In this document: positions 1-64,000 of the stretch, one piece after another
How positions within the stretch are numbered: the stretch's first letter is position 1
Layout of the letters: every line of letters begins with the position of its first letter
NCBI GenBank assembly: GCA_947184155.2
Contig: CAMXCT020003746.1
Location: 108,501-172,500 of the forward strand
DNA from: Cladocopium goreaui
Taxonomy: Eukaryota; Sar; Dinophyceae; Suessiales; Symbiodiniaceae
Direction of reading: 5' to 3'
DNA: 64,000 nt
Notes under the pieces: generated by a model
The model's database searches: none
Seen by the model: only the letters and a program-made list of their open reading frames with translations
What the model was told of the DNA's origin: nothing
Translations under genes and position numbers: made by a program

Positions 1-145
1 CCAAGTAAGTCCCACTAAATTCCATTAAAAAACCAGTATATAAGTCCCATAAAATCCCATTAAAAACCCAGAAAGTCCCATGAAATCCCATTTAAAAAAA
101 GTAAGTTCCACTACATTCCATTAAAAACTCAGCAAGTCCCATTGT
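1..145. repeat. degenerate AAGTCCCATTAAAA tandem repeat
   Basis: The first 145 bases repeat variants of AAGTCCCAT-AAA-TCCCATTAAAAACCCAG. The same wording returns at about 440-570, so the family-F element at 196-349 appears to sit inside one degenerate repeat block. No coding signal is visible. Confidence 0.6.
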
Positions 146-195
146 ACTCCGTCATTCTCTGCAGTGCTTTTCTCCTCGAAGCTGAAGTAGTGCGA

Positions 196-349
196 TGGCC
201 ATTTCATGAACCTAAATTGGTGGTACCTACCATATATAAGGCCTATTTTTTAGGCCTAAATTTCAGGGAATATCCCCAGAAAATATGGCCAGAAATATGG
301 TACGTAAACACGTACCTCCATATATTGGATCCTGAAGATCTCCCATTGA
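196..349. mobile_element. family F short inverted-repeat element with 8-bp direct repeats
   Basis: The element runs from TGGCCATTTCATGAACC to CCCATTGA, with the internal GTACCTACCATATATAAGG / GGTAC...CTCCATATATTGG core shared by all F copies. It is flanked by TAGTGCGA at 188-195 and 350-357, an apparent target duplication. No protein is encoded. Confidence 0.7.
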
Positions 350-579
350 TAGTGCGATGTGCCCGAGGTATCTCGAGGTTTTCAATGTCTCTTGCGATAT
401 GGAGAACTTCAGAGAGTCAAGACCCAGTAAACCTTTCAAACCCATGAAACAAGCTTTAAAACACATTAAAAACCCAATAAATCTCACTAGTTCCCATCAA
501 AATCGCATGAATTCCAATAAAACACAATGAAACCAATTAAAAACACATTAAAACCCATCAAAATCAACAATGAAACCCA

Positions 580-673
580 CTTGGTGGCTCATCCCACTTA
601 CTAAATGGGTTGTATCCCTAGTTATAAATAGGAAAAGTAATAACCCACTTACTAAGTGAGATGAGCCACCAAG
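580..673. mobile_element. family C inverted-repeat element
   Basis: The termini CTTGGTGGCTCATC and GATGAGCCACCAAG form a perfect inverted repeat around a short CCCACTTACTAA core. The ends carry G|GT and AG, as an introner would. Other full copies lie at 6068-6220 and 19997-20124. Confidence 0.7.
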
Positions 674-694
674 CATTAAAACTACATTCAATCA

Positions 695-825
695 ATGGCC
701 ATTCAGGAACCTAAATTGGTACCTACCATATATAAGGCCTATGAAAAGGAATATCCCCATAAAATATGGTCTTATATGGTACAGTACCTCCATATATTGG
801 ATCCTGAAATTCCCATTGATACAGT
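695..825. mobile_element. family F element
   Basis: Same core as the copy at 196-349 (GGTACCTACCATATATAAGG, then GTACCTCCATATATTGGATC), bounded by CAATGGCC and CCCATTGA. Confidence 0.65.
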
Positions 826-1019
826 ATATATAATAGTAATAATGGTATAATGGGTTCACTATATCAGAAATAATATGGGTTTATAGATGTTTAAAGTGCA
901 TATATCACATTAGATCTAAATCACATTTAACTACGATCCTGAAATTCCCATTGATAAAGTGGACTGACCTTTTATTGGTCAAACATTCCATTAAAACACA
1001 ATGAAACCCATTAAAATCA

Positions 1020-1131
1020 CTGGTTGCTGGTTTCAACCCCTCTGAAAAATATGAAAGCCAGCTGGGATGATGACATTCCCAACTAATGGAAAGTCAATCC
1101 AAATTCCATGGTTCCAGTCACCACCAACCAG
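1020..1131. mobile_element. family B inverted-repeat element
   Basis: The element starts CTGGTTGCTGG, has the family signature CCCCTCTGAAAAATATGA and ends CCACCAACCAG. A truncated copy without the right terminus follows at about 1258-1330. Ends offer GT at the left and CAG at the right. Confidence 0.7.
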
Positions 1132-1332
1132 CTTTTTGTCACCAAACATAATGTTGTTTCCCAACTTTCTGGCAATGTTATGGCCAATGATGGGAAAATC
1201 ATGGAACGTGATAATCTATGGCTATTTATAGACAACGTTATAGACAACCTTTACTAATTGGTGGTTTCAACCCCCCTGAAAAATATTAGTCAGATTGGAT
1301 CATCATCCCAACTGATAATCTATGGCAACAAC

Positions 1333-4300
1333 CCAAGAAACTTCCGGCACCTCGCCTCCTGAAGCACTCGCGCAGCTTCCGTGCGCACGATGCGATGCTC
1401 CGTTGGGTCCAACAGGACCTGGGCCGCGCTGGGCCGCGGTGGAGGTGCGCGGTGGATTGACACGAAACCATAGGAAAACCATACGGAAACCATAGGAAAA
1501 TGGTGATTTAACTAGCAAAGATAAAGAAAAACAGTGGAAATAGTAGGAAAATGGTGATTTAAATAGCAAAGATAAAGAAACATAGGGAAATAGTTGATAC
1601 ATTGTGATTTAACGATAGAAACCATAAAACAAAGTTGCTGTGAATTCATGAGATTTATAGTGTGGCTGATTCATGATAGTCTGGTAGCAGAGTTTCATTG
1701 GTTGAAACTTTTCACGGGATATTCACCATGAAACATACAGATTTAACCAAACAATAAAAATGATGATACAGTAGGGATATAACCAACAACATTGATTAAG
1801 GATGGCAATGGAAACCATAGCTAAATAGTGAATTTCGTCAACAAATAAATGGAGAATGTTCATAGGATTGATAGCTGATTTATGATAGCCAATAGATTTG
1901 TATATTCATTGATCTTATAGATAATGTTCCTTCCAAAAATGTGTTCCTTGGTTTTCCATGTTGCCAGTATCAAATGGCTCCAAACTGATCCACACTTGTT
2001 GGAATTCCGTCGTACATCCAAAACGTCGCCCAGCTAACTATCGGATGCTACAGGTATATTCATCATAAACCCAACCATTATCCAAGTCAAATCCATCAAC
2101 TTATCTATTGGTTGGGAGCCGGCATGGTAATCGTCCCCTGTTATCATTTATCTCCTCAAGACTGGATGTATCTCGTGTATCTGCTGATGATGATACCCCC
2201 GCGTCAGCCTAGCCTACCAAACAACAACCACAAAATGCTGGTCAACAATCCACCTGAAACTATTTTTGGTATTTCCCCACCCCTGTTACTATAAGTATGA
2301 TATATGTATTCGTATTAAAATATAGTTACATGAAACATATTAGCATTTGCGCACATATGTAAAAAAAGACACATAAATAATATATATATATATATCCTGA
2401 AACAGATATAATATGGATTTTCAAGTGGATAATGTTTGACATTGTCATATTCTACGTGCTCCGGGATGACTATAAACATGTATATATATATATACCCTCT
2501 GGTAAACTGTTACATAACTATTGAACATCACTATTTTTAATGGGTAAATCCACTATCAATCACGATTTCCACTAGCTTTTTGTTAACGTTTACCATAGGG
2601 TATAGCAGAGAAATGACTCCAGTTGCCCCAGCCCCACCTGGCAACACAGCTTCGTCACTTTCGCGACGCCGACGCCGCCCTGCGCAGCGTTGCCTCTTTG
2701 GGACTTCGCCGCGCTTTGCGTCATCTTCAGGGCGCTCAATGCCCTCCTCAGGTGGAAGAAACCCAACATTTACCCTCTGGTTATTTAACATATCCATGGA
2801 AAATCACCATTTTTTTTGGTAAACCATCTGTAAATAGGCCATGTCCCATGGCTATGTTAAATAACCAGAGGGTAGATGGGATTTCACCACAGAAAAAAAA
2901 GTGATTTAAACATGAACAGTTTGAGGTAAAAAGATGACTTAAACATCGGGGATTGAACTATCAAACATGGTGATTGAACATTGATTTATGATGGAAAAAT
3001 AGGTGTATAACTACAATACTTAGAATTCATTGTCAATATAGTTGAATGGGTTTATAAAGAAACTTATAAAAGGGAAGCGAAAGGAGATATGGTAAGAACC
3101 AAAAACATGATGATAAACATATGTATCAAGCAAAAGAAACAAACACACAAAAGAGATCTGATTCCAAACTATATATGGTGATGCAACCAAAAACAATATT
3201 ACATGAGAAATATGAACTGTCAAGCCTGGTGATGCAACCGGCTTGTGGTTAAGCCACCCATGAATATATCAGGCACTTGGAGTTCACTCTTCGACAGAGA
3301 TTGAATGTCTCTTTCTTTCTGAGGTCCTTGAGCTTGGGCTGAGATACAATCTCCTTGTAGGTTTCATGTTGTGAAAGCCTGTGACCGAGCTGCCTTTTGC
3401 CGAGGCCATACATCCCATCACAATACTGGTGATGTAGAGATGTCGGACAGTTCAATCCAGCACAGCACACTGGTTGCGGGGCACCATAGTTGTAAGTTGG
3501 CTTATAAAGCCAATGAATACTATAGTTGTTTTCATTACCATAAATCCAATAGTGAAACTGGAGATATTTGCCCCGATTTGGCTATCGTAAACGGGGGACC
3601 CACCTTAGATGATTTGGTTTGCCAGCATTGATCGGCCTTGACCATGGGGCCATGGGGCTCCGCAACAACGAAAAGACAGTGTGCCAGTGCGCGAGTTTTT
3701 TTGCATTTGCATATTTATGGGCCAGCGCAAAAAAACAACACACACGGGACTGTGCCCTAACTCGATGGATTATCTACAGGATGCGCGGTTTTTACCATCA
3801 AATATGGGTGTTCCTGAAAATTCTCGCTGCCAAGTCTGGGACGAAATTCACAAAGAGAGTTCCGTGGAGTGGCCGGCAGCAACTCCGAACTAACAGCTAT
3901 GGTCCAGAAAAAAAAATGCGTTTGGACTTTTGGACGCACCAATAGTTGCCTTTATTGGCATAAACTAAGTCGAATCTTAAACCATCCATGTGTTCAGGGG
4001 TCAGCTGGACTTGACTGAGTTAGATTTGATGAAGTGTTGGTTAGATGGGTTAAAAATAGTTTAATGATATAGGTATACTCTTGGTCAATATCTAACTGAT
4101 GATGATTTCTTTTTTGAAAAAAAACTCATATCTAATATGCGTTGGTTAGGCAATAATAGATTAGATGAGTTAGATTCGTACTAACATTCAGATTTTTTCC
4201 CGAGAGCGTCTGAGCGCAGGGTTCTTCCAATAGTGGGGGTCTGTATCTCATCTTCTCATCTTCACACCTTCTCATCTTCACACCTTCTCTCACATCTTCT

Positions 4301-6738
4301 CATCTTCACACCTTCTCATCTTCACACCTTCTCATCTTCACACCTTCACATCTTCTCATCTTCACATCTTCTCATCTTCACATCTTCTCATCTTCACATC
4401 TTCTCATCTTCACACCTTCTTCTTCACCTCTGCACATCTTCACATCTGCTCACGCCTTCTCATCTTCACATCTGCTCATCTTCACATCTGCTCATCTTCA
4501 CATCTGCTCATCTTCACATCTGCTCATCTTCACATCTGCTCCTCTTCACATCTTCTCATCTTCACATCTTCTCTCCTTTCTCTCTCCCTTTTCTCTCTCT
4601 CGCCTTCTTTATCTTTCTCTCTTTAGGCCGAGGGTGGTGCCGGCGGGGAGTCACGAAACGTCAACCCTTTCGCACGAAATGAGGATCGATCGTCAAAAAC
4701 TGAAGTAAAATTGCGGTTTTACGTGCCCCGGAGCAACCCTTTCGCACGAAATGAAGGTCGATCGTCGAAAACTGCGGTAAAATTGTGCGACTTTACGTGC
4801 CCCGGAGCAACCCTTTCGCACGAAATGATGGTCGATCGTCAAAAACTGAAGTAAAATTGCGATTTTACGTGCCCCGGAGCAACCCTTTCGCACGAAATGA
4901 GGTTCGATCGTCAAAAACTGAAGTAAAATTGCGGTTTTACGTGCCCCGGAGCAACCCTTTCGCACGAAATGAGGTTCGATCGTCGAAAACTGCGGTAAAA
5001 TTGCGATTTTACGTGCTCTTTCGCACGAAATGAGGTTCGATCGTCAAAAACTGAAGTAAAATTGCGATTTTACGTGCCCCGGAGCAACTCTTTCGCACGA
5101 AATGAGGTTCGATCGTCGAAAACTGAAGTAAAATTGCGATTTTACGTGCCCCGGAGCAACTCTTTCGCACGAAATGAGGTTCGATCGTCGAAAACTGAGG
5201 TAAAATTGCGATTTTACGTGCCCTGGAGCATCTGTGTAAAAGTGTTTGTGTGTAAAAGCTTCTGTGTGTAAAAGTGTTTGTGTGTAAATTGGTTTGTGTG
5301 TGCGAGTGTTTCTGTGTAAAGATGTTTGTGTGTAAAAGTGTTTGTGTGTAAAAGTGCATCTGTGTAAAAGTGTTTGTATGTAAAAGTGTTCGTGTGTCAA
5401 ACGGCCTCTGTGTCAAAGCGTCTATATGTAAAAGCTTCTGTGTGTAAAAGTTTTTGTGTGTAAAAGCGTCTGTGTGTAAAAGTGTTTGTATGTAAAAGCT
5501 TCTGTGTGTAAAAAAAAATTGTGTGTAAAAGCGTCTGCGTGTAAACGCTTCTGCGTGTAAAAGCTCCTGTGTGTAAAAGGGTCTTTGTTAAAAGTGTCTG
5601 TGTGTAAAAGTGTCTGTGTGTAAAAGTGTCTGTGTGTAAAAGCATCTGTGTAAAAGCGTATGTGTGTAAAAGTGTCTGTGTGTAAAAGCTTCTGTGTAAA
5701 AGCGTATTTGTGTAAAAGCTTCTGTCTGTAAAAGCTTCTGTGGGTAAAAGCTTTGTGTGTAAAAGTGTCTGTGTAAAAGCGTCTGTGTGTAAAAGCTTCT
5801 GTGTGTGAAAGTGTCTGTCTGTAAAAGCTTCTGTGTGTGAAAGCTTTTGTGTGTAAAAGCTTCTGTGTGTAAAAGCTTCTGTGTGTAAAAGTGTTTGCGA
5901 TGCAAGCTATTGTCTTGCACTTCTGCTATTTTGTCTTAATACTCCTCTTCTCGACTGCCTATAGCACATCTTTAATATATTGTTTCTAATATGGTGTCTC
6001 CATACTAACAAGAGAAGACCCTGCTCCTCTACGCTCTCGGGCCATCCGTCGTCTAGTAATAGTTTTTACTTGGTGGCTCATCCCACTTACTAAATGGGTT
6101 ATATCCCTGTAGTTATAAGTGGGATAAGTATAGAGTTAATCTACTTACAACTAAGGTGAACTAACCTACTTGGGTTATAACCGTTATAACCTACTCACAA
6201 ACTGAGATGAGCCACCAAGTACCCTATCCATTACAGTTTAATATCTCTTACGTCTCCCCATCGCGGGCCGGGCGATGCCTCCGCTCTTGTGCTGTTTTCG
6301 CTCCGCTGTCGAAGAGTTCCAGTTGGAGTTCCACGAGCCTCAGCGTTGCGAAAGCACCCTGCCTGAATTTTTCTGGCTTCACCAAACAAAAACGAAACCA
6401 TACACTTGTGGCCCAATGAACAGTTATTTTTATGGGCTTATTTCAAGATCTATAACCTAATTAGTTTTGGGAGTTATTTCATTCCATTTATAACTGTTAG
6501 TTGGGCAATAATTGTGACGGAACCAATGTGATTTCACGAAACATTTCACGGGGAAGTTGGGGCAAACACCGGTTTTTGTTGCTGGGGTTTATGGTAGATA
6601 GATCTATAGTAGCTCTAGTTCATAGGGTTTATGAGCCGACTTAAAGTAATAGCCGAACCATTAGCGTGTTCCACTCAGAGTCTCTTGCTTCCAACGGCAT
6701 ATCCTCATCACTGACTTCTGAATCACTGTTGACCCAGC
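1333..6738 (-). CDS. partial gene model, six exons, product unknown
   Basis: Minus-strand exons at 6738-6659, 6362-6252, 3882-3814, 3425-3288, 2746-2638 and 1418-1333 join in one open frame of about 197 codons, open at both ends. The first exon is acidic (SDSEVSDEDMPLEARDSEW), the third reads LLPATPRNSLCEFRPRL, the fourth YCDGMYGLGKRQLGHRL and the fifth is arginine-rich. Donors are GTTCGG, GTAAGAG, GA, GTGAAC and GTGGGG; the GA donor at 3814 is weak. I do not recognise the protein. A second frame is also open in the exons at 6252 (VELQLELFDSGAKTAQ) and 2638 (ALKMTQSAAKSQR) with higher GC3, so the frame there is uncertain. The 3.5-kb intron downstream of 6252 holds two exons and the whole 1.86-kb composite element. 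Confidence 0.4.
2493..2602. mobile_element. family A element (TACCCTCTGGTAA)
   Basis: Bounded by TACCCTCTGGTAA and TTACCATAGGGTA, with internal CATAACTATTGAA and TTTTTAATGGGTAAATC. It lies directly beside the exon at 2638-2746. In nearly all copies the terminal dinucleotide is TA, compatible with a TA target as in Tc1/mariner-type MITEs. Confidence 0.75.
2771..2875. mobile_element. family A element
   Basis: Bounded by TACCCTCTGGTTATTTAACATA and its complement TAACCAGAGGGTA. With the copy at 2493-2602 it brackets a single candidate exon, as expected if element insertion made or filled the introns on both sides. Confidence 0.75.
4246..4575. repeat. 16-bp tandem array CTTCTCATCTTCACAT
   Basis: Pyrimidine-rich 16-bp units with CTTCTC/CTGCTC variants inside composite element 1. 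The complement (GATGTGAAGATGAGAAG) recurs at about 33298-33505 in copy 2. Confidence 0.8.
4655..5228. repeat. 72-bp tandem array, open in frame
   Basis: About eight units spaced 72-74 bp, each with ACGTGCCCCGGAGCAAC, TTTCGCACGAAATGA and GATCGTCAAAAACTG. Because 72 is a multiple of three, the array stays open and yields a 24-residue repeat (FYVPRSNPFARNE... on plus, FVRKGCSGARK... on minus). The inverted array lies at about 32715-33215. I read these frames as repeat by-products. Confidence 0.8.
5229..5905. repeat. 16-bp tandem array TGTAAAAGCGTCTGTG
   Basis: About forty degenerate units of TGTGTAAAAGC(G/T)TCTG. The complement TTTTACACACAGACGC fills 31960-32700 and 51745-52280 in the other copies. 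Confidence 0.8.
6068..6220. mobile_element. family C element
   Basis: ACTTGGTGGCTCATC at the left and GATGAGCCACCAAGT at the right are exact complements. The middle has CTACTTACAACTAAGGTGAAC, also found in the degenerate copy near 34470-34595. It starts 11 bp after the end of composite element 1. Confidence 0.75.
6411..6508. mobile_element. family E element
   Basis: Reads TGGCCCAATGAACAGTTAT ... TTATAACTGTTAGTTGGGCA, the family-E signature (complementary GGCCCAACTAACAGTTAT ends), with TTATTTCATTCCATTT inside. Lies between two minus-strand exons. Confidence 0.6.
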
Positions 6739-8044
6739 CTGCATCCACACATGCGACTGTACAGCAGCACGAGCAATGGTGGTGAAACTGAAAAGTAAAT
6801 TCCTTTACTAAAAAGATCCAAAAAGGACATGTTATCCCTTTTTGGCAGTGGCTATGGGTCAAAACCCTGGTACCTAGTAAACTTCAAAATAGCTTGTAAA
6901 TAGATGTTCATCCCACTAAAATTGATAGTAATAGGTTTTGACATGTTTTGACCCATTCCCATGTCATCATGCCCATCTATGCCCATCTCGCTTTGCCCAG
7001 TTCCAATTGATGGCCTCCCTCCAATATCGTTGATTTTTGTTCACCCCGGTGATGTTTGTTGGTTTATAAGCCCCAGTAACTAGTTCGTTATAAATAGCAT
7101 AAACCATACTTATTGGACTTATTTGCACCAACTTAGCTATCAAACGGGGGCCTCACATATATATATATATAGATATATAATATATCCGATAAATATAATG
7201 ATATATCTATCATAAATATCCAATATTCGATGGGTACTGTAGCCTAGGTGTAAACCGCTCAGCTCACTGCAGGAAGTCAGAAAAATCGGAGACTTACTAC
7301 CCGGTGGCACTACCTACGAGGTGGTACCTCAAACGATAGCGAAGTTTGTTTACAAACGAGATTCATCTATGGTTTATGGTAGATATATAGTATTCATGGG
7401 GTTTATGAACCAACAAACATCACTTGGGTAAAACAAGTCCTGGCAGATTTATTTCTTTCCCCCTGGAGGTTTGTCCAAGGATTAGGTTCCCAATAATGGT
7501 TTATCCTCTCGTTCATCATTAGCATTTCAAATAGGTAATTAAGTCATCATAAATCAAACTATGTTGAATACATATATATATATATATATATACATATGGT
7601 TACAGTTATTTTGACATGGAAAATGACATTTTTTAATGGGTACATCATCATAAATCATCCATAAATGGGCCAGTTTCGATAGCTACGTTAAAGGGCAAAC
7701 CGTCATTTGTTCAATGGACAAAGCCTGGCCGAAGAAAATTCAAGTAGTGACAAAAAATGGTAATGAACAAAATAGCAACTAGGACTGATAATTGTATTAC
7801 AATACCACCAAGAACATCTGCAAGTAACAATTATACAAATATCAGTACAGTAACAACAGCAGTAATAGACACATAGTATGTATATACCCATTCTGTTGGT
7901 TTTAATTTACGTGCAAGGTGGTGCCCCATAATCAGCCAAGTTAGTTTACAAGTTCAAAAAAATGGGTTTGGTTTTTGGTTACTAGTTTAAATGGCTTTTA
8001 AATCAACCCGAAGTAACTATAGTTTACATAATAATGATTTTGGC

Positions 8045-8225
8045 CTTCAGCCCCCCGATAGTAACTTGGGTTATATTGGTAGTTATATCGAAGTTAGTTA
8101 AATCAAACAAGTTATATACCAACATAAACTAGTGTTATAAGTTCTAAACCACATATAAACTTGGGTTAGTTATATCGAACTAGTTACTATGGTTTATATA
8201 CCAACTTGCAACTGGGGGGCTGAAG
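8045..8225. mobile_element. D-like inverted-repeat element
   Basis: CTTCAGCCCCCCGATAGTAACTT and its near complement AACTTGCAACTGGGGGGCTGAAG bound a TATATCGAA / GTTAGTTATATCGAACTAG core. The core words are those of family D but the ends differ (CAGCCCCCC). Confidence 0.6.
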
Positions 8226-8241
8226 CGCTTGTAACCATCAC

Positions 8242-8289
8242 CCGGCCACATGCTACGAGGGACCTCTCGGCTGTAGCTTCTACTAGCTC
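8242..8289 (-). CDS. candidate exon, unknown protein
   Basis: Sixteen codons in phase 0, ELVEATAERSLVACGR, between acceptor CCCGCAAG and donor GTGATGG. The stretch is GC-rich against an AT-rich background. It probably belongs to the gene read through 1.3-16 kb, but its phase does not directly join the next exon at 6738, so a piece is missing. Confidence 0.45.
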
Positions 8290-8693
8290 CTTGCGGGTGT
8301 GATAGACAGATTACAGTTATGGCCGTTAACAGTTTATAAGTGGTCTTATAATGAGATATAAGCTTAGTTACAGGAGTTATAAATCCAATTAATTGTAAGT
8401 GTTAAGTGCCCTAGCTGTAAGCATGCTTTGGAAGAGATGTTGAGAAGTCTTGATTGATTGACATAATGATGCATCAGAGTGATGGTTGAATGGACATGTT
8501 CATTTCTGACTTGTAAAGATTCAAAACATGTGTAGTGGAATCGTAGACTTAGTCTGCAGAAAAGGATTTTGTATATATATATATATACATATGTATAGTA
8601 TATATATATAGATACAGAATATATATATATATAACGTATAAAGTGTATATATAATATATTTATATATTTTGCATTTCCGTTTTTGCAGGTCGC

Positions 8694-8748
8694 CATTTCA
8701 TGGAATAATCGATACCCAAGGCGGATCAAGGCGGTATGTCCGCTGAAG
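8694..8748 (-). CDS. candidate exon, unknown protein
   Basis: Between acceptor GTTACAAAG and a possible GC donor the frame reads SGHTALIRLGYRLFHEM. Borders are uncertain. Confidence 0.35.
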
Positions 8749-9408
8749 CTTTGTAACAAAGACACAAAAGGACTCCCCGTTTTTAATATAAATCATATCA
8801 TATATAAAGTGGGGCCCCCCAAAATAGCTAAGTTGGTTTATAATTTATAACTACAATAACTAGGATTTATGGTAGTTATCACTATAGTTAGATATAAACT
8901 GATATAAATATGTTTTTTTTCGTGGAACCCACTCTCATGAAATCCATCGAAATCCCATATCCTCTGTCACAAAAAGAAGCTACACCAGTGAAACACATCA
9001 GGGCGGAACTCAAACATGTCCATGTGGACTATATGGTGATATGGAATAGAATGGAATATACAGCGGATACAACGGAGCCTCATTTGTCACAACAGTAGTT
9101 ATATGAGATGGGCTGGGTTTGGTCCAAAAATGTGGTGTGTACCAAGACATGCAATTCAAATGGGCCACATGATGATACTGAGCTAAAAATTGGGATACCC
9201 AATATCTCGTTTAAAAATGTATCCAATTGCGGAAATCATATTCCAGAGCCCCATACTGCTTGGTCAAGAGTATGAATCATTCCCATAAAATAAATTAAAA
9301 TAACATCACATTTTAATGCTCCACCACTATAATCACATAAAAATCACACTATAATATTCATCACCATATTCCCATAGGGCAGTATAACATCACTTTTTTA
9401 TCAGCCAC

Positions 9409-9488
9409 CAGGAGTAGATCGCAGCCACTGCTCCACGCTTCGTTTCCATGTTGAATTCAAGGTGTACCACTGCGCCTGATGGCAGCAT
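9409..9488 (-). CDS. candidate exon, unknown protein
   Basis: GC-rich 80-bp block between acceptor CTCTCAG and donor GTGGCTG. Two frames are open: MLPSGAVVHLEFNMETKRGA and CCHQAQWYTLNSTWKRSVEQ. The second continues the exon at 9843-9766 without a frame break. Confidence 0.4.
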
Positions 9489-9567
9489 CTGAGAGCACAA
9501 AGATCCCTTAAGTCCTGGCAGACGATGAGATAACCATCAAACATGGGGAGATAATTTGATGGGATAA

Positions 9568-9675
9568 TACCCTCTGGTAATTTAACACAGCTATTGAAAA
9601 TGGTAATTTATAGTGGATTTTCCCATTAAAAATAATGTGATTTTCCATAGTTATGTAACAGTTTACCAGAGGGTA
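9568..9675. mobile_element. family A element
   Basis: TACCCTCTGGTAATTTAAC to GTTTACCAGAGGGTA, full length. Confidence 0.75.
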
Positions 9676-9765
9676 ATAGAACTAGAGTTCCTATGTTGGG
9701 ATAACCAGGCATCCCCATATCAAACTATAGAGAACCATCATCAAACTTCCGGGGCTTTATTTTAC

Positions 9766-9843
9766 GGATGGATATAGTCCCTGTGGATCCAGCCGTTGCT
9801 GAGGTCGTTGGGATATCCAGGGAGTTCAGTACTTTCGAATGTG
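9766..9843 (-). CDS. candidate exon, unknown protein
   Basis: Reads TFESTELPGYPNDLSNGWIH followed by RDYIHP, with a good donor GTAAAATA and acceptor CTAAGGAG. Third codon positions are GC-rich in this frame. No family recognised. Confidence 0.45.
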
Positions 9844-9920
9844 GCTCCTTAGGGAATGATGTAATGGATTGTAAGCTCAATACCTTGGGTTTATGGTAGT
9901 TATAGTTATAGTTGATGGCT

Positions 9921-10030
9921 AATTGGTGGTATACCTACCCCTCTGAAAAATGATGGAGTCGTCAATTGGTATCATGACATTCCCAACTGAATGGAAAGTC
10001 ATAAAATTCATGTTCCAGACCACCAACCAG
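9921..10030. mobile_element. family B element
   Basis: AATTGGTGGTATACCTACCCC, CTCTGAAAAATGATG and terminal CCACCAACCAG identify a family-B copy with a slightly damaged left end. Confidence 0.7.
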
Positions 10031-10093
10031 ATGGGATATACTGATGTCAGCAATTTAATATGTTTCTTTTGTTCTGGGATTCATGGGGAAATT

Positions 10094-10215
10094 CAAGGTA
10101 GTGCCCCCCAGTTATAAATTGGTTTATAAACCATAGTAAGTATAGATATATCTACGATAAAACATAGTTATTGGAGTTACAAACCAACTTAGCTAAGTAT
10201 AGGGCACCACCTTGT
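10094..10215. mobile_element. family D element, GGTGGTGCCCC subtype
   Basis: CAAGGTAGTGCCCCCCAG at the left and AGGGCACCACCTTGTA at the right are near complements. The interior holds ATATATCTACGATAAA and AACCAACTTAGCTA. Confidence 0.7.
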
Positions 10216-10466
10216 ATAACCATCCAAGATGGTGAACTTGATATGATTTCATCAAACATTGGATTTGTTTACATGCTTGAAGCAACTAAAAATGTGGGTT
10301 CGTTGACGGCAAAGTCCACCGGAAACCAATGTTTTTTTAGCCAAGGTGTTCTTGTACATTGTCCCATAACACAAAGAAATGGAATTGAAACAACAAAAAA
10401 TGTGGATTTGACCAGGAGAAAGGTACAGTAGACTCGACCAACAAAAATGAGGACTTAATAGAACTT

Positions 10467-10580
10467 TACCCTCCGGTAATTTGTTACAGTTCGCTATTGA
10501 ACATGGCCATAGAAATAGTGGATTTTCCCATTAAAAATAGTGATTTTCCATAGTTATGTAACAGTTTACCAGGCCGGGTA
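10467..10580. mobile_element. family A element
   Basis: TACCCTCCGGTAATTTG to CAGTTTACCAGGCCGGGTA. The CC/GG change next to the ends occurs on both arms. Confidence 0.7.
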
Positions 10581-10783
10581 AAACAAAAGCGTCCGATTCA
10601 TCGAGGCAAAAAGAAGCGTTCAACATACTGGGAGAATCTGCGAACAAACGGACCATCCAAATCCAATGATTTTTTGATCATTTTCTTAAAAAAATAGCCT
10701 AAATTGAGGGTCAATCACCAAATAAATAGGATTGACCCAGCATTCTTGGGCACATCCTTAATCATGAAAATCACTAAAATCAT

Positions 10784-10919
10784 CTACAAGGTGGTGCCCA
10801 GTTCGGAATCGCTAAGTTGGGCCAAATAACTCCCATAACTATGGTTTATGGCAAATATAACGAACTAGTTAATGGGGTTGATAAACCAACAAACATAACT
10901 GGGGGGCACCATCCTGCAT
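10784..10919. mobile_element. family D element, GGTGGTGCCC subtype
   Basis: CTACAAGGTGGTGCCCAG pairs with CTGGGGGGCACCATCCTG; the middle reads ATAACGAACTAGTTAATGGG as in the copy at 59957. Confidence 0.7.
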
Positions 10920-11044
10920 GATGTTTGATCATTTTCCTAAAAAAAAGCTAAATTGAGGGTCAATCACCAAACAAACAGGGTTGACCCAGCAAAATCACTA
11001 ACATCCATTTTTTGGGGTTGAACCATCACTAAAAACGCGACTCA

Positions 11045-11144
11045 ACTGGACATGGCCATCCCATTTCCGCCACCCAGCAGTCCAGCGATCGCAGAACTTC
11101 GGGGCTTTGCGGGACCTGACATGCAGATCACCATGCTGCAAGAC
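11045..11144 (-). CDS. candidate exon, unknown protein
   Basis: The frame is open and GC-rich: VLQHGDLHVRSRKAPKFCDR then WTAGWRKWDGHVQLSR. Acceptor is GTGAAG or TTGCAG; the donor is not obvious. Unrecognised basic, tryptophan-containing segment. Confidence 0.4.
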
Positions 11145-11680
11145 CTTCACATGACGGCATATTAAATCATCTATGTATATATTTACAAAATTATATCTAT
11201 CCGATTGTATCTATCTAGATTATACCATGTTTGAAGCACAGGAGGTATATATCTACATATATATATATATAAATATACATGTATGAAACCACAACAATTC
11301 AATCCACATGACAGCTATCAATGTCTATCTATGTCTATCTATATTCATCTATGCATATATATATATATGTGCACTATGAAATGTGTGTATATACTTCAAA
11401 AATGGTAGACCACGAAACGCAATATAAATATATATATATATACACATATTATATTATATTATATTTATATATGCATATTTGGCGATCTCAACCCATGAGC
11501 ATAGGAGGTGTCCTAAAATGCAGGCTACCCCAAATCATCTATGTTAATATTGTTATGTCATGTTTTTTACATTTTTCAGAATCCCCATTGAAAATCATGC
11601 ACTTAGGGCCCTTAACAGAAATAAATGGATTTATAACTCCTATAACTAAGCTTATATCTCATTATAAGCCCACTTATACT

Positions 11681-11775
11681 AATTGGTGGTTTCAACCCCT
11701 CTGAAAATATATTAGTCAATTGGGAGTATTATTCCCAATATATGGAAAAATATCATATTCCAAACCACCAACCAG
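11681..11775. mobile_element. family B element
   Basis: AATTGGTGGTTTCAACCCC...CCAAACCACCAACCAG with the TTCCCAATATATGG core. It directly follows family-E-like sequence (about 11605-11680). Confidence 0.7.
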
Positions 11776-11860
11776 ATCAGAGTCACCAACCCATGAAACT
11801 TCCGGCATAACTGTTAAGGGTCATAACCTATGTCCTTATATCTAATTATAAGCCCATCTA

Positions 11861-11959
11861 TACCCTCTGGTTATTTAACATAGCCATGCAAAATGGCCCA
11901 TTTATAGATGGTTTACCTATGAAAAATGGTGATGTTCCATGGCTATGTTAAATAACCAG
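11861..11959. mobile_element. family A element, right end clipped
   Basis: TACCCTCTGGTTATTTAAC to GTTAAATAACCAG; the final AGGGTA is lost. Confidence 0.65.
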
Positions 11960-12094
11960 TAGATATATAGATGATATGGTTATAATTATAATATAGATAT
12001 ATAGATATGGTATATAACCATAGTATGGTATATCTAGATATGGTTAAGCATGGTTAAGGGCCATAACTGGCATTGAAAATCATAAGCTTTTCAC

Positions 12095-12166
12095 CGACCA
12101 TGTCAAGTTCGGCCTGGTCGAGCTTCTGAGCGGGATCCATGTTGCGGCAAGCAGCTGGTGCGCGCC
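12095..12166 (-). CDS. candidate exon, unknown protein
   Basis: The frame reads MDPAQKLDQAELDMV with donor GTGAAAAG and a possible acceptor CCGCTCAG. A second frame, LLAATWIPLRSSTRPNLTW, is also open and more GC3-rich, so the phase is unsure. Confidence 0.35.
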
Positions 12167-12439
12167 CAAACGTGATGTGTGTTGGTTTATGAAGCCCATG
12201 AACACTGTGTATTAATATATATATATATGCTATTGTATGTGTATATATATATATATGTTCTTATTGTTATTATGAGAATAATCATCATTATTATTATGAA
12301 TATATATATATATATTACATAAACCATAGTTGACACAATTATGAATAAACTTCACAAAAAGTACGGGGGCAGCACCTTGTATCACTATAGAGGAATTATC
12401 AGTGAACCATGGCAATGCACGAGGATAATGATAATACCA

Positions 12440-12539
12440 CTGCTGGTGGGTGGTTTAAATCATCTTGAAAAATATCAGTCAATGGGAATGATTATCACAT
12501 ATATTATGGAAAAAGAAAATGTTCCAAACCACCAACCAG
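12440..12539. mobile_element. family B element
   Basis: CTGCTGGTGGGTGGTTT ... ATGTTCCAAACCACCAACCAG; the interior is more diverged than usual. Confidence 0.65.
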
Positions 12540-12753
12540 GTGATGATCCTTGAATTATAGTCCAATAGTTCAATAGTTCAATTAGGGCTTTGATCCCTGA
12601 ACTATCACACTAGGGGATAACATCATAGTTCAACAGGGGGTTGATCCCTGAACTGTTCGGTCTCTTCGGGTCATGTAAACCAAGTGGTGCCAATAGTTAT
12701 TTCCACCCCAATGACTCACCAGACATGGCCGCTTTTTGAACAATCCTTGAAAG

Positions 12754-12870
12754 CTACAAAGTGGGGACCCCGTTCGATAGCTAAGTTGGGCCAAATAACT
12801 ACAATAACTAGGGTTTATGGTAGTTATATATATATAAACCAACTTATAACTAGGGGGGCCCACATTGTAG
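12754..12870. mobile_element. family D element, GTGGGGCCCCC subtype
   Basis: CTACAAAGTGGGGACCCC at the left and GGGGGGCCCACATTGTAG at the right are complementary; interior TAGCTAAGTTGGGCCAAAT. GT follows the first CTACAAA and the element ends in TAG. Confidence 0.75.
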
Positions 12871-12993
12871 TTTTATTCGTGCTATTTAATGTTTTTAGCT
12901 TTACCAAATTAAACCGCCATCAACCTCGGATTTTGAAGGGTTTATACAAGATATGTTTGAAACAAAATCTGGTTAGTAGTCATTGGGAATGAT

Positions 12994-13105
12994 CTGGGTA
13001 AATTATCATATTTCACTAACCTGAATTAAGGCCATTTGGGGATGATTTCCCTTACTAACCATGATTTCCAGTGAGGTCGCAGTGAGGTCGTTATAGTTTA
13101 CCCAG
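12994..13105. mobile_element. family J inverted-repeat element
   Basis: CTGGGTAAATTATCATATTTCAC pairs with GTTATAGTTTACCCAG. CCATTTGGGGATGATTTCCC in the middle is shared only with the copy at 18106-18226. Confidence 0.65.
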
Positions 13106-13390
13106 AATGATATATTGCTGGGTAAACAGTAACTCAACAATACGATGGTTCGATAACCCCGTGGGTGGTTTGATTATCATCCCAAAAACAATACGTGGTA
13201 TTTTCCGCTGTATTGTTTCCTTTCAACCAGTTCTGAGGAGACAAGCATTTCACAAATATTGGATGAGTTCCAGCATGGTTTGCAGGATAAAATTCAAATA
13301 GTAACAATAAATGGTAATGAACAAAGTAGCAACTAGGACTAGACATTGTATTACAATACCACCAATATCAAGTATCATAAGTATCTGAAG

Positions 13391-13410
13391 GTAGTCCAGC
13401 ATGTGGCTGC
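13391..13410. other. empty insertion site for a family F element
   Basis: GTAGTCCAGCATGTGGCTGC here is the uninterrupted form of a duplicated sequence. At 17645-17821 the same sequence is split after CAGCAT by a family-F element, with CAGCAT on both sides. Confidence 0.75.
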
Positions 13411-13806
13411 TGATTGGTCTCATGATGTGAAGCATAGCTCCGTACGATTTTCATGGTTATCAATGACCCATCATTTGCTCATTGGTAAACCACCCCTTTC
13501 AGCTCTTAATGCAGTTACTGACTCCTTTCCTGGCGTCTTTGATCATGCCTTTGAAAGGGCAAAGGATTGAGAAATGACTACGGCAAGGCAAGGACGAACA
13601 TTCGTAACACCAGGCGCCTGACGAACGTTGCAGACTTGCCAGGTCTGAAGCCATGGAAACTAATCTCGAAAGATGGAGATTCCAACAGCTATGGGCCAAC
13701 TAACAAACAGTTTTTGGTATGGGCTTATTTTAGTTACTTAATATATGTTAATTGTTACTTGTTAGTATATAAACAGTGATGTTTGTAACAGATTATAACA
13801 GATTAT

Positions 13807-13979
13807 TATGGCCCAACTAACAAGGGGCTTATTTCATGATACCCTCTAGTAATTTAACATAACTATGGAAAATCACAATGATTAATGGGAACATCCACTA
13901 TAAATGGTCATTTTCAATAGCTATGTTAAATTACCAGAGGGTATACAACCAAATAGTTATAGGAGTTATTTCATTCCAA
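13807..13979. mobile_element. family E copy with nested family A element
   Basis: TATGGCCCAACTAACAAGG...TTATTTCATGA is separated from GTTATAGGAGTTATTTCATTCC by a complete family-A element (13840-13943). The uninterrupted order is seen at 45791-45906. Confidence 0.65.
13840..13943. mobile_element. family A element nested in family E
   Basis: TACCCTCTAGTAATTTAACATA to AAATTACCAGAGGGTA. One arm has TAG where the other has CAG, so the arms have begun to diverge. Confidence 0.75.
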
Positions 13980-14234
13980 GTGATGGCTTCCATGGGTTCA
14001 CCGGTTAACCCTCTGCTGGATGCCATGGCACCTATTCCTCTGCCGGATCGTTATCCACATCAAACACTTACGGGATTTGGTCGGCTAGTGAAAAAGCAAC
14101 CAAGTGCAACTTGGATGGCTTAATGATGGTCAATAATGGTTATAATAATGGTTGATAAAGGATTCTTTCAAGCATGTTTAACTCCAAAGTCCTAAACGTC
14201 GGGTTTTGCTGCAAAGTTGTCGTCAAGAACTTAC

Positions 14235-14346
14235 CTGGTTGGTGGTTGAGCCTACCCCTCTGAAAAATATGAGTTAGTCAGTTGGGATCATGACATTCCC
14301 AACTGAATGGAAAGTCAAAAAATTCATGTTCCAAACCACCAACCAG
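14235..14346. mobile_element. family B element
   Basis: CTGGTTGGTGGTTGAGCC to CCAAACCACCAACCAG with CCCCTCTGAAAAATATGAG and CATTCCCAACTGAATGG. The sequence after it (14347-14463) repeats 1132-1248. Confidence 0.75.
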
Positions 14347-14680
14347 CTTTTTGAAAACAAACATAGTGTGTTTTCCCAACTTTCTGGCAATGTTATGGCC
14401 AATGATGATGGGAAAATCATGGAACATGATAATCTATGGCGATTTATAGACAACGTTATAGACAACCTTCATTGCCATGTTGTTCATTTAATGGGAAAAC
14501 CATCCATTAACCATATCCATATATATATATATATCCCGAAACGTATTGATTTCAATGGGGAACATCATGATATACCATCGGATTTCAAAGGTACCACATG
14601 GAAAATACGCAGGACTGGTTCCGCAAAAACCTCGGTTGACATCGTGTCGATTCAAGTCCTCTACGTGCAGTGAAGCTGGA

Positions 14681-14823
14681 TCAATGGCCATGCAACAAGA
14701 TCCTAAATTGGAGGTACCTACCATATATAAGGCCTATGTAAGGCCTATGTAAGGAAATCTCTCCACAAAATATGGCCTTATTTGGTACAGTACCTACATT
14801 TTAGGATCCTGAAATTCCCATTG
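14681..14823. mobile_element. family F element
   Basis: CAATGGCCATGCAAC to AAATTCCCATTG with the GGAGGTACCTACCATATATA core. Confidence 0.7.
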
Positions 14824-15007
14824 TCTGGAATCTGGTTCATCTTTGGTTCATACAAACCCTGAAAGTGATGGACAAAGGCCACAGAAAGTGATGATAAAAC
14901 TGAAATACAACACTTTTCAATTTGCGCAAAATAGTATAGCCATGAGAATCGCCAATAAGTAGAAGCAAATATCCGGTTGCGACCCCTAATTCACGGCAGG
15001 GGTGCAC

Positions 15008-15056
15008 CTGGACATCTGCAAATTGGGCACCGTTGGGTACCGCATCCCATTGGTAA
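15008..15056 (-). CDS. possible exon, unknown protein
   Basis: NGMRYPTVPNLQMS with GC-rich third positions and donor GTGCACC; no good acceptor is visible, so this is weak. Confidence 0.25.
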
Positions 15057-15335
15057 ATGTCACCATTTTAAAATGTGTTTACCCAGAATTCAGACAGGCA
15101 CACACACACACACATTTTTCGATTGGGTATTACCATTCCAAAGGTTATATATTATGTATATATATATATATATGTGTATAATTTTATAATATATAAGAAT
15201 CAAGCGACCAACCAGTAGCGCTGCAGTCTTTTTTGATCGGTAGCCAAGCAGCGAGCTTGATATCAAGTGCAGAAGCCCAAGGTGCTGGCGTAAAAAAACA
15301 AGTTTTCAGTTTTCAGTGTGATTTTTCAATGAATG

Positions 15336-15430
15336 CTACAATGTGGGGCCCCCAAGATAGCTAAGTTGGGCCAAATAACTACAATAACTAGGATTTATGG
15401 TTGTCATAACGTAACTATAGTTAGACGGGC
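15336..15430. mobile_element. family D element, left part
   Basis: CTACAATGTGGGGCCCCCAAG, TAGCTAAGTTGGGCC and GGATTTATGGTTGTCATAAC. The right terminus is missing. Confidence 0.6.
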
Positions 15431-15708
15431 TACCATATGAGATGGCAACAAAATAAATGTGCACAGGTGTTTCACACATTGGCTGGACATTCCAGGCTCT
15501 GGCTCACAAAGGACCACGGCTTTTGGGGTACCCTATTTTCAGACACATCCATACTTAAAGCGGTATTAAACAGACCATGATGAGGATGTACTGGATATGA
15601 ATGGGATATAAAACCACCCCCCCCCAAAAAAATATGTTATAAGCAAACTTCAAACCATTATGCACATTATCACATCTAGAATGCCAATCTGGTAAAGTTT
15701 TCTGGTAC

Positions 15709-15782
15709 CTGACCGCCGAGCAAACTGTACAGCAAACTCCTGCACCGCGATGCTCTGGTGCTGTGGAACGACCAGTCGAGGT
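15709..15782 (-). CDS. candidate exon, unknown protein
   Basis: LDWSFHSTRASRCRSLLYSL in a GC3-rich frame ends in LGGQ before donor GTACCAG; acceptor GTCGACAAAG. It would be near the 5' part of the left-hand gene. Confidence 0.4.
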
Positions 15783-16011
15783 CTTTGTCGACATTTGAGA
15801 GACCATAGTTATTATGTCCAGAATCCGATAAATATGTTTACTGTAAACGGTTTAAACCTGTTTGGAACGACCCTGCCATGATAACCACATCTGTTCTGAT
15901 GCTGGTTAGCACCGGGGTGATTGTTCCCATATTTCATCCCATGTGTCACGGTGCCGAGTAGCCAACAAGACAGGCCAAATGATAACGGAATGGTCAGCAG
16001 TTAATAGATGT

Positions 16012-16135
16012 TACCATCTGGTTATTTAACATAGCTATATACAATGGAAAATCCATGAAAAATTGAGGTTTCTAGCTGGGAAAATCATCTGTAAATGGGC
16101 CATTTTCCATAGCTATGTTAAATAACCACAGGGTA
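16012..16135. mobile_element. family A element
   Basis: TACCATCTGGTTATTTAAC to GTTAAATAACCACAGGGTA, with a longer interior than other copies. Confidence 0.7.
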
Positions 16136-17000
16136 ATGGTAAACGTTCAGTACGTGTGGCTGGGTCAAAAAGTCTTTTTGTTAAACATTCCAGAAATTCA
16201 CACCGCCATGGCGACTCTTTGGGGATGCTCAGCAAATTAAGGATGCTTGGTTTTGAGTTTGACAGATGTGTTTTCATTCCATTTTTTATGGGCTTACAAA
16301 TTATGATCTATAACCTAATAACAGTTAGAATTATTTCATTCCATTTAAGGGCCTGTTAAACTAAACATTGGTGGTTTTCAGGGTAATAAAAAGTTACAAC
16401 TAAAAAAAACAATAGGTTGGATGCAACCCCTTCAACTATGGTTATCAGGGTCAAACCCTCGGCGAAAAAACCGGCACTCTTGGCAACTGGCAACTCCATG
16501 GAGGTCATGGTTGGGAAACACTGGGAAACCGAAGAAAAAACACTGAGAACTGCAGTAGACTCATATTATATTATATGTATACTATGTAATATAAAAAACA
16601 TATATGTAATATATATATATATAATAAATCACTATACATATATATATATATGTAATATATGTAAAATATGTATACAACATATGTACAATATATAGGTGTG
16701 TGATACTACAACAACGACAGCAACAACAACGTTAAACCGTTAAGTGTTTAGCCGGTCAGTCTATGTCTGACTTGTGTTTCACATTTGATTTACTCAACAA
16801 ACATTGACCGACACATCAAACCATAATCAAGGTGGTCCCGCAGTCGGCACCACGAACACCAGCATCGAAGAATGGGAAAACCCTTAGTTTCCCGCGTCAC
16901 TGCGTGACAATTGAAGGCAGGTGATCAGTCGGGCCATCAAGGATTCTTCTCAAGATGAAAAGAACATGGCCTAAAATCTATCCCAGAAATCCTATGACTT

Positions 17001-20000
17001 TCAAAGTAATCCCTTCTTCTTCTTCTTTTCTTTCTGCGCGATTTGAAGCTGCAACTGCTCGCCAACGTGACACTTGGAATTCCGATGCAATCTTACATGG
17101 GCCTTTGCATGTCTCTGAGGCACAGACCTTGCGATAAATAAAAAATGAAAATAACACATCAAAAAACGAATAAAAAGAAAAACGCGCAATACTAAACACT
17201 CCCAAGAAACCATGGTGGATGGGAACACACAAAAACTTTTTTGGGTTCATTTCTGGGATGTTTCATATTACCCTCTGGTAAACTATACAAAAAACTATGG
17301 AAAATCACAATTTCATAGTTGGGTAAATCAACTATTTCCATGGGGTATGTTCAATAGCAAATGTAACAAATGACCAGAGGGTAGCCTTCATTGAAAACAA
17401 TCATAAACCATTTAGTTCGTTGATTTAGCCACTAGAAAATTGTATTTTTCCAGTTCGCTATGTAACAGTTTACCAGAGTGTATTAGGTTTAGGGATGATC
17501 CACTTCAAATACCAGCGACATCACCCACTCATCCCACTCATCACTTCCGCGAGCACAGGTGGCCATCACCTTGAGCGCAGCCCAAGATGGGTCGATTTTT
17601 TGGCGGATGGAATGGAGGTCGCCTATATCTAGAAGGTGTCTGAAGGTAGTCCAGCATCAATGGGAATTCCAGGATCCTAAAATGGAGGTACTGTACCATA
17701 TTTCTGGCCATATTTTGCTGGGATATTCCCTTACATAGGCCTAACAAATAGGCCTTATAGATGGCAGGTACCTCCAATAAATAGGTTCCTGTTGCATGGC
17801 CATTGACAGCATGTGGCTGCTGATTGGTTTCATGATGTGAAGCATAGCTTCGTACGATTTTGATGGTTATCGCTGACCAATCATTCCTGGTTAGTGGTTG
17901 AGCCTACCCCTCTGAAAAATGATGGACTTCGTCAGTTGGGATGATGACATTCCCAACTGAATGGAAAGTCAAAAAAATCCATGGTTCCAGTCACCACCAA
18001 CCAGCATTTGATGTTGTGATTGAACATACATTGTTGGGGCACGGTCAAATAATTGTCCAGAAAATGATCTATTATTCTTATGCTACATTCTTTAAGACCA
18101 TGTTGCTGGGTAAATTATAATATGTCACTAACCTGAATTGTTGGGCCATTTGGGGATGATTTCCCTAACATAAACCATGATTCCAGGGCTCGGGAGAACA
18201 GGGTTCGGTCGCTATAATTTACCCAGATCTATTAACTATACTATAGTTATAAATGTAACTATACCATTAATTATACCATTATATGTCATAAACCATAGTT
18301 GCACTAGTTGTAAACCAATTTATATAGCTCTCCTTGGGCCACCACCCTTGTAATTTGAAAATTTATGGTATGTGACAATTATGGGGTTTGAGAGGTTTGT
18401 TTGTGATCCTCCTATACGAATATCTACTAGTCATAGGCTAATCCTAATTGAAGTGTCCTTCTTGTAAACACATGCAAAATTCCCATTTTGGGGGTATAAG
18501 CGGGTATAGCACAGTTTCAGAAACACCCTTATAGCAGGGCTGCTCCTAGCACCCAAACGAGGAACACTGGGTAGATGGATAGGTAACATGATTAAATTTC
18601 CATCCAAAGAGTTACTATAATTCATCTACAATAATTAGGTTGAAGGAACCCTGATGTTTGTTGCTTCAATTCAATCTGTGCTATTATATGCCTATCATAT
18701 CCCTATTATATTAATCATACACCATATAATATAAAAAACATAGAAACCCATCAAACATCATATTATAAATCCCCATAAAACCGTATAAAACCAGGTAGAA
18801 CATACATAAACCCATACAATGTGGGGACCCCCACTTATAAGTTGGTTTATAAACCCCATCTAAGTATAGTTTCAGTATATCTACCATAAAGCAGAGTTAA
18901 TTCAGCCACTGGGTGAATCTTAGGCAACTGAACGCAACATCGAACGGGGCCCCATCCTGTCATTGATCACTTTTTTTGGGGGCGAATCTAAACCATCTGC
19001 TGGGTCCCCGCACTGGGGCTCTCCATGGTATCACACTATACGGAAAAAAATCAAAAGGTATGGTTTACTTGCCTAGGTTCAGTATGGTTTATGGTAGATA
19101 TATCTATCCCTATGGATCCATGGCCACTGCCTGAGAAGGTACTTGTATAACCCCCTAGTCATCATACCCCAGTCGTACTTCCTAAGAAGGTACAACTGGA
19201 TCATCATGGGGTTGAATCCCATTAAGCCAAAACCACAAATATCCCACGTTTTCACCGCCGAGGCGCGAATCCAGCGTTCGCAGCCTCGGAGGTTGCGAGT
19301 TGCGCTTCAACGTGGGGATGATCTCCTGTCGGCGAGCCGTTGCGCCGGACTGCGCTGGCACTGCACATGGAATACCGATGGAACATATAATGGGATTAGT
19401 TTCTAAATATATGGGTTTATGATGGGTTTAATATGATGGGTTTATGGTTTATGATGGGTTTATGATAGGGTAAATATGATGGGTTTATGGTTTATGATTG
19501 GTTTATGATGGGGTAAATATGATGGGTTTATGGTTTATGATCGGTTTATGATGGGTTTAATATGATGGGTTTATGGTTTATGATGGGTTTATGATAGGGT
19601 AAATATGATGGGTTTATGGTTTATGATTGGTTTATGATGGGGTAAATATGATGGGTTTATGGTTTATGATCGGTTTATGATGGGGTAAATATGATGGGTT
19701 TATGGTTTACGATGGGTTTATGATGGGGTAAATATGATGGGTTTATGGTTTATGATTGGTTTATGATGGGGTAAATATGATGGGTTTATGGTTTACGATG
19801 GGTTTATGATGGGGTAAATATGATGGGTTTATGGTTTATGATGGGTTTATGATGGGGTAATTATGATGGGTTTACCCTCTGGTAAACAAACAAAGCTATT
19901 GAACATGGCCATTGTGAAATAGTGGATTGACCCATTAAATCATAATGGTGATTTTCCATAGTTATGTAAACGTTTACCAGAGGGTAATGGGTATATACTT

Positions 20001-23000
20001 GGTGGCTCATCTCACTCAGTAAGCGGTTATAATCCTAGTTGTAAGTAGATTAACCCTACTTATCCGACTTATAACTAGGGATATAATCTATTTAATATGT
20101 AGTAAGTGGGATGAGCCACCAAGTAAGGGTTATATAATGGGTATATAAGGGTTATATAATGGGTATATACAGGTTATATACTGGGTAAATAATGGTTATA
20201 TTAAAATAAGGGTTATATAATTGGTATTCAACGGATATATGATATGTATATAAAGGTTACATATTCTATGCCAGTAATACAACATTACGATCGTATACGG
20301 AATAAACGATATACAAATATATCGATATGTTAATGGCGATATGTAATGTAACATTAATGAATAGAACAGATGGAATATATAATGGGGAAACTTGATGGAG
20401 AGGCGTCTAGATGTCTGTCTAGAGTCAGTCTAGATTAGATTCAGTCTAGATAAATGCACCCATTTACTATATAGATATATATCATGATGTATCTACCATA
20501 AACATCCATAAAGCAGAATTAGCTTAGTTGTGAACCAACCAACTTAGCTATCTAGCGGGCCCCACTGCCCCACCTTCTAACAAATCAACGAGGATACAAT
20601 TGGGGATATTCTGGTTATATCATATGGATAATATAGGGATTCCATAATGCTGGTAGGTATTGAAAAGTTGCTGATTGAGATGCACATATGATGCTTCGCC
20701 CCGCCCTGTGACTTGAACTTCTGGAAACCCATAAGTGTCAAGTTTGGGTGCAAGCGTTGTGGCCACTGCTCGCTTCATAAATGCCCTTTCCTGAGCATTT
20801 CGTTTCCTGGTGAAAGACCCCCAGTATTTGGTAGGTCGGCTTACTTGGTGGGCATATAATCAGCCTTGGATTCCGTATACCCTCTGGTAAACATACAAAA
20901 AGCTATTGAACATGGCCCATTTATAGTGGATTGATTTACCCATAAGAAATTGTGATTGTCCATAGTTATTTTAGTTTGCCAGAGGGTATCTATGGTTTAT
21001 GGTTTAACATGGCTTAACTATCTATTTAGATGTAGTAGATATATCTAGAATGGGTGTTTTTTGAAGTAATATATATATAATATGTACACGATATTACATT
21101 ATTATTTACTATATAAGCAAGACATTTACAGTAACCTACTTCTAAACATTAAACCTATATATATATATACGTTCGCGTTTCGACTGGACGACGGGACTGC
21201 TCCTCAAAGGCCACGGTGGTGGGTTTTGTCTCCACCAAGCCCAGAGCTTCCAAGGTGTAGTCCTAGGGATTTCACCATGGATTTCACGCCATGGGAATCA
21301 TGGGATTTTTGCCAAAGAAAAACATGGTTAAAAAAACATAGACGTTTTGTGTTTGTTTTACCATGGGAATTTTACCATCAACATGTTGGGCCAGGGGGTT
21401 TCCTGGGATTTTTTTTGTATTTTGGATGAGGGTTTGAGCAACAAAAAAGAGTTGCTTTATCAGACAGAATGCTTGTTTGTGTTTGTGATGGCCATTCCAA
21501 CCAACCAGAAACAGGACCTGATGACCTGATGACCTGCACCATTCAGGACTTGAGGTCCCAAATGGGAAAATTGAAATAGGGAAAGGAGTAGGGCGGGTGT
21601 TTTTAACATGTTTTAACGCTGTCTTCTTTCCCAGAATCTGTGTTCTTGATTCCATGAAAGAATTATGGTGGTGTTTCATAGTTTCCTTATCAAGTCCTCT
21701 ATTTCCTGTGGTATGTCCACTGGTTCAAGAGTACGTCATTTCCATCTTGACTTTATTTAAATTTCATAGAAAAGGTCAAAGAAGTGGATACAAATTAACA
21801 ATGACACAGACCCTGCGTCTCCCACACTGGTTACAGTACTTGACCTGACAGGGATCACCCTTGTGGATTGTGATATTCCCCGTTATATTGGCTGGTCACG
21901 GTTACAGTAGTATATCCCCGAACTCATCATCGACCGGGGTAGATCACAAACACTGCGCTCAAATGCATCCACCCACTCTTGCATCCATCAATGCATCTTT
22001 TCATACAACACTGTTTTGAATTACATATAGTTTACATATGTACATAAATCATATATGTGTACATATGTAATCTATATGTGTATATATGCACTATCATGAG
22101 GTTGGGAAACTCTAACTAGCTCCTTGGCTATCCATTTAGTAGTGAATATGCAGACACATAGCTGCTTAGCTCCCTCTTAAACACCGGAAAGTATATCGTT
22201 ACAGGTACATTCACACACATATATATACATATATATGTAGTTATACATGTATGTATGTATATATATATAGTTATCTATCTATATATATATATAATTACGC
22301 ACAAGACTTTCGGTTCGCCGTCGCCTCAAATGGAAAATTTCCATGCAAGCATCTTCTTCCCATCTTTTCTTCTCACAGGTCGTGCAACCAGTTCCTTCAA
22401 AGGCCCCCTGGCCCTATTCAAAGGGATGCTATTCAGCTTTGCAAAGGTCAGAGGCAATTTGGCTACGAACAAGCAACAAAATGCATTGAGGTAGCACAAT
22501 ATGTAAAATATTGGTCATATTTTAATTTAAAATAAAGACAAAAAAAAAGAACAAAAAAACAAAAATAACATTTTTGGGGGGGGGGCGATTTTTTGCTTCC
22601 AATACCACTTTTAGAAGGTATCAGAGCACCCCTCTGCTCAACGACCTCGTCCCACACTCCACAACGCAGAAAAAATATGTTTCATAGATTTTTTTCATAT
22701 TTTTTGTGGGCCCAATTCCATCACTTTAAATATATCATGAAACAAAACAAATTAAGAAAATTTAGCAAAAAGACTCTGATTAGCACCCATTTGAATAGAG
22801 CCCGTTTTTCTGGTTTGAAGCATTCGCGAGGAGTCATTTTAATCTCCCCTCGCCCCTCGTGAGAGCTTTGCGCCACTCTACCCCACCCCACCCGAAACCA
22901 CAAAAAAAAATGCCCACCCATTTCAGGCAAAAAACGCACCAACATCCATTTCGTCCCACAAAACACAGGTAAAATGAGCACGCGTGTACTTGTTTGCTGA

Positions 23001-26000
23001 CGGCGAACCAGCAGTGCTGTGGGTATAATTAAATATGAAATTGTATGTATATATATATATATATGTGTGTATTATATATATATATATGTGTGTATTATAT
23101 ACAGAATTAAATATTCGCATATATATATATATGATATGTATATATATATATATATATGATATGTATATATATATATGCTTATATATGAAATGATGTGTAT
23201 ATACATATATACACATGATTTTACATGCACATCCAACAGGCAAATGCCATAGCCCACATCCACCTCATCGGAGCTCTCATCACTGATGATCACCTCTTCC
23301 TCTTCCTACAGCTGGGAGCGCAGAAGTTGGGGACGCGGGGCCCCCAGAACATATTTCAATACTGGTGATAAAAAAATAAAATGGGATTATATGGGGATTA
23401 TATGGAGATATATAGGATTATATTGAGATGAGATACTGGCTGGTGGTGCAACAACCATCTTGAAAAATGATGGACTTCGTCAATGGGAAGGATGACATCC
23501 CATATATGACATGGTAAATAAAAGCCATGTTTGAAACCACCAACCGTTGTATCGTTATATATCAACTTATAACTGGAACTGCACCCAATATAGTACCCAA
23601 GGGTTGGATGCATGAAACTCGTGAAAACCCACCAGATTTTTCTGGGAAACATGATCAACATGCTGCATGGTTTCGGGGGCAGCTTGTGGCACAGTTGGTA
23701 ACACACACACATATATTGATCCATAGATATGAGATTGTCACAGGTAGAAACCAAGAACAAGAACAAGAACAAGAGCAAGAGCAAGAGCAAACACAACAAC
23801 AACAACAACAAGAACAAGAACAAGAACCACAAGAAGAACCAACATGACTGTCAACACCTCAAGACTTTTGTGTTCCTACCATGTACATCCATGTACAAGA
23901 TCTTTCAATGTCAAACCGGTGCAAAATGACAAGCCGTACAAACACATAGAGTCAGTAGGTGGAGTATGATATTGCCATCTGTCAACTATCACATGTCCAA
24001 AAAACTGAAAGCAGCAATGATAACCATGAGAAAGACCGTAAACAAAGTTTTACTGGTGTGGTGGTTTCAACCCATCTGAAAAATATTAGTCAGTTGCGAT
24101 TATTATTTCCAATATATGCACAAATAAAAAATGTTTGAAACCACCAACTAGGATAATATAGCTATTCTGACTAAAAAACATGAATCAACCATCATCATTC
24201 ATTATCAACCATTATCATTCAGTAAAGAAGGTACTTGGATCCATAGGCTATGAGAGACACAGTAAACAAAGTTTTAATCATCAGAAGACACCTACCGGGT
24301 CAGCGGGTCGAATCGCTCCACAATGGCAAGATTGCGTTCTCTCAGACTTGCATGATGTCATTAGACTTTACAAATGCTCCATGTATGGCATGTTGACCAA
24401 CATCTACGAACATTTACCCAAACAATCAGCCAAAATTTAGGTCACTACACCAAACATGCTATCAATAGACTTGTCGTCCACGTGCTTGCTATAAGCAACG
24501 AATTCTTGCTATACATGAATTCCTGCTGAACCAAGTACCTTTGGGAAACGACCAATTGCTACTACCCTGAAACAGCAGGTAAAGACAAAACAACACGAAG
24601 TTCCAAGCATGCATGATTATGTTGCCATGTGTCATCAGCTTGTATACATGTGATCAACGTGCATGTATGTATCTATATACGTTAATACTATATATATATA
24701 CATATTATCATTACATCAGCACAGTACTGACATATTGTATACACTTGTTCAAACCATGCACGATGAGATCTGGGATGTACCATGATGTACTTCTCAGGAG
24801 GAACAGAAAAGGGCAGAAACTGCACTGGGAAATCGCGCTGGTGCAGGTCTTTCTCTCTCTTCCTGCGGATCAGCTGGGAAATCAGCCAGTGGTAGCGTTT
24901 CAATGCGGGGAAAAGAATGATAGACAAGATGGTAAAGTAACTTGGCAAACGATTGGGCTGGAAAGGTAGATATATCATATATCTATTATTAAATTATTAT
25001 CTATCTGTATATATATATATATGCTCACCCCCCATAATCTACCCCAATGATCACAATGAAGGTTTTACCTTATCTTTCCCCATGGCCCACCTTTGACCAC
25101 TATGCAAGACCCTTTTGGTGTTCTCTGCTCATAAAAAGGTTTATATCACTTTGGAGGTGCAGAAGCAAGCATTGGCAAGATGGGAATAAACAAGTGTTCA
25201 AAGCATATGATTTGCACACAAAATGGTGTTGCAAAAACTGCTGCTTAACAGGTTACAATCTGTCTTGAAGACAACATATTCTTTTGTATGACCATGGTTT
25301 TTTGTTTTTTGTTTTTTAATGAAGTAGAGGTAACATAGTAAGAATAATGCGTTGATCAAACATATATATCTAAAATACAATGCATATACATGAACACACA
25401 TTTACTATAGCTTCAATATATTTTTAATATACCATTCCATTGACTATGATTTTTTCAAGATGCCTTTTATATGTATTTTAAATACAATGCAATACACCTT
25501 CAATGTTTTACATGCAAGCTAATATACCTTTAGTATATCTTTATATAAATACAATTTTAAATTTTATTGACCATGTTCTTGCAATAATATACCTCCAATA
25601 TACCGTAATGTACCTTCAGGATACCTTTAATATCCCTGTGATATTACTTTTGAATGCCATCTAATACATCTATACTATACCTGTACTATACAATTGAATA
25701 TACCTTTTGTATACCATTTGATATACCTAGAATCTACCTTTGATATACCATTCACTTGACCTTGAAAATAACTTTAGTATGTCTTGGCGATACCTTCAAT
25801 ACGTATACCTCTTATATACAAGTTAATTTACCAGTTAATATACTTTGGTGTATCATTTAACAAAACCTGATAATACCTTGAATATGTTTAATATACCTTT
25901 AACACCCTTTAACATACCTTTAATATCTTAAAAATATGTTGGTATTCCTTTTGAAATATTGTTGATAGTCCATGTCATATACCTTGAGTGTATCAATTAA

Positions 26001-28120
26001 TATACCATGACTATACCTTTGGTTTTTCAATATCCCTTCAATATACCATTTTATTGACCATGAAAACATTTTTTTTCATATACTTATATACCTGTGAAAA
26101 GCAATAATATACCATTTAATATACCTTTAATATACCGTCTCATATAACATCCGTATACCCTGAATATACCTTTTAGCAAATTGCATACATACAACCATGA
26201 CCTGTTCCTTTCAAAATTGTTCACCCCCCTGTGAAGGAAGCTTTGCAACGACTTGCATCAACACTTTCTTTTCTCAATACCATCATGGTTTAACATAGAT
26301 CTCAAAGGATTCCATTCTGAAATCATGCTGTCCTCCTTGCATAGATTCCTTTACCTCTTTAAAGCTGTAAGTCTCCTTAAAAAAAACCTTCTAGTTCATT
26401 CAAAGAAGTGCTGCAACTCCTTGATATAAGGGGACTATACAAAATGATGCCACTTTATGCCAGATTTTTTTTTTCAAAAATATCGCTGCGCAAGGCATAC
26501 GTTGGAGGATCTTGCTTTGAAAAAACTTCAAAGTCCATGCTGAAACTTGTTAGCTTCTTCTATGTTCAAGTGCATAAACATCACAGCACATCCTATGCCA
26601 AACTTAGTCTCACATAGTGCGCAAACTCTTGAGTGAGAAACTTTGATCAAAGTTTGACTTTCCACGACCAATAAGTTAAGCAAGCCTAAGGACACAGATG
26701 GCAATCATGTGAATCAATACGCAAACCAAAAACCACAAAGAATTTGAGCAAAACCAAGAAACCAAAAAAAACACAACTTTTGAGATATTGTTTGGTTTTG
26801 ATTCAAAAGATTGTTTTTTTGTTTGACTCATGTCAAAACCCAAAAAATAGGGGAAAACACAATCTTTTGAGTCAAAACCAAACATTCTCTCGAAAGTTGT
26901 GTTTTTTGTTTTTTGGTTTTGCTTGAGTTTTTGTTCCAGGTTTTGTTTGCTTTTGTCGATGTGGCCCAAGACAAGTATGGTTGTAGGCATAAAGCTTTAA
27001 ATCAGTCATTGCCATTGAACATTAATCCATTAGAAACTTTAATTACAACCCAAATATATTGAAACATCCATGTGCAGAAACCTGCCCTCCATGAGCTCCC
27101 CTTCTGTGAGTTATTGTTTTCAGATTCTGCTTTATGTGCAAAAAGACATGGTAATTACCATATAAAATGCTTCTAGGTAGATCATGGGGGGGTGACCATA
27201 CTTAGATGGGTTTATATATAAACCAATAAGGATAGCCGAGGCTTGCATTGTAGATTATTTACATGATAGATTCCAGATGTCCCTGTTTCCAAATATTTCT
27301 TGGGAGGCATTGTTCTTTTTTCACTAGTGACCATGGACTAAACAAGCTTTGGGACAGCAATCTAAACCCAATTGGGGAAATACAAAAAAAACACTTTACC
27401 ATGGACAACCCTGATGGTACTTCCATTCCCAAACACTTCCACATTGCAACGTCCATCATCTCAGACCCCCCAGTGACTTGGGTATGGACAGGGATAACCA
27501 ATAAGGAGGTCATATACTGGAAGACATGAGATCACTAACCCACACTTTGGACACGAGATCGCATGGTCATGAAGGGAGTAATGCAGACTCTGGCACTCAT
27601 TAGGTCCTGCAGGTTATCATCCCGCTGTTGCAGGCATTTGCAGGTGAAAATAATACTAAAAGACTCTGGTAGAACTCCATCTGGCTCTGAAAATAAAGGG
27701 TACCTCCACATCGATTCACCATCATTTTCCCATTTGGGGTGTGAAAATCAGCCATTTTCAGACAGAACCCATCCACCCACCATCCACCGCGGCCAGTTGC
27801 CGTTGCGCCTCCTTCCCCTTCCGCGCGTCGCGGCGCGTGCGGAGGTACAACTCCCGCGCTCCAGGGCCCGCCTTGCAACGTTGGTTGGTGGCAATCGCAA
27901 TCCTCGATTTTTGGTTGGTTAAATCACGTTAGACCAGCATTTTTAATGGTTAAATATAATGTTAAGTCCCCATTTCCGTATGTGAAATCCCCAGAGTTGA
28001 AAATTAATTGACTTAGAACCTTTGGGAACCTTCTTCATCAGCCCCAACCCCTTAACCTGCGGCATCTCACTCCACTTCACCGCTCGTGCCACAGTCCTGC
28101 TGCCCGGAGCTGGGCCTCCT
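17001..28120 (-). CDS. 17-exon gene model with 3' end, product unknown
   Basis: Exons: 28120-28030, 27871-27788, 27624-27544, 27459-27400, 24873-24781, 24346-24296, 23662-23597, 23305-23238, 23016-22940, 22875-22787, 22645-22609, 22462-22377, 21262-21171, 20806-20686, 19349-19256, 17628-17513, 17114-17001. With GT...AG borders all phases agree and give 472 residues after one incomplete 5' codon, ending LQLQIAQKEKKKKKGLL and TGA. Strong sites include donors GTGAGAAG, GTAGGTG and GTAAAG and acceptors TTTCACCAG and GATTTCCCAG. Segments: ARELYLRTRRDARKGKEAQR (helical, basic), DFPVQFLPFSVPPEKY, the acidic EEEEVIISDESSDEVD, LAPKLDTYGFPEVQVTGRG, and the basic tail. I recognise no family. Some borders were chosen among nearby sites to keep the frame, antisense frames are also open in the exons at 27544 and 27788, and the 5' end is not defined. 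The introns carry family A, B, C, D, F and J elements. Confidence 0.45.
17269..17383. mobile_element. family A element
   Basis: TACCCTCTGGTAAACTATAC to CAAATGACCAGAGGGTA, the only recognisable element in the last intron (17115-17512) of the 17-exon model. A right half of another copy lies at about 17445-17481. Confidence 0.7.
17658..17806. mobile_element. family F element with 6-bp target duplication and known empty site
   Basis: CAATGGGAATTCC to GGCCATTGA, inverted relative to the copies at 196 and 695, flanked by CAGCAT at 17652-17657 and 17807-17812. The duplicated sequence at 13391-13410 lacks the insert and has a single CAGCAT. Confidence 0.85.
17887..18004. mobile_element. family B element
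   Basis: CTGGTTAGTGGTTGAGCC to CAGTCACCACCAACCAG with the CCCCTCTGAAAAATGATGG signature. Confidence 0.75.
18106..18226. mobile_element. family J element
   Basis: CTGGGTAAATTATAATATGTCAC to CGCTATAATTTACCCAG; shares CCATTTGGGGATGATTTCCC with 12994-13105. Confidence 0.65.
18815..18960. mobile_element. family D element
   Basis: TACAATGTGGGGACCCCC at the left and GGGGCCCCATCCTG at the right, with ATATCTACCATAAA inside. Confidence 0.6.
19395..19872. repeat. 43-bp tandem repeat in an intron
   Basis: About eleven units of GATGGGTTTATGGTTTATGA plus TGGGTTTATGATGGGGTAAATAT, spaced 43 bp, ending at a family-A element. It lies within intron 20685-19350 of the 17-exon model. Confidence 0.85.
19873..19986. 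mobile_element. family A element
   Basis: TACCCTCTGGTAAACAAAC to AACGTTTACCAGAGGGTA; the 43-bp array runs directly into it. Confidence 0.75.
19997..20124. mobile_element. family C element
   Basis: ACTTGGTGGCTCATCTCACT to GATGAGCCACCAAGT, ten bases after a family-A element. Confidence 0.75.
20878..20988. mobile_element. family A element
   Basis: TACCCTCTGGTAAACATAC to TTAGTTTGCCAGAGGGTA, inside the intron between exons 21171 and 20806. Confidence 0.75.
23436..23546. mobile_element. family B element
   Basis: CTGGCTGGTGGTGCAACAACC to TTGAAACCACCAACC; the only element in the intron 23596-23306. Confidence 0.65.
23754..23840. repeat. CAAGAA/CAAGAG simple repeat
   Basis: Hexanucleotide and CAA/ACA repeats would encode an EQ/Q tract on plus. 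I treat it as a simple repeat in an intron, not as coding. Confidence 0.7.
24053..24151. mobile_element. family B element
   Basis: CTGGTGTGGTGGTTTCAACCC to TGAAACCACCAACTAG, in intron 24295-23663. Confidence 0.65.
25020..25415. other. unassigned sequence, weak plus-strand open frame
   Basis: Between two exons of the 17-exon model. A plus-strand frame (KHWQDGNKQVFKAYDLHTKW then CCKNCCLTG) at about 25160-25268 looks protein-like, with a CAG|GTTAC donor-like end, but there is no start, homology or partner exon. Confidence 0.3.
25420..26190. repeat. degenerate ATATACCTTTA-type repeat tract
   Basis: About 770 bases dominated by variants of ATATACC spaced roughly 10-25 bases apart (TTTAATATACC, CTTCAATATACC, CCATTTGATATACC). 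No unit length is fixed and no palindromic element is present. Confidence 0.65.
26190..26700. other. unassigned sequence without elements
   Basis: No palindromic elements are visible. Short open frames occur on plus (for example ISLRKAYVGGSCFEKTSK near 26470) but nothing supports a gene. Confidence 0.3.
26748..26926. repeat. long imperfect inverted repeat (purine/T-rich hairpin)
   Basis: The left arm AAAACCAAGAAACCAAAAAA... through TTTGGTTTTGATTCAAAAG is mirrored by CTTTTGAGTCAAAACCAAA...TTTTTTGGTTTTG. Arms are about 80 bp around a short CATGTCAAAACCC loop. It resembles no other family here. Confidence 0.7.
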
Positions 28121-28145
28121 CTGATGCTGGTTGCTGTCACTGTCG

Positions 28146-28251
28146 CCTGCCTCTGGAAGTTCTCTTGTCTTCTCTTGTCTCAGGTGCTGCCAGGTCGTTG
28201 CGGCCACCATGCTTGACCACTGCACAGGTCTTTAAGAGGTCGCTCATCGCA
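28146..28251. CDS. strand-ambiguous candidate exon
   Basis: On minus, MSDLLKTCAVVKHGGRNDLA followed by APETREDKR is open and would precede the exon at 28120. On plus, a pyrimidine tract CTCTTGTCTTCTCTTGTCTCAG and an excellent donor GCAG|GTGAGCC frame an exon reading LTTAQVFKRSLIA. The two readings exclude each other. Confidence 0.35.
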
Positions 28252-28367
28252 GGTGAGCCATGGTGAGATTGGCACTACACATGATTAAGCTTGGGATTTA
28301 ACCAGCAACAAAACATGTCATGAAAAATGCTGATTCTTCATTGGATTACAACGGATTCAATGAAGAT

Positions 28368-28435
28368 TACCCTCTGGTAATCAAAGAAAATCCCCAATAA
28401 ATGCGTATTTCAATGGGAACACCATCTATAAGTTG
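28368..28435. mobile_element. family A element, left half only
   Basis: TACCCTCTGGTAATCAAAG followed by about 50 bases of family-A interior; the right arm is absent. Confidence 0.55.
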
Positions 28436-29352
28436 CAAATCTAACCAGCAATCTTTTGTGGCCATAGCATCAATGGTTTCATCTGCAATGGCACCACACA
28501 ACTGGCATGTGTTTGCAGATACATGGTGATAATATATACATAAATTTGCAGACTAACCCATTTTGAGACAAAACTACGTACACTATAATAAATTCATTGT
28601 GTATATATATATACATATCAAATAATATATATATATAGATATAGATATATCAAATAATATATACATATAGATATACATTGGGTGTTTGTCATACCTCCAC
28701 CAACAGGGATTGTATACCCAAGATGTTTGTAGAATCTCATCTATGGTGTTGGTATATTTTCTGTGGAGTGATATCTCTATATGTAGCAATAAATCATTCC
28801 TTTATGTGTATATATATATAGTTATATAAGTTATATATATATGATACATGTATGTACTGAAATACATACATATATCATATACAATATATATATATACAAT
28901 ATATATATATACATATATACATGTGGGTATGATATGTATGCTGTACCTGGATGATATAGATGTTGCGATGATCCACGATTCCTGAAGGTCTGTGACGTCT
29001 GGGGTGTATAAGTAATTAGCTCATGAGCAAGGACATATCCCATTTTGAAGGAGAAATATATCTTAATACAGTTCACACATCAGACCGTTACCCTGTGTTA
29101 ACATATGAAAGCCATGGCCCATCTAGTTTGATGATTTACCTTCTACAGTTATGACCCAACTAATAATAGGCTTATTTCATGATCAATATAGCTGTTGGGC
29201 CATAAAAGAGTACCCCTAAATCCTCTGGTTGATGATGATGTTCCCATGAACTTAAATATATATATATATATATATATTTATAACTTTACATAAATACACT
29301 GGTTGTTGGGCTATTTCCTACCAGACCGAACCCAAAAAACTCAGCGAGGCGC

Positions 29353-29450
29353 CTGGAAGTCACCCAGCTTTTCCAAGAACTCCAAAGGTACCGGACCGTA
29401 GCAGGCCGCATAGAAGGAACTCTGCAAGGTCCAGAGGCCAGAATCAGGAC
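29353..29450 (-). CDS. candidate exon, unknown protein
   Basis: Acceptor CTTCTGCATCTTTCCAG is strong; the donor is GCGCC (GC type). The frame reads PDSGLWTLQSSFYAACYGPV then PLEFLEKLGDFQ, and joins the exon at 29860-29794 in phase. Confidence 0.5.
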
Positions 29451-29528
29451 CTGGAAAGATGCAGAAGTCGAGTGTCTGACAAAGGGCTTGCCTGGTGACT
29501 GGTGATATTTATGATATTGTTATAGTAT

Positions 29529-29627
29529 CTGGTTGGTGGTTGACCTACCCCTCTGAAAAATATGAAAGTCAGTTGGGATGATTATTCCCAATATATGGAA
29601 ACAAAAATGTTCCAAACCACCAACCAG
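29529..29627. mobile_element. family B element with 6-bp direct repeats
   Basis: CTGGTTGGTGGTTGACC to CCAAACCACCAACCAG, flanked by TAGTAT at 29523-29528 and 29628-29633. The preceding 50 bases are duplicated at 31651-31705. Confidence 0.8.
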
Positions 29628-29793
29628 TAGTATGTTTGCAATGAAGTTTCAAGATGGTTCTTGATAAACCAGCTTGATTTCACTGAGATTTTCGACCGTC
29701 TGATTTCCATCGATTTTTTTCAGCAGATGGTGGATTGAAATCCAGGTGACACAAGCAACGCAAGCAACCGCAAGGGATGGAATCCCTCACTAC

Positions 29794-29860
29794 CAAAAAA
29801 GTATGCGAAAACGATGGCGTGCACATCACTGTCACTGCTCTGGATAGTAACGAATCCACT
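29794..29860 (-). CDS. candidate exon, unknown protein
   Basis: SGFVTIQSSDSDVHAIVFAY then FF, 22 codons plus one base, between AACAACTCAG and GTAGTGAGG. It continues in phase into 29450-29353. Confidence 0.5.
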
Positions 29861-30516
29861 CTGAGTTGTTTGAGCAGTTTGATGGTTCCTTAGCTGGCGA
29901 ATCATAAATCAAGTATACATTTTTTGATGGTTGAATCACCGTTTTCCTATGGTTGCTTCTTGTTGACTCTTCACATCAAACATATATCAAATAAATCACT
30001 TCTTATTTCACTTACATCTTGGGTGATATATGATGATATATTTATTAATGGGGATTCAACCATCACTGTTAATTCACATCAAGCATATATCAAATAAATC
30101 TTGGGTTAACCCCCATGTTTCCCCCAACATTGTGATGGTTCTTTCACTCAGTGATTCCCTTCTCCACGTAGTTGGGTTGGCATAGTTACATATCCCCATG
30201 ATATTCTCAGTTACATCCACATTATTTTTGCTGGCTAAATCCACTACTTTTCATGGTTAAACCAGTTCAATCAAATCCAAACTCTCTGAACCATCATTTT
30301 TTCGTAGGTAAATCCTTATGTTTCCCAATTTGTCATGCATAAATGTCACTGTTCCTCCCAAAAATGTCCTTTTGGTAAAAATAGGTTGGGGCCGGGAGCT
30401 GGTATACAATCTATCATCACCTGTTGTTTTTCAGGGAGTTCTGAAGAAACCCCTCTAGTTTCATCATCCAACCAATGGGAAAGGGACATCTATGGTTCCT
30501 CCATTTTCTTGCTGAA

Positions 30517-30603
30517 AAATCCCCCCGTTTCTGACGCCCTGTCGCCTGGAATGCCTCCAGGTTCTAAGGCGCTACTGATGCGGACCCATGGTCCTCCGGG
30601 TTT
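30517..30603 (-). CDS. candidate exon, unknown protein
   Basis: WVRISSALEPGGIPGDRASE in a GC-rich block after CCCGGAG; the donor is unclear. The plus frame is also open, so confidence is limited. Confidence 0.35.
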
Positions 30604-31650
30604 CCATGAAAATGGGGGTTTAACCAAGGGAAAACCATGGGAAAACCAGGACAATGAAGGTTTCCATTAATGGGGGCACCACAAAATGGATGGTTTATGT
30701 TGGAAAAAAACTAACTGAGAAAAACAATTAAAATGGATGATGGCTGCGGGTTTGGCGTAAAACGGCAGCAACACAGATACCATGGGATGTTGATGGGATT
30801 TAATGGGATATTCATGGGATTTACCGTACCCAACGATGGCAGGAATATATAATTGACATATCATGGGATATAGATAATCAACATGACGATTCAACGTGTT
30901 TTGACCGATAGTATCGGGGAGATAGTGGGATATCACCAACAATAGTAAATGAAATTGGAGGCTTGACCATCAAAAATCAGGAATTATGAATGGGGGAATC
31001 GTCCATCAAGTGAACCACTGGTTTGTGACGAAAATTGCCTGGTCGAAAAAACTACCTGTTCATAAATGGATTACTCGCATACATGTATATATATATATAA
31101 TAAAATGTTATAATATATTATAATATATAATATAGTGCATTACAACCACGGGTTTGACCATAATATCAAAATTGGAACAGTGATAATGTGCAATATACCA
31201 TGACAATAGTGATATGTTAAAGATTATATGGTTAACTTGAGTTAGCAAGTGTAAACATAGGTGCCATCTCATTCCGGAAGTGGCTCATATCCATTCTAGA
31301 CCCCACTGATCATATGGGCCACGGTCAATATTTGGTATATATTGTTTTCCAAGCCCCAGCTCAATTTCCAAAAAATAAAGATGTCTCGGATACTACTCTC
31401 CATTTACCTAAATTTTGGCTGTAGCTCATATACTGTATAAATATCGAATATCCACAGCTACACGTGGTTTGTACATGTCCCACAATGTCCAGCGGGATAG
31501 TGTAATCCCCTGGAAGGTGGGGCTGAACATGATGTTTGCTGATTTATAAACACAAATTAAACCAACCATAAACTATAGATATCTATAGATATATGGTAGA
31601 TATAGGTAAACTGAACCAACTTAACTATAGATATATCTACCATAAACCTG

Positions 31651-31763
31651 GTGTCTGACAAGGGGCTTGCCTGGTGACTGGTGATATTAATGATATTGTT
31701 ATAGTCTGGTTCGTGGTATACCTACCCCGCTGAAAAATATGAGTTCGTCCGTTGGGATGATGG
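31651..31763. repeat. second copy of the 29476-29588 segment
   Basis: GGTGTCTGACAAGGGGCTTG, GGTGACTGGTGATATTAATG and the start of a family-B element repeat the order seen at 29476-29588, so this is a small segmental duplication; here the element is cut by the composite insertion. Confidence 0.7.
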
Positions 31764-33586
31764 AACTAGACGACGGATGGCCCGAGAGCGTAGAGGAGCA
31801 GAGTCTTCTGTTGTTAGTATGGAGACACTATATTACAAGATAATATATTAAAGATGTATTATAGGCAGACGAGAAGAGTAGTATCAAGACAATATATGAC
31901 TAGTACAAGACAATAGTTTGCATCGTATTTTTGTAAAGTTTTTCATACACAGAACTTTTTACAGACAGACGCTTTTGCACACAGAGACTTTTACACACAG
32001 ACGCTTTTACACACAGACGCTTTTACACACAGACGATTTTGCACACAGAGACTTTTACACATTTTACACACAGAGCTTTTACACACAGAAGCTTTTACAC
32101 ACACACACGCTTTTACACACAGACGCTTTTACACACAGAGCTTTTACACACAGACGCTTTTACACACAGACGCTTTTACACACAGACGCTTTTACACACA
32201 GACGCTTTTTACACACAGAGCTTTTACACACAGAGACTTTTACACACAGAGACGCTTTTACACACAGAAGCTTTTACACACAGACGCTTTTACACACAGA
32301 CGCTTTTACACACAAACACTTTTACACACAAACACTTTTACACACAGACGCTTTTACACACAGACGCTTTTACACACAGACGCTTTTACACACAGACGCT
32401 TTGACACACAGACCCGTTTACACACAGAGGCTTTTACACACAGAAGCTTTTACACACAGACGCTTTTACACACAGACGCTTTTACACACAGACGCTTTTA
32501 CACACAGAGCTTTTACACACAGACGCTTTTACACACAGACGCTTTTTTACACACAGAGGCTTTTACACACAGACGCTTTTACACACAGAGCTTTTACACA
32601 CAGACGCTTTTACACACAGACGCTTTACACACAGACGCTTTTACACACAGACGCTTTTACACACAGACGCTTTTACACACAGACGCTTTTACACACAGAC
32701 AAGTCCGGCACAAGTAAAATCGCAATTTTTCCTCAGTTTTTGACAATCGACCCTCATTTCGTGCGAAAGGGTTGCTCCGGGGGCAAGTAAAATCGCAATT
32801 TTTCCTCAGTTTTTGACGATCGACCCTCATTTCGTGCGAAAGGGTTGCTCGGGGGCACGTAAAATCGCAATTTTTCCTCAGTTTTTGACGATCGACCCTC
32901 ATTTCGTGCGAAAGGGTTGCTCGGGGGCACGTAAAATCGCAATTTTACGTCAGTTTTTGACGATCGAACCTCATTTCGTGCGAATGGGTTACTCCGGGGC
33001 ACGTAAAATCGCAATTTTACCTCAGTTTTCGACGATCGACCTTCATTTCGTGCGAAAGGGTTGCTCCGGGGCACGTAAAATCGCAATTTTACCTCAGTTT
33101 TCGACGATCGACCTTCATTTCGTGCGAAAGGGTTGCTCCGGGGCACGTAAAATCGCAATTTTACTTCAGTTTTTGACGATCGATCCTCATTTCGTGCGAA
33201 AGGGTTGACGTTTCGTGACTCCCCGCCGGCACCACCCTCGGCCTAAAGAGAGAAAGATAAAGAAGGCGAGAGAGAGAAAATGGAGAGAGAAAGGAGAGAA
33301 GATGTGAAGATGAGCAGATGTGAGAGAAGATGTGAGAGAAGATGTGAAGATGAGCAGATGTGAGAGAAGATGTGAGAGAAGATGTGAGAGAAGATGTGAG
33401 ATAAGATGTGAAGATGAGCAGATGTGAGAGAAGATGTGAGAGAAGATGTGAGAGAAGATGTGGAGATGAGCAGATGTGAGAGAAGATGTGAAGATGAGAA
33501 GATGTTTTACAGACCCCCACTATTGGAAGAACCCTGCGCTCAGACGCTCTCGGGAAAAAAACAACATGTTCCAAAACACCAACCAG
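31706..33586. mobile_element. family B element split by the composite element
   Basis: The left half CTGGTTCGTGGTATACC...GTTGGGATGATGG (31706-31765) and right half ATGTTCCAAAACACCAACCAG (ending 33586) are two parts of one family-B copy. Some of the middle is missing, so insertion came with a small deletion or the copy was already short. Confidence 0.75.
31766..33561. mobile_element. composite satellite-carrying element, copy 2
   Basis: Starts CTAGACGACGGATGGCCCGA, carries a unique AT-rich end, the TTTTACACACAGACGC array (31960-32700), the 72-bp array (32715-33215), the CCCGCCGGCACCACCC link, a GATGTGAGAGAAGAT array (33298-33505), and ends CAGACGCTCTCGGGAAAAAAA. It matches copy 1 in reverse orientation. 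The insertion lies inside a family-B element, giving outer ends by eye. The A-run at one end recalls a retroposed tail but is short. Confidence 0.8.
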
Positions 33587-33840
33587 ATAAACCATAGACC
33601 ATGAACATCCATAAACATTATGACATAATTATTGAATGTTTAATTACAGAATGTTTATTCTCGGTAGATATTTCTACCATAAACCATAGTTGTGTTACTT
33701 AGAGCCAACTTAACTTAGCTAGAGAAGTAGAGGGGCACCACCTTGTACAATCGTTCACCAAAAGTACGGGAGTTTGAACACTGCTGACAGCCACTTGGGC
33801 TCAATCTTTGGCACTGGCAACGAAAACAAAGATGGCGAGG

Positions 33841-33988
33841 ATAACTCAGGAGTGTAACTTTGGCTGGGTGTACACCAATGAGTTGCAGCTGGTCAAGGGA
33901 CATCGTCATACCAGAAGAAGTCAAGCGGGCCTTGAACAAACGTTGTAGCCACACCGCCCCATCAGATTGGTTCATACGAGATTGAACA
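33841..33988 (-). CDS. candidate exon, unknown protein
   Basis: VQSRMNQSDGAVWLQRLFKA then RLTSSGMTMSLDQLQLIGV is open behind acceptor CACCTGCTCCAG. The donor was not located; the frame stays open to 33715. No family recognised. Confidence 0.45.
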
Positions 33989-34033
33989 ACTGGAGCAGGT
34001 GGAGCGACCCAATTTCACCCGAGGAACCACGTT

Positions 34034-34154
34034 TGGTGCCCCGCTTCGTTAGCTAAGTTGGTTCGTAAATGCAATAGCTATGGGTTATAGGTGAGATATC
34101 TATACTTAATGGGATTATAACCCGTTTATAACTGGGGGGGCACCACCTTGCAAG
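34034..34154. mobile_element. family D element, GGTGCCCC subtype
   Basis: TTTGGTGCCCCGCTTCG pairs loosely with GGGGGGGCACCACCTTG; interior GTTAGCTAAGTTGGTTCG. A right half of the same subtype ends near 33751. Confidence 0.6.
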
Positions 34155-34243
34155 AACATTGCTTCACTTGAATTCATACCATCAATCAACATGCGCAAAA
34201 TTCAAACATGGCAATGGAACATCACCCATTGAACCTCTATTCT

Positions 34244-34341
34244 CTGGTTGGTGGTTTCAACCCCTCTGAAAAATACTAGTCAGTTGGGATTATGACATTC
34301 CCAATTATGGAAAAAAACAAATGTTCCAAACCAGCAACCAG
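34244..34341. mobile_element. family B element
   Basis: CTGGTTGGTGGTTTCAACC to CCAAACCAGCAACCAG; full length with one terminal mismatch. Confidence 0.75.
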
Positions 34342-34469
34342 TTTCAAAATGGATTTCCAAGGTAGCTATGGATAAGGACACCGGAGGTTCATCCGGGATT
34401 TCACTTATCCCATGATGTCCCAGTAAATATTCCTATGATCGTTGGCGAAGTAGCTATTTTTGTTGATGC

Positions 34470-34595
34470 CCCATCCCACCTACCAAGTGGCTAAGGTCCC
34501 TGGTTTTCTTAGTGGGATTTTTGTAGGGTTCATCTACAACTAGTGTGAACTAACCTACTTATAATTACGATCCGTCGCTGGTTCGCCACCAAGTA
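34470..34595. mobile_element. degenerate family C copy
   Basis: CATCCCACCTACCAAGTGG, CATCTACAACTAGTGTGAAC and CGCCACCAAGT follow family-C order with many changes. Confidence 0.5.
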
Positions 34596-34923
34596 CCCCA
34601 TATGGGTAAAACAATCATAAACCATCCCCCAGTCATCACCAGTTTTATAGGTGGCATGCTTACCATTCCCACATGGGTGGTTTCTTTTTGTTTTACCCAC
34701 ATTGGTGATCATTGTCAACCACAAAAAATCAGCTTTCATCATGATTAACCATCATAAACCATGATTTACCAATGTTTTACCCACATTATTCCAGTAGATA
34801 TTCCTAAAATAGTTAGTGAAGTACATTCATATCCATTATAATCCCATGATCATCCCATTCATATCCACTATTATTCCACTATTTTTGTTTTACCCACAGC
34901 ATTCTATACCCCACATGCACAAC

Positions 34924-35018
34924 CTCCGCCCCTCCTGCCGGCAGCTCGCCATCTTTGGGAATGCCCACCGTCTCTTGCACAGACTGCACCTCCTTCAGCA
35001 CGTCATCTGACAAACCAC
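34924..35018 (-). CDS. candidate exon, unknown protein
   Basis: GLSDDVLKEVQSVQETVGIP then KDGELPAGGAE, 31 codons behind a strong acceptor CCTGGTGGGTTTCAG and before donor GTTGTGC. The wording resembles peptidyl-prolyl isomerase or beta-strand-rich domains only loosely, so I assign no function. Confidence 0.5.
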
Positions 35019-35472
35019 CTGAAACCCACCAGGACAAGGTCAGGCCGGGAGAACGGAACGACAACGAGCCAGGGCCCTAGGGAGACACATGCGGCTGAAA
35101 AACATGCTGAGCAACTACTTTAACATACTTTCTCATGCTTTAACATGCTGAATTACTACTTAAATGCGGATTTGTATGGATTTATAGTTGATGGGATTAA
35201 TTGATGATGGATCCAACGAAAATGGGGATGCTTTTGTGGTATGGGATATACAACGGGATCTTATGGGATCAATATCAACCAACTGTTAGGACTAATACAA
35301 CCAGGGTTGACCGTAGATAACTGAGGGGCGCCAGCTTTTAGTAGATGACCCAGTGACAAACAGATTGATCCAAACAAAAACCTAAGTAGACAGCATATGA
35401 ATCCAGTTAGTTCTACCCGCAGTTATATGGCTTGTTCTTAATCATGTTACCCGCTAGTTGCTGGATTTGTAT

Positions 35473-35733
35473 TTAAAACATGTGGGTTTCCTGTATATAT
35501 ACGAGAGGGCAACAGAAAACATTGAAAAACCACTGGGCCGTTTGACTGTGCATTTCCAATGAAACATGATACAGCCGTTCTTGTTCATAAAATGCTGTAT
35601 ATAGCGCAAAATTGGCTGGGATTTGTTCAAATTTTAAATTGGAAATCATCAGTATATATTCTGGATTATGCTTGCTGGTTGAATCGCCATCTGATTTGTT
35701 GGGATAAGCACAAATGACGTTTGAAACCACCAA
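35473..35733 (-). CDS. possible coding fragment, unknown
   Basis: An 86-codon open frame including PEYILMISNLKFEQIPANFA and YEQERLYHVSLEMHSQTAQW reads well but is AT-rich and starts inside a family-B remnant, so it may be an element fragment. Confidence 0.25.
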   Translation of the reverse strand: MVVSNVICAYPNKSDGDSTSKHNPEYILMISNLKFEQIPANFALYTAFYEQERLYHVSLEMHSQTAQWFFNVFCCPLVYIQETHMF

Positions 35734-36037
35734 CCAAAAACGTGTTCACATCATGGACATTTCAATGTGAGTGTTGACAATGGACCCGCGTTTGGAAAAT
35801 CAATGAGTGTGACTCACGTGGTATGCCTTGATCATTCCACTTCTTGTGGTGGTTTACTGCAGAACTTTGCAAGCAACGACACCCTTTTCTCTCAGGTCAT
35901 CCCTATCTTGCCGAAATCCCAATTCTGCTGGTCTCAAAACCAGTCAACACCTGACATGTTGATCCACCTCTCCTGATCATTCCAGCTTGTGACTGGTCAG
36001 TAAACCTGGTTAAGTAAATTGGGATTATATATATATA

Positions 36038-36173
36038 TACCTTTTGGTAATTTAACATAGCTATGGAAAATCACACATTTAGTTCAATGATTTACCTATG
36101 AACAACATAGTTAACTCATCCTTCCCATTTTGGTAATTAAATCAAAAAAAATGGTGGTTAAACCGAGAGGGTA
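36038..36173. mobile_element. degenerate family A copy
   Basis: TACCTTTTGGTAATTTAACATA at the left, AAACCGAGAGGGTA at the right, extra sequence between. Confidence 0.5.
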
Positions 36174-36252
36174 AGCAGTCAAAAGAACATATTCAGCGTG
36201 GTTTGCTCATTAAATCACAATTTTTGCATGATTCGGGAACCCCACATTGTAC

Positions 36253-36375
36253 ATCCGTGTGCCTGCCAGTTTTGGAGTTGGTTCCCAATAGAGGTTTTGA
36301 CCGTCGAACCAGCCTGGCGTGCAGATCAGACAAACCAATCCCTGGCCGTATTTCATATTCAAAGTCCGTGTGTCA
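36253..36375 (-). CDS. candidate exon, unknown protein
   Basis: Forty codons, DTRTLNMKYGQGLVCLICTP then GWFDGQNLYWEPTPKLAGTR, between acceptor CAAATTGACAG and donor GTACAATG. The PxPKLAG words recall the penultimate exon of the gene ending at 44793 (EYLYVPPKLAG). Confidence 0.5.
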
Positions 36376-36567
36376 CTGTCAATTTGAATTTTTTGGAAGA
36401 AAAATTACAGGTGTACAAGTACCCAAGTACCACAAAGAACAACCATGAACTTAGCTATCATAAATCAGCCACAACAAATCCCATGAAATCCATATGTTTC
36501 CTGGTTAAATCACAATTTTCCTATGGTTTTCTATGGTTTCCCTATGGTTTCTTTCAAATTCCGCCAC

Positions 36568-36645
36568 GTTTTCTTGTCGGCCTCTCATGGGTTGGTCTTC
36601 CGGGCATTCAGCGCTCATGGTGCTGCAGGTACCATCACCCTTCTC
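36568..36645 (-). CDS. candidate exon, unknown protein
   Basis: EKGDGTCSTMSAECPEDQPM then RGRQEN, 26 codons in phase 0 between CTGAAACCCAG and GTGGCGG. Hydrophilic, probably disordered. Confidence 0.45.
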
Positions 36646-36683
36646 CTGGGTTTCAGTCGTTTTTTAAACGGGTTGATCTATGC

Positions 36684-36820
36684 CTACAATGTGGGGCCCC
36701 CAAGATAGCTAAGTTGGTGAAGATAACTACAATTTCACAAGGGTTTATGGTAGTTACAACTATACTATATAATTAGATTGGGTTATAAACCAGCGTTTAA
36801 CTAGCGGGCCCACGTTTTAT
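36684..36820. mobile_element. family D element
   Basis: CTACAATGTGGGGCCCCC to CTAGCGGGCCCACGTTTTA with TAGCTAAGTTGG and GTTTATGGTAGTTA inside. Confidence 0.7.
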
Positions 36821-37245
36821 GTTCACATTCCAACTCCTCAACAAAAAAAACCACAGGAAGTGGTCCTCCAGTTAAATGTGTTGGTTTATGTTCACGGATC
36901 TAAGTGTAGATATATCCCTGGACAAAACCCGGATTCGGCAACTTTTTTTTTACCAATTTAGCGGTATTTAAATCCCCATCTCCTGTGGTTGCCCTCTGGT
37001 ACTTCATGGAAAATTGCTAGTCTGATATTCTGAATAGGCTTTATCTGTAAACCATGTTACAAATGGATACAAATGGGCAAGTTTCTGTAGCTATGTTGAC
37101 TTATCACATGGCATGTAAAAATAAATAAATATATATATAAAGTATATGGTATATACCGTGTATATATATATATATATATATTATCCTATATCCCGTCATA
37201 ATCCACTACATCCCCACGACATCATCAGGATATTCCCTAAAATTG

Positions 37246-38470
37246 TTTTTTTCCCGAATGCGTAGCAAGGGTTCCTGTTTCACTCTGGGGGTCTGGGGGT
37301 TGAGGGTGTGTTCGCTGGACGTTGCGTTTACGACCGCGACTGCTCGCAGCCGTTCACAACCGTCCGCATGAGGGCCGTATGGCCGTGCCTATGGTAAGCT
37401 TTGCACACGTGGTCACTTTTGAAGGTTTCAGATGTCGTGTAGCCCCGTTTCACGTGGCAGGTGTGGCATTTCGTGACATTCAGACGTGTTTCGTAACGTG
37501 TGGAAAATCGTTTTGTGGCAAGCGCAATACATGCGTTGCTTTTTTCGTGGCAGGCGCAACACTTTCGACGTGACCGTCTTCGTTTCGCGTGGCACGCGCA
37601 GCACTTTAGACGTGTCTTGTGGCTCGTTTTGTTCGAATCGCATTCTCAGGGCTGCGTGAAGTGGTGACAAGGTGCAAATTCCGTGGCAAGCGTGGCATTT
37701 TGTGAGATGTGCTGAATTCTGACGGAAGCCTTGCACGAAATAGCGATTTTGAAGTTGCAAATTTTCATGTTCTAGGAAAACTCGTGGGAAAACATCGATT
37801 TTGAAGCTACAAAGTGTCAAAATTGGAGGAAGTCTCGCACGAAATACTCGTTTTGACGCTCCAACATGTCTCGTCTCGAGTCTCTGGTTATCTTCTGGCT
37901 TCGCCGCGTCTATGGGGGAAGCTGCAAAAACATATCCTTTTTGAAGTTGTCAAAGCAAGTTGTAATGTCGCTTTGCGTGGTCGGTGTGGCATTCTTTACA
38001 CTCTATACACTTTAGACTCCACACTCCACACTTCACACTTTATACTCTACACTCCACACTCTATACACTTTACACTCCACACTTTACACTTTACACTCCA
38101 CACTCTACACTCTACACTTTACACTCCACACTCCCCACTCCCCACTCCACACTTCACACTCCACACTGTAAACTCCACACTTTACACCTTGCACTCCACG
38201 CTCCACATTGTACATTTTTTGCACTCCGCACTCTACACTTTACAATCTACACTCCGCACTTTACACTTTACACTCCATACTTTACACTCCACGCTCCACA
38301 CTTTACACTGTACACTCTACACTTTACACACCCCACTTTACACTCCACACTTCACATTCTACACTTTACACTCCGCACTCTACACTCCACTCCACCTTCC
38401 ACAGTTTACACTTTACACTCCACACTTTGCACTCCACCCTTTTCCACATTCCACAGTCTACAGTGCACTG
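37246..38470. mobile_element. diverged relative of the composite element
   Basis: Begins TTTTTTTCCCGAATGCGTAG, followed by CTGGGGGTCTG, comparable with TTTTTTCCCGAGAGCGTC and GTGGGGGTCTG of copy 1. Then come degenerate GTGGCA(G/A)GYGTGGCATTTCGTGA units, TCTCGCACGAAATACTCG (compare TTTCGCACGAAATGAGG), and an array of TTTACACTCCACAC units (37990-38470). The far end is not identifiable. The satellites differ from copies 1-3 although the framework is alike. Confidence 0.6.
37990..38470. repeat. TTTACACTCCACAC tandem array
   Basis: About 33 units of 14-15 bp (ACACTTTACACTCC) with frequent single-base variants; the long open frames across it are repeat translations. Confidence 0.85.
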
Positions 38471-38971
38471 GTATGGTAACAGGGGAAAACTGTACAAAAT
38501 ACATTGGTTCACAAAAGTGTTCTACGTGACTGTATCGGGTTCGTGGGCTGCATCTTATTTTATTATTTTGGCAGCTAAACACCTATTTTTAGTGGTTACC
38601 ATCTGTTGATCAAACATGGTTTGTTGAACATGCCCACCATGTGTAAAAACAAAATCCATTGACACCTCTATTTTTTCAGTGCGGGGATTTGCCAACCAAC
38701 CATGTTTGATTGCCAAATGGTATATTAAATCTATGTATATAGTATAACCCCATTCACGTTTGATATTACTGATGTATCTACCACAAACCCGAGTTACATA
38801 GATAAGTTCGATTCCCTATAAATGATGGTGAACTCATGTTAACTCCCATTAAAACACATTTTTTTGCAATAGTGTGATTGGTGATATCTGGTAGAAGCCA
38901 CACCATGCCATGTCTCAGTTTCACTTGAGATTGCGGCTTGAACCCCCAAGATCAGATCTTCAACCCTACTT

Positions 38972-39190
38972 CTACAATGTGGGGCCCCGAGTTATAAGTT
39001 GGTTTATTACACAATCTACCCTGGTTGGTGGTTTCAACCCCTCTGAAAAATATTAGTCAGTTGGGATGATTAGTCCCAATATATGGAAAAAATAAAAAAG
39101 TTCCAAACCACCAACCAGTAACTATAGTTATAACTACCATAAACCCTAGTGAACTTGTAGTTATTTGGCCCAACGTAGCTATCACAGATC
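38972..39190. mobile_element. family D element with nested family B element
   Basis: CTACAATGTGGGGCCCCGAG...TTTATTACACAATCTACC is separated from TAACTATAGTTATAACTACC and CCAACGTAGCTATC by a full family-B element (39021-39118). Without it the D copy has normal length. Confidence 0.7.
39021..39118. mobile_element. family B element nested in family D
   Basis: CTGGTTGGTGGTTTCAACC to CCAAACCACCAACCAG, intact ends. Confidence 0.8.
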
Positions 39191-39358
39191 AGCCATAAAT
39201 AAATCCCAATAAATCACAATTTTTCATGGTGAAACCACCATCTTCCTTATGGTTTCCCTATGGTTTTCCCTGAAGCTTCGCTGCCTTCGGAGCCATCCAG
39301 CGGGTCTGATCATGTCTTCGACCATGATTTTGGCCACCACTGGCCAGAAAAACAGTGG

Positions 39359-40159
39359 TCATCCAACCCAATATGCCAGTCCTCCTCCTGCCAGCTGCTG
39401 CTTCATCCTCATCAAGTAGTTCCTGGCACTCTCCCATTCTCCTTTCTGCTGGCCACTGGCTCTGCCCACATAAGGCATAAGTTGTCCAGGAAGGTGCTCA
39501 TGGCCAGGTTGCCTCCAAAGTACAAGTCCTTGAGCCCCTTCATGTTCTGTCTCCACATGCCTCCGCGAACTTCGGATCCAGACTCGATGGATGCTCCAAG
39601 GCCTCCAGCTTGGCTGTGTTGGGGTTCGCCTTTTCCCCACTGGCCAGTCAGTATGATGGTAGATAGCGTACGTGATCGTTTTTCTTGATGGGGAGGCCCG
39701 TGCAGACCGCCAGGGTCGGCAACCTTGAACTTTCGACGAAGTAACCTCTCGTGCGTTTGGCCAAAACTCCACATCCAAGCGATCAGCCATTGCGAAGCAT
39801 CTGGCGATGTTGTGGACCATCTTGTCGTCTGCCTTTATGTAAGCCGTTTGTTTGGTGGATGTTGCGTAGGGAAGTGCGAGTTGGCTGAACATTGCATGCA
39901 GGAATTGTTTGTAAAGTTGGTTTTCGTCAGGATTCATGTGGGTTTTGAGTGGAATGTGGTGATCATGTGGGAGTTCGTTGACACATAGAACACGGTCAGG
40001 GTCTGCGTCGGCATCTACTCCCCTCCCAGCCCCACCTCCGTCCCCGGCAAGCGCTGCATGGCCGAGGGCCGTGGGGTGCGCTTTGGGGGATGCCACAGCA
40101 CCTGCTGCCCCAGCAGTTCGCCTTTCTCTACGGCCTGGCCAGGGAAGTGGGGAGTTCAC
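39359..40159 (-). CDS. GC-rich coding block, frame switches, product unknown
   Basis: This is the longest GC-rich stretch outside the LRR gene. Protein-like reading moves between frames: ELLGQQVLWHPPKRTPRPSA near 40120-40060; NPDENQLYKQFLHAMFSQLA and ADDKMVHNIARCFAMADRLD near 39930-39770; LPTLAVCTGLPIKKNDHVRY near 39725-39670; GGMWRQNMKGLKDLYFGGNL near 39580-39490; KGEWESARNYLMRMKQQLAG near 39450-39380. Either several exons are separated by very short introns (32 nt at about 39656-39687 would fit GT...CTGAC...AG), or there are indels. One 266-codon frame spans the block but clearly changes character. No family recognised. Confidence 0.45.
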   Translation of the reverse strand: MNSPLPWPGRRERRTAGAAGAVASPKAHPTALGHAALAGDGGGAGRGVDADADPDRVLCVNELPHDHHIPLKTHMNPDENQLYKQFLHAMFSQLALPYATSTKQTAYIKADDKMVHNIARCFAMADRLDVEFWPNAREVTSSKVQGCRPWRSARASPSRKTITYAIYHHTDWPVGKRRTPTQPSWRPWSIHRVWIRSSRRHVETEHEGAQGLVLWRQPGHEHLPGQLMPYVGRASGQQKGEWESARNYLMRMKQQLAGGGLAYWVG

Positions 40160-40433
40160 ATGACATTCACATACAAAAAACTAAGGGATTTTCTGGTTTT
40201 ATACGGTTTTACACGGTTTGACACGGTTTCTACATGGTTTTATGTGATTGTGTAATTGTTTTAAATGGTTTTACTGTTTTACTTGATTTTGCAGAGTTCT
40301 ACATGCTTTCATGGTTAGTAAATGACCAGCAAAATAATATAACCTGAAAGCCAAGGAAGAGCTGGACTGTGGAAACACCAAAAGGCTGCTGTTAGGGGAT
40401 CCAAGCAGCGATACAGCTTTATGGTAGTAGAAT

Positions 40434-40540
40434 TACCCTCTGGTAAACCTACAAAAAACCATGGAAAATCACATTTTTTAATGGGAAAACTCACCATAAA
40501 TGGGCCATGTTCAATAGTTATGTTAGTTTACCAGAGGGTA
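40434..40540. mobile_element. family A element
   Basis: TACCCTCTGGTAAACC to GTTAGTTTACCAGAGGGTA. Confidence 0.75.
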
Positions 40541-40763
40541 ACTACAATCTACAACATGATTCAACCGCCAAACTAACACTTGTAAATGGAACTATGACTC
40601 CTATAACTGAGGTTATATATCATGGAGTAAAGCGATTAAAACAAATGTTAATTGGGCCATAACTCTACAATAGACATCCAAAAACCATAATAGTTCTATA
40701 GTTGACCTGGTTATAAACCATAGTTAACCCATAGTTGACCTAGTTAGAACCGACTAAGGAAAC

Positions 40764-40820
40764 CTTGGACTCATCATCCGATTCGGACCCTTCATGTTGA
40801 CGCATAGCCATCTCCCATGC
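40764..40820 (-). CDS. candidate exon, acidic segment
   Basis: AWEMAMRQHEGSESDDESK, 19 codons in phase 0, between TTTTTCTGTGGCAG and GTTTCC. One of four dispersed exons with Ser/Asp/Glu tracts. Confidence 0.5.
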
Positions 40821-41130
40821 CTGCCACAGAAAAAGCTATATCTACAAGCAACAAACATGTCACAGGATGACAGTATGATCTACGTCTACGTAGTATATTG
40901 TATGTATAATACATATATATATAATATACATAATAAAAACAAGTGTATATATATATATATATAATGCATGACTCAAGCCCAATGTCCTTCTGGGGGATTC
41001 CACATAAAAGAAGAAGAGACATATGGATGTGAATGTGTCTAAACGTGGAAAATATAATAACTACAAATAACAAAGACAAGATATTAACGCCACGGAACAT
41101 GTTCCAGACCATCTCAACATTCATCCATAC

Positions 41131-41200
41131 CAACATCCATGGACGGCCTTGATGTCTTGTGGGCGACCCACCAACTCCAGCGTGCCTGGCATTTTTGGAG
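41131..41200 (-). CDS. candidate exon, unknown protein
   Basis: PKMPGTLELVGRPQDIKAVH then GC, with acceptor CTCAGACTAG and donor GTATGGATG (or GTCCATGG at 41146 for phase 0). High GC3. Confidence 0.45.
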
Positions 41201-41254
41201 CTAGTCTGAGTTGAGAACCAAGCAGCACATTGGGGCTGTTTATTTGCGAAAGCC

Positions 41255-41363
41255 TACAGTTATGGCCCAACTAGCGGTTATAAATGGAATTACATAGCTC
41301 CTATAACTAGTTGGTTCTGTATTATTGCAAACCCATTTATGCCTGTTAAGGGCCATAACTGTA
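41255..41363. mobile_element. family E element, intact
   Basis: TACAGTTATGGCCCAACTAG to TTAAGGGCCATAACTGTA, a perfect 13-bp terminal inverted repeat. Best-preserved copy of this family. Confidence 0.75.
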
Positions 41364-41868
41364 GGAAAATGATGATTAAACCATCACACATGATGAACAA
41401 GCAGCACTGCATTGCTAAGTTGGTTGAGACAAACATGAAACATGTTGAACAACGAGAATTTAACTTTAAACGCACGGATTTGTACTTGATTTGTATATTT
41501 GATTTATAATGACTAAGTTGGCTTATAATTTGGTTCAGTCAGGTTTATGGGAGATATAACCTATTCATGATTCATGGGGTTCATCAAGGCATCTCTTGTT
41601 ATTTGTTGCAACCTACCTGGTTCTGTGGATATTACCAGCCAGGCAACTTTACACGAATAATTGACCAAAAGTACCTTCGGGTGCATCATGCGTGCCACTT
41701 AGTAAATGGGTCAAAAACACTCAGTGATATATGGAATATTCCCATTTATGGGATAAAATGTACATGGATTATAAACCACGGATCCTAAGTGGGATGCACA
41801 TGCAAGTGTAGTCCTCCCTTATTCACCATGAATCATTCCAATCACCATATCGAGAATATATGGCAGTA

Positions 41869-41925
41869 TACTTGGTGGCTCATCCCACTTGGTAATTACC
41901 CTAGTTGTAAGTAGATGAACCATGC
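41869..41925. mobile_element. family C element, left part
   Basis: ACTTGGTGGCTCATCCCACT and CCCTAGTTGTAAGTAGATGAACC; right part lost. Confidence 0.55.
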
Positions 41926-41997
41926 AAAAAAAAACCCGAAGAAAACCACGGATATAACCCACATAGGATTCGTGGGTAGTTGGCAAGTATGGTGGAA

Positions 41998-42045
41998 TAC
42001 CATCTGGTCAACATACAAAAAGTAAAGCTATGGAAAATCAACTCT
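41998..42045. mobile_element. family A element, left end
   Basis: TACCATCTGGTCAACATAC...GCTATGGAAAATC. It stops where the exon candidate at 42050 begins. Confidence 0.5.
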
Positions 42046-42049
42046 GGCA

Positions 42050-42225
42050 CTGGCACTGACACTTTTCGTTGAGTTGGCTTCAGTGGTGACTTTGTTGGTG
42101 GAATCTTCCAAGTAATAACATGTCGATGTTCAGGAATCATCTTTGGCTGCGTGTCAGCGTGGTGATGTTCAGGAATCATCTTGAGCTGCATGTGGTGATG
42201 ATCAGGAATCATCTTGACGAGCTGC
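42050..42225 (-). CDS. candidate exon with KMIPEHHH repeats
   Basis: Behind acceptor GATCCCACAG the frame reads LVKMIPDHHHMQLKMIPEHH, then a third PKMIPEHRH unit and WKIPPTKSPLKPTQRKVSVP. Three His-rich repeats of about 12 codons are visible also at the DNA level (TGTTCAGGAATCATCTT). Donor uncertain. Confidence 0.4.
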
Positions 42226-42640
42226 CTGTGGGATCACAGGGGTTCTAAAGTTGCTATAAATGGTTGGTTGAACCAAAAAACATGGATAAAGCAACATCAG
42301 AAATGGCAAAAACGGCAGTGTGAAATAAACACCATCATTCCATTGTACTGGTTAGTTTATAGGGATTCCCCTATTGGATTATTGCAATCCCCAATATAGG
42401 TAGTAACAGGTAGTAAAAGTCTTCGAATAGCAAACAACCAGGGTTTTGAACACTGTTTGTTGGTTTATAAACCCATCATGTTATATCTACCATAAACCAA
42501 AAGTTAAACCATCTTTTATCAATATTCATCAACTATATCAAGTAGAATCCCATATGTTTGATGATTAAATCCTATATAAATGCCATGTTTAATCATCAAC
42601 CAACCAGGTTTTTTCGCAGCCACTGCATTTGTTTCGGCAC

Positions 42641-42739
42641 CTCCGAAGCAGCTGAAGTCGTGAACGAAGACCACCCCGCCGCTCTTGGTGCGCCAGGCGG
42701 AGCGGGAGCCGAAGTGGCCCCGGCTGCCGCTGCTCTTCC
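42641..42739 (-). CDS. candidate exon, unknown protein
   Basis: KSSGSRGHFGSRSAWRTKSG then GVVFVHDFSCFG, 32 codons with extreme GC3, acceptor AGATCCCAG and donor GTGCCGAA. Confidence 0.5.
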
Positions 42740-43045
42740 CTGGGATCTGGGGAGTTGGGAGTTATCTATATATAGAGCAGCTTGTTAATGATACCAGTAT
42801 TAATTATATATATATAGATCATATTATCTATAGCTATAGTTATCTAAGTTAATTATATCATTAATGGGTTATGTTCATGGTAGATATATCTAGAATGCTA
42901 ATACATATCATATATATATAGATATACAACTCCCAACTCAGCTTCTCTCTCTTTGTTTGACCTTGGATGATTTTTTAAAACCTGGAATATCGTTAACGAG
43001 AATTCTACACCAACTTAGACCATCATAAAACTCATTATTCCATTG

Positions 43046-43142
43046 TTGATTAACATAGCTATGGCAAATCGTCATTGTTCATGGATTTTGTCAGTAAAAA
43101 TGGTGATTTTCCATAGCCATGTTAAACTACCAGAGGTTATAC
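43046..43142. mobile_element. family A element lacking the left terminus
   Basis: GATTAACATAGCTATGGCAAATC to CCATGTTAAACTACCAGAGG with interior GTAAAAATGGTGATTTTCC. Confidence 0.55.
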
Positions 43143-43512
43143 CCATTGTTGATTAAGTTGGTTTATAATCAGTATAAGTAAACTTTGCAATCATCTATAA
43201 CTAGGATCCAAATGGAAGCTTGGTTATCGGCAAAATTTGTAAAATGAGAAAATGGATATTCTAGGGCTTATGGGGATATGTTTATTACTATTGAAACTTA
43301 TCCATAACATCGGATTATAGTGCTATATAATCCTTTGATGATTAATGATGGGATATAAATATTGCATTTATAATGGTTTTAAAACTTTGATAGTAATTTA
43401 ACCCATTGATGACCACACATATTTCAAAAACAAAGTGAACAAAATCCAGCAAAATACTGACCATATTCCTATTTTATCCCATGATGATCGTTCGTAGCGG
43501 TCCTGTGCGCAC

Positions 43513-43573
43513 AGTGGTCATCGCTTGCAGGCTCTCAGTATCTTCGTCTTCCAGGTCCAGATCTTCATCGGAC
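43513..43573 (-). CDS. candidate exon, acidic segment
   Basis: SDEDLDLEDEDTESLQAMTT, 20 codons, between CCGTGCCCCAG and GTGCGCAC. Strongly acidic. Confidence 0.45.
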
Positions 43574-43698
43574 CTGGGGCACGGAACTCCCGGTGATGGA
43601 TAGTGGCGCCTTAACCGTTAAAGCAGTGTAACCAAACTGAAAAATCATAGGAACGTGGTGGTCTCACCAGGAAAACCCATACAAAACTAATTTCCAAT

Positions 43699-43809
43699 CT
43701 GGTTGGTGGTATACCTACCCCTCTGAAAAATGATGGCGTTCGTCAGTTGGGATGATGAAATTCCCAACTGAATGGACAAAAAAAAATCATGTTCCAAACC
43801 ACCAACCAG
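43699..43809. mobile_element. family B element
   Basis: CTGGTTGGTGGTATACC to CCAAACCACCAACCAG, intact. Confidence 0.8.
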
Positions 43810-44792
43810 AAAAATGGATGGTTTAACTTCTAATGGATAAACATGTTCTTTTACCCAGCAACAAACTGATGCTTTAACCATGAAGAAATCGGATTCATCA
43901 AAAATGGTGGAATTGACCATCTACTTTCCACAATTAAACGGGTCATTTAGATGAAAACAATGATGGTTGACCAGTGGATGGAATATACCACATTGTCAAA
44001 CAAAAAAACAGAAAAACATATGTTCGATTGTCAAGTTACATGGGATTCGTGAATTATGGTAATGAATGTGCATAGGATCTATGATGCGGTTGGAATCCCT
44101 TAGTAGCTCCTTGACTCCCCATTTTGTTTCGGGAATATAGATAGCCATATCGCCCTAGCTCGCTACTTCAACAAACCACTGGGTAGTAAATGTTCTCAAT
44201 GGGGAGGACTTCTCTTTGAACAACGGCACAAAAGGTGTTTTAACGGTTTAAGCAGAAGCATTAAAACAAGGGTGTAACAAGCGCAAATTGTGGATTTAAC
44301 ATGATTCAACCATCTATATACATGTTGCATCTAAAGAGCCAAAACAGGGATCTAAGATCAATTCATCCTTCAAACGCAGAATCTCACCAACAGAATTTCT
44401 GGACAATGGATGTGGGTTTGTCTCAAAATGAGAATGTCGGGCAGCTCCACAATGAATTGACCAATATCTACAATAAAATGGAATAAGTCTGACATGACCC
44501 CTGGGAAGATGTGATTTTGCGGTACAATTTCGGGATGTAAAAAGGATAAACAGGAAGGGTAAATAGTGGCACTGTACCAACAATGGGGTCGGAATGAAGG
44601 GGATGTTCTTTTCACCTACTCTGCGCACACCTCAGTTGTAAGTTCGTGAAGTTTGGCAATGGAAGATCATCCACCATACCGAATTGCCTCTGTTTTTGAT
44701 GTTGTCTTTTTATGGCGAGGCTTGGACGCCAACCGATGCTGCTGTACAGGATCAAAAGGAAATTCGTCCGCCTGCCGCTGCTCTGCATTTGT

Positions 44793-45093
44793 TCACTTGT
44801 GGCTTCCTTTCTTCTTCCCCTTGCCCCCGGGCTCATTCTTTGGCTTGAACTTCTTTGACCATTCCAAGAAGTCCAAGTCGGCAGCTTCTGTCGCATTTTT
44901 CTCCAAGTCACTGAAGGCTTCAGGCACAGGCTTCTGGACGAATCGCACGGCAGGGAGATTCCACTACCCACGCCCCGCTTCGCTGGACGTATGCTACCAG
45001 TACCAGGAGGCTTTAACACCCGCCAGCTTGGGGGGCACATACAAGTATTCTGTATGGCTCCCGTTGAACTTCCACCGGTAAAACTCGGGAATC
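44793..45093 (-). CDS. 3'-terminal two exons of a gene, product unknown
   Basis: Exon 45093-45018 reads IPEFYRWKFNGSHTEYLYVP then PKLAG; exon 44963-44793 reads WNLPAVRFVQKPVPEAFSDL, EKNATEAADLDFLEWSKKFK and PKNEPGGKGKKKGSHK, then stops (TGA at 44795-44793). The exons join in phase through a 54-nt intron with GTTAAAG and GTGGGTAG ends. The lysine/glycine tail looks like a true C-terminus. The family is not recognised. The upstream exon is probably near 45295-45400. About 44300-44790 would then be 3' untranslated sequence. Confidence 0.55.
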
Positions 45094-45294
45094 CTGTCAT
45101 GAAATCATTGGAACGTAACTATTTGTAGCAAAAAATAACCATTCAGTTGGTTTGGCTGTCATGTTTTGGGCCAAACACAAGCGGCTCATTTTGTTTTTGG
45201 TTTGGTTGTCTCCTACGTATGTGAATCAACCAATGGTTTTGGTTCATCCGCGCCAAATAAATGGGATGAGCCACCAAGTAGTTAAATCTGTGAT

Positions 45295-45400
45295 GCTCCC
45301 TTCTTTGGTTCACTAGGTTGACTTGACTGGGCCCACGCATCAGAAACCCGCACAACATATCCCGATTTTCGGATCGAGGAATCTCCCCAGTTTGTCCGAT
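45295..45400 (-). CDS. candidate exon, unknown protein
   Basis: IPRSENRDMLCGFLMRGPSQ is open between GGGGAG and GTGAACC; a second frame (SSIRKSGYVVRVSDAWAQSS) is equally open, so the phase is uncertain. Confidence 0.35.
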
Positions 45401-45790
45401 TTGGGCCGTTCCAGGGATGATTGAATAGACAAAGAGATATATAGGATTGTATAGCTGGATGTTGAAAGGGGTTATATCCCAACTCATTATATGGTTATAG
45501 GATCACTACCCTTTTAAGGGGGGACGTGATGTTATAGGATGTTGTAGGCTATAAGTTCTAGGCACTATATGCCATCTGATCGACGTAAAAAAAAAACATG
45601 ATTGTACCAAACTATCATAATACAGTCAGGATCATAGTAATGACTATTATGATTAGTTAAGGTAATGCCTACTGAATTCGCACTTCAGGCGATATCACAC
45701 ACCATCTCCAGATGATCTAGACTATTCATTCTAGATTGCTATTGATAACCCCAACTGCAAAACCCTCCAAAAAACGGATATCCACACAGG

Positions 45791-45906
45791 TATGGCCCTT
45801 AACAGTTACATATAAGTGGGTCTATTTCATGATATATTTCACCAACTAGATATAGGACTTATTAATTAGTTATTTCATTCCATTTATAACTGTTAGTTGT
45901 GCCATA
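45791..45906. mobile_element. family E element
   Basis: TATGGCCCTTAACAGTTAC to AACTGTTAGTTGTGCCATA; abuts the family-D copy starting at 45905. Confidence 0.7.
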
Positions 45907-46218
45907 CAATGTGGGGCCTCTAGATACAAGTTCGTTTATAACCTATAACTATAACCCCATCTAACTAGCTCGTTATAACTACTAGGGGCACGGCCTTTAG
46001 AAGGCCGTGGGATTTTTGTGATCAACCGGGTGTCATGGATAATGTTTGATGTGCTCGTGCCATTAGGAGTTTGTTTCATGTGCTTTTGAAGGCCGTTAAC
46101 CCCTTATTCTGGTGCAGTTTTTCAAAAACATGCATTTCGCATAGACGAAACTAGCATTTTGATGGTTTTTGCCGACTCTGAAACTAATTCGACCTGACAT
46201 GTTTTGAGTCCTTCTTGG

Positions 46219-46584
46219 TCAGAGCAACGCTTCGTGTTCTTCCAAGAACCTTTGCGGATCTGGATTTTCTAAGCTACAACGCCAGCACCACATGAACATA
46301 TATTGTGTCACTGAAGGGTGCATCTTAGAATGCCTACGGTCTTTGTGTTTCAAAACCATGTGAGCTGGCAAGAAGTCTTTTAAAGACTTCCAGGACCGGC
46401 CCAACGTTTGTGTCCCGGCAATGTTGGAAACACCACGAAACATCTTCGGTCCTTCAGATGTAAAATTCTTTACTTGATGAACTACACTTTGTACAGGGAT
46501 ACCACGGCGTTCTGCTGCTGACTTCCAAGCTCGGTTTCCATCAGGGCAAATGACGCTGGAACCGGTGATCCTGTCGCATAGCAT
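46219..46584 (-). pseudogene. ISXO2-like Merlin transposase, C-terminal remnant
   Basis: The frame has VICPDGNRAWKSAAERRGIP (the second catalytic Asp in PDGN), VQSVVHQVKNF, then TQTLGRSWKSLKDFL where ISXO2 domains usually have a Glu in N-x-x-E-x-x-W-x-x-L-K, and YMFMWCWR near the end (compare YLxEFxWR). The upstream half with the first Asp is missing, replaced by the 45-bp array, and the expected Glu reads Gly in my alignment. It therefore looks inactive. Confidence 0.75.
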
Positions 46585-46935
46585 GACGCATGAGTGGAAA
46601 GTTCAAGAGAACTGACAGTCGCATAGCATGACGCATGAGTGGAAAGTTCAAGAGAACTGACAGTCGCGTAGCAGGACGCATGAGTGGAAAGTTCAGGAGA
46701 ACTTACAGTTCGGTAGCAGCGTAGCATGATGCAAGAGTGGAAAGTTCAAGAGAACTTACAGTAGCGTAGCATGACGCATGAGTGGAAAGAACTGACAGTT
46801 GCGTAGCATGACGCATGAGTGGAAGGTTCAAGAGACCTTACAGTAGCATAGCAGCGTAGCATGACGCAAGAGTGGAAAGTTCAAGAGAACTTACAGTAGC
46901 GTAGCATGACGCATGAGCGGAAAGTTCAAGAGAAG
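46573..46935. repeat. 45-bp tandem repeat inside the Merlin element
   Basis: About eight units of GCGTAGCATGACGCATGAG plus TGGAAAGTTCAAGAGAACTTACA, spacing 45 bp with short deletions. Forty-five is a multiple of three, so the 15-residue frame (ELSTHASCYATVSSL) stays open on minus. Confidence 0.8.
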
Positions 46936-47280
46936 ACATGAACGTTAATACATGCCGCACCCCACCCCACCCCAACCCTCCCCACCCCCACCATGAATAC
47001 ATGCACCTGCCGGCAGCAACAGAGTAGCATGTCCTTCATCCGCAGGTTCACATGAACGTTAATACATGCCCCACCCCACCCCACCCCACCCCCCCAATGT
47101 CCACAAAACACCACGGCCTTCTAAAGGCCGTGGTCCAACTACTATAAAACCTGAAGTTGTAGAAGTTGTAGTTATGTTCACCAACTTAGCTATCATATAT
47201 CAGCTATAAATCCCAATAAATGACCATTTTTCATGGTGAAACCACCATTTTCCCTATGGTTTCCCTATGTAGGGTGCAGC

Positions 47281-47371
47281 CCAGGCGCTCGTCGATCATT
47301 TCGAAAGACTCCTGCGCCTCCGCATTGGGCTGCGCCGAGCTGTTGCGTAACGCCTGCCGGCGTCGTTTCAC
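47281..47371 (-). CDS. candidate exon, unknown protein
   Basis: VKRRRQALRNSSAQPNAEAQ then ESFEMIDERL, GC3-rich, acceptor GTCCCCTGAG, possible GC donor GCTGCACC. Basic then acidic helix-like sequence. Confidence 0.45.
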
Positions 47372-47448
47372 CTCAGGGGACGGTGGGGGAAAACCCACAA
47401 AGAGATGTTGGTGAAATTTAGTGGGAGATCAAATGGGATCATAAATAT

Positions 47449-47452
47449 CTAG

Positions 47453-47488
<36 letters not shown>

Positions 47489-47490
47489 TT
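47449..47490. repeat. ATCT microsatellite
   Basis: Perfect (CTAT)n run of about ten units leading into an AT-only tract. Confidence 0.85.
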
Positions 47491-47950
47491 ATAATATGAT
47501 TTAATAAAATATAATATAATACAATATAAAATAATATAATATAATAAAATATGATATAACATAATAAATAATATAATACAATATAATATAATTTAATAAT
47601 ATAATATACTATTAATAAGTTATATTATATATATATATATAAATATTATATATATAAGATATAATCTATATAATAATAAAAAATAAATAAAAACATATTC
47701 TAAAATAAAATAAAATACAATAAAATAAAATATAATTTAACAAAATATAATAAAATATAATATGATATAATATGAAATAATAAAATATAATGTAATATAA
47801 TATAATATAATATAAAATATTATATAATAAAAAATAATTAAATATAATATAATATAATATAATACAATATAGTATAATATAGTAACATATAATAAAATAT
47901 AATGAAATATAATAATATATAATATAATAATATATATATATATATACACA
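47490..47950. repeat. AT-only low-complexity tract
   Basis: About 460 bases almost purely A and T with ATAATATAA and AAAATATAA motifs every 5-10 bases, ending in a TA run. Open frames here are compositional. Confidence 0.85.
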
Positions 47951-48386
47951 TATCACAAACCATTGAATTAGCAGTATCTTTTACATTTCACAAAACTCAT
48001 GTGTTTCTATTGCCTGAAATTGGGCCTAGCGGGGCGATCGTGGCATATCCCGTTTATTGAAGCTTCCCCCAACCATTTACCCGTCGTCCATTCGTTTATT
48101 GTTCAACCTGTGTGTTTTCTTCTCTGCACTTGGCTTGCGCAATCGAAACAAGCAAAACACATCCCTACATGTCCCTACGAATGGACAAATGAGGCAGCAA
48201 ACGTGGCAGGGCATCTGGGGTATGTCATCTAGCTCATGGCCACTGTTTACGATGAAATCACATCTCTTTGTTGGTCAAACCATGTTAACCTCCCATGTTT
48301 GACAATAAAACCTGAAATGTCCCACCATCTTCATCCAAATTGTCCACTACTATTTTTTAAAGTAGGATTCCCTTTGCTCTCATCAC

Positions 48387-48441
48387 GGTTGCAAGCTCCT
48401 CAGCGGAGCAATTGAAGCCTTCGACCCATGAAAACGTGCAT
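48387..48441 (-). CDS. candidate exon, unknown protein
   Basis: CTFSWVEGFNCSAEELAT, 18 codons, between CTTCCAG and GTGATGAG. Confidence 0.45.
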
Positions 48442-48586
48442 CTGGAAGAATGTTGACGAAGATCGGTGTTGGTGAATTCTACTGAATCTCAATGATGACT
48501 TCGCAAGTCTAGTCACGAACTCTGGTCGACGAAGAACTCACGATTCTGCCCTTTGATCACGGTGATGAAAAATATCCAAACTGTAC

Positions 48587-48697
48587 TGTGATGTTCAACA
48601 TAGTCGTTCCGTTTGCCTTGAGTAACTTGAAGGCCTCGCCAGCCAGGTTCAGAAACGCTTCGGTGTTGTTGATGTCATCACATGCCAACTGATACAC
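48587..48697 (-). CDS. candidate exon, unknown protein
   Basis: VYQLACDDINNTEAFLNLAG then EAFKLLKANGTTMLNIT, 37 codons in phase 0, acceptor GCTACATCAAG and donor GTACAGTTT. Reads as a soluble alpha/beta domain; no family assigned. Confidence 0.55.
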
Positions 48698-48720
48698 CTT
48701 GATGTAGCGGGTCCCCGTAT

Positions 48721-48810
48721 CCCATATGCTCCATGTATGGAATATTTACCAACATTTGCCCCAAAAATCACGCAAATGTAGGTAAATATACCATACATGG
48801 AGCATATGGG
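48721..48810. mobile_element. palindromic element CCCATATGCTCCATG
   Basis: CCCATATGCTCCATGTATGG pairs exactly with CCATACATGGAGCATATGGG; GGAATATTTACC and GGTAAATATACC extend the arms. It sits between two exons. GCTCCATGTATGGCATG at about 24377 is a remnant of the same type. Confidence 0.7.
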
Positions 48811-48822
48811 TATTGTTGATGC

Positions 48823-48915
48823 CTGACTCAATGTCGTGCTGGGTCCCATTCTTCGCCCTGGTCTGATACGTCAGACCCGTAATCACAAGAGTGTGATTGT
48901 TCCTCATGTCTCCTC
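48823..48915 (-). CDS. candidate exon, unknown protein
   Basis: GDMRNNHTLVITGLTYQTRA then KNGTQHDIES, 30 codons, acceptor GTGCGTTAG and GC donor GCATCAAC at the edge of the palindromic element. Confidence 0.5.
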
Positions 48916-49151
48916 CTAACGCACCCACTCAGCTATCCACGCCTCTCAATGTTAAATCGTCCCTTTACCAACATTTTTGCGGTTTAAACGCCCATATTTG
49001 ATGGTAAGCCGCACATTTTGCATGCTTTTGCCCATCGATCGTCACCAGGCCAAGTTGCGCTAACCTCACCCGCCAAACCCAAATGATAATTCACCTGTAG
49101 CGTTCGGGACGTATGGAAAAGTAGCACATGGACATAGAATGGGAATTATAA

Positions 49152-49250
49152 TCAATGGGAAATTCAGGACCCCAAAATAAAGGTACTGTACCTTACATAG
49201 GCCTTGCATGTGGTGGGTACCTTCAAATTAGGTACTTGAAATAGCCATGG
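49152..49250. mobile_element. family F element, shortened
   Basis: TCAATGGGAAATTCAGG, GGTACTGTACCTTACATAGG and GGTACCTTCAAATTAGG, in the orientation of the 17658 copy with a central deletion. Confidence 0.6.
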
Positions 49251-49772
49251 ATAAAACAATGTTATAATGGGGATATGATGATGGGATATAATGTGGATAT
49301 AAGTGGGATATGTCAGGTTGAAATACCCATCAAACCTGCTTAGAAAATGAAAACAAATAACTACAGTAAAACACAAAAGATGATTTGCAGCTGGTGCATC
49401 TGATCTATGAAGGCTAAGTTGATTTATAACTTGCTTAACCAGGGTCTACAGACGAAAAAAAACTATCGTCTTCACATGTTTTTTTTGGCAAACATTCCTG
49501 GGAAGGGCCCACCGTGCTAGAGGGTACATCCCAGATTTGGGGACCAAATCTCATATAATCTTCCAAATATTGTCATATATTGTCATTATATATTCCGTAT
49601 ATTCCCTGTCACAATTCTTCATATATTGTGATTATATGCCCAATATATGCCAATGAGTGTGTCATTATATTCCATATATTCCCAATATATGCGAAATATA
49701 TTGTATTGTAATATATTGCGAAATCCCCATGTTTGATGCTCAAGATCTCTCAGGAGCGCTGGTCAGGGGCAC

Positions 49773-49823
49773 CTCCTGTGCTTGCAGGATCCATTGCTGC
49801 CCCCCACGGCTCAGCACCAACAC
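49773..49823 (-). CDS. candidate exon, unknown protein
   Basis: VLVLSRGGQQWILQAQE, 17 codons in phase 0, acceptor CGAACGTCCAG and donor GTGCCCC. Extremely GC3-rich. Confidence 0.45.
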
Positions 49824-50149
49824 CTGGACGTTCGAGAGAACATGCCATGGAAATTTGGGATGGGAAGAATGTAATGAAAAAAACATAAAAAAAAAACAAA
49901 AGAACATATTATTTCGAAAATTTGGGGACACCCACTTACGGGATATTTTTTGTTGGAATATTTTAGCACATGAAAAAGTAATACCCCATGGAAATAGTAT
50001 TTTGGGGATTGCTAGGAAAAGCCACCATGATGGTTTAAGTAGCATGTGTTTACTAATCCATGGTTTCTTTTGGGATTATTTTCTCGTATGGAATACTTGG
50101 GGATCGTTGTGAAGCTGGAGATGGTGATGTTCCTGATATACCACAAATA

Positions 50150-50272
50150 CACGGCGGCCTCTAAACGATAGCTAACTTGACTTATAACGTGCTGAAATAT
50201 GCTGTCTGGCGGAATGTAACTAAAGTTTATATAATGGGTCTATAAACCAATAACTAGGGAGGCCACAGTGTT
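50150..50272. mobile_element. family D-like element
   Basis: ACACGGCGGCCTCTAAACG at the left and AACTAGGGAGGCCACAGTGT at the right are complementary; interior follows family-D order. Confidence 0.55.
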
Positions 50273-50387
50273 TATTAATGTGTTGGATTATTACTGCGAT
50301 CTATACCTTTGATGAACAAATTGGGGTTTAATCAGCACAATTTGGAATATTTGGAGATATAAACCAGCAAAATAAGGAATTAAGCAT

Positions 50388-50480
50388 TACCCTCTGGTAA
50401 TTTAAGATAGCTATTGAAAATGGCCATTGATAGTTGATTTACCCATTAAACATTGTGATTTTCCATAGTTTTCTTGTAGA
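50388..50480. mobile_element. family A element, right end lost
   Basis: TACCCTCTGGTAATTTAAG...GTGATTTTCCATAG, right terminus missing. Confidence 0.6.
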
Positions 50481-50552
50481 GCAAAATAATGGAGGTTAAA
50501 CGGACACACTTGCAGATAAACAGAATCAATTCCTGAAAGTTTCAATTCCTGA

Positions 50553-50654
50553 CTGGTTGGTGGTATACCTACCCCTCTGAAAAATATGAAAGTCAGTTGG
50601 GATGATTATTCCCAAGATATGGAAATATAAAAAATGTTCCAAACCACCAACCAG
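50553..50654. mobile_element. family B element
   Basis: CTGGTTGGTGGTATACC to CCAAACCACCAACCAG; CTGA may be duplicated on both sides. Confidence 0.75.
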
Positions 50655-50776
50655 CTGAACTTCTGAACTCTATATCACGGTAATCTGACAACCAAAACGT
50701 GCGGATTGCAGCCAAATTTCTTTGTTTACAACCATATTTAAGCCAGCTATGTGGATCTGCCATAATTCGTGTGGAT

Positions 50777-51000
50777 TCATGAAGCAATCTCAAGTGGCAC
50801 AGAACTAACATGGCAGTTGACTTGCAGGAATTGAAAGTTCCCTGAGGTAGCCCAAGATGCTTCTGGCTGAATTGAAGCTCCACTCATCCAGCCAGCGAGA
50901 ACCGCAGCCAGAGCTGGGCTACGGTTCTTCCCGCACTTGCAGTGCACCAAGGGCTTTCGCCCTGCTCTGATTTGAGCATTGGCCCAATTCATCAAAAAGG
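50777..51000 (-). CDS. dual-specificity phosphatase catalytic-loop exon, copy 2
   Basis: After acceptor TTTCATCAG (exon start 51000) the frame reads FLMNWANAQIRAGRKPLVHC then KCGKNRSPALAAVLAGWM. HCKCGKNRS fits the HC-x5-R(S/T) phosphate-binding loop of dual-specificity/tyrosine phosphatases, preceded by the usual hydrophobic beta strand and followed by an alanine-rich helix. It either runs on to a stop at 50777 or splices near 50885 (GTGGAGC). Close paralogue of the exon at 51343-51124. Confidence 0.65.
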
Positions 51001-51123
51001 CTGATGAAATTGTAGCCCAAGATGCCTGGGTTGGATCGCCCCAAAATTGGATAGTTTAATCCCAAAAAAAAGATAAAGAAAAACACAAATCAGCGAGTTG
51101 CGTGGCCTAGCAACTCTTTCCTT

Positions 51124-51343
51124 TTAAGCCTTTCTGGCTATTCGGTCTGGGGCAGCCGCTTGGGTCCGAGGAGTCCGAAGCTTCATATAGTGCTCTTCTT
51201 TTGTCCTGATGGACGTGGAAGCCATCCACGCTGCTATCACACTGCAAAGTGCGGGTGATCTGTTTCTGCCACACTTGCAGTGGATTACCAAAAGTCTTCC
51301 CGAGGAGACCTGCCGGTTGGCCCAATGCAGCAAGCTGATCATC
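51124..51343 (-). CDS. dual-specificity phosphatase catalytic-loop exon, copy 1
   Basis: After acceptor GATTCTCAG the frame reads MISLLHWANRQVSSGRLLVI, HCKCGRNRSPALCSVIAAWM and continues ASTSIRTKEEHYMKLRTPRT to a stop at 51124. HCKCGRNRS holds the Cys nucleophile and Arg. The upstream general-acid Asp exon was not found. The two copies share LxxWANxQxxxGRxLVxHCKCGxNRSPA, so an exon or gene duplication is likely; their lead-in phases differ (1 versus 2 nt). Confidence 0.65.
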
Positions 51344-51560
51344 CTGAGAATCAAATGAGGTGTAAAGAAAATACCCAGTCTACTCAGTCCCAAATTAAAA
51401 ACTACCCAATCCAAACAAAACAACCCCCCCACGGCTCTGATTTGATTTGTGGATTAGCGAACCTGCTCCTGAGAAAAACTCTGCCGCAGCAGCCAACAAA
51501 CATAAAACAACTTCCATGGTTGATATGCCTGAGTCTGAAAATAGGGTACCCCCCCTGAAA

Positions 51561-52290
51561 CTAGACGACGGATGGCCCGAGAGCGTAGAGGAGCAGGGTC
51601 TTCTGTTGTTAGTATGGAGACACTATATTACAAGACAATATATTACAAGATGGAGTATAGGCAGACGAGAAAAGTAGTACCAAGACGATATAGCACAAAC
51701 ATAAGACAATAGTTTGCATCGATCTTGCATATAGTTTCTTCACACACAGAGACTTTTACACACGGACGTAGACGCTTCTACACACGGACGCTTTTGTACG
51801 CAAACACTTTTACAAACAGATGCTTTTACACACAGAAGGTTTTACACACATACGCTTTTACACGCAGACACTTTTTTACACACGGAAGCTTTTACGCACA
51901 GATGCTTTTACACACAGAAGTTTTTACACACGGACGCTTTTACACACAGACGCTCTTTCACACAGATGCTTTTACACACGGAAGCTTTTACACACAGACA
52001 CCTTTACACACGGAAGCTTTTGCGCACAGACATTTTTACACACATAGGCTTTTACACACGGACGCTTTTACACGCAGACACTTTTACACACAGACGCTTT
52101 TGCACGCAAACACTTTTACATACAGATGCTTTTACACATAGAAGCTTTCACGCACAGAGGCTTTTACACGCAGACACTTTTACACGCAGACGCTTTTACA
52201 CACAGACACTTTTACACAGAGACGCTTTTACACATATAGAAGCTTTTACACACAGAAGCTTTTACACACAGACGCTTTTACCACAGAAGC
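51561..52290. mobile_element. composite satellite-carrying element, copy 3 (truncated)
   Basis: Starts CTAGACGACGGATGGCCCGA, keeps the AT-rich end (GTTAGTATGGAGACACTA, CAATAGTTTGCATCG) and the TTTTACACACAGACGC array, and stops without the 72-bp array or the other terminus. The preceding GGTACCCCCCCTGAAA resembles the start of a family-B element. Confidence 0.75.
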
Positions 52291-52362
52291 ATTGCTTGAT
52301 ATTGACTAGTATCGCTCTGGATTGCGGACACTTGGCAGCTGTTGAAGTTGATCTGTCAACCA

Positions 52363-52462
52363 TTCAATGGATTGGTTTAAGGGAACAATTACAGGAAAAC
52401 CCCATATCTAATGGGAAAACCTAGGGTTTCCTTTAGATTTTCCCTTAAACCAATCCATTGAA
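52363..52462. mobile_element. family H inverted-repeat element
   Basis: TTCAATGGATTGGTTTAAGG and CCTTAAACCAATCCATTGAA are exact complements; interior GGAAAACC...GGTTTCC is also palindromic. Confidence 0.75.
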
Positions 52463-52783
52463 CCATACCAGAACCTTCGTGGGACTTTGACTATCCACGG
52501 CCTTATATTCTCAGCTGCTGGATGCATGTTGACTATTGTTGCCGGTCCGATTCTCATGTGTAGTCATAAATAAAAAGATAGATACCATCTTGCATCATTG
52601 GTTCCTTCTCTGAAATCAATCTTCAATATCCAAATCATTTTAGGGAAAGTATGAACATTGGGGGTTCAGGGAAACATGAAAGGAGTTCATGAAGTGGGTT
52701 AGTCAATCTCCAACATTTTCGCACTTCATGGTTGTATCTATGTTATCGATGAGTGATCATCACCCCATTATATAGTTGATTTT

Positions 52784-52886
52784 CTGGTTGGTGGCTTCAA
52801 CCCCTCTGAAAAATATGAAAGTCAGTTGGGCTTATTATTCCCAATATATGGAAACAATTAAATTCATGTTCCAAACCACAAATCAG
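52784..52886. mobile_element. family B element
   Basis: CTGGTTGGTGGCTTCAACC to CCAAACCACAAATCAG. Confidence 0.7.
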
Positions 52887-52889
52887 TTT

Positions 52890-53690
52890 TGTTTAACAAG
52901 AATGAAACCACCAGCCAGTTTTACAGTTTCCGTATGTTCCAGGTCTTGGACTTGATTGAGGGACAATAAAAGTAAACATATCCCTAGCAAACTCGCCGAA
53001 TGGTGGAGTTACTAATGGGGAAATAAAAAAAAAGTGAGGATCGAAAGTGGTTTATATAGTTTACAACCCCTAGCTGCCCTAGCCTGGGGATATGTCATCA
53101 TCACAACTGGGGTACTTATCACACACGGAGGTATATCATGGTCATATCTCCTCATCTTCTGGTTGAATTTTCCTTATATCATGATTATAGACCCACAACA
53201 AAATGGTTATATTTCCACTTGAAAATTCCAGCCAGTGGTTATAAACTATAAAAATATGCCTAGTCAGGGGTTACAAACTATATAAACCACTTACAATCTT
53301 TGTATTTCCCCATGAGTAAAACCACCATTTGGGGAATATAGTTTCACGTTCGACTTCAAGATACACCCAGCCGCCAAACCCCGACATTGACCACCTGCTG
53401 CATGCATCCCCAATCTGGCTTAGGGCTCACATGCCTCAGGCAAATGGTCGGAACACGTCGGAATTGAGAGCCGGGTGGCACCAAGAAATACCCATCGAAT
53501 ATGAGGAAGATCAGGGTTTAGGTATCGAAAAATGAGGACTTCTATAGTTGATTCATCTGATATGTTGGACAAGGTGGTTTATAATGGTTTATAAGTATTT
53601 ATAACTCATATTTCACTTGGGTTTATGCTGGGTATACGGATTCAGCTAATGGGGTTTTAAAACTGACTTATAGCTGGAGAGCAGAGTGCG
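52890..53690. other. unassigned sequence with a strand-ambiguous open block
   Basis: Mostly AT-rich. At 53350-53522 a GC-richer block is open on plus (PDIDHLLHASPIWLRAHMPQ, ending EIPIEYEEDQ) and on minus (RRVPTICLRHVSPKPDWGCM). Neither has convincing splice sites. Confidence 0.3.
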
Positions 53691-53692
53691 AC

Positions 53693-53747
53693 ATTCCCTG
53701 GGGCCACCCCTGCCCCCAGGAGGTGCATGATGATTTGCTCGCTGTGG
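53693..53747 (-). CDS. candidate exon, unknown protein
   Basis: HSEQIIMHLLGAGVAPGN, 18 codons, acceptor TATTTCACCAG and donor GTCGCACT. Confidence 0.45.
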
Positions 53748-53770
53748 CTGGTGAAATATGCCCATTCTGT

Positions 53771-53919
53771 CAATGGGAGATCTCCAGGATCCTAAAATGG
53801 AGGTACGTTCGTACCATATTTCTGGCCATATTCTAGGGGGATATCCCCTTACATAGCCCTTATATAAGCCTTATATATGGTGGGTACCTCCATCAATTGG
53901 ATCCTGAAATTCCCATTGA
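53771..53919. mobile_element. family F element with 6-bp direct repeats
   Basis: CAATGGGAGATCTCC to AAATTCCCATTG, with ATTCTG on each side (CCATTCTGTCAATGG and CCCATTGATTCTGG). Confidence 0.75.
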
Positions 53920-54095
53920 TTCTGGGGTTCACTCTATCTCCACTGAGGCTATAGAAGAAGAGGCTGATCCAAGATATTCAATCTGTCCCATGCCGATTGG
54001 AGCTGACTGGGATAAATTGATAAATTGGGCTCAAATTTAGATCCCTACTGTTCCGTTTAGTTGTGAAAGGAGCAACCGGGTCACTCAGCTTTGTA

Positions 54096-54170
54096 CAGTT
54101 AGGGCCCAACTAACAGTTATAAATGGAATTGTAACTTCTAGAACTAGTTGGTTATATATCATTATAGGTC
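54096..54170. mobile_element. family E element, left part
   Basis: TACAGTTAGGGCCCAACTAAC and TTATAAATGGAATTGTAAC; right end not seen. Confidence 0.55.
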
Positions 54171-54246
54171 TGTCTGAGAAATATGGAAAACACCCATAAT
54201 CTAATATGTTTCCCATTAACATTGCCGCTACTGCGGGATAAAGCAC

Positions 54247-54300
54247 CTGTTTCTACAAAGCCTATGCACAAGTACCCGCGCGAGAGTCCGGCAACCAGAA
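54247..54300 (-). CDS. candidate exon, unknown protein
   Basis: LVAGLSRGYLCIGFVET, 17 codons with flanking partial codons, acceptor GGGGGATCAG and donor GTGCTTTA. Hydrophobic, glycine-containing. Confidence 0.45.
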
Positions 54301-55268
54301 CTGATCCCCCAGAAGCACCAATTTCAAACGATTGATCATGAAATGTTTCACGGTGTATTTGATCGAATATATGATATGCATATATAAAATATGACACATA
54401 TATATAATATGACATATTTATAATATGATATATATATATATGCTTGTTGTAAACATAAACATGTGAATAAAAGTTTGATCAATCATAGGAATCCCCAAAT
54501 CCGCTCATCAAGTATCAAGCATGTCCACCGTCCCCATTGACATCTAGCCGCTAGACGGATGTTTAAGGTAGATATATCGAACTAGTTACGGTGAATCTTG
54601 ATGGTGGAGCGGTGCTAGTTCTGGGTGCTTCTTGGTTTTGTAAATAATGGGTATTCATGGTGATAACCTGCATCAGTTGGGATTTGACCCCTTTATAGCC
54701 TATAATTATATTTAGCTAGGCTATGATTATCAAGCCGCTCATGCTAGAACTGCACCAAGTAGGAATTCCAAAAATAATGGGTATAGCAAAACCATGCAAA
54801 ACCCCTCGAAGATCTGAGGATGACCATCCCCTTCTTGTGGCAAAATAAAAGGTGTCCCGAAGATGTCTGTCCCCCAATTTATCCAATGATATAGGTATAC
54901 AATCGGACTATATCCTTCATTAGTATGCCATATTAGAGATATCATCAACTCTTAACAATCAACTTATGATATAATGAATATAGATTGTTTCTGCATCACC
55001 AATTTGTGTTGGCTAAAACAGGTCAAACTCTCATTGTTGATTTTGTACATCAACATGTTCAAAAATGTTTGCTGGTGAAAACACCATTATCCCGCCATTT
55101 TTGTTGGAAAACAAGCATTTTCCACCGAAAAAAACACTTTGCCCATGAAACATATGTTCTCACCAAGGAGCAACTGAAGACTCGGAACAGGCCAGGTGAA
55201 GCCTCGGTTGAAGGACTGCTGGAAGCCACAAAAACATGAAGATATGATACATTGGAGAAGCGAACCAA

Positions 55269-55385
55269 TTATGGGGGTTCCTAAAATGCGGATACCCGAA
55301 ATCATCCAAGTCTTTAAACATCATTAGACCAATTTAGGATTTAAACCTTTTTTTTTTGGATCCTCCATTTTAGGAAACCCCCCAT
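55269..55385. mobile_element. family I inverted-repeat element
   Basis: TATGGGGGTTCCTAAAATG and CCATTTTAGGAAACCCCCCATA are near complements; GATACCCGAAATCATCC recurs in variants at 11511 and 59871. Confidence 0.65.
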
Positions 55386-55564
55386 ACAATGGGGAAGGCA
55401 AACGTTGCAGGACACTGTGGGTTCGCGAGCCAAATACGGAATCCTAAGGCAAGTTGGGAGCCCCGGCAACCGGATATCTTATAGCATATGATAACCACAC
55501 AACAAGTAGAACAAGTTCCATTATAACCACACTTTAAAAGACATCATATTATAGAATGCTATTT

Positions 55565-55657
55565 CCAAGTTCAGAAATCCGTCTCGTTGCCCTTTGGCAA
55601 TGAGGGTCTCACTGTTGGTGCAACGTTGGCTTTGAGCTCGGGGGTGCTTGCAGGTAA
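55565..55657. CDS. strand-ambiguous candidate exon
   Basis: On plus, KSVSLPFGNEGLTVGATLAL then SSGVLA runs from TTCCAAGTTCAG to GTAAATC, a good donor. On minus, KHPRAQSQRCTNSETLIAKG is equally open after ACCTGCAAG. Family H follows at once. Confidence 0.35.
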
Positions 55658-55762
55658 ATCATTGGATTGGTTTACGGAAAATAAAAAAGGAAACCCCCAC
55701 ATGTCATGGTAAAAACCCTGGTTTCCTGTAAATTTTCCCAACAAAACCAATCCAATGAGTAA
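55658..55762. mobile_element. family H element
   Basis: AAATCATTGGATTGGTTTAC... to AAAACCAATCCAATGAGTAAAT; same plan as 52363-52462. Confidence 0.7.
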
Positions 55763-56101
55763 ATCATATTTCTTTTGTTATCCTCTATATGCCATGTTGC
55801 ACATAGTTTATATGGTAAATCATTGTGAATCATCAATTTCTATGGGCCATGGCTTCCATAATCTTCCATAGCTATGTTCGATTACGGGTAAAAGAAGCAA
55901 GTAGCACATAGGCACATACCACCTAGTTGTCTCGAGATCTGTTCAAGACAGGTTCCGGTTTGAATGATCCGTGCACGGTTCAACGGAAGTAATTCTAGTG
56001 GCAATGACCAAACCCAATCCTAAATGGTAAACTGACTACTTGGTGACAAACTACCCACGGATCGTTTTTGTAGGTTAGTTCACCCTAGTTGTAAATTAGC
56101 C

Positions 56102-56237
56102 CTACAAAGTGGGCCCCCAAGATAGCTAAGTTGGTTTCTAACTACAATTTCACGTTTGGTTTTATGGTTGTTATAACGAACTAGTTAGATCGAGTTATAA
56201 ACCAACAAACATAACGCTTGAGGGCCCCACATTGTAC
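56102..56237. mobile_element. family D element
   Basis: CTACAAAGTGGGCCCCCAAG to GAGGGCCCCACATTGTAC, intact. Confidence 0.75.
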
Positions 56238-56729
56238 AAACATCATCCCATTAACAAAGTTCTAGGGAGACATGGAGGCCATCCATGAAGGTCCACCTAG
56301 AGGAGATAGTTAGCTAATGTTATCATCACAACTCCCCAGTGATTTGTTGGATTTGTCTACTGGGAATTTCTGAAAAAATGAGGGTTTATCATGGTTTATC
56401 ATGATTTATCATCATAGAATCATATACCATTTTGTTCCTATTAATGTGCGCATTTAGGGGTATGCACCATTTTCCGGGTTCCATTTCTGGAGGATTCAAA
56501 GTCATCCGGGGCTTGGATGAAGAAATCAGCTTTCAAGAGCGGCAGCATCAATTTCACACGTGGTCAGCTGTGAAACGATGGATTTTCATGTGCATCAGGA
56601 AACACGCAGAAAAGCAAACATCAAACAAACATTATCGTGGCCTTGTCAGTGACTATCAAAACATGGTGGTATTTGGTGAATATGTCAAGGTGGCTTGTTT
56701 GGAATACTTAATACTGATGAAGATTCAGA

Positions 56730-58541
56730 TCACTGGCAACTCACCAACAGATCACTAATCGCGAAAGTATGCAGGCTACTGGGAAAGGTCAAGCCTTCCA
56801 GGTTCTGTTTGAAGTCACGACCAAACCTCAAGCTTTGCAGGCTGCATGGGAATGTCACGCCCTTCAAGCTTTGGTTGAACTTTTGGCCAAACTCCAGATC
56901 TTCCAAGGCACTTGGAAAGGTCACAGCTTCCAGGTTCTGATTGAACTTGTCACCGAATCTTAAGCTTCGCAGACTGCTTGGGAAAGTCACATTCTCCAAG
57001 TTCTGGTTGAAAGAAACACCAAACGTCAGGGATTGCAAGCTGCCCGGGAAGATGACGCCCAGGAGGTTCTGGTTGAAATTGTAGCCAAACTTCAAATGTT
57101 GAAGAGTATTTGGGAAGGTCATGCCTTCCAAGCTCTGATTGAACCTAGTGCCAAATGTCAAGCTTCGCAGACCACTTGGCAATATCACCCCAGCGAGGTT
57201 CTGGTTGAACTCACCCTGAAACGTCAAGTTTTGTAGAGTGTTTGGAAGTGTCGCACCTTCCAGGCCGTGATTGAACCTGTTGCCAAAGGTCAGGCATTGC
57301 AGGCTGCTTGGGAAGGTCACATCTTTCAGACTCTGGTTGAACCACCCGCCAAGTGTCAAGCTTTGCAGCTTGTTTGGAAAGGTCAGGTAGGGTAAATTCT
57401 GCTGAGAGCTGACCAATAAGGTTTGGAGAGAACTTGGGAAGCTAAAGCTCTTCATGTTTGGATTGAAGGCAGACCCAAACTTCAGGGATTGCAGACTGCT
57501 AGGGAAGGCGACACCCTCCAGGTCTTGGTTAAATTCATCTCCAAAGCTCAAGCTTTGCAAACAGCTTGGGAAGGTGACACGCTCTATATTTTGGTTGAAG
57601 GCACCATGAAATGTCAAGCTCTGCAAACAGGCTGGGAAGGCGACGCCCTCGATCGTTTGGTTGAAGGCACCACGAAACGTCAAGCTTTGCAGACCACTTG
57701 GGAAGGAAACACCATCCAAGTTTTTGTTAAAGTCAAAACCAAACGTCAAGTTTTTGAGGCCATCTGGGAAGGTCACGTTCATCAGCTTCTGGTTAAACTT
57801 ATCACCAAATGTCAAGCTTTGCAGGCCACTTGGCAATGTCACACCCTCCAACTTCTGGTCAAATGCCCAACCAAACGTCAAGCTTTTGAGATTGTTTGGA
57901 AATGTCACACCCTCCAACTTGTTGTTGAAGTCAAAACCAAACTCTAGTTTTTCCAAAGTGCTTGGAAAGGTCACGCCCTCTAGGTTCTGGTTGAACCTAT
58001 CGCCAAACGTCAAACTTTGCAGACCAATTGGCAACGTCACGCCCTCTAGCCTTTGGTTCATCGCATCACCAAACGTCAAACTTTGCAAACGGCTTGGCAA
58101 AGTCATGCCTTCCAGGCTTCCTTTGAACCCCTTGCCAACTGTCAAGCTTTGAAGGTTTTCTGGGAGGTTGTACAGGACTTCGCTAGTTGCGGCACCCATT
58201 ATGCATGTCACCCCTTCCAGTGCAAATGGCTCTTCTTCATTTGCCTTTCCCTGGACAAAGGACATTGCAGAACACAAATCTGTGGAGCAGAGTGTATATG
58301 TCAATGTCGCCTCCTGGCCCCCAATCCCTTGATCTTGCAAGGTCTTGTTGCCAGCCTTCGCCGGAAGCTTCTCTGCCACCATTTGCCGCACATCCTGGCC
58401 ACGAGTCGTGACAGGGACTGCGAAGGCACCGATCAATTCTTCACCACTCAGGCCGCAGACGTGGAGCTTCAGGGGGTCCGATTGAGCCACTTGGCCTCCG
58501 GTGTCTTCGGGGGCATCAGAAGATGCAGCCCCCATCACCAA
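56730..58541 (-). CDS. ubiquitin-like / BspA-type leucine-rich repeat protein, single exon
   Basis: A 603-codon uninterrupted frame. Residues about 25-90 (LKLHVCGLSGEELIGAFAVP ... QDVRQMVAEKLPAKAG ... TLQDQGIGGQEATLTYTL) look like the degenerate ubiquitin-like fold common at the N-terminus of dinoflagellate proteins. From about residue 130 come 21 repeats of 22 residues (66 bp), consensus LTFGDxFNQNLEGVTFPSSL plus QS, with one short unit (LLVSSQQNLPYLTFPNKLQS). This is the LRR_5/BspA pattern, usually a solenoid for protein contact; no enzyme domain, signal peptide or membrane segment is seen. FAISDLLVSCQ caps the end. Met at 58541 is the first in frame; the next, six bases on, is equally possible. 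Unlike all neighbours it has no intron over 1.8 kb, which could mean retroposition or recent repeat growth. Upstream to 58890 another minus frame (DTDNNDKTYLLSRIYATHIL) may be a 5' exon or untranslated. Confidence 0.9.
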   Translation of the reverse strand: MVMGAASSDAPEDTGGQVAQSDPLKLHVCGLSGEELIGAFAVPVTTRGQDVRQMVAEKLPAKAGNKTLQDQGIGGQEATLTYTLCSTDLCSAMSFVQGKANEEEPFALEGVTCIMGAATSEVLYNLPENLQSLTVGKGFKGSLEGMTLPSRLQSLTFGDAMNQRLEGVTLPIGLQSLTFGDRFNQNLEGVTFPSTLEKLEFGFDFNNKLEGVTFPNNLKSLTFGWAFDQKLEGVTLPSGLQSLTFGDKFNQKLMNVTFPDGLKNLTFGFDFNKNLDGVSFPSGLQSLTFRGAFNQTIEGVAFPACLQSLTFHGAFNQNIERVTFPSCLQSLSFGDEFNQDLEGVAFPSSLQSLKFGSAFNPNMKSFSFPSSLQTLLVSSQQNLPYLTFPNKLQSLTLGGWFNQSLKDVTFPSSLQCLTFGNRFNHGLEGATLPNTLQNLTFQGEFNQNLAGVILPSGLRSLTFGTRFNQSLEGMTFPNTLQHLKFGYNFNQNLLGVIFPGSLQSLTFGVSFNQNLENVTFPSSLRSLRFGDKFNQNLEAVTFPSALEDLEFGQKFNQSLKGVTFPCSLQSLRFGRDFKQNLEGLTFPSSLHTFAISDLLVSCQ

Positions 58542-58559
58542 GGAAGGTCAACATCGCAA

Positions 58560-58890
58560 GGCTGCTACGGCTGGGGGGATTTTTCAATCAGCACCGTTGC
58601 TCGTTGAGTGTGGGATGTTCTGACTCTTCTAGCAACATGATCCCGCATCCAAGTTTGAGTAGTCTCTGAGTCTGGGTAAGCACAGGTGTCATCAAAGAAA
58701 AGGACTGTTTTTTCCTGGTGCATAGAAGTGATGGAAGCCTTTCCCATTTCTCTGCAGGACCTTTCTAGTGATCAAAAGCAGCGCGCACAAAATGTGAGTC
58801 GCATAAATCCTGGAGAGTAGGTATGTTTTGTCATTGTTATCTGTGTCCATGCGAGAAAAAAACACCATTTTGATCCATTTTGGATTCAAT
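58560..58890 (-). other. open region upstream of the LRR gene
   Basis: Two overlapping minus frames look protein-like: KTVLFFDDTCAYPDSETTQT (58560-58750) and MVFFSRMDTDNNDKTYLLSR (58692-58889). They could be leader exons of the LRR gene or an unrelated fragment; no splice sites are convincing. Confidence 0.3.
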
Positions 58891-59427
58891 CCTTGAGGTT
58901 TTATTCAATTCAACTTGTTTCTCAAAGGTTTTCCGTGCCAATTCCACTTGTCCAAACTTATGGCTAGCGGCTAGTTCTTGACTGGTGCTTCAATCCCATT
59001 TTGCACTGATGGGCCCTTTTTCAAACCCCAAACATATGCTTCCCAAATGGCAATAGTGGAAATATATTGTCCGACAAACGGTCCTTCATCTAGATCCATG
59101 TCCTACCCCAAAGCAACGATTTAAATCGAGATTTCTTACTGATTTATTTGCTGAAGTATTTAAATCTCATATTCTCAAAAATTGCATGTGAGTTTCATAT
59201 GTTCCAGATTGGTGGATGCTCATTGAAAGATATTGAAAGTCACCAGTGATGGCTATAGTTCCCCAGTTTCCAGCTGGATCATGGCTGAGAGTTTCATGGA
59301 TGGGCCAGCGAAATCCGAAGCACCAGCTGATAGGTGGTTTCTACATTCTACATCCCATGGTTTTCTTGGGCCCCAGAGGCAGGATTTCGCAACCATTCAC
59401 AGTATCATTATCAGTTTACCTGTCATT

Positions 59428-59513
59428 TACCCTATGGTTATTTAACATAGCCATGGAAAATAGCCCATTAAAAATGGTGATTTTCCATGGCTATGTTAAA
59501 TAACCAGATGGTA
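59428..59513. mobile_element. family A element bordering an exon
   Basis: TACCCTATGGTTATTTAAC to GTTAAATAACCAGATGGTA, 86 bp. Read on minus, its end TACCATCTG|GTTATTT is the natural donor of the exon at 59576-59505. Confidence 0.75.
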
Positions 59514-59576
59514 ATACTTCTGCATCCATTGTTCTTGAAGGTTCGAGAGGTACGCTTCCGTTTCTTCCCCAGCTAT
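59505..59576 (-). CDS. candidate exon ending inside an element terminus
   Basis: IAGEETEAYLSNLQEQWMQK then YYHL, 24 codons in phase 0, acceptor CCCAAGACTGAG. The last three codons (TAC CAT CTG) are the terminal bases of the family-A element, which supplies the GT donor. Confidence 0.5.
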
Positions 59577-59849
59577 CTCAGTCTTGGGAAGGTGAGATAG
59601 CTATCTGGTCTTCCATGGAGGTGCCGAAAAGTTCGTTAGCAAACGTTGGTTTATAACTAATATATCACAAGGGCTATGGTAGATGTTTATATATAACATA
59701 CTGTGTATATTATATATATATATGTACAGTACGTACATATAGTGTTTCTGTATTCAACAAGGTTTACAAGCCAAAGTTTATTCCCTGCAATACCTGAACA
59801 TGGATTGAACAATAAACTAGCTAGTGATTTCCACATTGAACTTCATTCA

Positions 59850-59955
59850 TATGGAGGTTTCCTAAAATAGGGCTACCCTAAATCATTCATTTTAATAGGA
59901 TGTCCCATGAAATAAACCATCCAGCTATTGGGTATCCGCCATTTATGGAAACCCC
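59850..59955. mobile_element. family I element
   Basis: ATGGAGGTTTCCTAAAATAGG to CGCCATTTATGGAAACCCC; weakly complementary ends. Confidence 0.55.
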
Positions 59956-59956
59956 T

Positions 59957-60086
59957 ACACGGTGGTGCCCCATAGTTAGCAAAGTTAGCTTATAACTCCC
60001 ATAACTATCGTTTATGGCAGATATAACGAACTAGTTAATGGGCTTTATAAACCAACAAACATCACTGGGGGGGCACCACCTTATGA
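59957..60086. mobile_element. family D element, GGTGGTGCCCC subtype
   Basis: ACACGGTGGTGCCCCATAG to CTGGGGGGGCACCACCTTA; interior ATATAACGAACTAGTTAATG as at 10784. Confidence 0.7.
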
Positions 60087-60117
60087 AATGTTGGCCATTG
60101 ACTAAGTGCATGCTACG

Positions 60118-60204
60118 CTATGGCTACGGAAAATAACCATGTCTAATGGGAAAATTCACCATAAATGGCAATTTTCAATAGCTATGTTAAATTACCGGAG
60201 GGTA
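60118..60204. mobile_element. family A element, left terminus lost
   Basis: CTATGGCTACGGAAAATAACC to GTTAAATTACCGGAGGGTA. A few units like the 43-bp intron repeat (in complement) follow at 60205-60260. Confidence 0.6.
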
Positions 60205-60324
60205 AACCCATCATATTTACCCCATCATAAACTCATCATAAACCCATCATAGACCATAACCCAATGGATTTTCCATGAAATAAACCATCCAGCTATTAGC
60301 TACCCCCATGACTGAGTTCCTTAC

Positions 60325-60370
60325 GGAGGTCCAAGGGCAACACAAACTCACCCACGTCCCAGACCAAGGC
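60325..60370 (-). CDS. candidate exon, unknown protein
   Basis: ALVWDVGEFVLPLDL, 15 codons plus one base, acceptor AAGCCTTGCAG and consensus-grade donor GTAAGG. Confidence 0.5.
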
Positions 60371-60403
60371 CTGCAAGGCTTGTCAAGCAGTTGACCAACA
60401 AGG

Positions 60404-60543
60404 ATACACTGTGGGGCCCCAAAACGCTTGAAGTTTCTTGGTTTATAACCCCATCTAATTAGTTCGTTATAACTACCATAAACCCAAACGTGAAATTGCA
60501 GTTATTTGCACCAACTTAGCTTTCTTGGGGGCCCCACTTTGTA
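60404..60543. mobile_element. family D element
   Basis: TACACTGTGGGGCCCCAAAA to CTTGGGGGCCCCACTTTGTA; full length, inverted core order. Confidence 0.75.
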
Positions 60544-60646
60544 TGTATATATATATATACATATATATATATATGTATACATGTATATATGTATGTTTGT
60601 AGACATTTCTGGACGGTTTCCAGACATGAAAGGGAGATTCATGTGG

Positions 60647-60647
60647 A

Positions 60648-60686
<39 letters not shown>

Positions 60687-60700
60687 ATATATATATATAT
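60647..60700. repeat. ATCT and TA microsatellite
   Basis: About nine ATCT units followed by a TA run. Confidence 0.85.
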
Positions 60701-60827
60701 GGATGTATCTCTATATGGGATGAGGAACTTGATCAAAACTAAGAGGAGATCTAATAGGGATTTCGCCAGGGATTTCTGTTAGAGTTCTTTTAGGAACACA
60801 TCATATTAGGCTTTGTGATACACCATA

Positions 60828-60943
60828 TAGCCTCTGGTAAACATACAAAAACTATGGAAGTCATGGCCCATAAAAATAAATGGTTTACCGTTCTTAATAG
60901 CATGGTGATTTTCTAGTTTGCTATGTTAAATTACCAAAGGCTA
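60828..60943. mobile_element. family A element with matched changes in both ends
   Basis: TAGCCTCTGGTAAACATAC to TTAAATTACCAAAGGCTA. The usual TACCC/GGGTA became TAGCC/GGCTA on both arms. Confidence 0.75.
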
Positions 60944-61038
60944 TATGGGGTAATGGTTAGAGAATGATGGACTGCATAGCCATCCCCCAAGGACCCAACA
61001 ATATACCCTCTAAAATGGTTGTCCAAAAGCAATGATGA

Positions 61039-61117
61039 CTGGTTGGTGGTTGAGCCTACCCATCTAAAATGCTTGGTATAGATGACTGATTAATGAGAAT
61101 GATCTACAATATAATGA
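61039..61117. mobile_element. family B element, truncated, tandem to the next copy
   Basis: CTGGTTGGTGGTTGAGCCTA then diverged sequence, ending where a complete copy begins; ATGA precedes both starts. Confidence 0.6.
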
Positions 61118-61228
61118 CTGGTTGGTGGTTGAGCCTACCCCTCTGAAAAATGATGGGTTTTGTCAGTTGGGATGATGAAACTCCCAACTGAATGGAAAAA
61201 AAAAATCATGTTCCAAACCACCAACCAG
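61118..61228. mobile_element. family B element
   Basis: CTGGTTGGTGGTTGAGCC to CCAAACCACCAACCAG, with TAATG on both sides. Confidence 0.8.
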
Positions 61229-61699
61229 TAATGTGGATATCGTGGGATATTGTCCGACAACAATTGGAATACACAAATTGTGATGAAAAAATTGAATTCT
61301 GAGGGCGGGATTTGACCAAGAAAAGTGGTGGTATAGTTTCATATACAACTGGGATACAGTGGGATTAATTAGGTGGTGATTTATGGCAACAATGGTATAT
61401 AGCCGTAGCTGTCACCATCAAGGGCTTTTGGTCACTGTTCGAACATGGTTTTGGTCATGTCATCTAATTACCATGTTAAATGGATGCGTATTGGTACAAA
61501 GAGTTGTGCTCCCCAAAAAGTTGGCTGATAAGTCCATTAACTATAGATAGAACTACCATAGTTACCTATAGTTAACCTAGTGAACTAGACCTATGTGTAA
61601 TTTAGTTACTATAATTTAGTTAATAGACTAATAAGCCAACTGTTACTAAGTAAGTTGGTTAATTTAGTTAGTTAAAACCATAGTTACCAAAAATTATAG

Positions 61700-61772
61700 T
61701 TACTATTTTTAATGGGTAAATCAACTATAAATGGCCATGTTCAATAGCTTTTTGTATGTTTACCAGAGGGTA
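61700..61772. mobile_element. family A element, right half
   Basis: AATGGGTAAATCAACTATAAATGG to ATGTTTACCAGAGGGTA; another right terminus alone at 61850-61865. Confidence 0.55.
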
Positions 61773-62059
61773 AGTCATGGATGGTCATGGTTAGTAGTGC
61801 AACCACCATGGTGACTTCGAGGATCTATTTAAGAAACCCCCCAAATGGTAAATAACCAGAGGGTAGATAGAACTACCATAGTTACATATGGTTAACCCAG
61901 TGAATTAGACCAACTTAACTTAGCAATTGTTTTTGGGGGGCACCACCTCGTAAGAATCCAAACACTTACCCGAAATTTCTCCGACCGGGAAAACATTTGT
62001 CCCAGGTCTCCCCAAGTGGTGGGAAAATACCAAAAACTAAAGGCACATGATGCTCCCTT

Positions 62060-62252
62060 GCAGTTTATGGCCCAACTAATAGTTACTTAATATATGTTAA
62101 TTGTTACTTGTTAGTATATAAACAGTTATGTTAGTAATTAGTAACAGGTTATCATGGCCCAACTAACAATAAATGGGCTTATTTCATGATATATAACCTT
62201 AGTTCCAGGAGTTACAAGTCCATTTACAACTGTTTGCTGGGCCATAACTGTG
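62060..62252. mobile_element. family E element with internal duplication
   Basis: GCAGTTTATGGCCCAACTAAT at the left and TGTTTGCTGGGCCATAACTGTGC at the right. A segment TTACTTAATATATGTTAATTG plus a second CATGGCCCAACTAAC lies inside and is shared with 13690-13815. Confidence 0.6.
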
Positions 62253-62259
62253 CTATGAT

Positions 62260-62520
62260 TGTGCCACATGCGGCTGCCACCTTCGGGACTTTTTGTCTTG
62301 GACCTTCACATGCGGCTGCCTGCTCCTGATCATAAGAGTATTCTTCCAATGAGGTAACCCTCGCAGGCACTTGAACAAGACGATGCACCTGGCCGTTGAA
62401 CACCTCGAGGCTTGAAGCATTGTCTGCTAAGACAGGCTTTCAGAACCTCTCTGGAGGCATTGGACCTCTTGCCCATGCACGGTGGGTGGCATGGTCGCGC
62501 CTAGCCAACCCTATAGTTAT
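62260..62520 (-). CDS. GC-rich coding block, one or two exons, unknown protein
   Basis: Left part reads DNASSLEVFNGQVHRLVQVP then ARVTSLEEYSYDQEQAAACE; right part reads GWLGATMPPTVHGQEVQCLQ. They are in different frames and would join across a 20-nt GT...AG stretch (GTTCTGAAAGCCTGTCTTAG). A third frame (SNASREVLKACLSRQCFKPR) crosses without a break. Unresolved. Confidence 0.45.
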
Positions 62521-62642
62521 CGGATCCAGGTCCAGCTATGCACATGGCTCCTGGCCGGCACGGAGGTTGGTTCCATTGATCTAAATGGGTTGTGGCACTA
62601 TGGTTACTAACCAGTTACTGTGACCTTAGGACCGTATCTCAC

Positions 62643-62752
62643 CATGTCATTATCTCCCCCCTTCTGCAGAATCGAATTGTCTGCTGCTTCCCGAACGCGC
62701 CTTGGCTCTTTCTGTGTACATAGCTCTGGCCCACTCCACTTTTTGCCTCGAG
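62643..62752 (-). CDS. candidate exon, unknown protein
   Basis: RGKKWSGPELCTQKEPRRVR then EAADNSILQKGGDNDM, 36 codons, acceptor CTCACAAAG and strong donor GTGAGATA. Confidence 0.55.
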
Positions 62753-62979
62753 CTTTGTGAGTAGTGGAACTAAATTTTTCTGTGAAAATCTCCAAATCAT
62801 GGCTGGCTCATGGGGATGTCATAAATATGTGTATATATATATATATATATAGGGTAATATGCTCCATTGGAACCCTCTGTAGTCATCAGCCAGTGAACAA
62901 AACCGGGTTTGTCAAAGTGATCATGTGGAGACGTAGTAGTCAACTGTGATTTTTTTGTCAGGTCATTGGGATGCCGAGA

Positions 62980-63051
62980 GCTGACCCACACATATTCAGA
63001 TTTAGGATCTGCAACCATGTATGCTGGGGGGATCCAATAATCTTGACCATC
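62980..63051 (-). CDS. candidate exon, unknown protein
   Basis: DGQDYWIPPAYMVADPKSEY then VWVSSRH after a pyrimidine tract and AATGAG; donor not certain. Confidence 0.45.
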
Positions 63052-63136
63052 CTCATTTTGGGGGGGGGGAGTGAAAACATGCATTTTCACATAGGCTCAT
63101 GTACTCAACAGGAGATACGGGCCATGATATGTAAAC

Positions 63137-63217
63137 CTTCCACCACCAGCGCCCAGCCCAGATCAACGTGTGAACCCTCTATCGCCATTGTTGCAGGAGC
63201 CGAATCCCCCGTGCGTC
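63137..63217 (-). CDS. candidate exon, unknown protein
   Basis: RTGDSAPATMAIEGSHVDLG then WALVVE, 26 codons, acceptor GATTACCAG and donor GTTTAC. First exon seen from the right. Confidence 0.5.
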
Positions 63218-63622
63218 CTGGTAATCAAAGCTGACGTTGGAAAATCCGCAAGTTATATTCATTCGGACATTATTTGTTCGATTGATTTTCCTTGCATTAA
63301 ATGAAAAAATCTATTTGGGTTCTCAAATTGTTTGGAAAATCAAAAACATGTTTAGACATGTTAATACCACCATGCGTGTTGGTAAATCCAACCCATTTGG
63401 GTTTGCCCAAAATAAGGGCACCCCCACTTCTACTATCTGATGGCCATGGTCAAGATGGTCTATACCCCATTTTCAGGTCACCCAAATATGAGATCAATTT
63501 GTTGATATCATATTATCCCATTTTTCCCAGTGTGTTTCATTATATCCCATGTTTGGTTCACCATTTTTCACCAGTGAAAAGCGGTTAAATCCCCATTTTT
63601 CACCATTTAATTTATTGATGTC

Positions 63623-63726
63623 TACCTCCCGGTAATTTAACATAGCTGTTGAAAATGGCCATTTATAATTGATTTACCGATTAAACATGGTGATTTTTCA
63701 TAATTATGTTAGTTTACCACAGGGTA
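63623..63726. mobile_element. family A element
   Basis: TACCTCCCGGTAATTTAAC to GTTAGTTTACCACAGGGTA. Confidence 0.7.
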
Positions 63727-63833
63727 ATTTCCGTATATAACAATTCCCGGTTACAGTATATCCGCTTGTCTCATTCCCCTATCCTTCCACACTATATATC
63801 GGCATATTTCCCTATGATGAATCTCTTAATTGT

Positions 63834-63978
63834 GTCAGTGGCCATTTCAACTCCTAAACTGGAGGTACCTACGTAATATGTAAGGTTGATGTAGCGGCTG
63901 TGTGAGGGAATATACCTCCAAAAAATTGATTTCTGTCATACAGTACCTCCAGTTTAGGTACCTGAAACGGCAGTTGGG
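63834..63978. mobile_element. family F element
   Basis: GTCAGTGGCCATTTC, GGAGGTACCTACGTAATATG and GTACCTCCAGTTTAGGTACC; the right end is changed (CTGAAACGGCAGTTG). Confidence 0.65.
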
Positions 63979-64000
63979 GATGGGTCAAAAACTTGTATCC

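Follow-up and report, generated by a model that had tools for sequence, protein, structure and literature searches.

A dispersed, satellite-bearing element family in Cladocopium goreaui resembles non-autonomous Helentrons

Helitron2 elements are defined by asymmetric terminal inverted repeats and a hairpin at both ends, according to the accessible text of PMC3627910, and Chlamydomonas Helitron2 copies insert after TTTT without duplicating the target (PMC3627910, PMC5148889). Non-autonomous Helentrons with internal arrays are described in animals. In the Pacific oyster, Cg_HINE elements contain a microsatellite together with a satellite-like array, of which there are exceptionally two, and in the accessible text no partner is identified (PMC7492417). 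The HINEs of mites and Culex and the DINE-1 of Drosophila insert at TT with no duplication and in some cases contain tandem repeats, and in two Culex HINE families such repeats account for about half of the element (PMC4067079). Satellite-bearing Helentrons in the accessible parts of these sources are all from animals (PMC7492417, PMC4067079), and a dense dinoflagellate family would extend this pairing of tandem repeats with a rolling-circle element to a distant branch of life. One Symbiodinium-related paper names Helitrons, in its accessible text, only as a repeat class in a single sentence (PMC9087856), and the own repeats of such genomes tend to remain unclassified, as is said of a Cladocopium assembly (PMC9412976, accessible part). 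A literature search, outside which most subscription papers and Repbase lay, found no mention of a Helentron in dinoflagellates, and a broader one gave, among the papers listed, no title on this topic; neither result proves that the family is new.

We analysed a 64,000-nucleotide window of the Cladocopium goreaui assembly (contig CAMXCT020003746.1, positions 108,501 to 172,500), to which the coordinates below refer. It contains two complete elements of one family and a partial third:

4199..6056, + strand: copy 1, complete element, 1858 bp, both ends common to the genome-wide family
4199..4209, + strand: copy 1, 5′ terminal inverted repeat CCCGAGAGCGT (sequence reading)
4249..4573, + strand: copy 1, array A, CATCTTC-type, period 8/16 (TRF)
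4574..4661, + strand: copy 1, pyrimidine stretch and GC-rich link (sequence reading)
4662..5230, + strand: copy 1, array B, 72-bp unit, 8 copies (TRF and unit count)
5233..5891, + strand: copy 1, array C, 16-bp unit, about 41 copies (TRF)
5892..6030, + strand: copy 1, AT-rich 3′ tail (sequence; similar tail in most other copies read)
6031..6041, + strand: copy 1, 3′ subterminal inverted repeat ACGCTCTCGGG (sequence reading)
6042..6056, + strand: copy 1, 3′ terminal 15 nt CCATCCGTCGTCTAG, followed by T (sequence and family loci)
31706..33586, strand not assigned: 98-bp inverted-repeat element split by copy 2, in pieces 31706-31761 and 33553-33586 (alignment)
31766..33554, − strand: copy 2, complete element, 1789 bp (shared ends, array order, split host repeat)
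31957..32700, − strand: copy 2, array C, 16 bp (TRF)
32714..33207, − strand: copy 2, array B, 72 bp (TRF)
33272..33491, − strand: copy 2, array A, 12/40/52/64-bp periods (TRF)
51561..52287, − strand: copy 3, 5′-truncated, 3′ end, tail and array C only (TRF and sequence)

Read 5′ to 3′ in copy 1, by TRF and directly, the element consists of CCCGAGAGCGT, the CATCTTC array, the pyrimidine and GC-rich link, the 72-bp array, the 16-bp array, the AT-rich tail, ACGCTCTCGGG and CCATCCGTCGTCTAG. TRF and the sequence thus bear out the composite family that the initial annotation had described, with three arrays in fixed order, copies in opposite orientation and shared ends. Both complete copies stand as it had placed them, with bounds corrected from 4193 to 4199 and, for the end of copy 2, to 33554, the A-run there being flank. 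What it had taken for a second 16-bp array is indeed an array, but of the CATCTTC type (copy 1 has periods 8/16, copy 2 has 12/40/52/64) and unrelated to the TTTTACACACAGACGC array. The sequence CTAGACGACGGATGG, which it had set outside one inner repeat, is instead the 3′ terminus of the element, since host sequence changes after CTAG. The copy at 51561 is partial, as it had said, and keeps the 3′ end, the tail and array C, within which it breaks off. An Rfam scan of the window gave no match at gathering scores.

Searching the whole assembly (1.17 Gb, 6,202 contigs) with the terminal sequences placed a 30-mer of the 3′ end at 865 + 864 = 1,729 sites (at most one mismatch) and a 31-mer of the 5′ end at 857 + 842 = 1,699 sites (at most two mismatches), with 0 sites for either reversed control. 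The exact 16-mer occurs at 21,040 + 20,205 places, versus 16 + 7 for the control. The notion that these might be the only copies therefore fails, and the expectation of common ends holds: both ends recur in about 1,700 copies dispersed throughout the genome, with sharp joints in the loci read. Pairing was assessed among the first 100 matches listed for each end, all of them exact (all 100 5′ ends, and those 89 of the 3′ ends that lie on contigs up to C215), a procedure that misses elements with mutated ends; 64 of the 89 3′ ends are matched by a correctly oriented 5′ end no more than 25 kb away, and the resulting 64 elements have a median length of 2.3 kb (range 888-9,232 bp). Two family 3′ ends that point outwards, 4.5 kb apart, at G000:C136:437262-441752 suggest two copies standing back to back. 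Among viral contigs, the 25-nt 3′ end has no exact match.

The inverted repeats of the element are asymmetric: CCCGAGAGCGT stands at the very 5′ terminus, while its reverse complement is set 15 nt in from the 3′ end, which finishes in CTAG. The initial annotation had seen these repeats and missed their asymmetry. The repeats are perfect over 11 bp and then continue imperfectly. Asymmetric repeats are what Helitron2/Helentron elements have, with a 3′ distance that is shorter here than the 20-60 bp given in the accessible published text.

We read the flanks of 30 loci per end, each set including one C3 pair that is a duplicated locus, which leaves 29 independent loci. Apart from that pair, the flanks of the 30 loci picked by the 3′ end are unrelated, and the joints are sharp. 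The 5′ ends were picked by a pattern that contains CCCGAGAGCGT; T occupies −1 (set by the pattern), −2 and −5 in 30/30 loci, and some flanks are interrupted (TTGTT, TAATT, TGGTT) rather than a pure T run. On the 3′ side, +1 is T in 30/30 loci and +2 is T in 28/30 and C in 2/30. Insertion into T-rich or TT sites, as described for Helitron2/Helentron elements, is thus found in the 30 loci of each end. Host sequence switches directly after CTAG in 30 loci, for which the search pattern itself demanded this 3′ end; the 3′ end of a divergent relative found another way (C2:598 kb) is CTAT. In 13 distinct full copies, the two flanks match over 2.31 positions under a relaxed comparison, versus 2.50 in mispaired flanks, and over 1.23 versus 0.80 under a strict one, the excess being carried by two copies. 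There is no clear target site duplication beyond the Ts, and in T-runs a duplication of 1-2 bp is inseparable from none. In one sequence examined per end, hairpins or palindromes do not rise above shuffles, with a 3-bp stem at the 3′ end (z −0.08) and a 4-bp stem at the 5′ end (z −0.07).

We consider it probable, at roughly 80%, that the family belongs with the non-autonomous Helitron2/Helentron elements (HINEs) and depends for its movement on a Rep-helicase protein supplied in trans from another locus. Common ends, dispersal and sharp joints support the initial proposal that it spreads as a non-autonomous DNA element. Asymmetric terminal inverted repeats are shared with Helitron2 and FoHeli (PMC3627910, PMC5148889), and the placement of the repeats, with one near the 5′ terminus and a subterminal one on the 3′ side, is shared with mite HINEs (12-15 bp) and DINE-1 (13 bp) (PMC4067079). 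HINEs and DINE-1 likewise have a T-rich target, with at least TT on each side, that is left unchanged (PMC4067079). As in oyster Cg_HINE, there are subterminal inverted repeats, a 5′-side microsatellite, central satellite-like arrays in fixed orientation and dispersed non-autonomous copies (PMC7492417).

The differences are equally specific. Cg_HINE elements have a 3′ palindrome and one, rarely two, central arrays, with units of 140-180 bp in the most abundant ones, whereas here 72-bp and 16-bp arrays follow in succession and no palindrome stands out (PMC7492417, accessible text). In mite HINEs, the 3′ repeat lies 38-60 bp inside and is accompanied by a palindrome, in contrast to 15 nt and a CTAG end here (PMC4067079, accessible text). 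A 3′ hairpin is also missing from Fusarium FoHeli3-5, in the part of PMC5148889 consulted, as in the dinoflagellate family. The family agrees with HINEs in its ends, its target, its contents and the apparent absence of a duplication, and departs from them in the 15-nt CTAG 3′ terminus, the missing hairpin and the two unlike central arrays in a row. It therefore works like a satellite-bearing HINE, as a variant rather than a proven member. A mobile unit made of arrays, which the initial annotation had called unusual, is so in part, given that oyster, flies, mosquito and mites have non-autonomous Helentrons with tandem arrays (PMC7492417, PMC4067079, accessible text).

In the cycle that we propose, a Rep-helicase protein would nick T-rich DNA next to the 5′ terminal repeat. 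A single strand would then be displaced and copied up to the point where the subterminal 3′ repeat and the CTAG end are recognised, and the product would join a TT site with no target duplication. Both the rolling-circle step and the identity of the acting protein are presumed. Against the Helitron2/Helentron reading stand the hairpin, which does not exceed shuffles, and the loci examined, which hold no Rep-bearing element with family ends.

Among the alternatives, a cut-and-paste DNA transposon that bears short inverted repeats and duplicates a T or TT at its target would account for the perfect 11-bp repeats with their imperfect continuation and for T or TT on both flanks. It is improbable, as one repeat is terminal and the other 15 nt inside, and the two C residues at +2 show that a TT duplication is not constant, a single-T duplication remaining compatible. 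Asymmetric repeats together with a TT target thus favour the rolling-circle class over a cut-and-paste transposon. A classical Helitron1 (5′-TC, CTRR-3′, inserted between A and T) is a distinctly poor candidate: the element starts with TC if the preceding T is counted, CTAG fits CTRR and Rep domains occur in the genome, yet that T is itself preceded by T in 30/30 loci and never by A, so insertion between A and T is not seen. Moreover, the accessible literature describes no asymmetric inverted repeats in Helitron1, and no 3′ hairpin rises above shuffles.

The initial annotation had also offered retroposition, and on the other strand the element could be read as a retroposon that begins with CTAG and ends with CTCGGG and an A-run, as at one end of copy 2. 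This origin is very hard to sustain. In copy 3 it is the A-run end that is missing and the CTAG end that remains, the opposite of usual 5′ truncation; both sides are A/T-rich and the supposed tail is often interrupted, the 5′ flanks not being a pure run; and sharp ends on both sides occur with no clear target duplication, so that the target duplication and 3′ poly-A tail of a non-LTR retroposon are not found. Local or segmental duplication, to which the two C3 copies with nearly the same flanks and a tandem series at C3478 would be congenial, is refuted as a general cause and has next to no probability as the sole one, given 1,729 3′ ends in the assembly and, the C3 pair aside, unrelated flanks with sharp joints in the 30 loci read.

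For the trans-acting protein required by the Helitron2/Helentron reading, the genome holds 145 Helitron_like_N matches on 137 contigs (330 candidates, 150 scored), as compared with 0/14 control genomes. Of ten Rep matches on contigs up to C248 (seven covered by both end lists and three by the 3′ list alone), 0/10 lie within 25 kb of an exact family end among those listed. At C120, C929, C4966 and C1470, no family end was found in sequence extending 4-4.5 kb upstream from Rep, nor in about 5 kb further upstream at C120 and C1470, a stretch that stops short of the 5′ boundary of that Rep family. The sole trace is a 10-nt repeat with one mismatch at C929, outside a TT context. The C120 and C1470 sequences are about 98% alike over the greater part of the first stretch; the figure is 92-95% for some pieces of repeats there and 82-98% for pieces lying further up. 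This Rep-helicase family has long tandem repeats of its own upstream (C120 and C1470; L083, L084), with a period of about 343 bp. Variant family ends also exist, 18 at the 3′ side with a non-A base after the repeat (control 0) and 53 at the 5′ side with a non-C base (control 3), and none of them is on any of the 137 contigs with Rep matches.

At C3478, three junctions of the form CTAG-TCTTTCTT-CCCGAG are spaced 1,773 and 2,182 bp apart. The 5′ end of the first unit was not found within the stretch read, and the last unit has another family 5′ end inside its A array, from which that element continues to the final CTAG. This head-to-tail series is compatible with rolling-circle concatemers, and unequal crossing-over fits equally.

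The internal order is constant while array lengths differ between copies. Specifically, A-link-B-C is found in 11 of 13 distinct full copies and A-C in the other two (L010, L053). One copy (L040) contains a nested large fold-back (inverted-repeat) insert, at about 700 to 2480 of its stretch. Among divergent relatives, L038 has a CT microsatellite in place of array A and about two 72-bp units, and that at C2:598 kb combines a GA-rich stretch with a long 16-bp array. The nearest neighbours of 72-bp units lie in their own element in 37.4 of 67 cases, versus 6.1 expected, and the two C3 copies, about 5 kb apart with nearly the same flanks, measure 2,636 and 2,190 bp; arrays therefore change length in place. 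The approximately 1,700 natural copies are thus material on tandem-array growth and shrinkage, and their precise end sequences can be used for annotation.

The 72-bp unit matches 3,034 + 2,720 sites genome-wide. Among the 28 sites in the matches listed (contigs up to C215), 26 are inside a family element and in its orientation, and the remaining two have no listed family end nearby. These 28 sites suggest, short of proof for the genome as a whole, that the element is the main carrier and disperser of the 72-bp satellite. The family would explain many scattered satellite arrays in a genome of a type whose repeats tend to escape classification. Folded as RNA, the two strands of the unit give −10.4 and −11.9 kcal/mol, values that come without a shuffle control. 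A bolder and rather unlikely extension is that the element's own replication makes the satellites, slippage or re-copying growing and shrinking the three arrays at each jump. The element would then be the origin, and not only the vehicle, of the 72-bp satellite, and the hairpin-free CTAG termini would mark a separate Helitron2-like branch.

Two insertions interrupt copies of a roughly 98-bp inverted-repeat element with CTGGTTGGTGGTTT ends. This element is very dense in the window: apart from the one split by copy 2, it is present at 39021-39118 and, in full or in part, at 14 other places. In the split one, positions 1-50 are at 31706-31761 and 65-98 at 33553-33586, with 51-64 unmatched, and 13 other full or nearly full copies, counting the reference at 39021, are unsplit in the window. 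When joined, the flanks of copy 2 align across the joint to five unfilled relatives but fall short of them by 5-17 nt a few bases further on. The site either lost some bases or stems from a shorter 98-bp copy, and because of this shortfall it is by itself no proof of a clean insertion. For the second insertion (L016, the same locus as L043 and L058), the joined flanks can be aligned across the joint with 13 unfilled relatives from the window, leaving gaps of only 0-7 nt where the sequence is T-rich.

Beyond this family, the assembly contains 81 + 91 = 172 exact copies of a 21-nt sequence that we take to be the dinoflagellate spliced leader, with 0 for the control. In the window, a 605-codon open frame of FNIP repeats, which are common in Symbiodiniaceae, occupies 56730-58547 on the − strand (Pfam E 8.4e-117). 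Further tandem arrays are a 43-bp array at 19411-19874 (10.8 copies, 94% matches by TRF), a 45/135-bp array at 46573-46934 (TRF) and a TACACTC-type 7/21-bp array at 38006-38437, in which C is strongly in excess over G.
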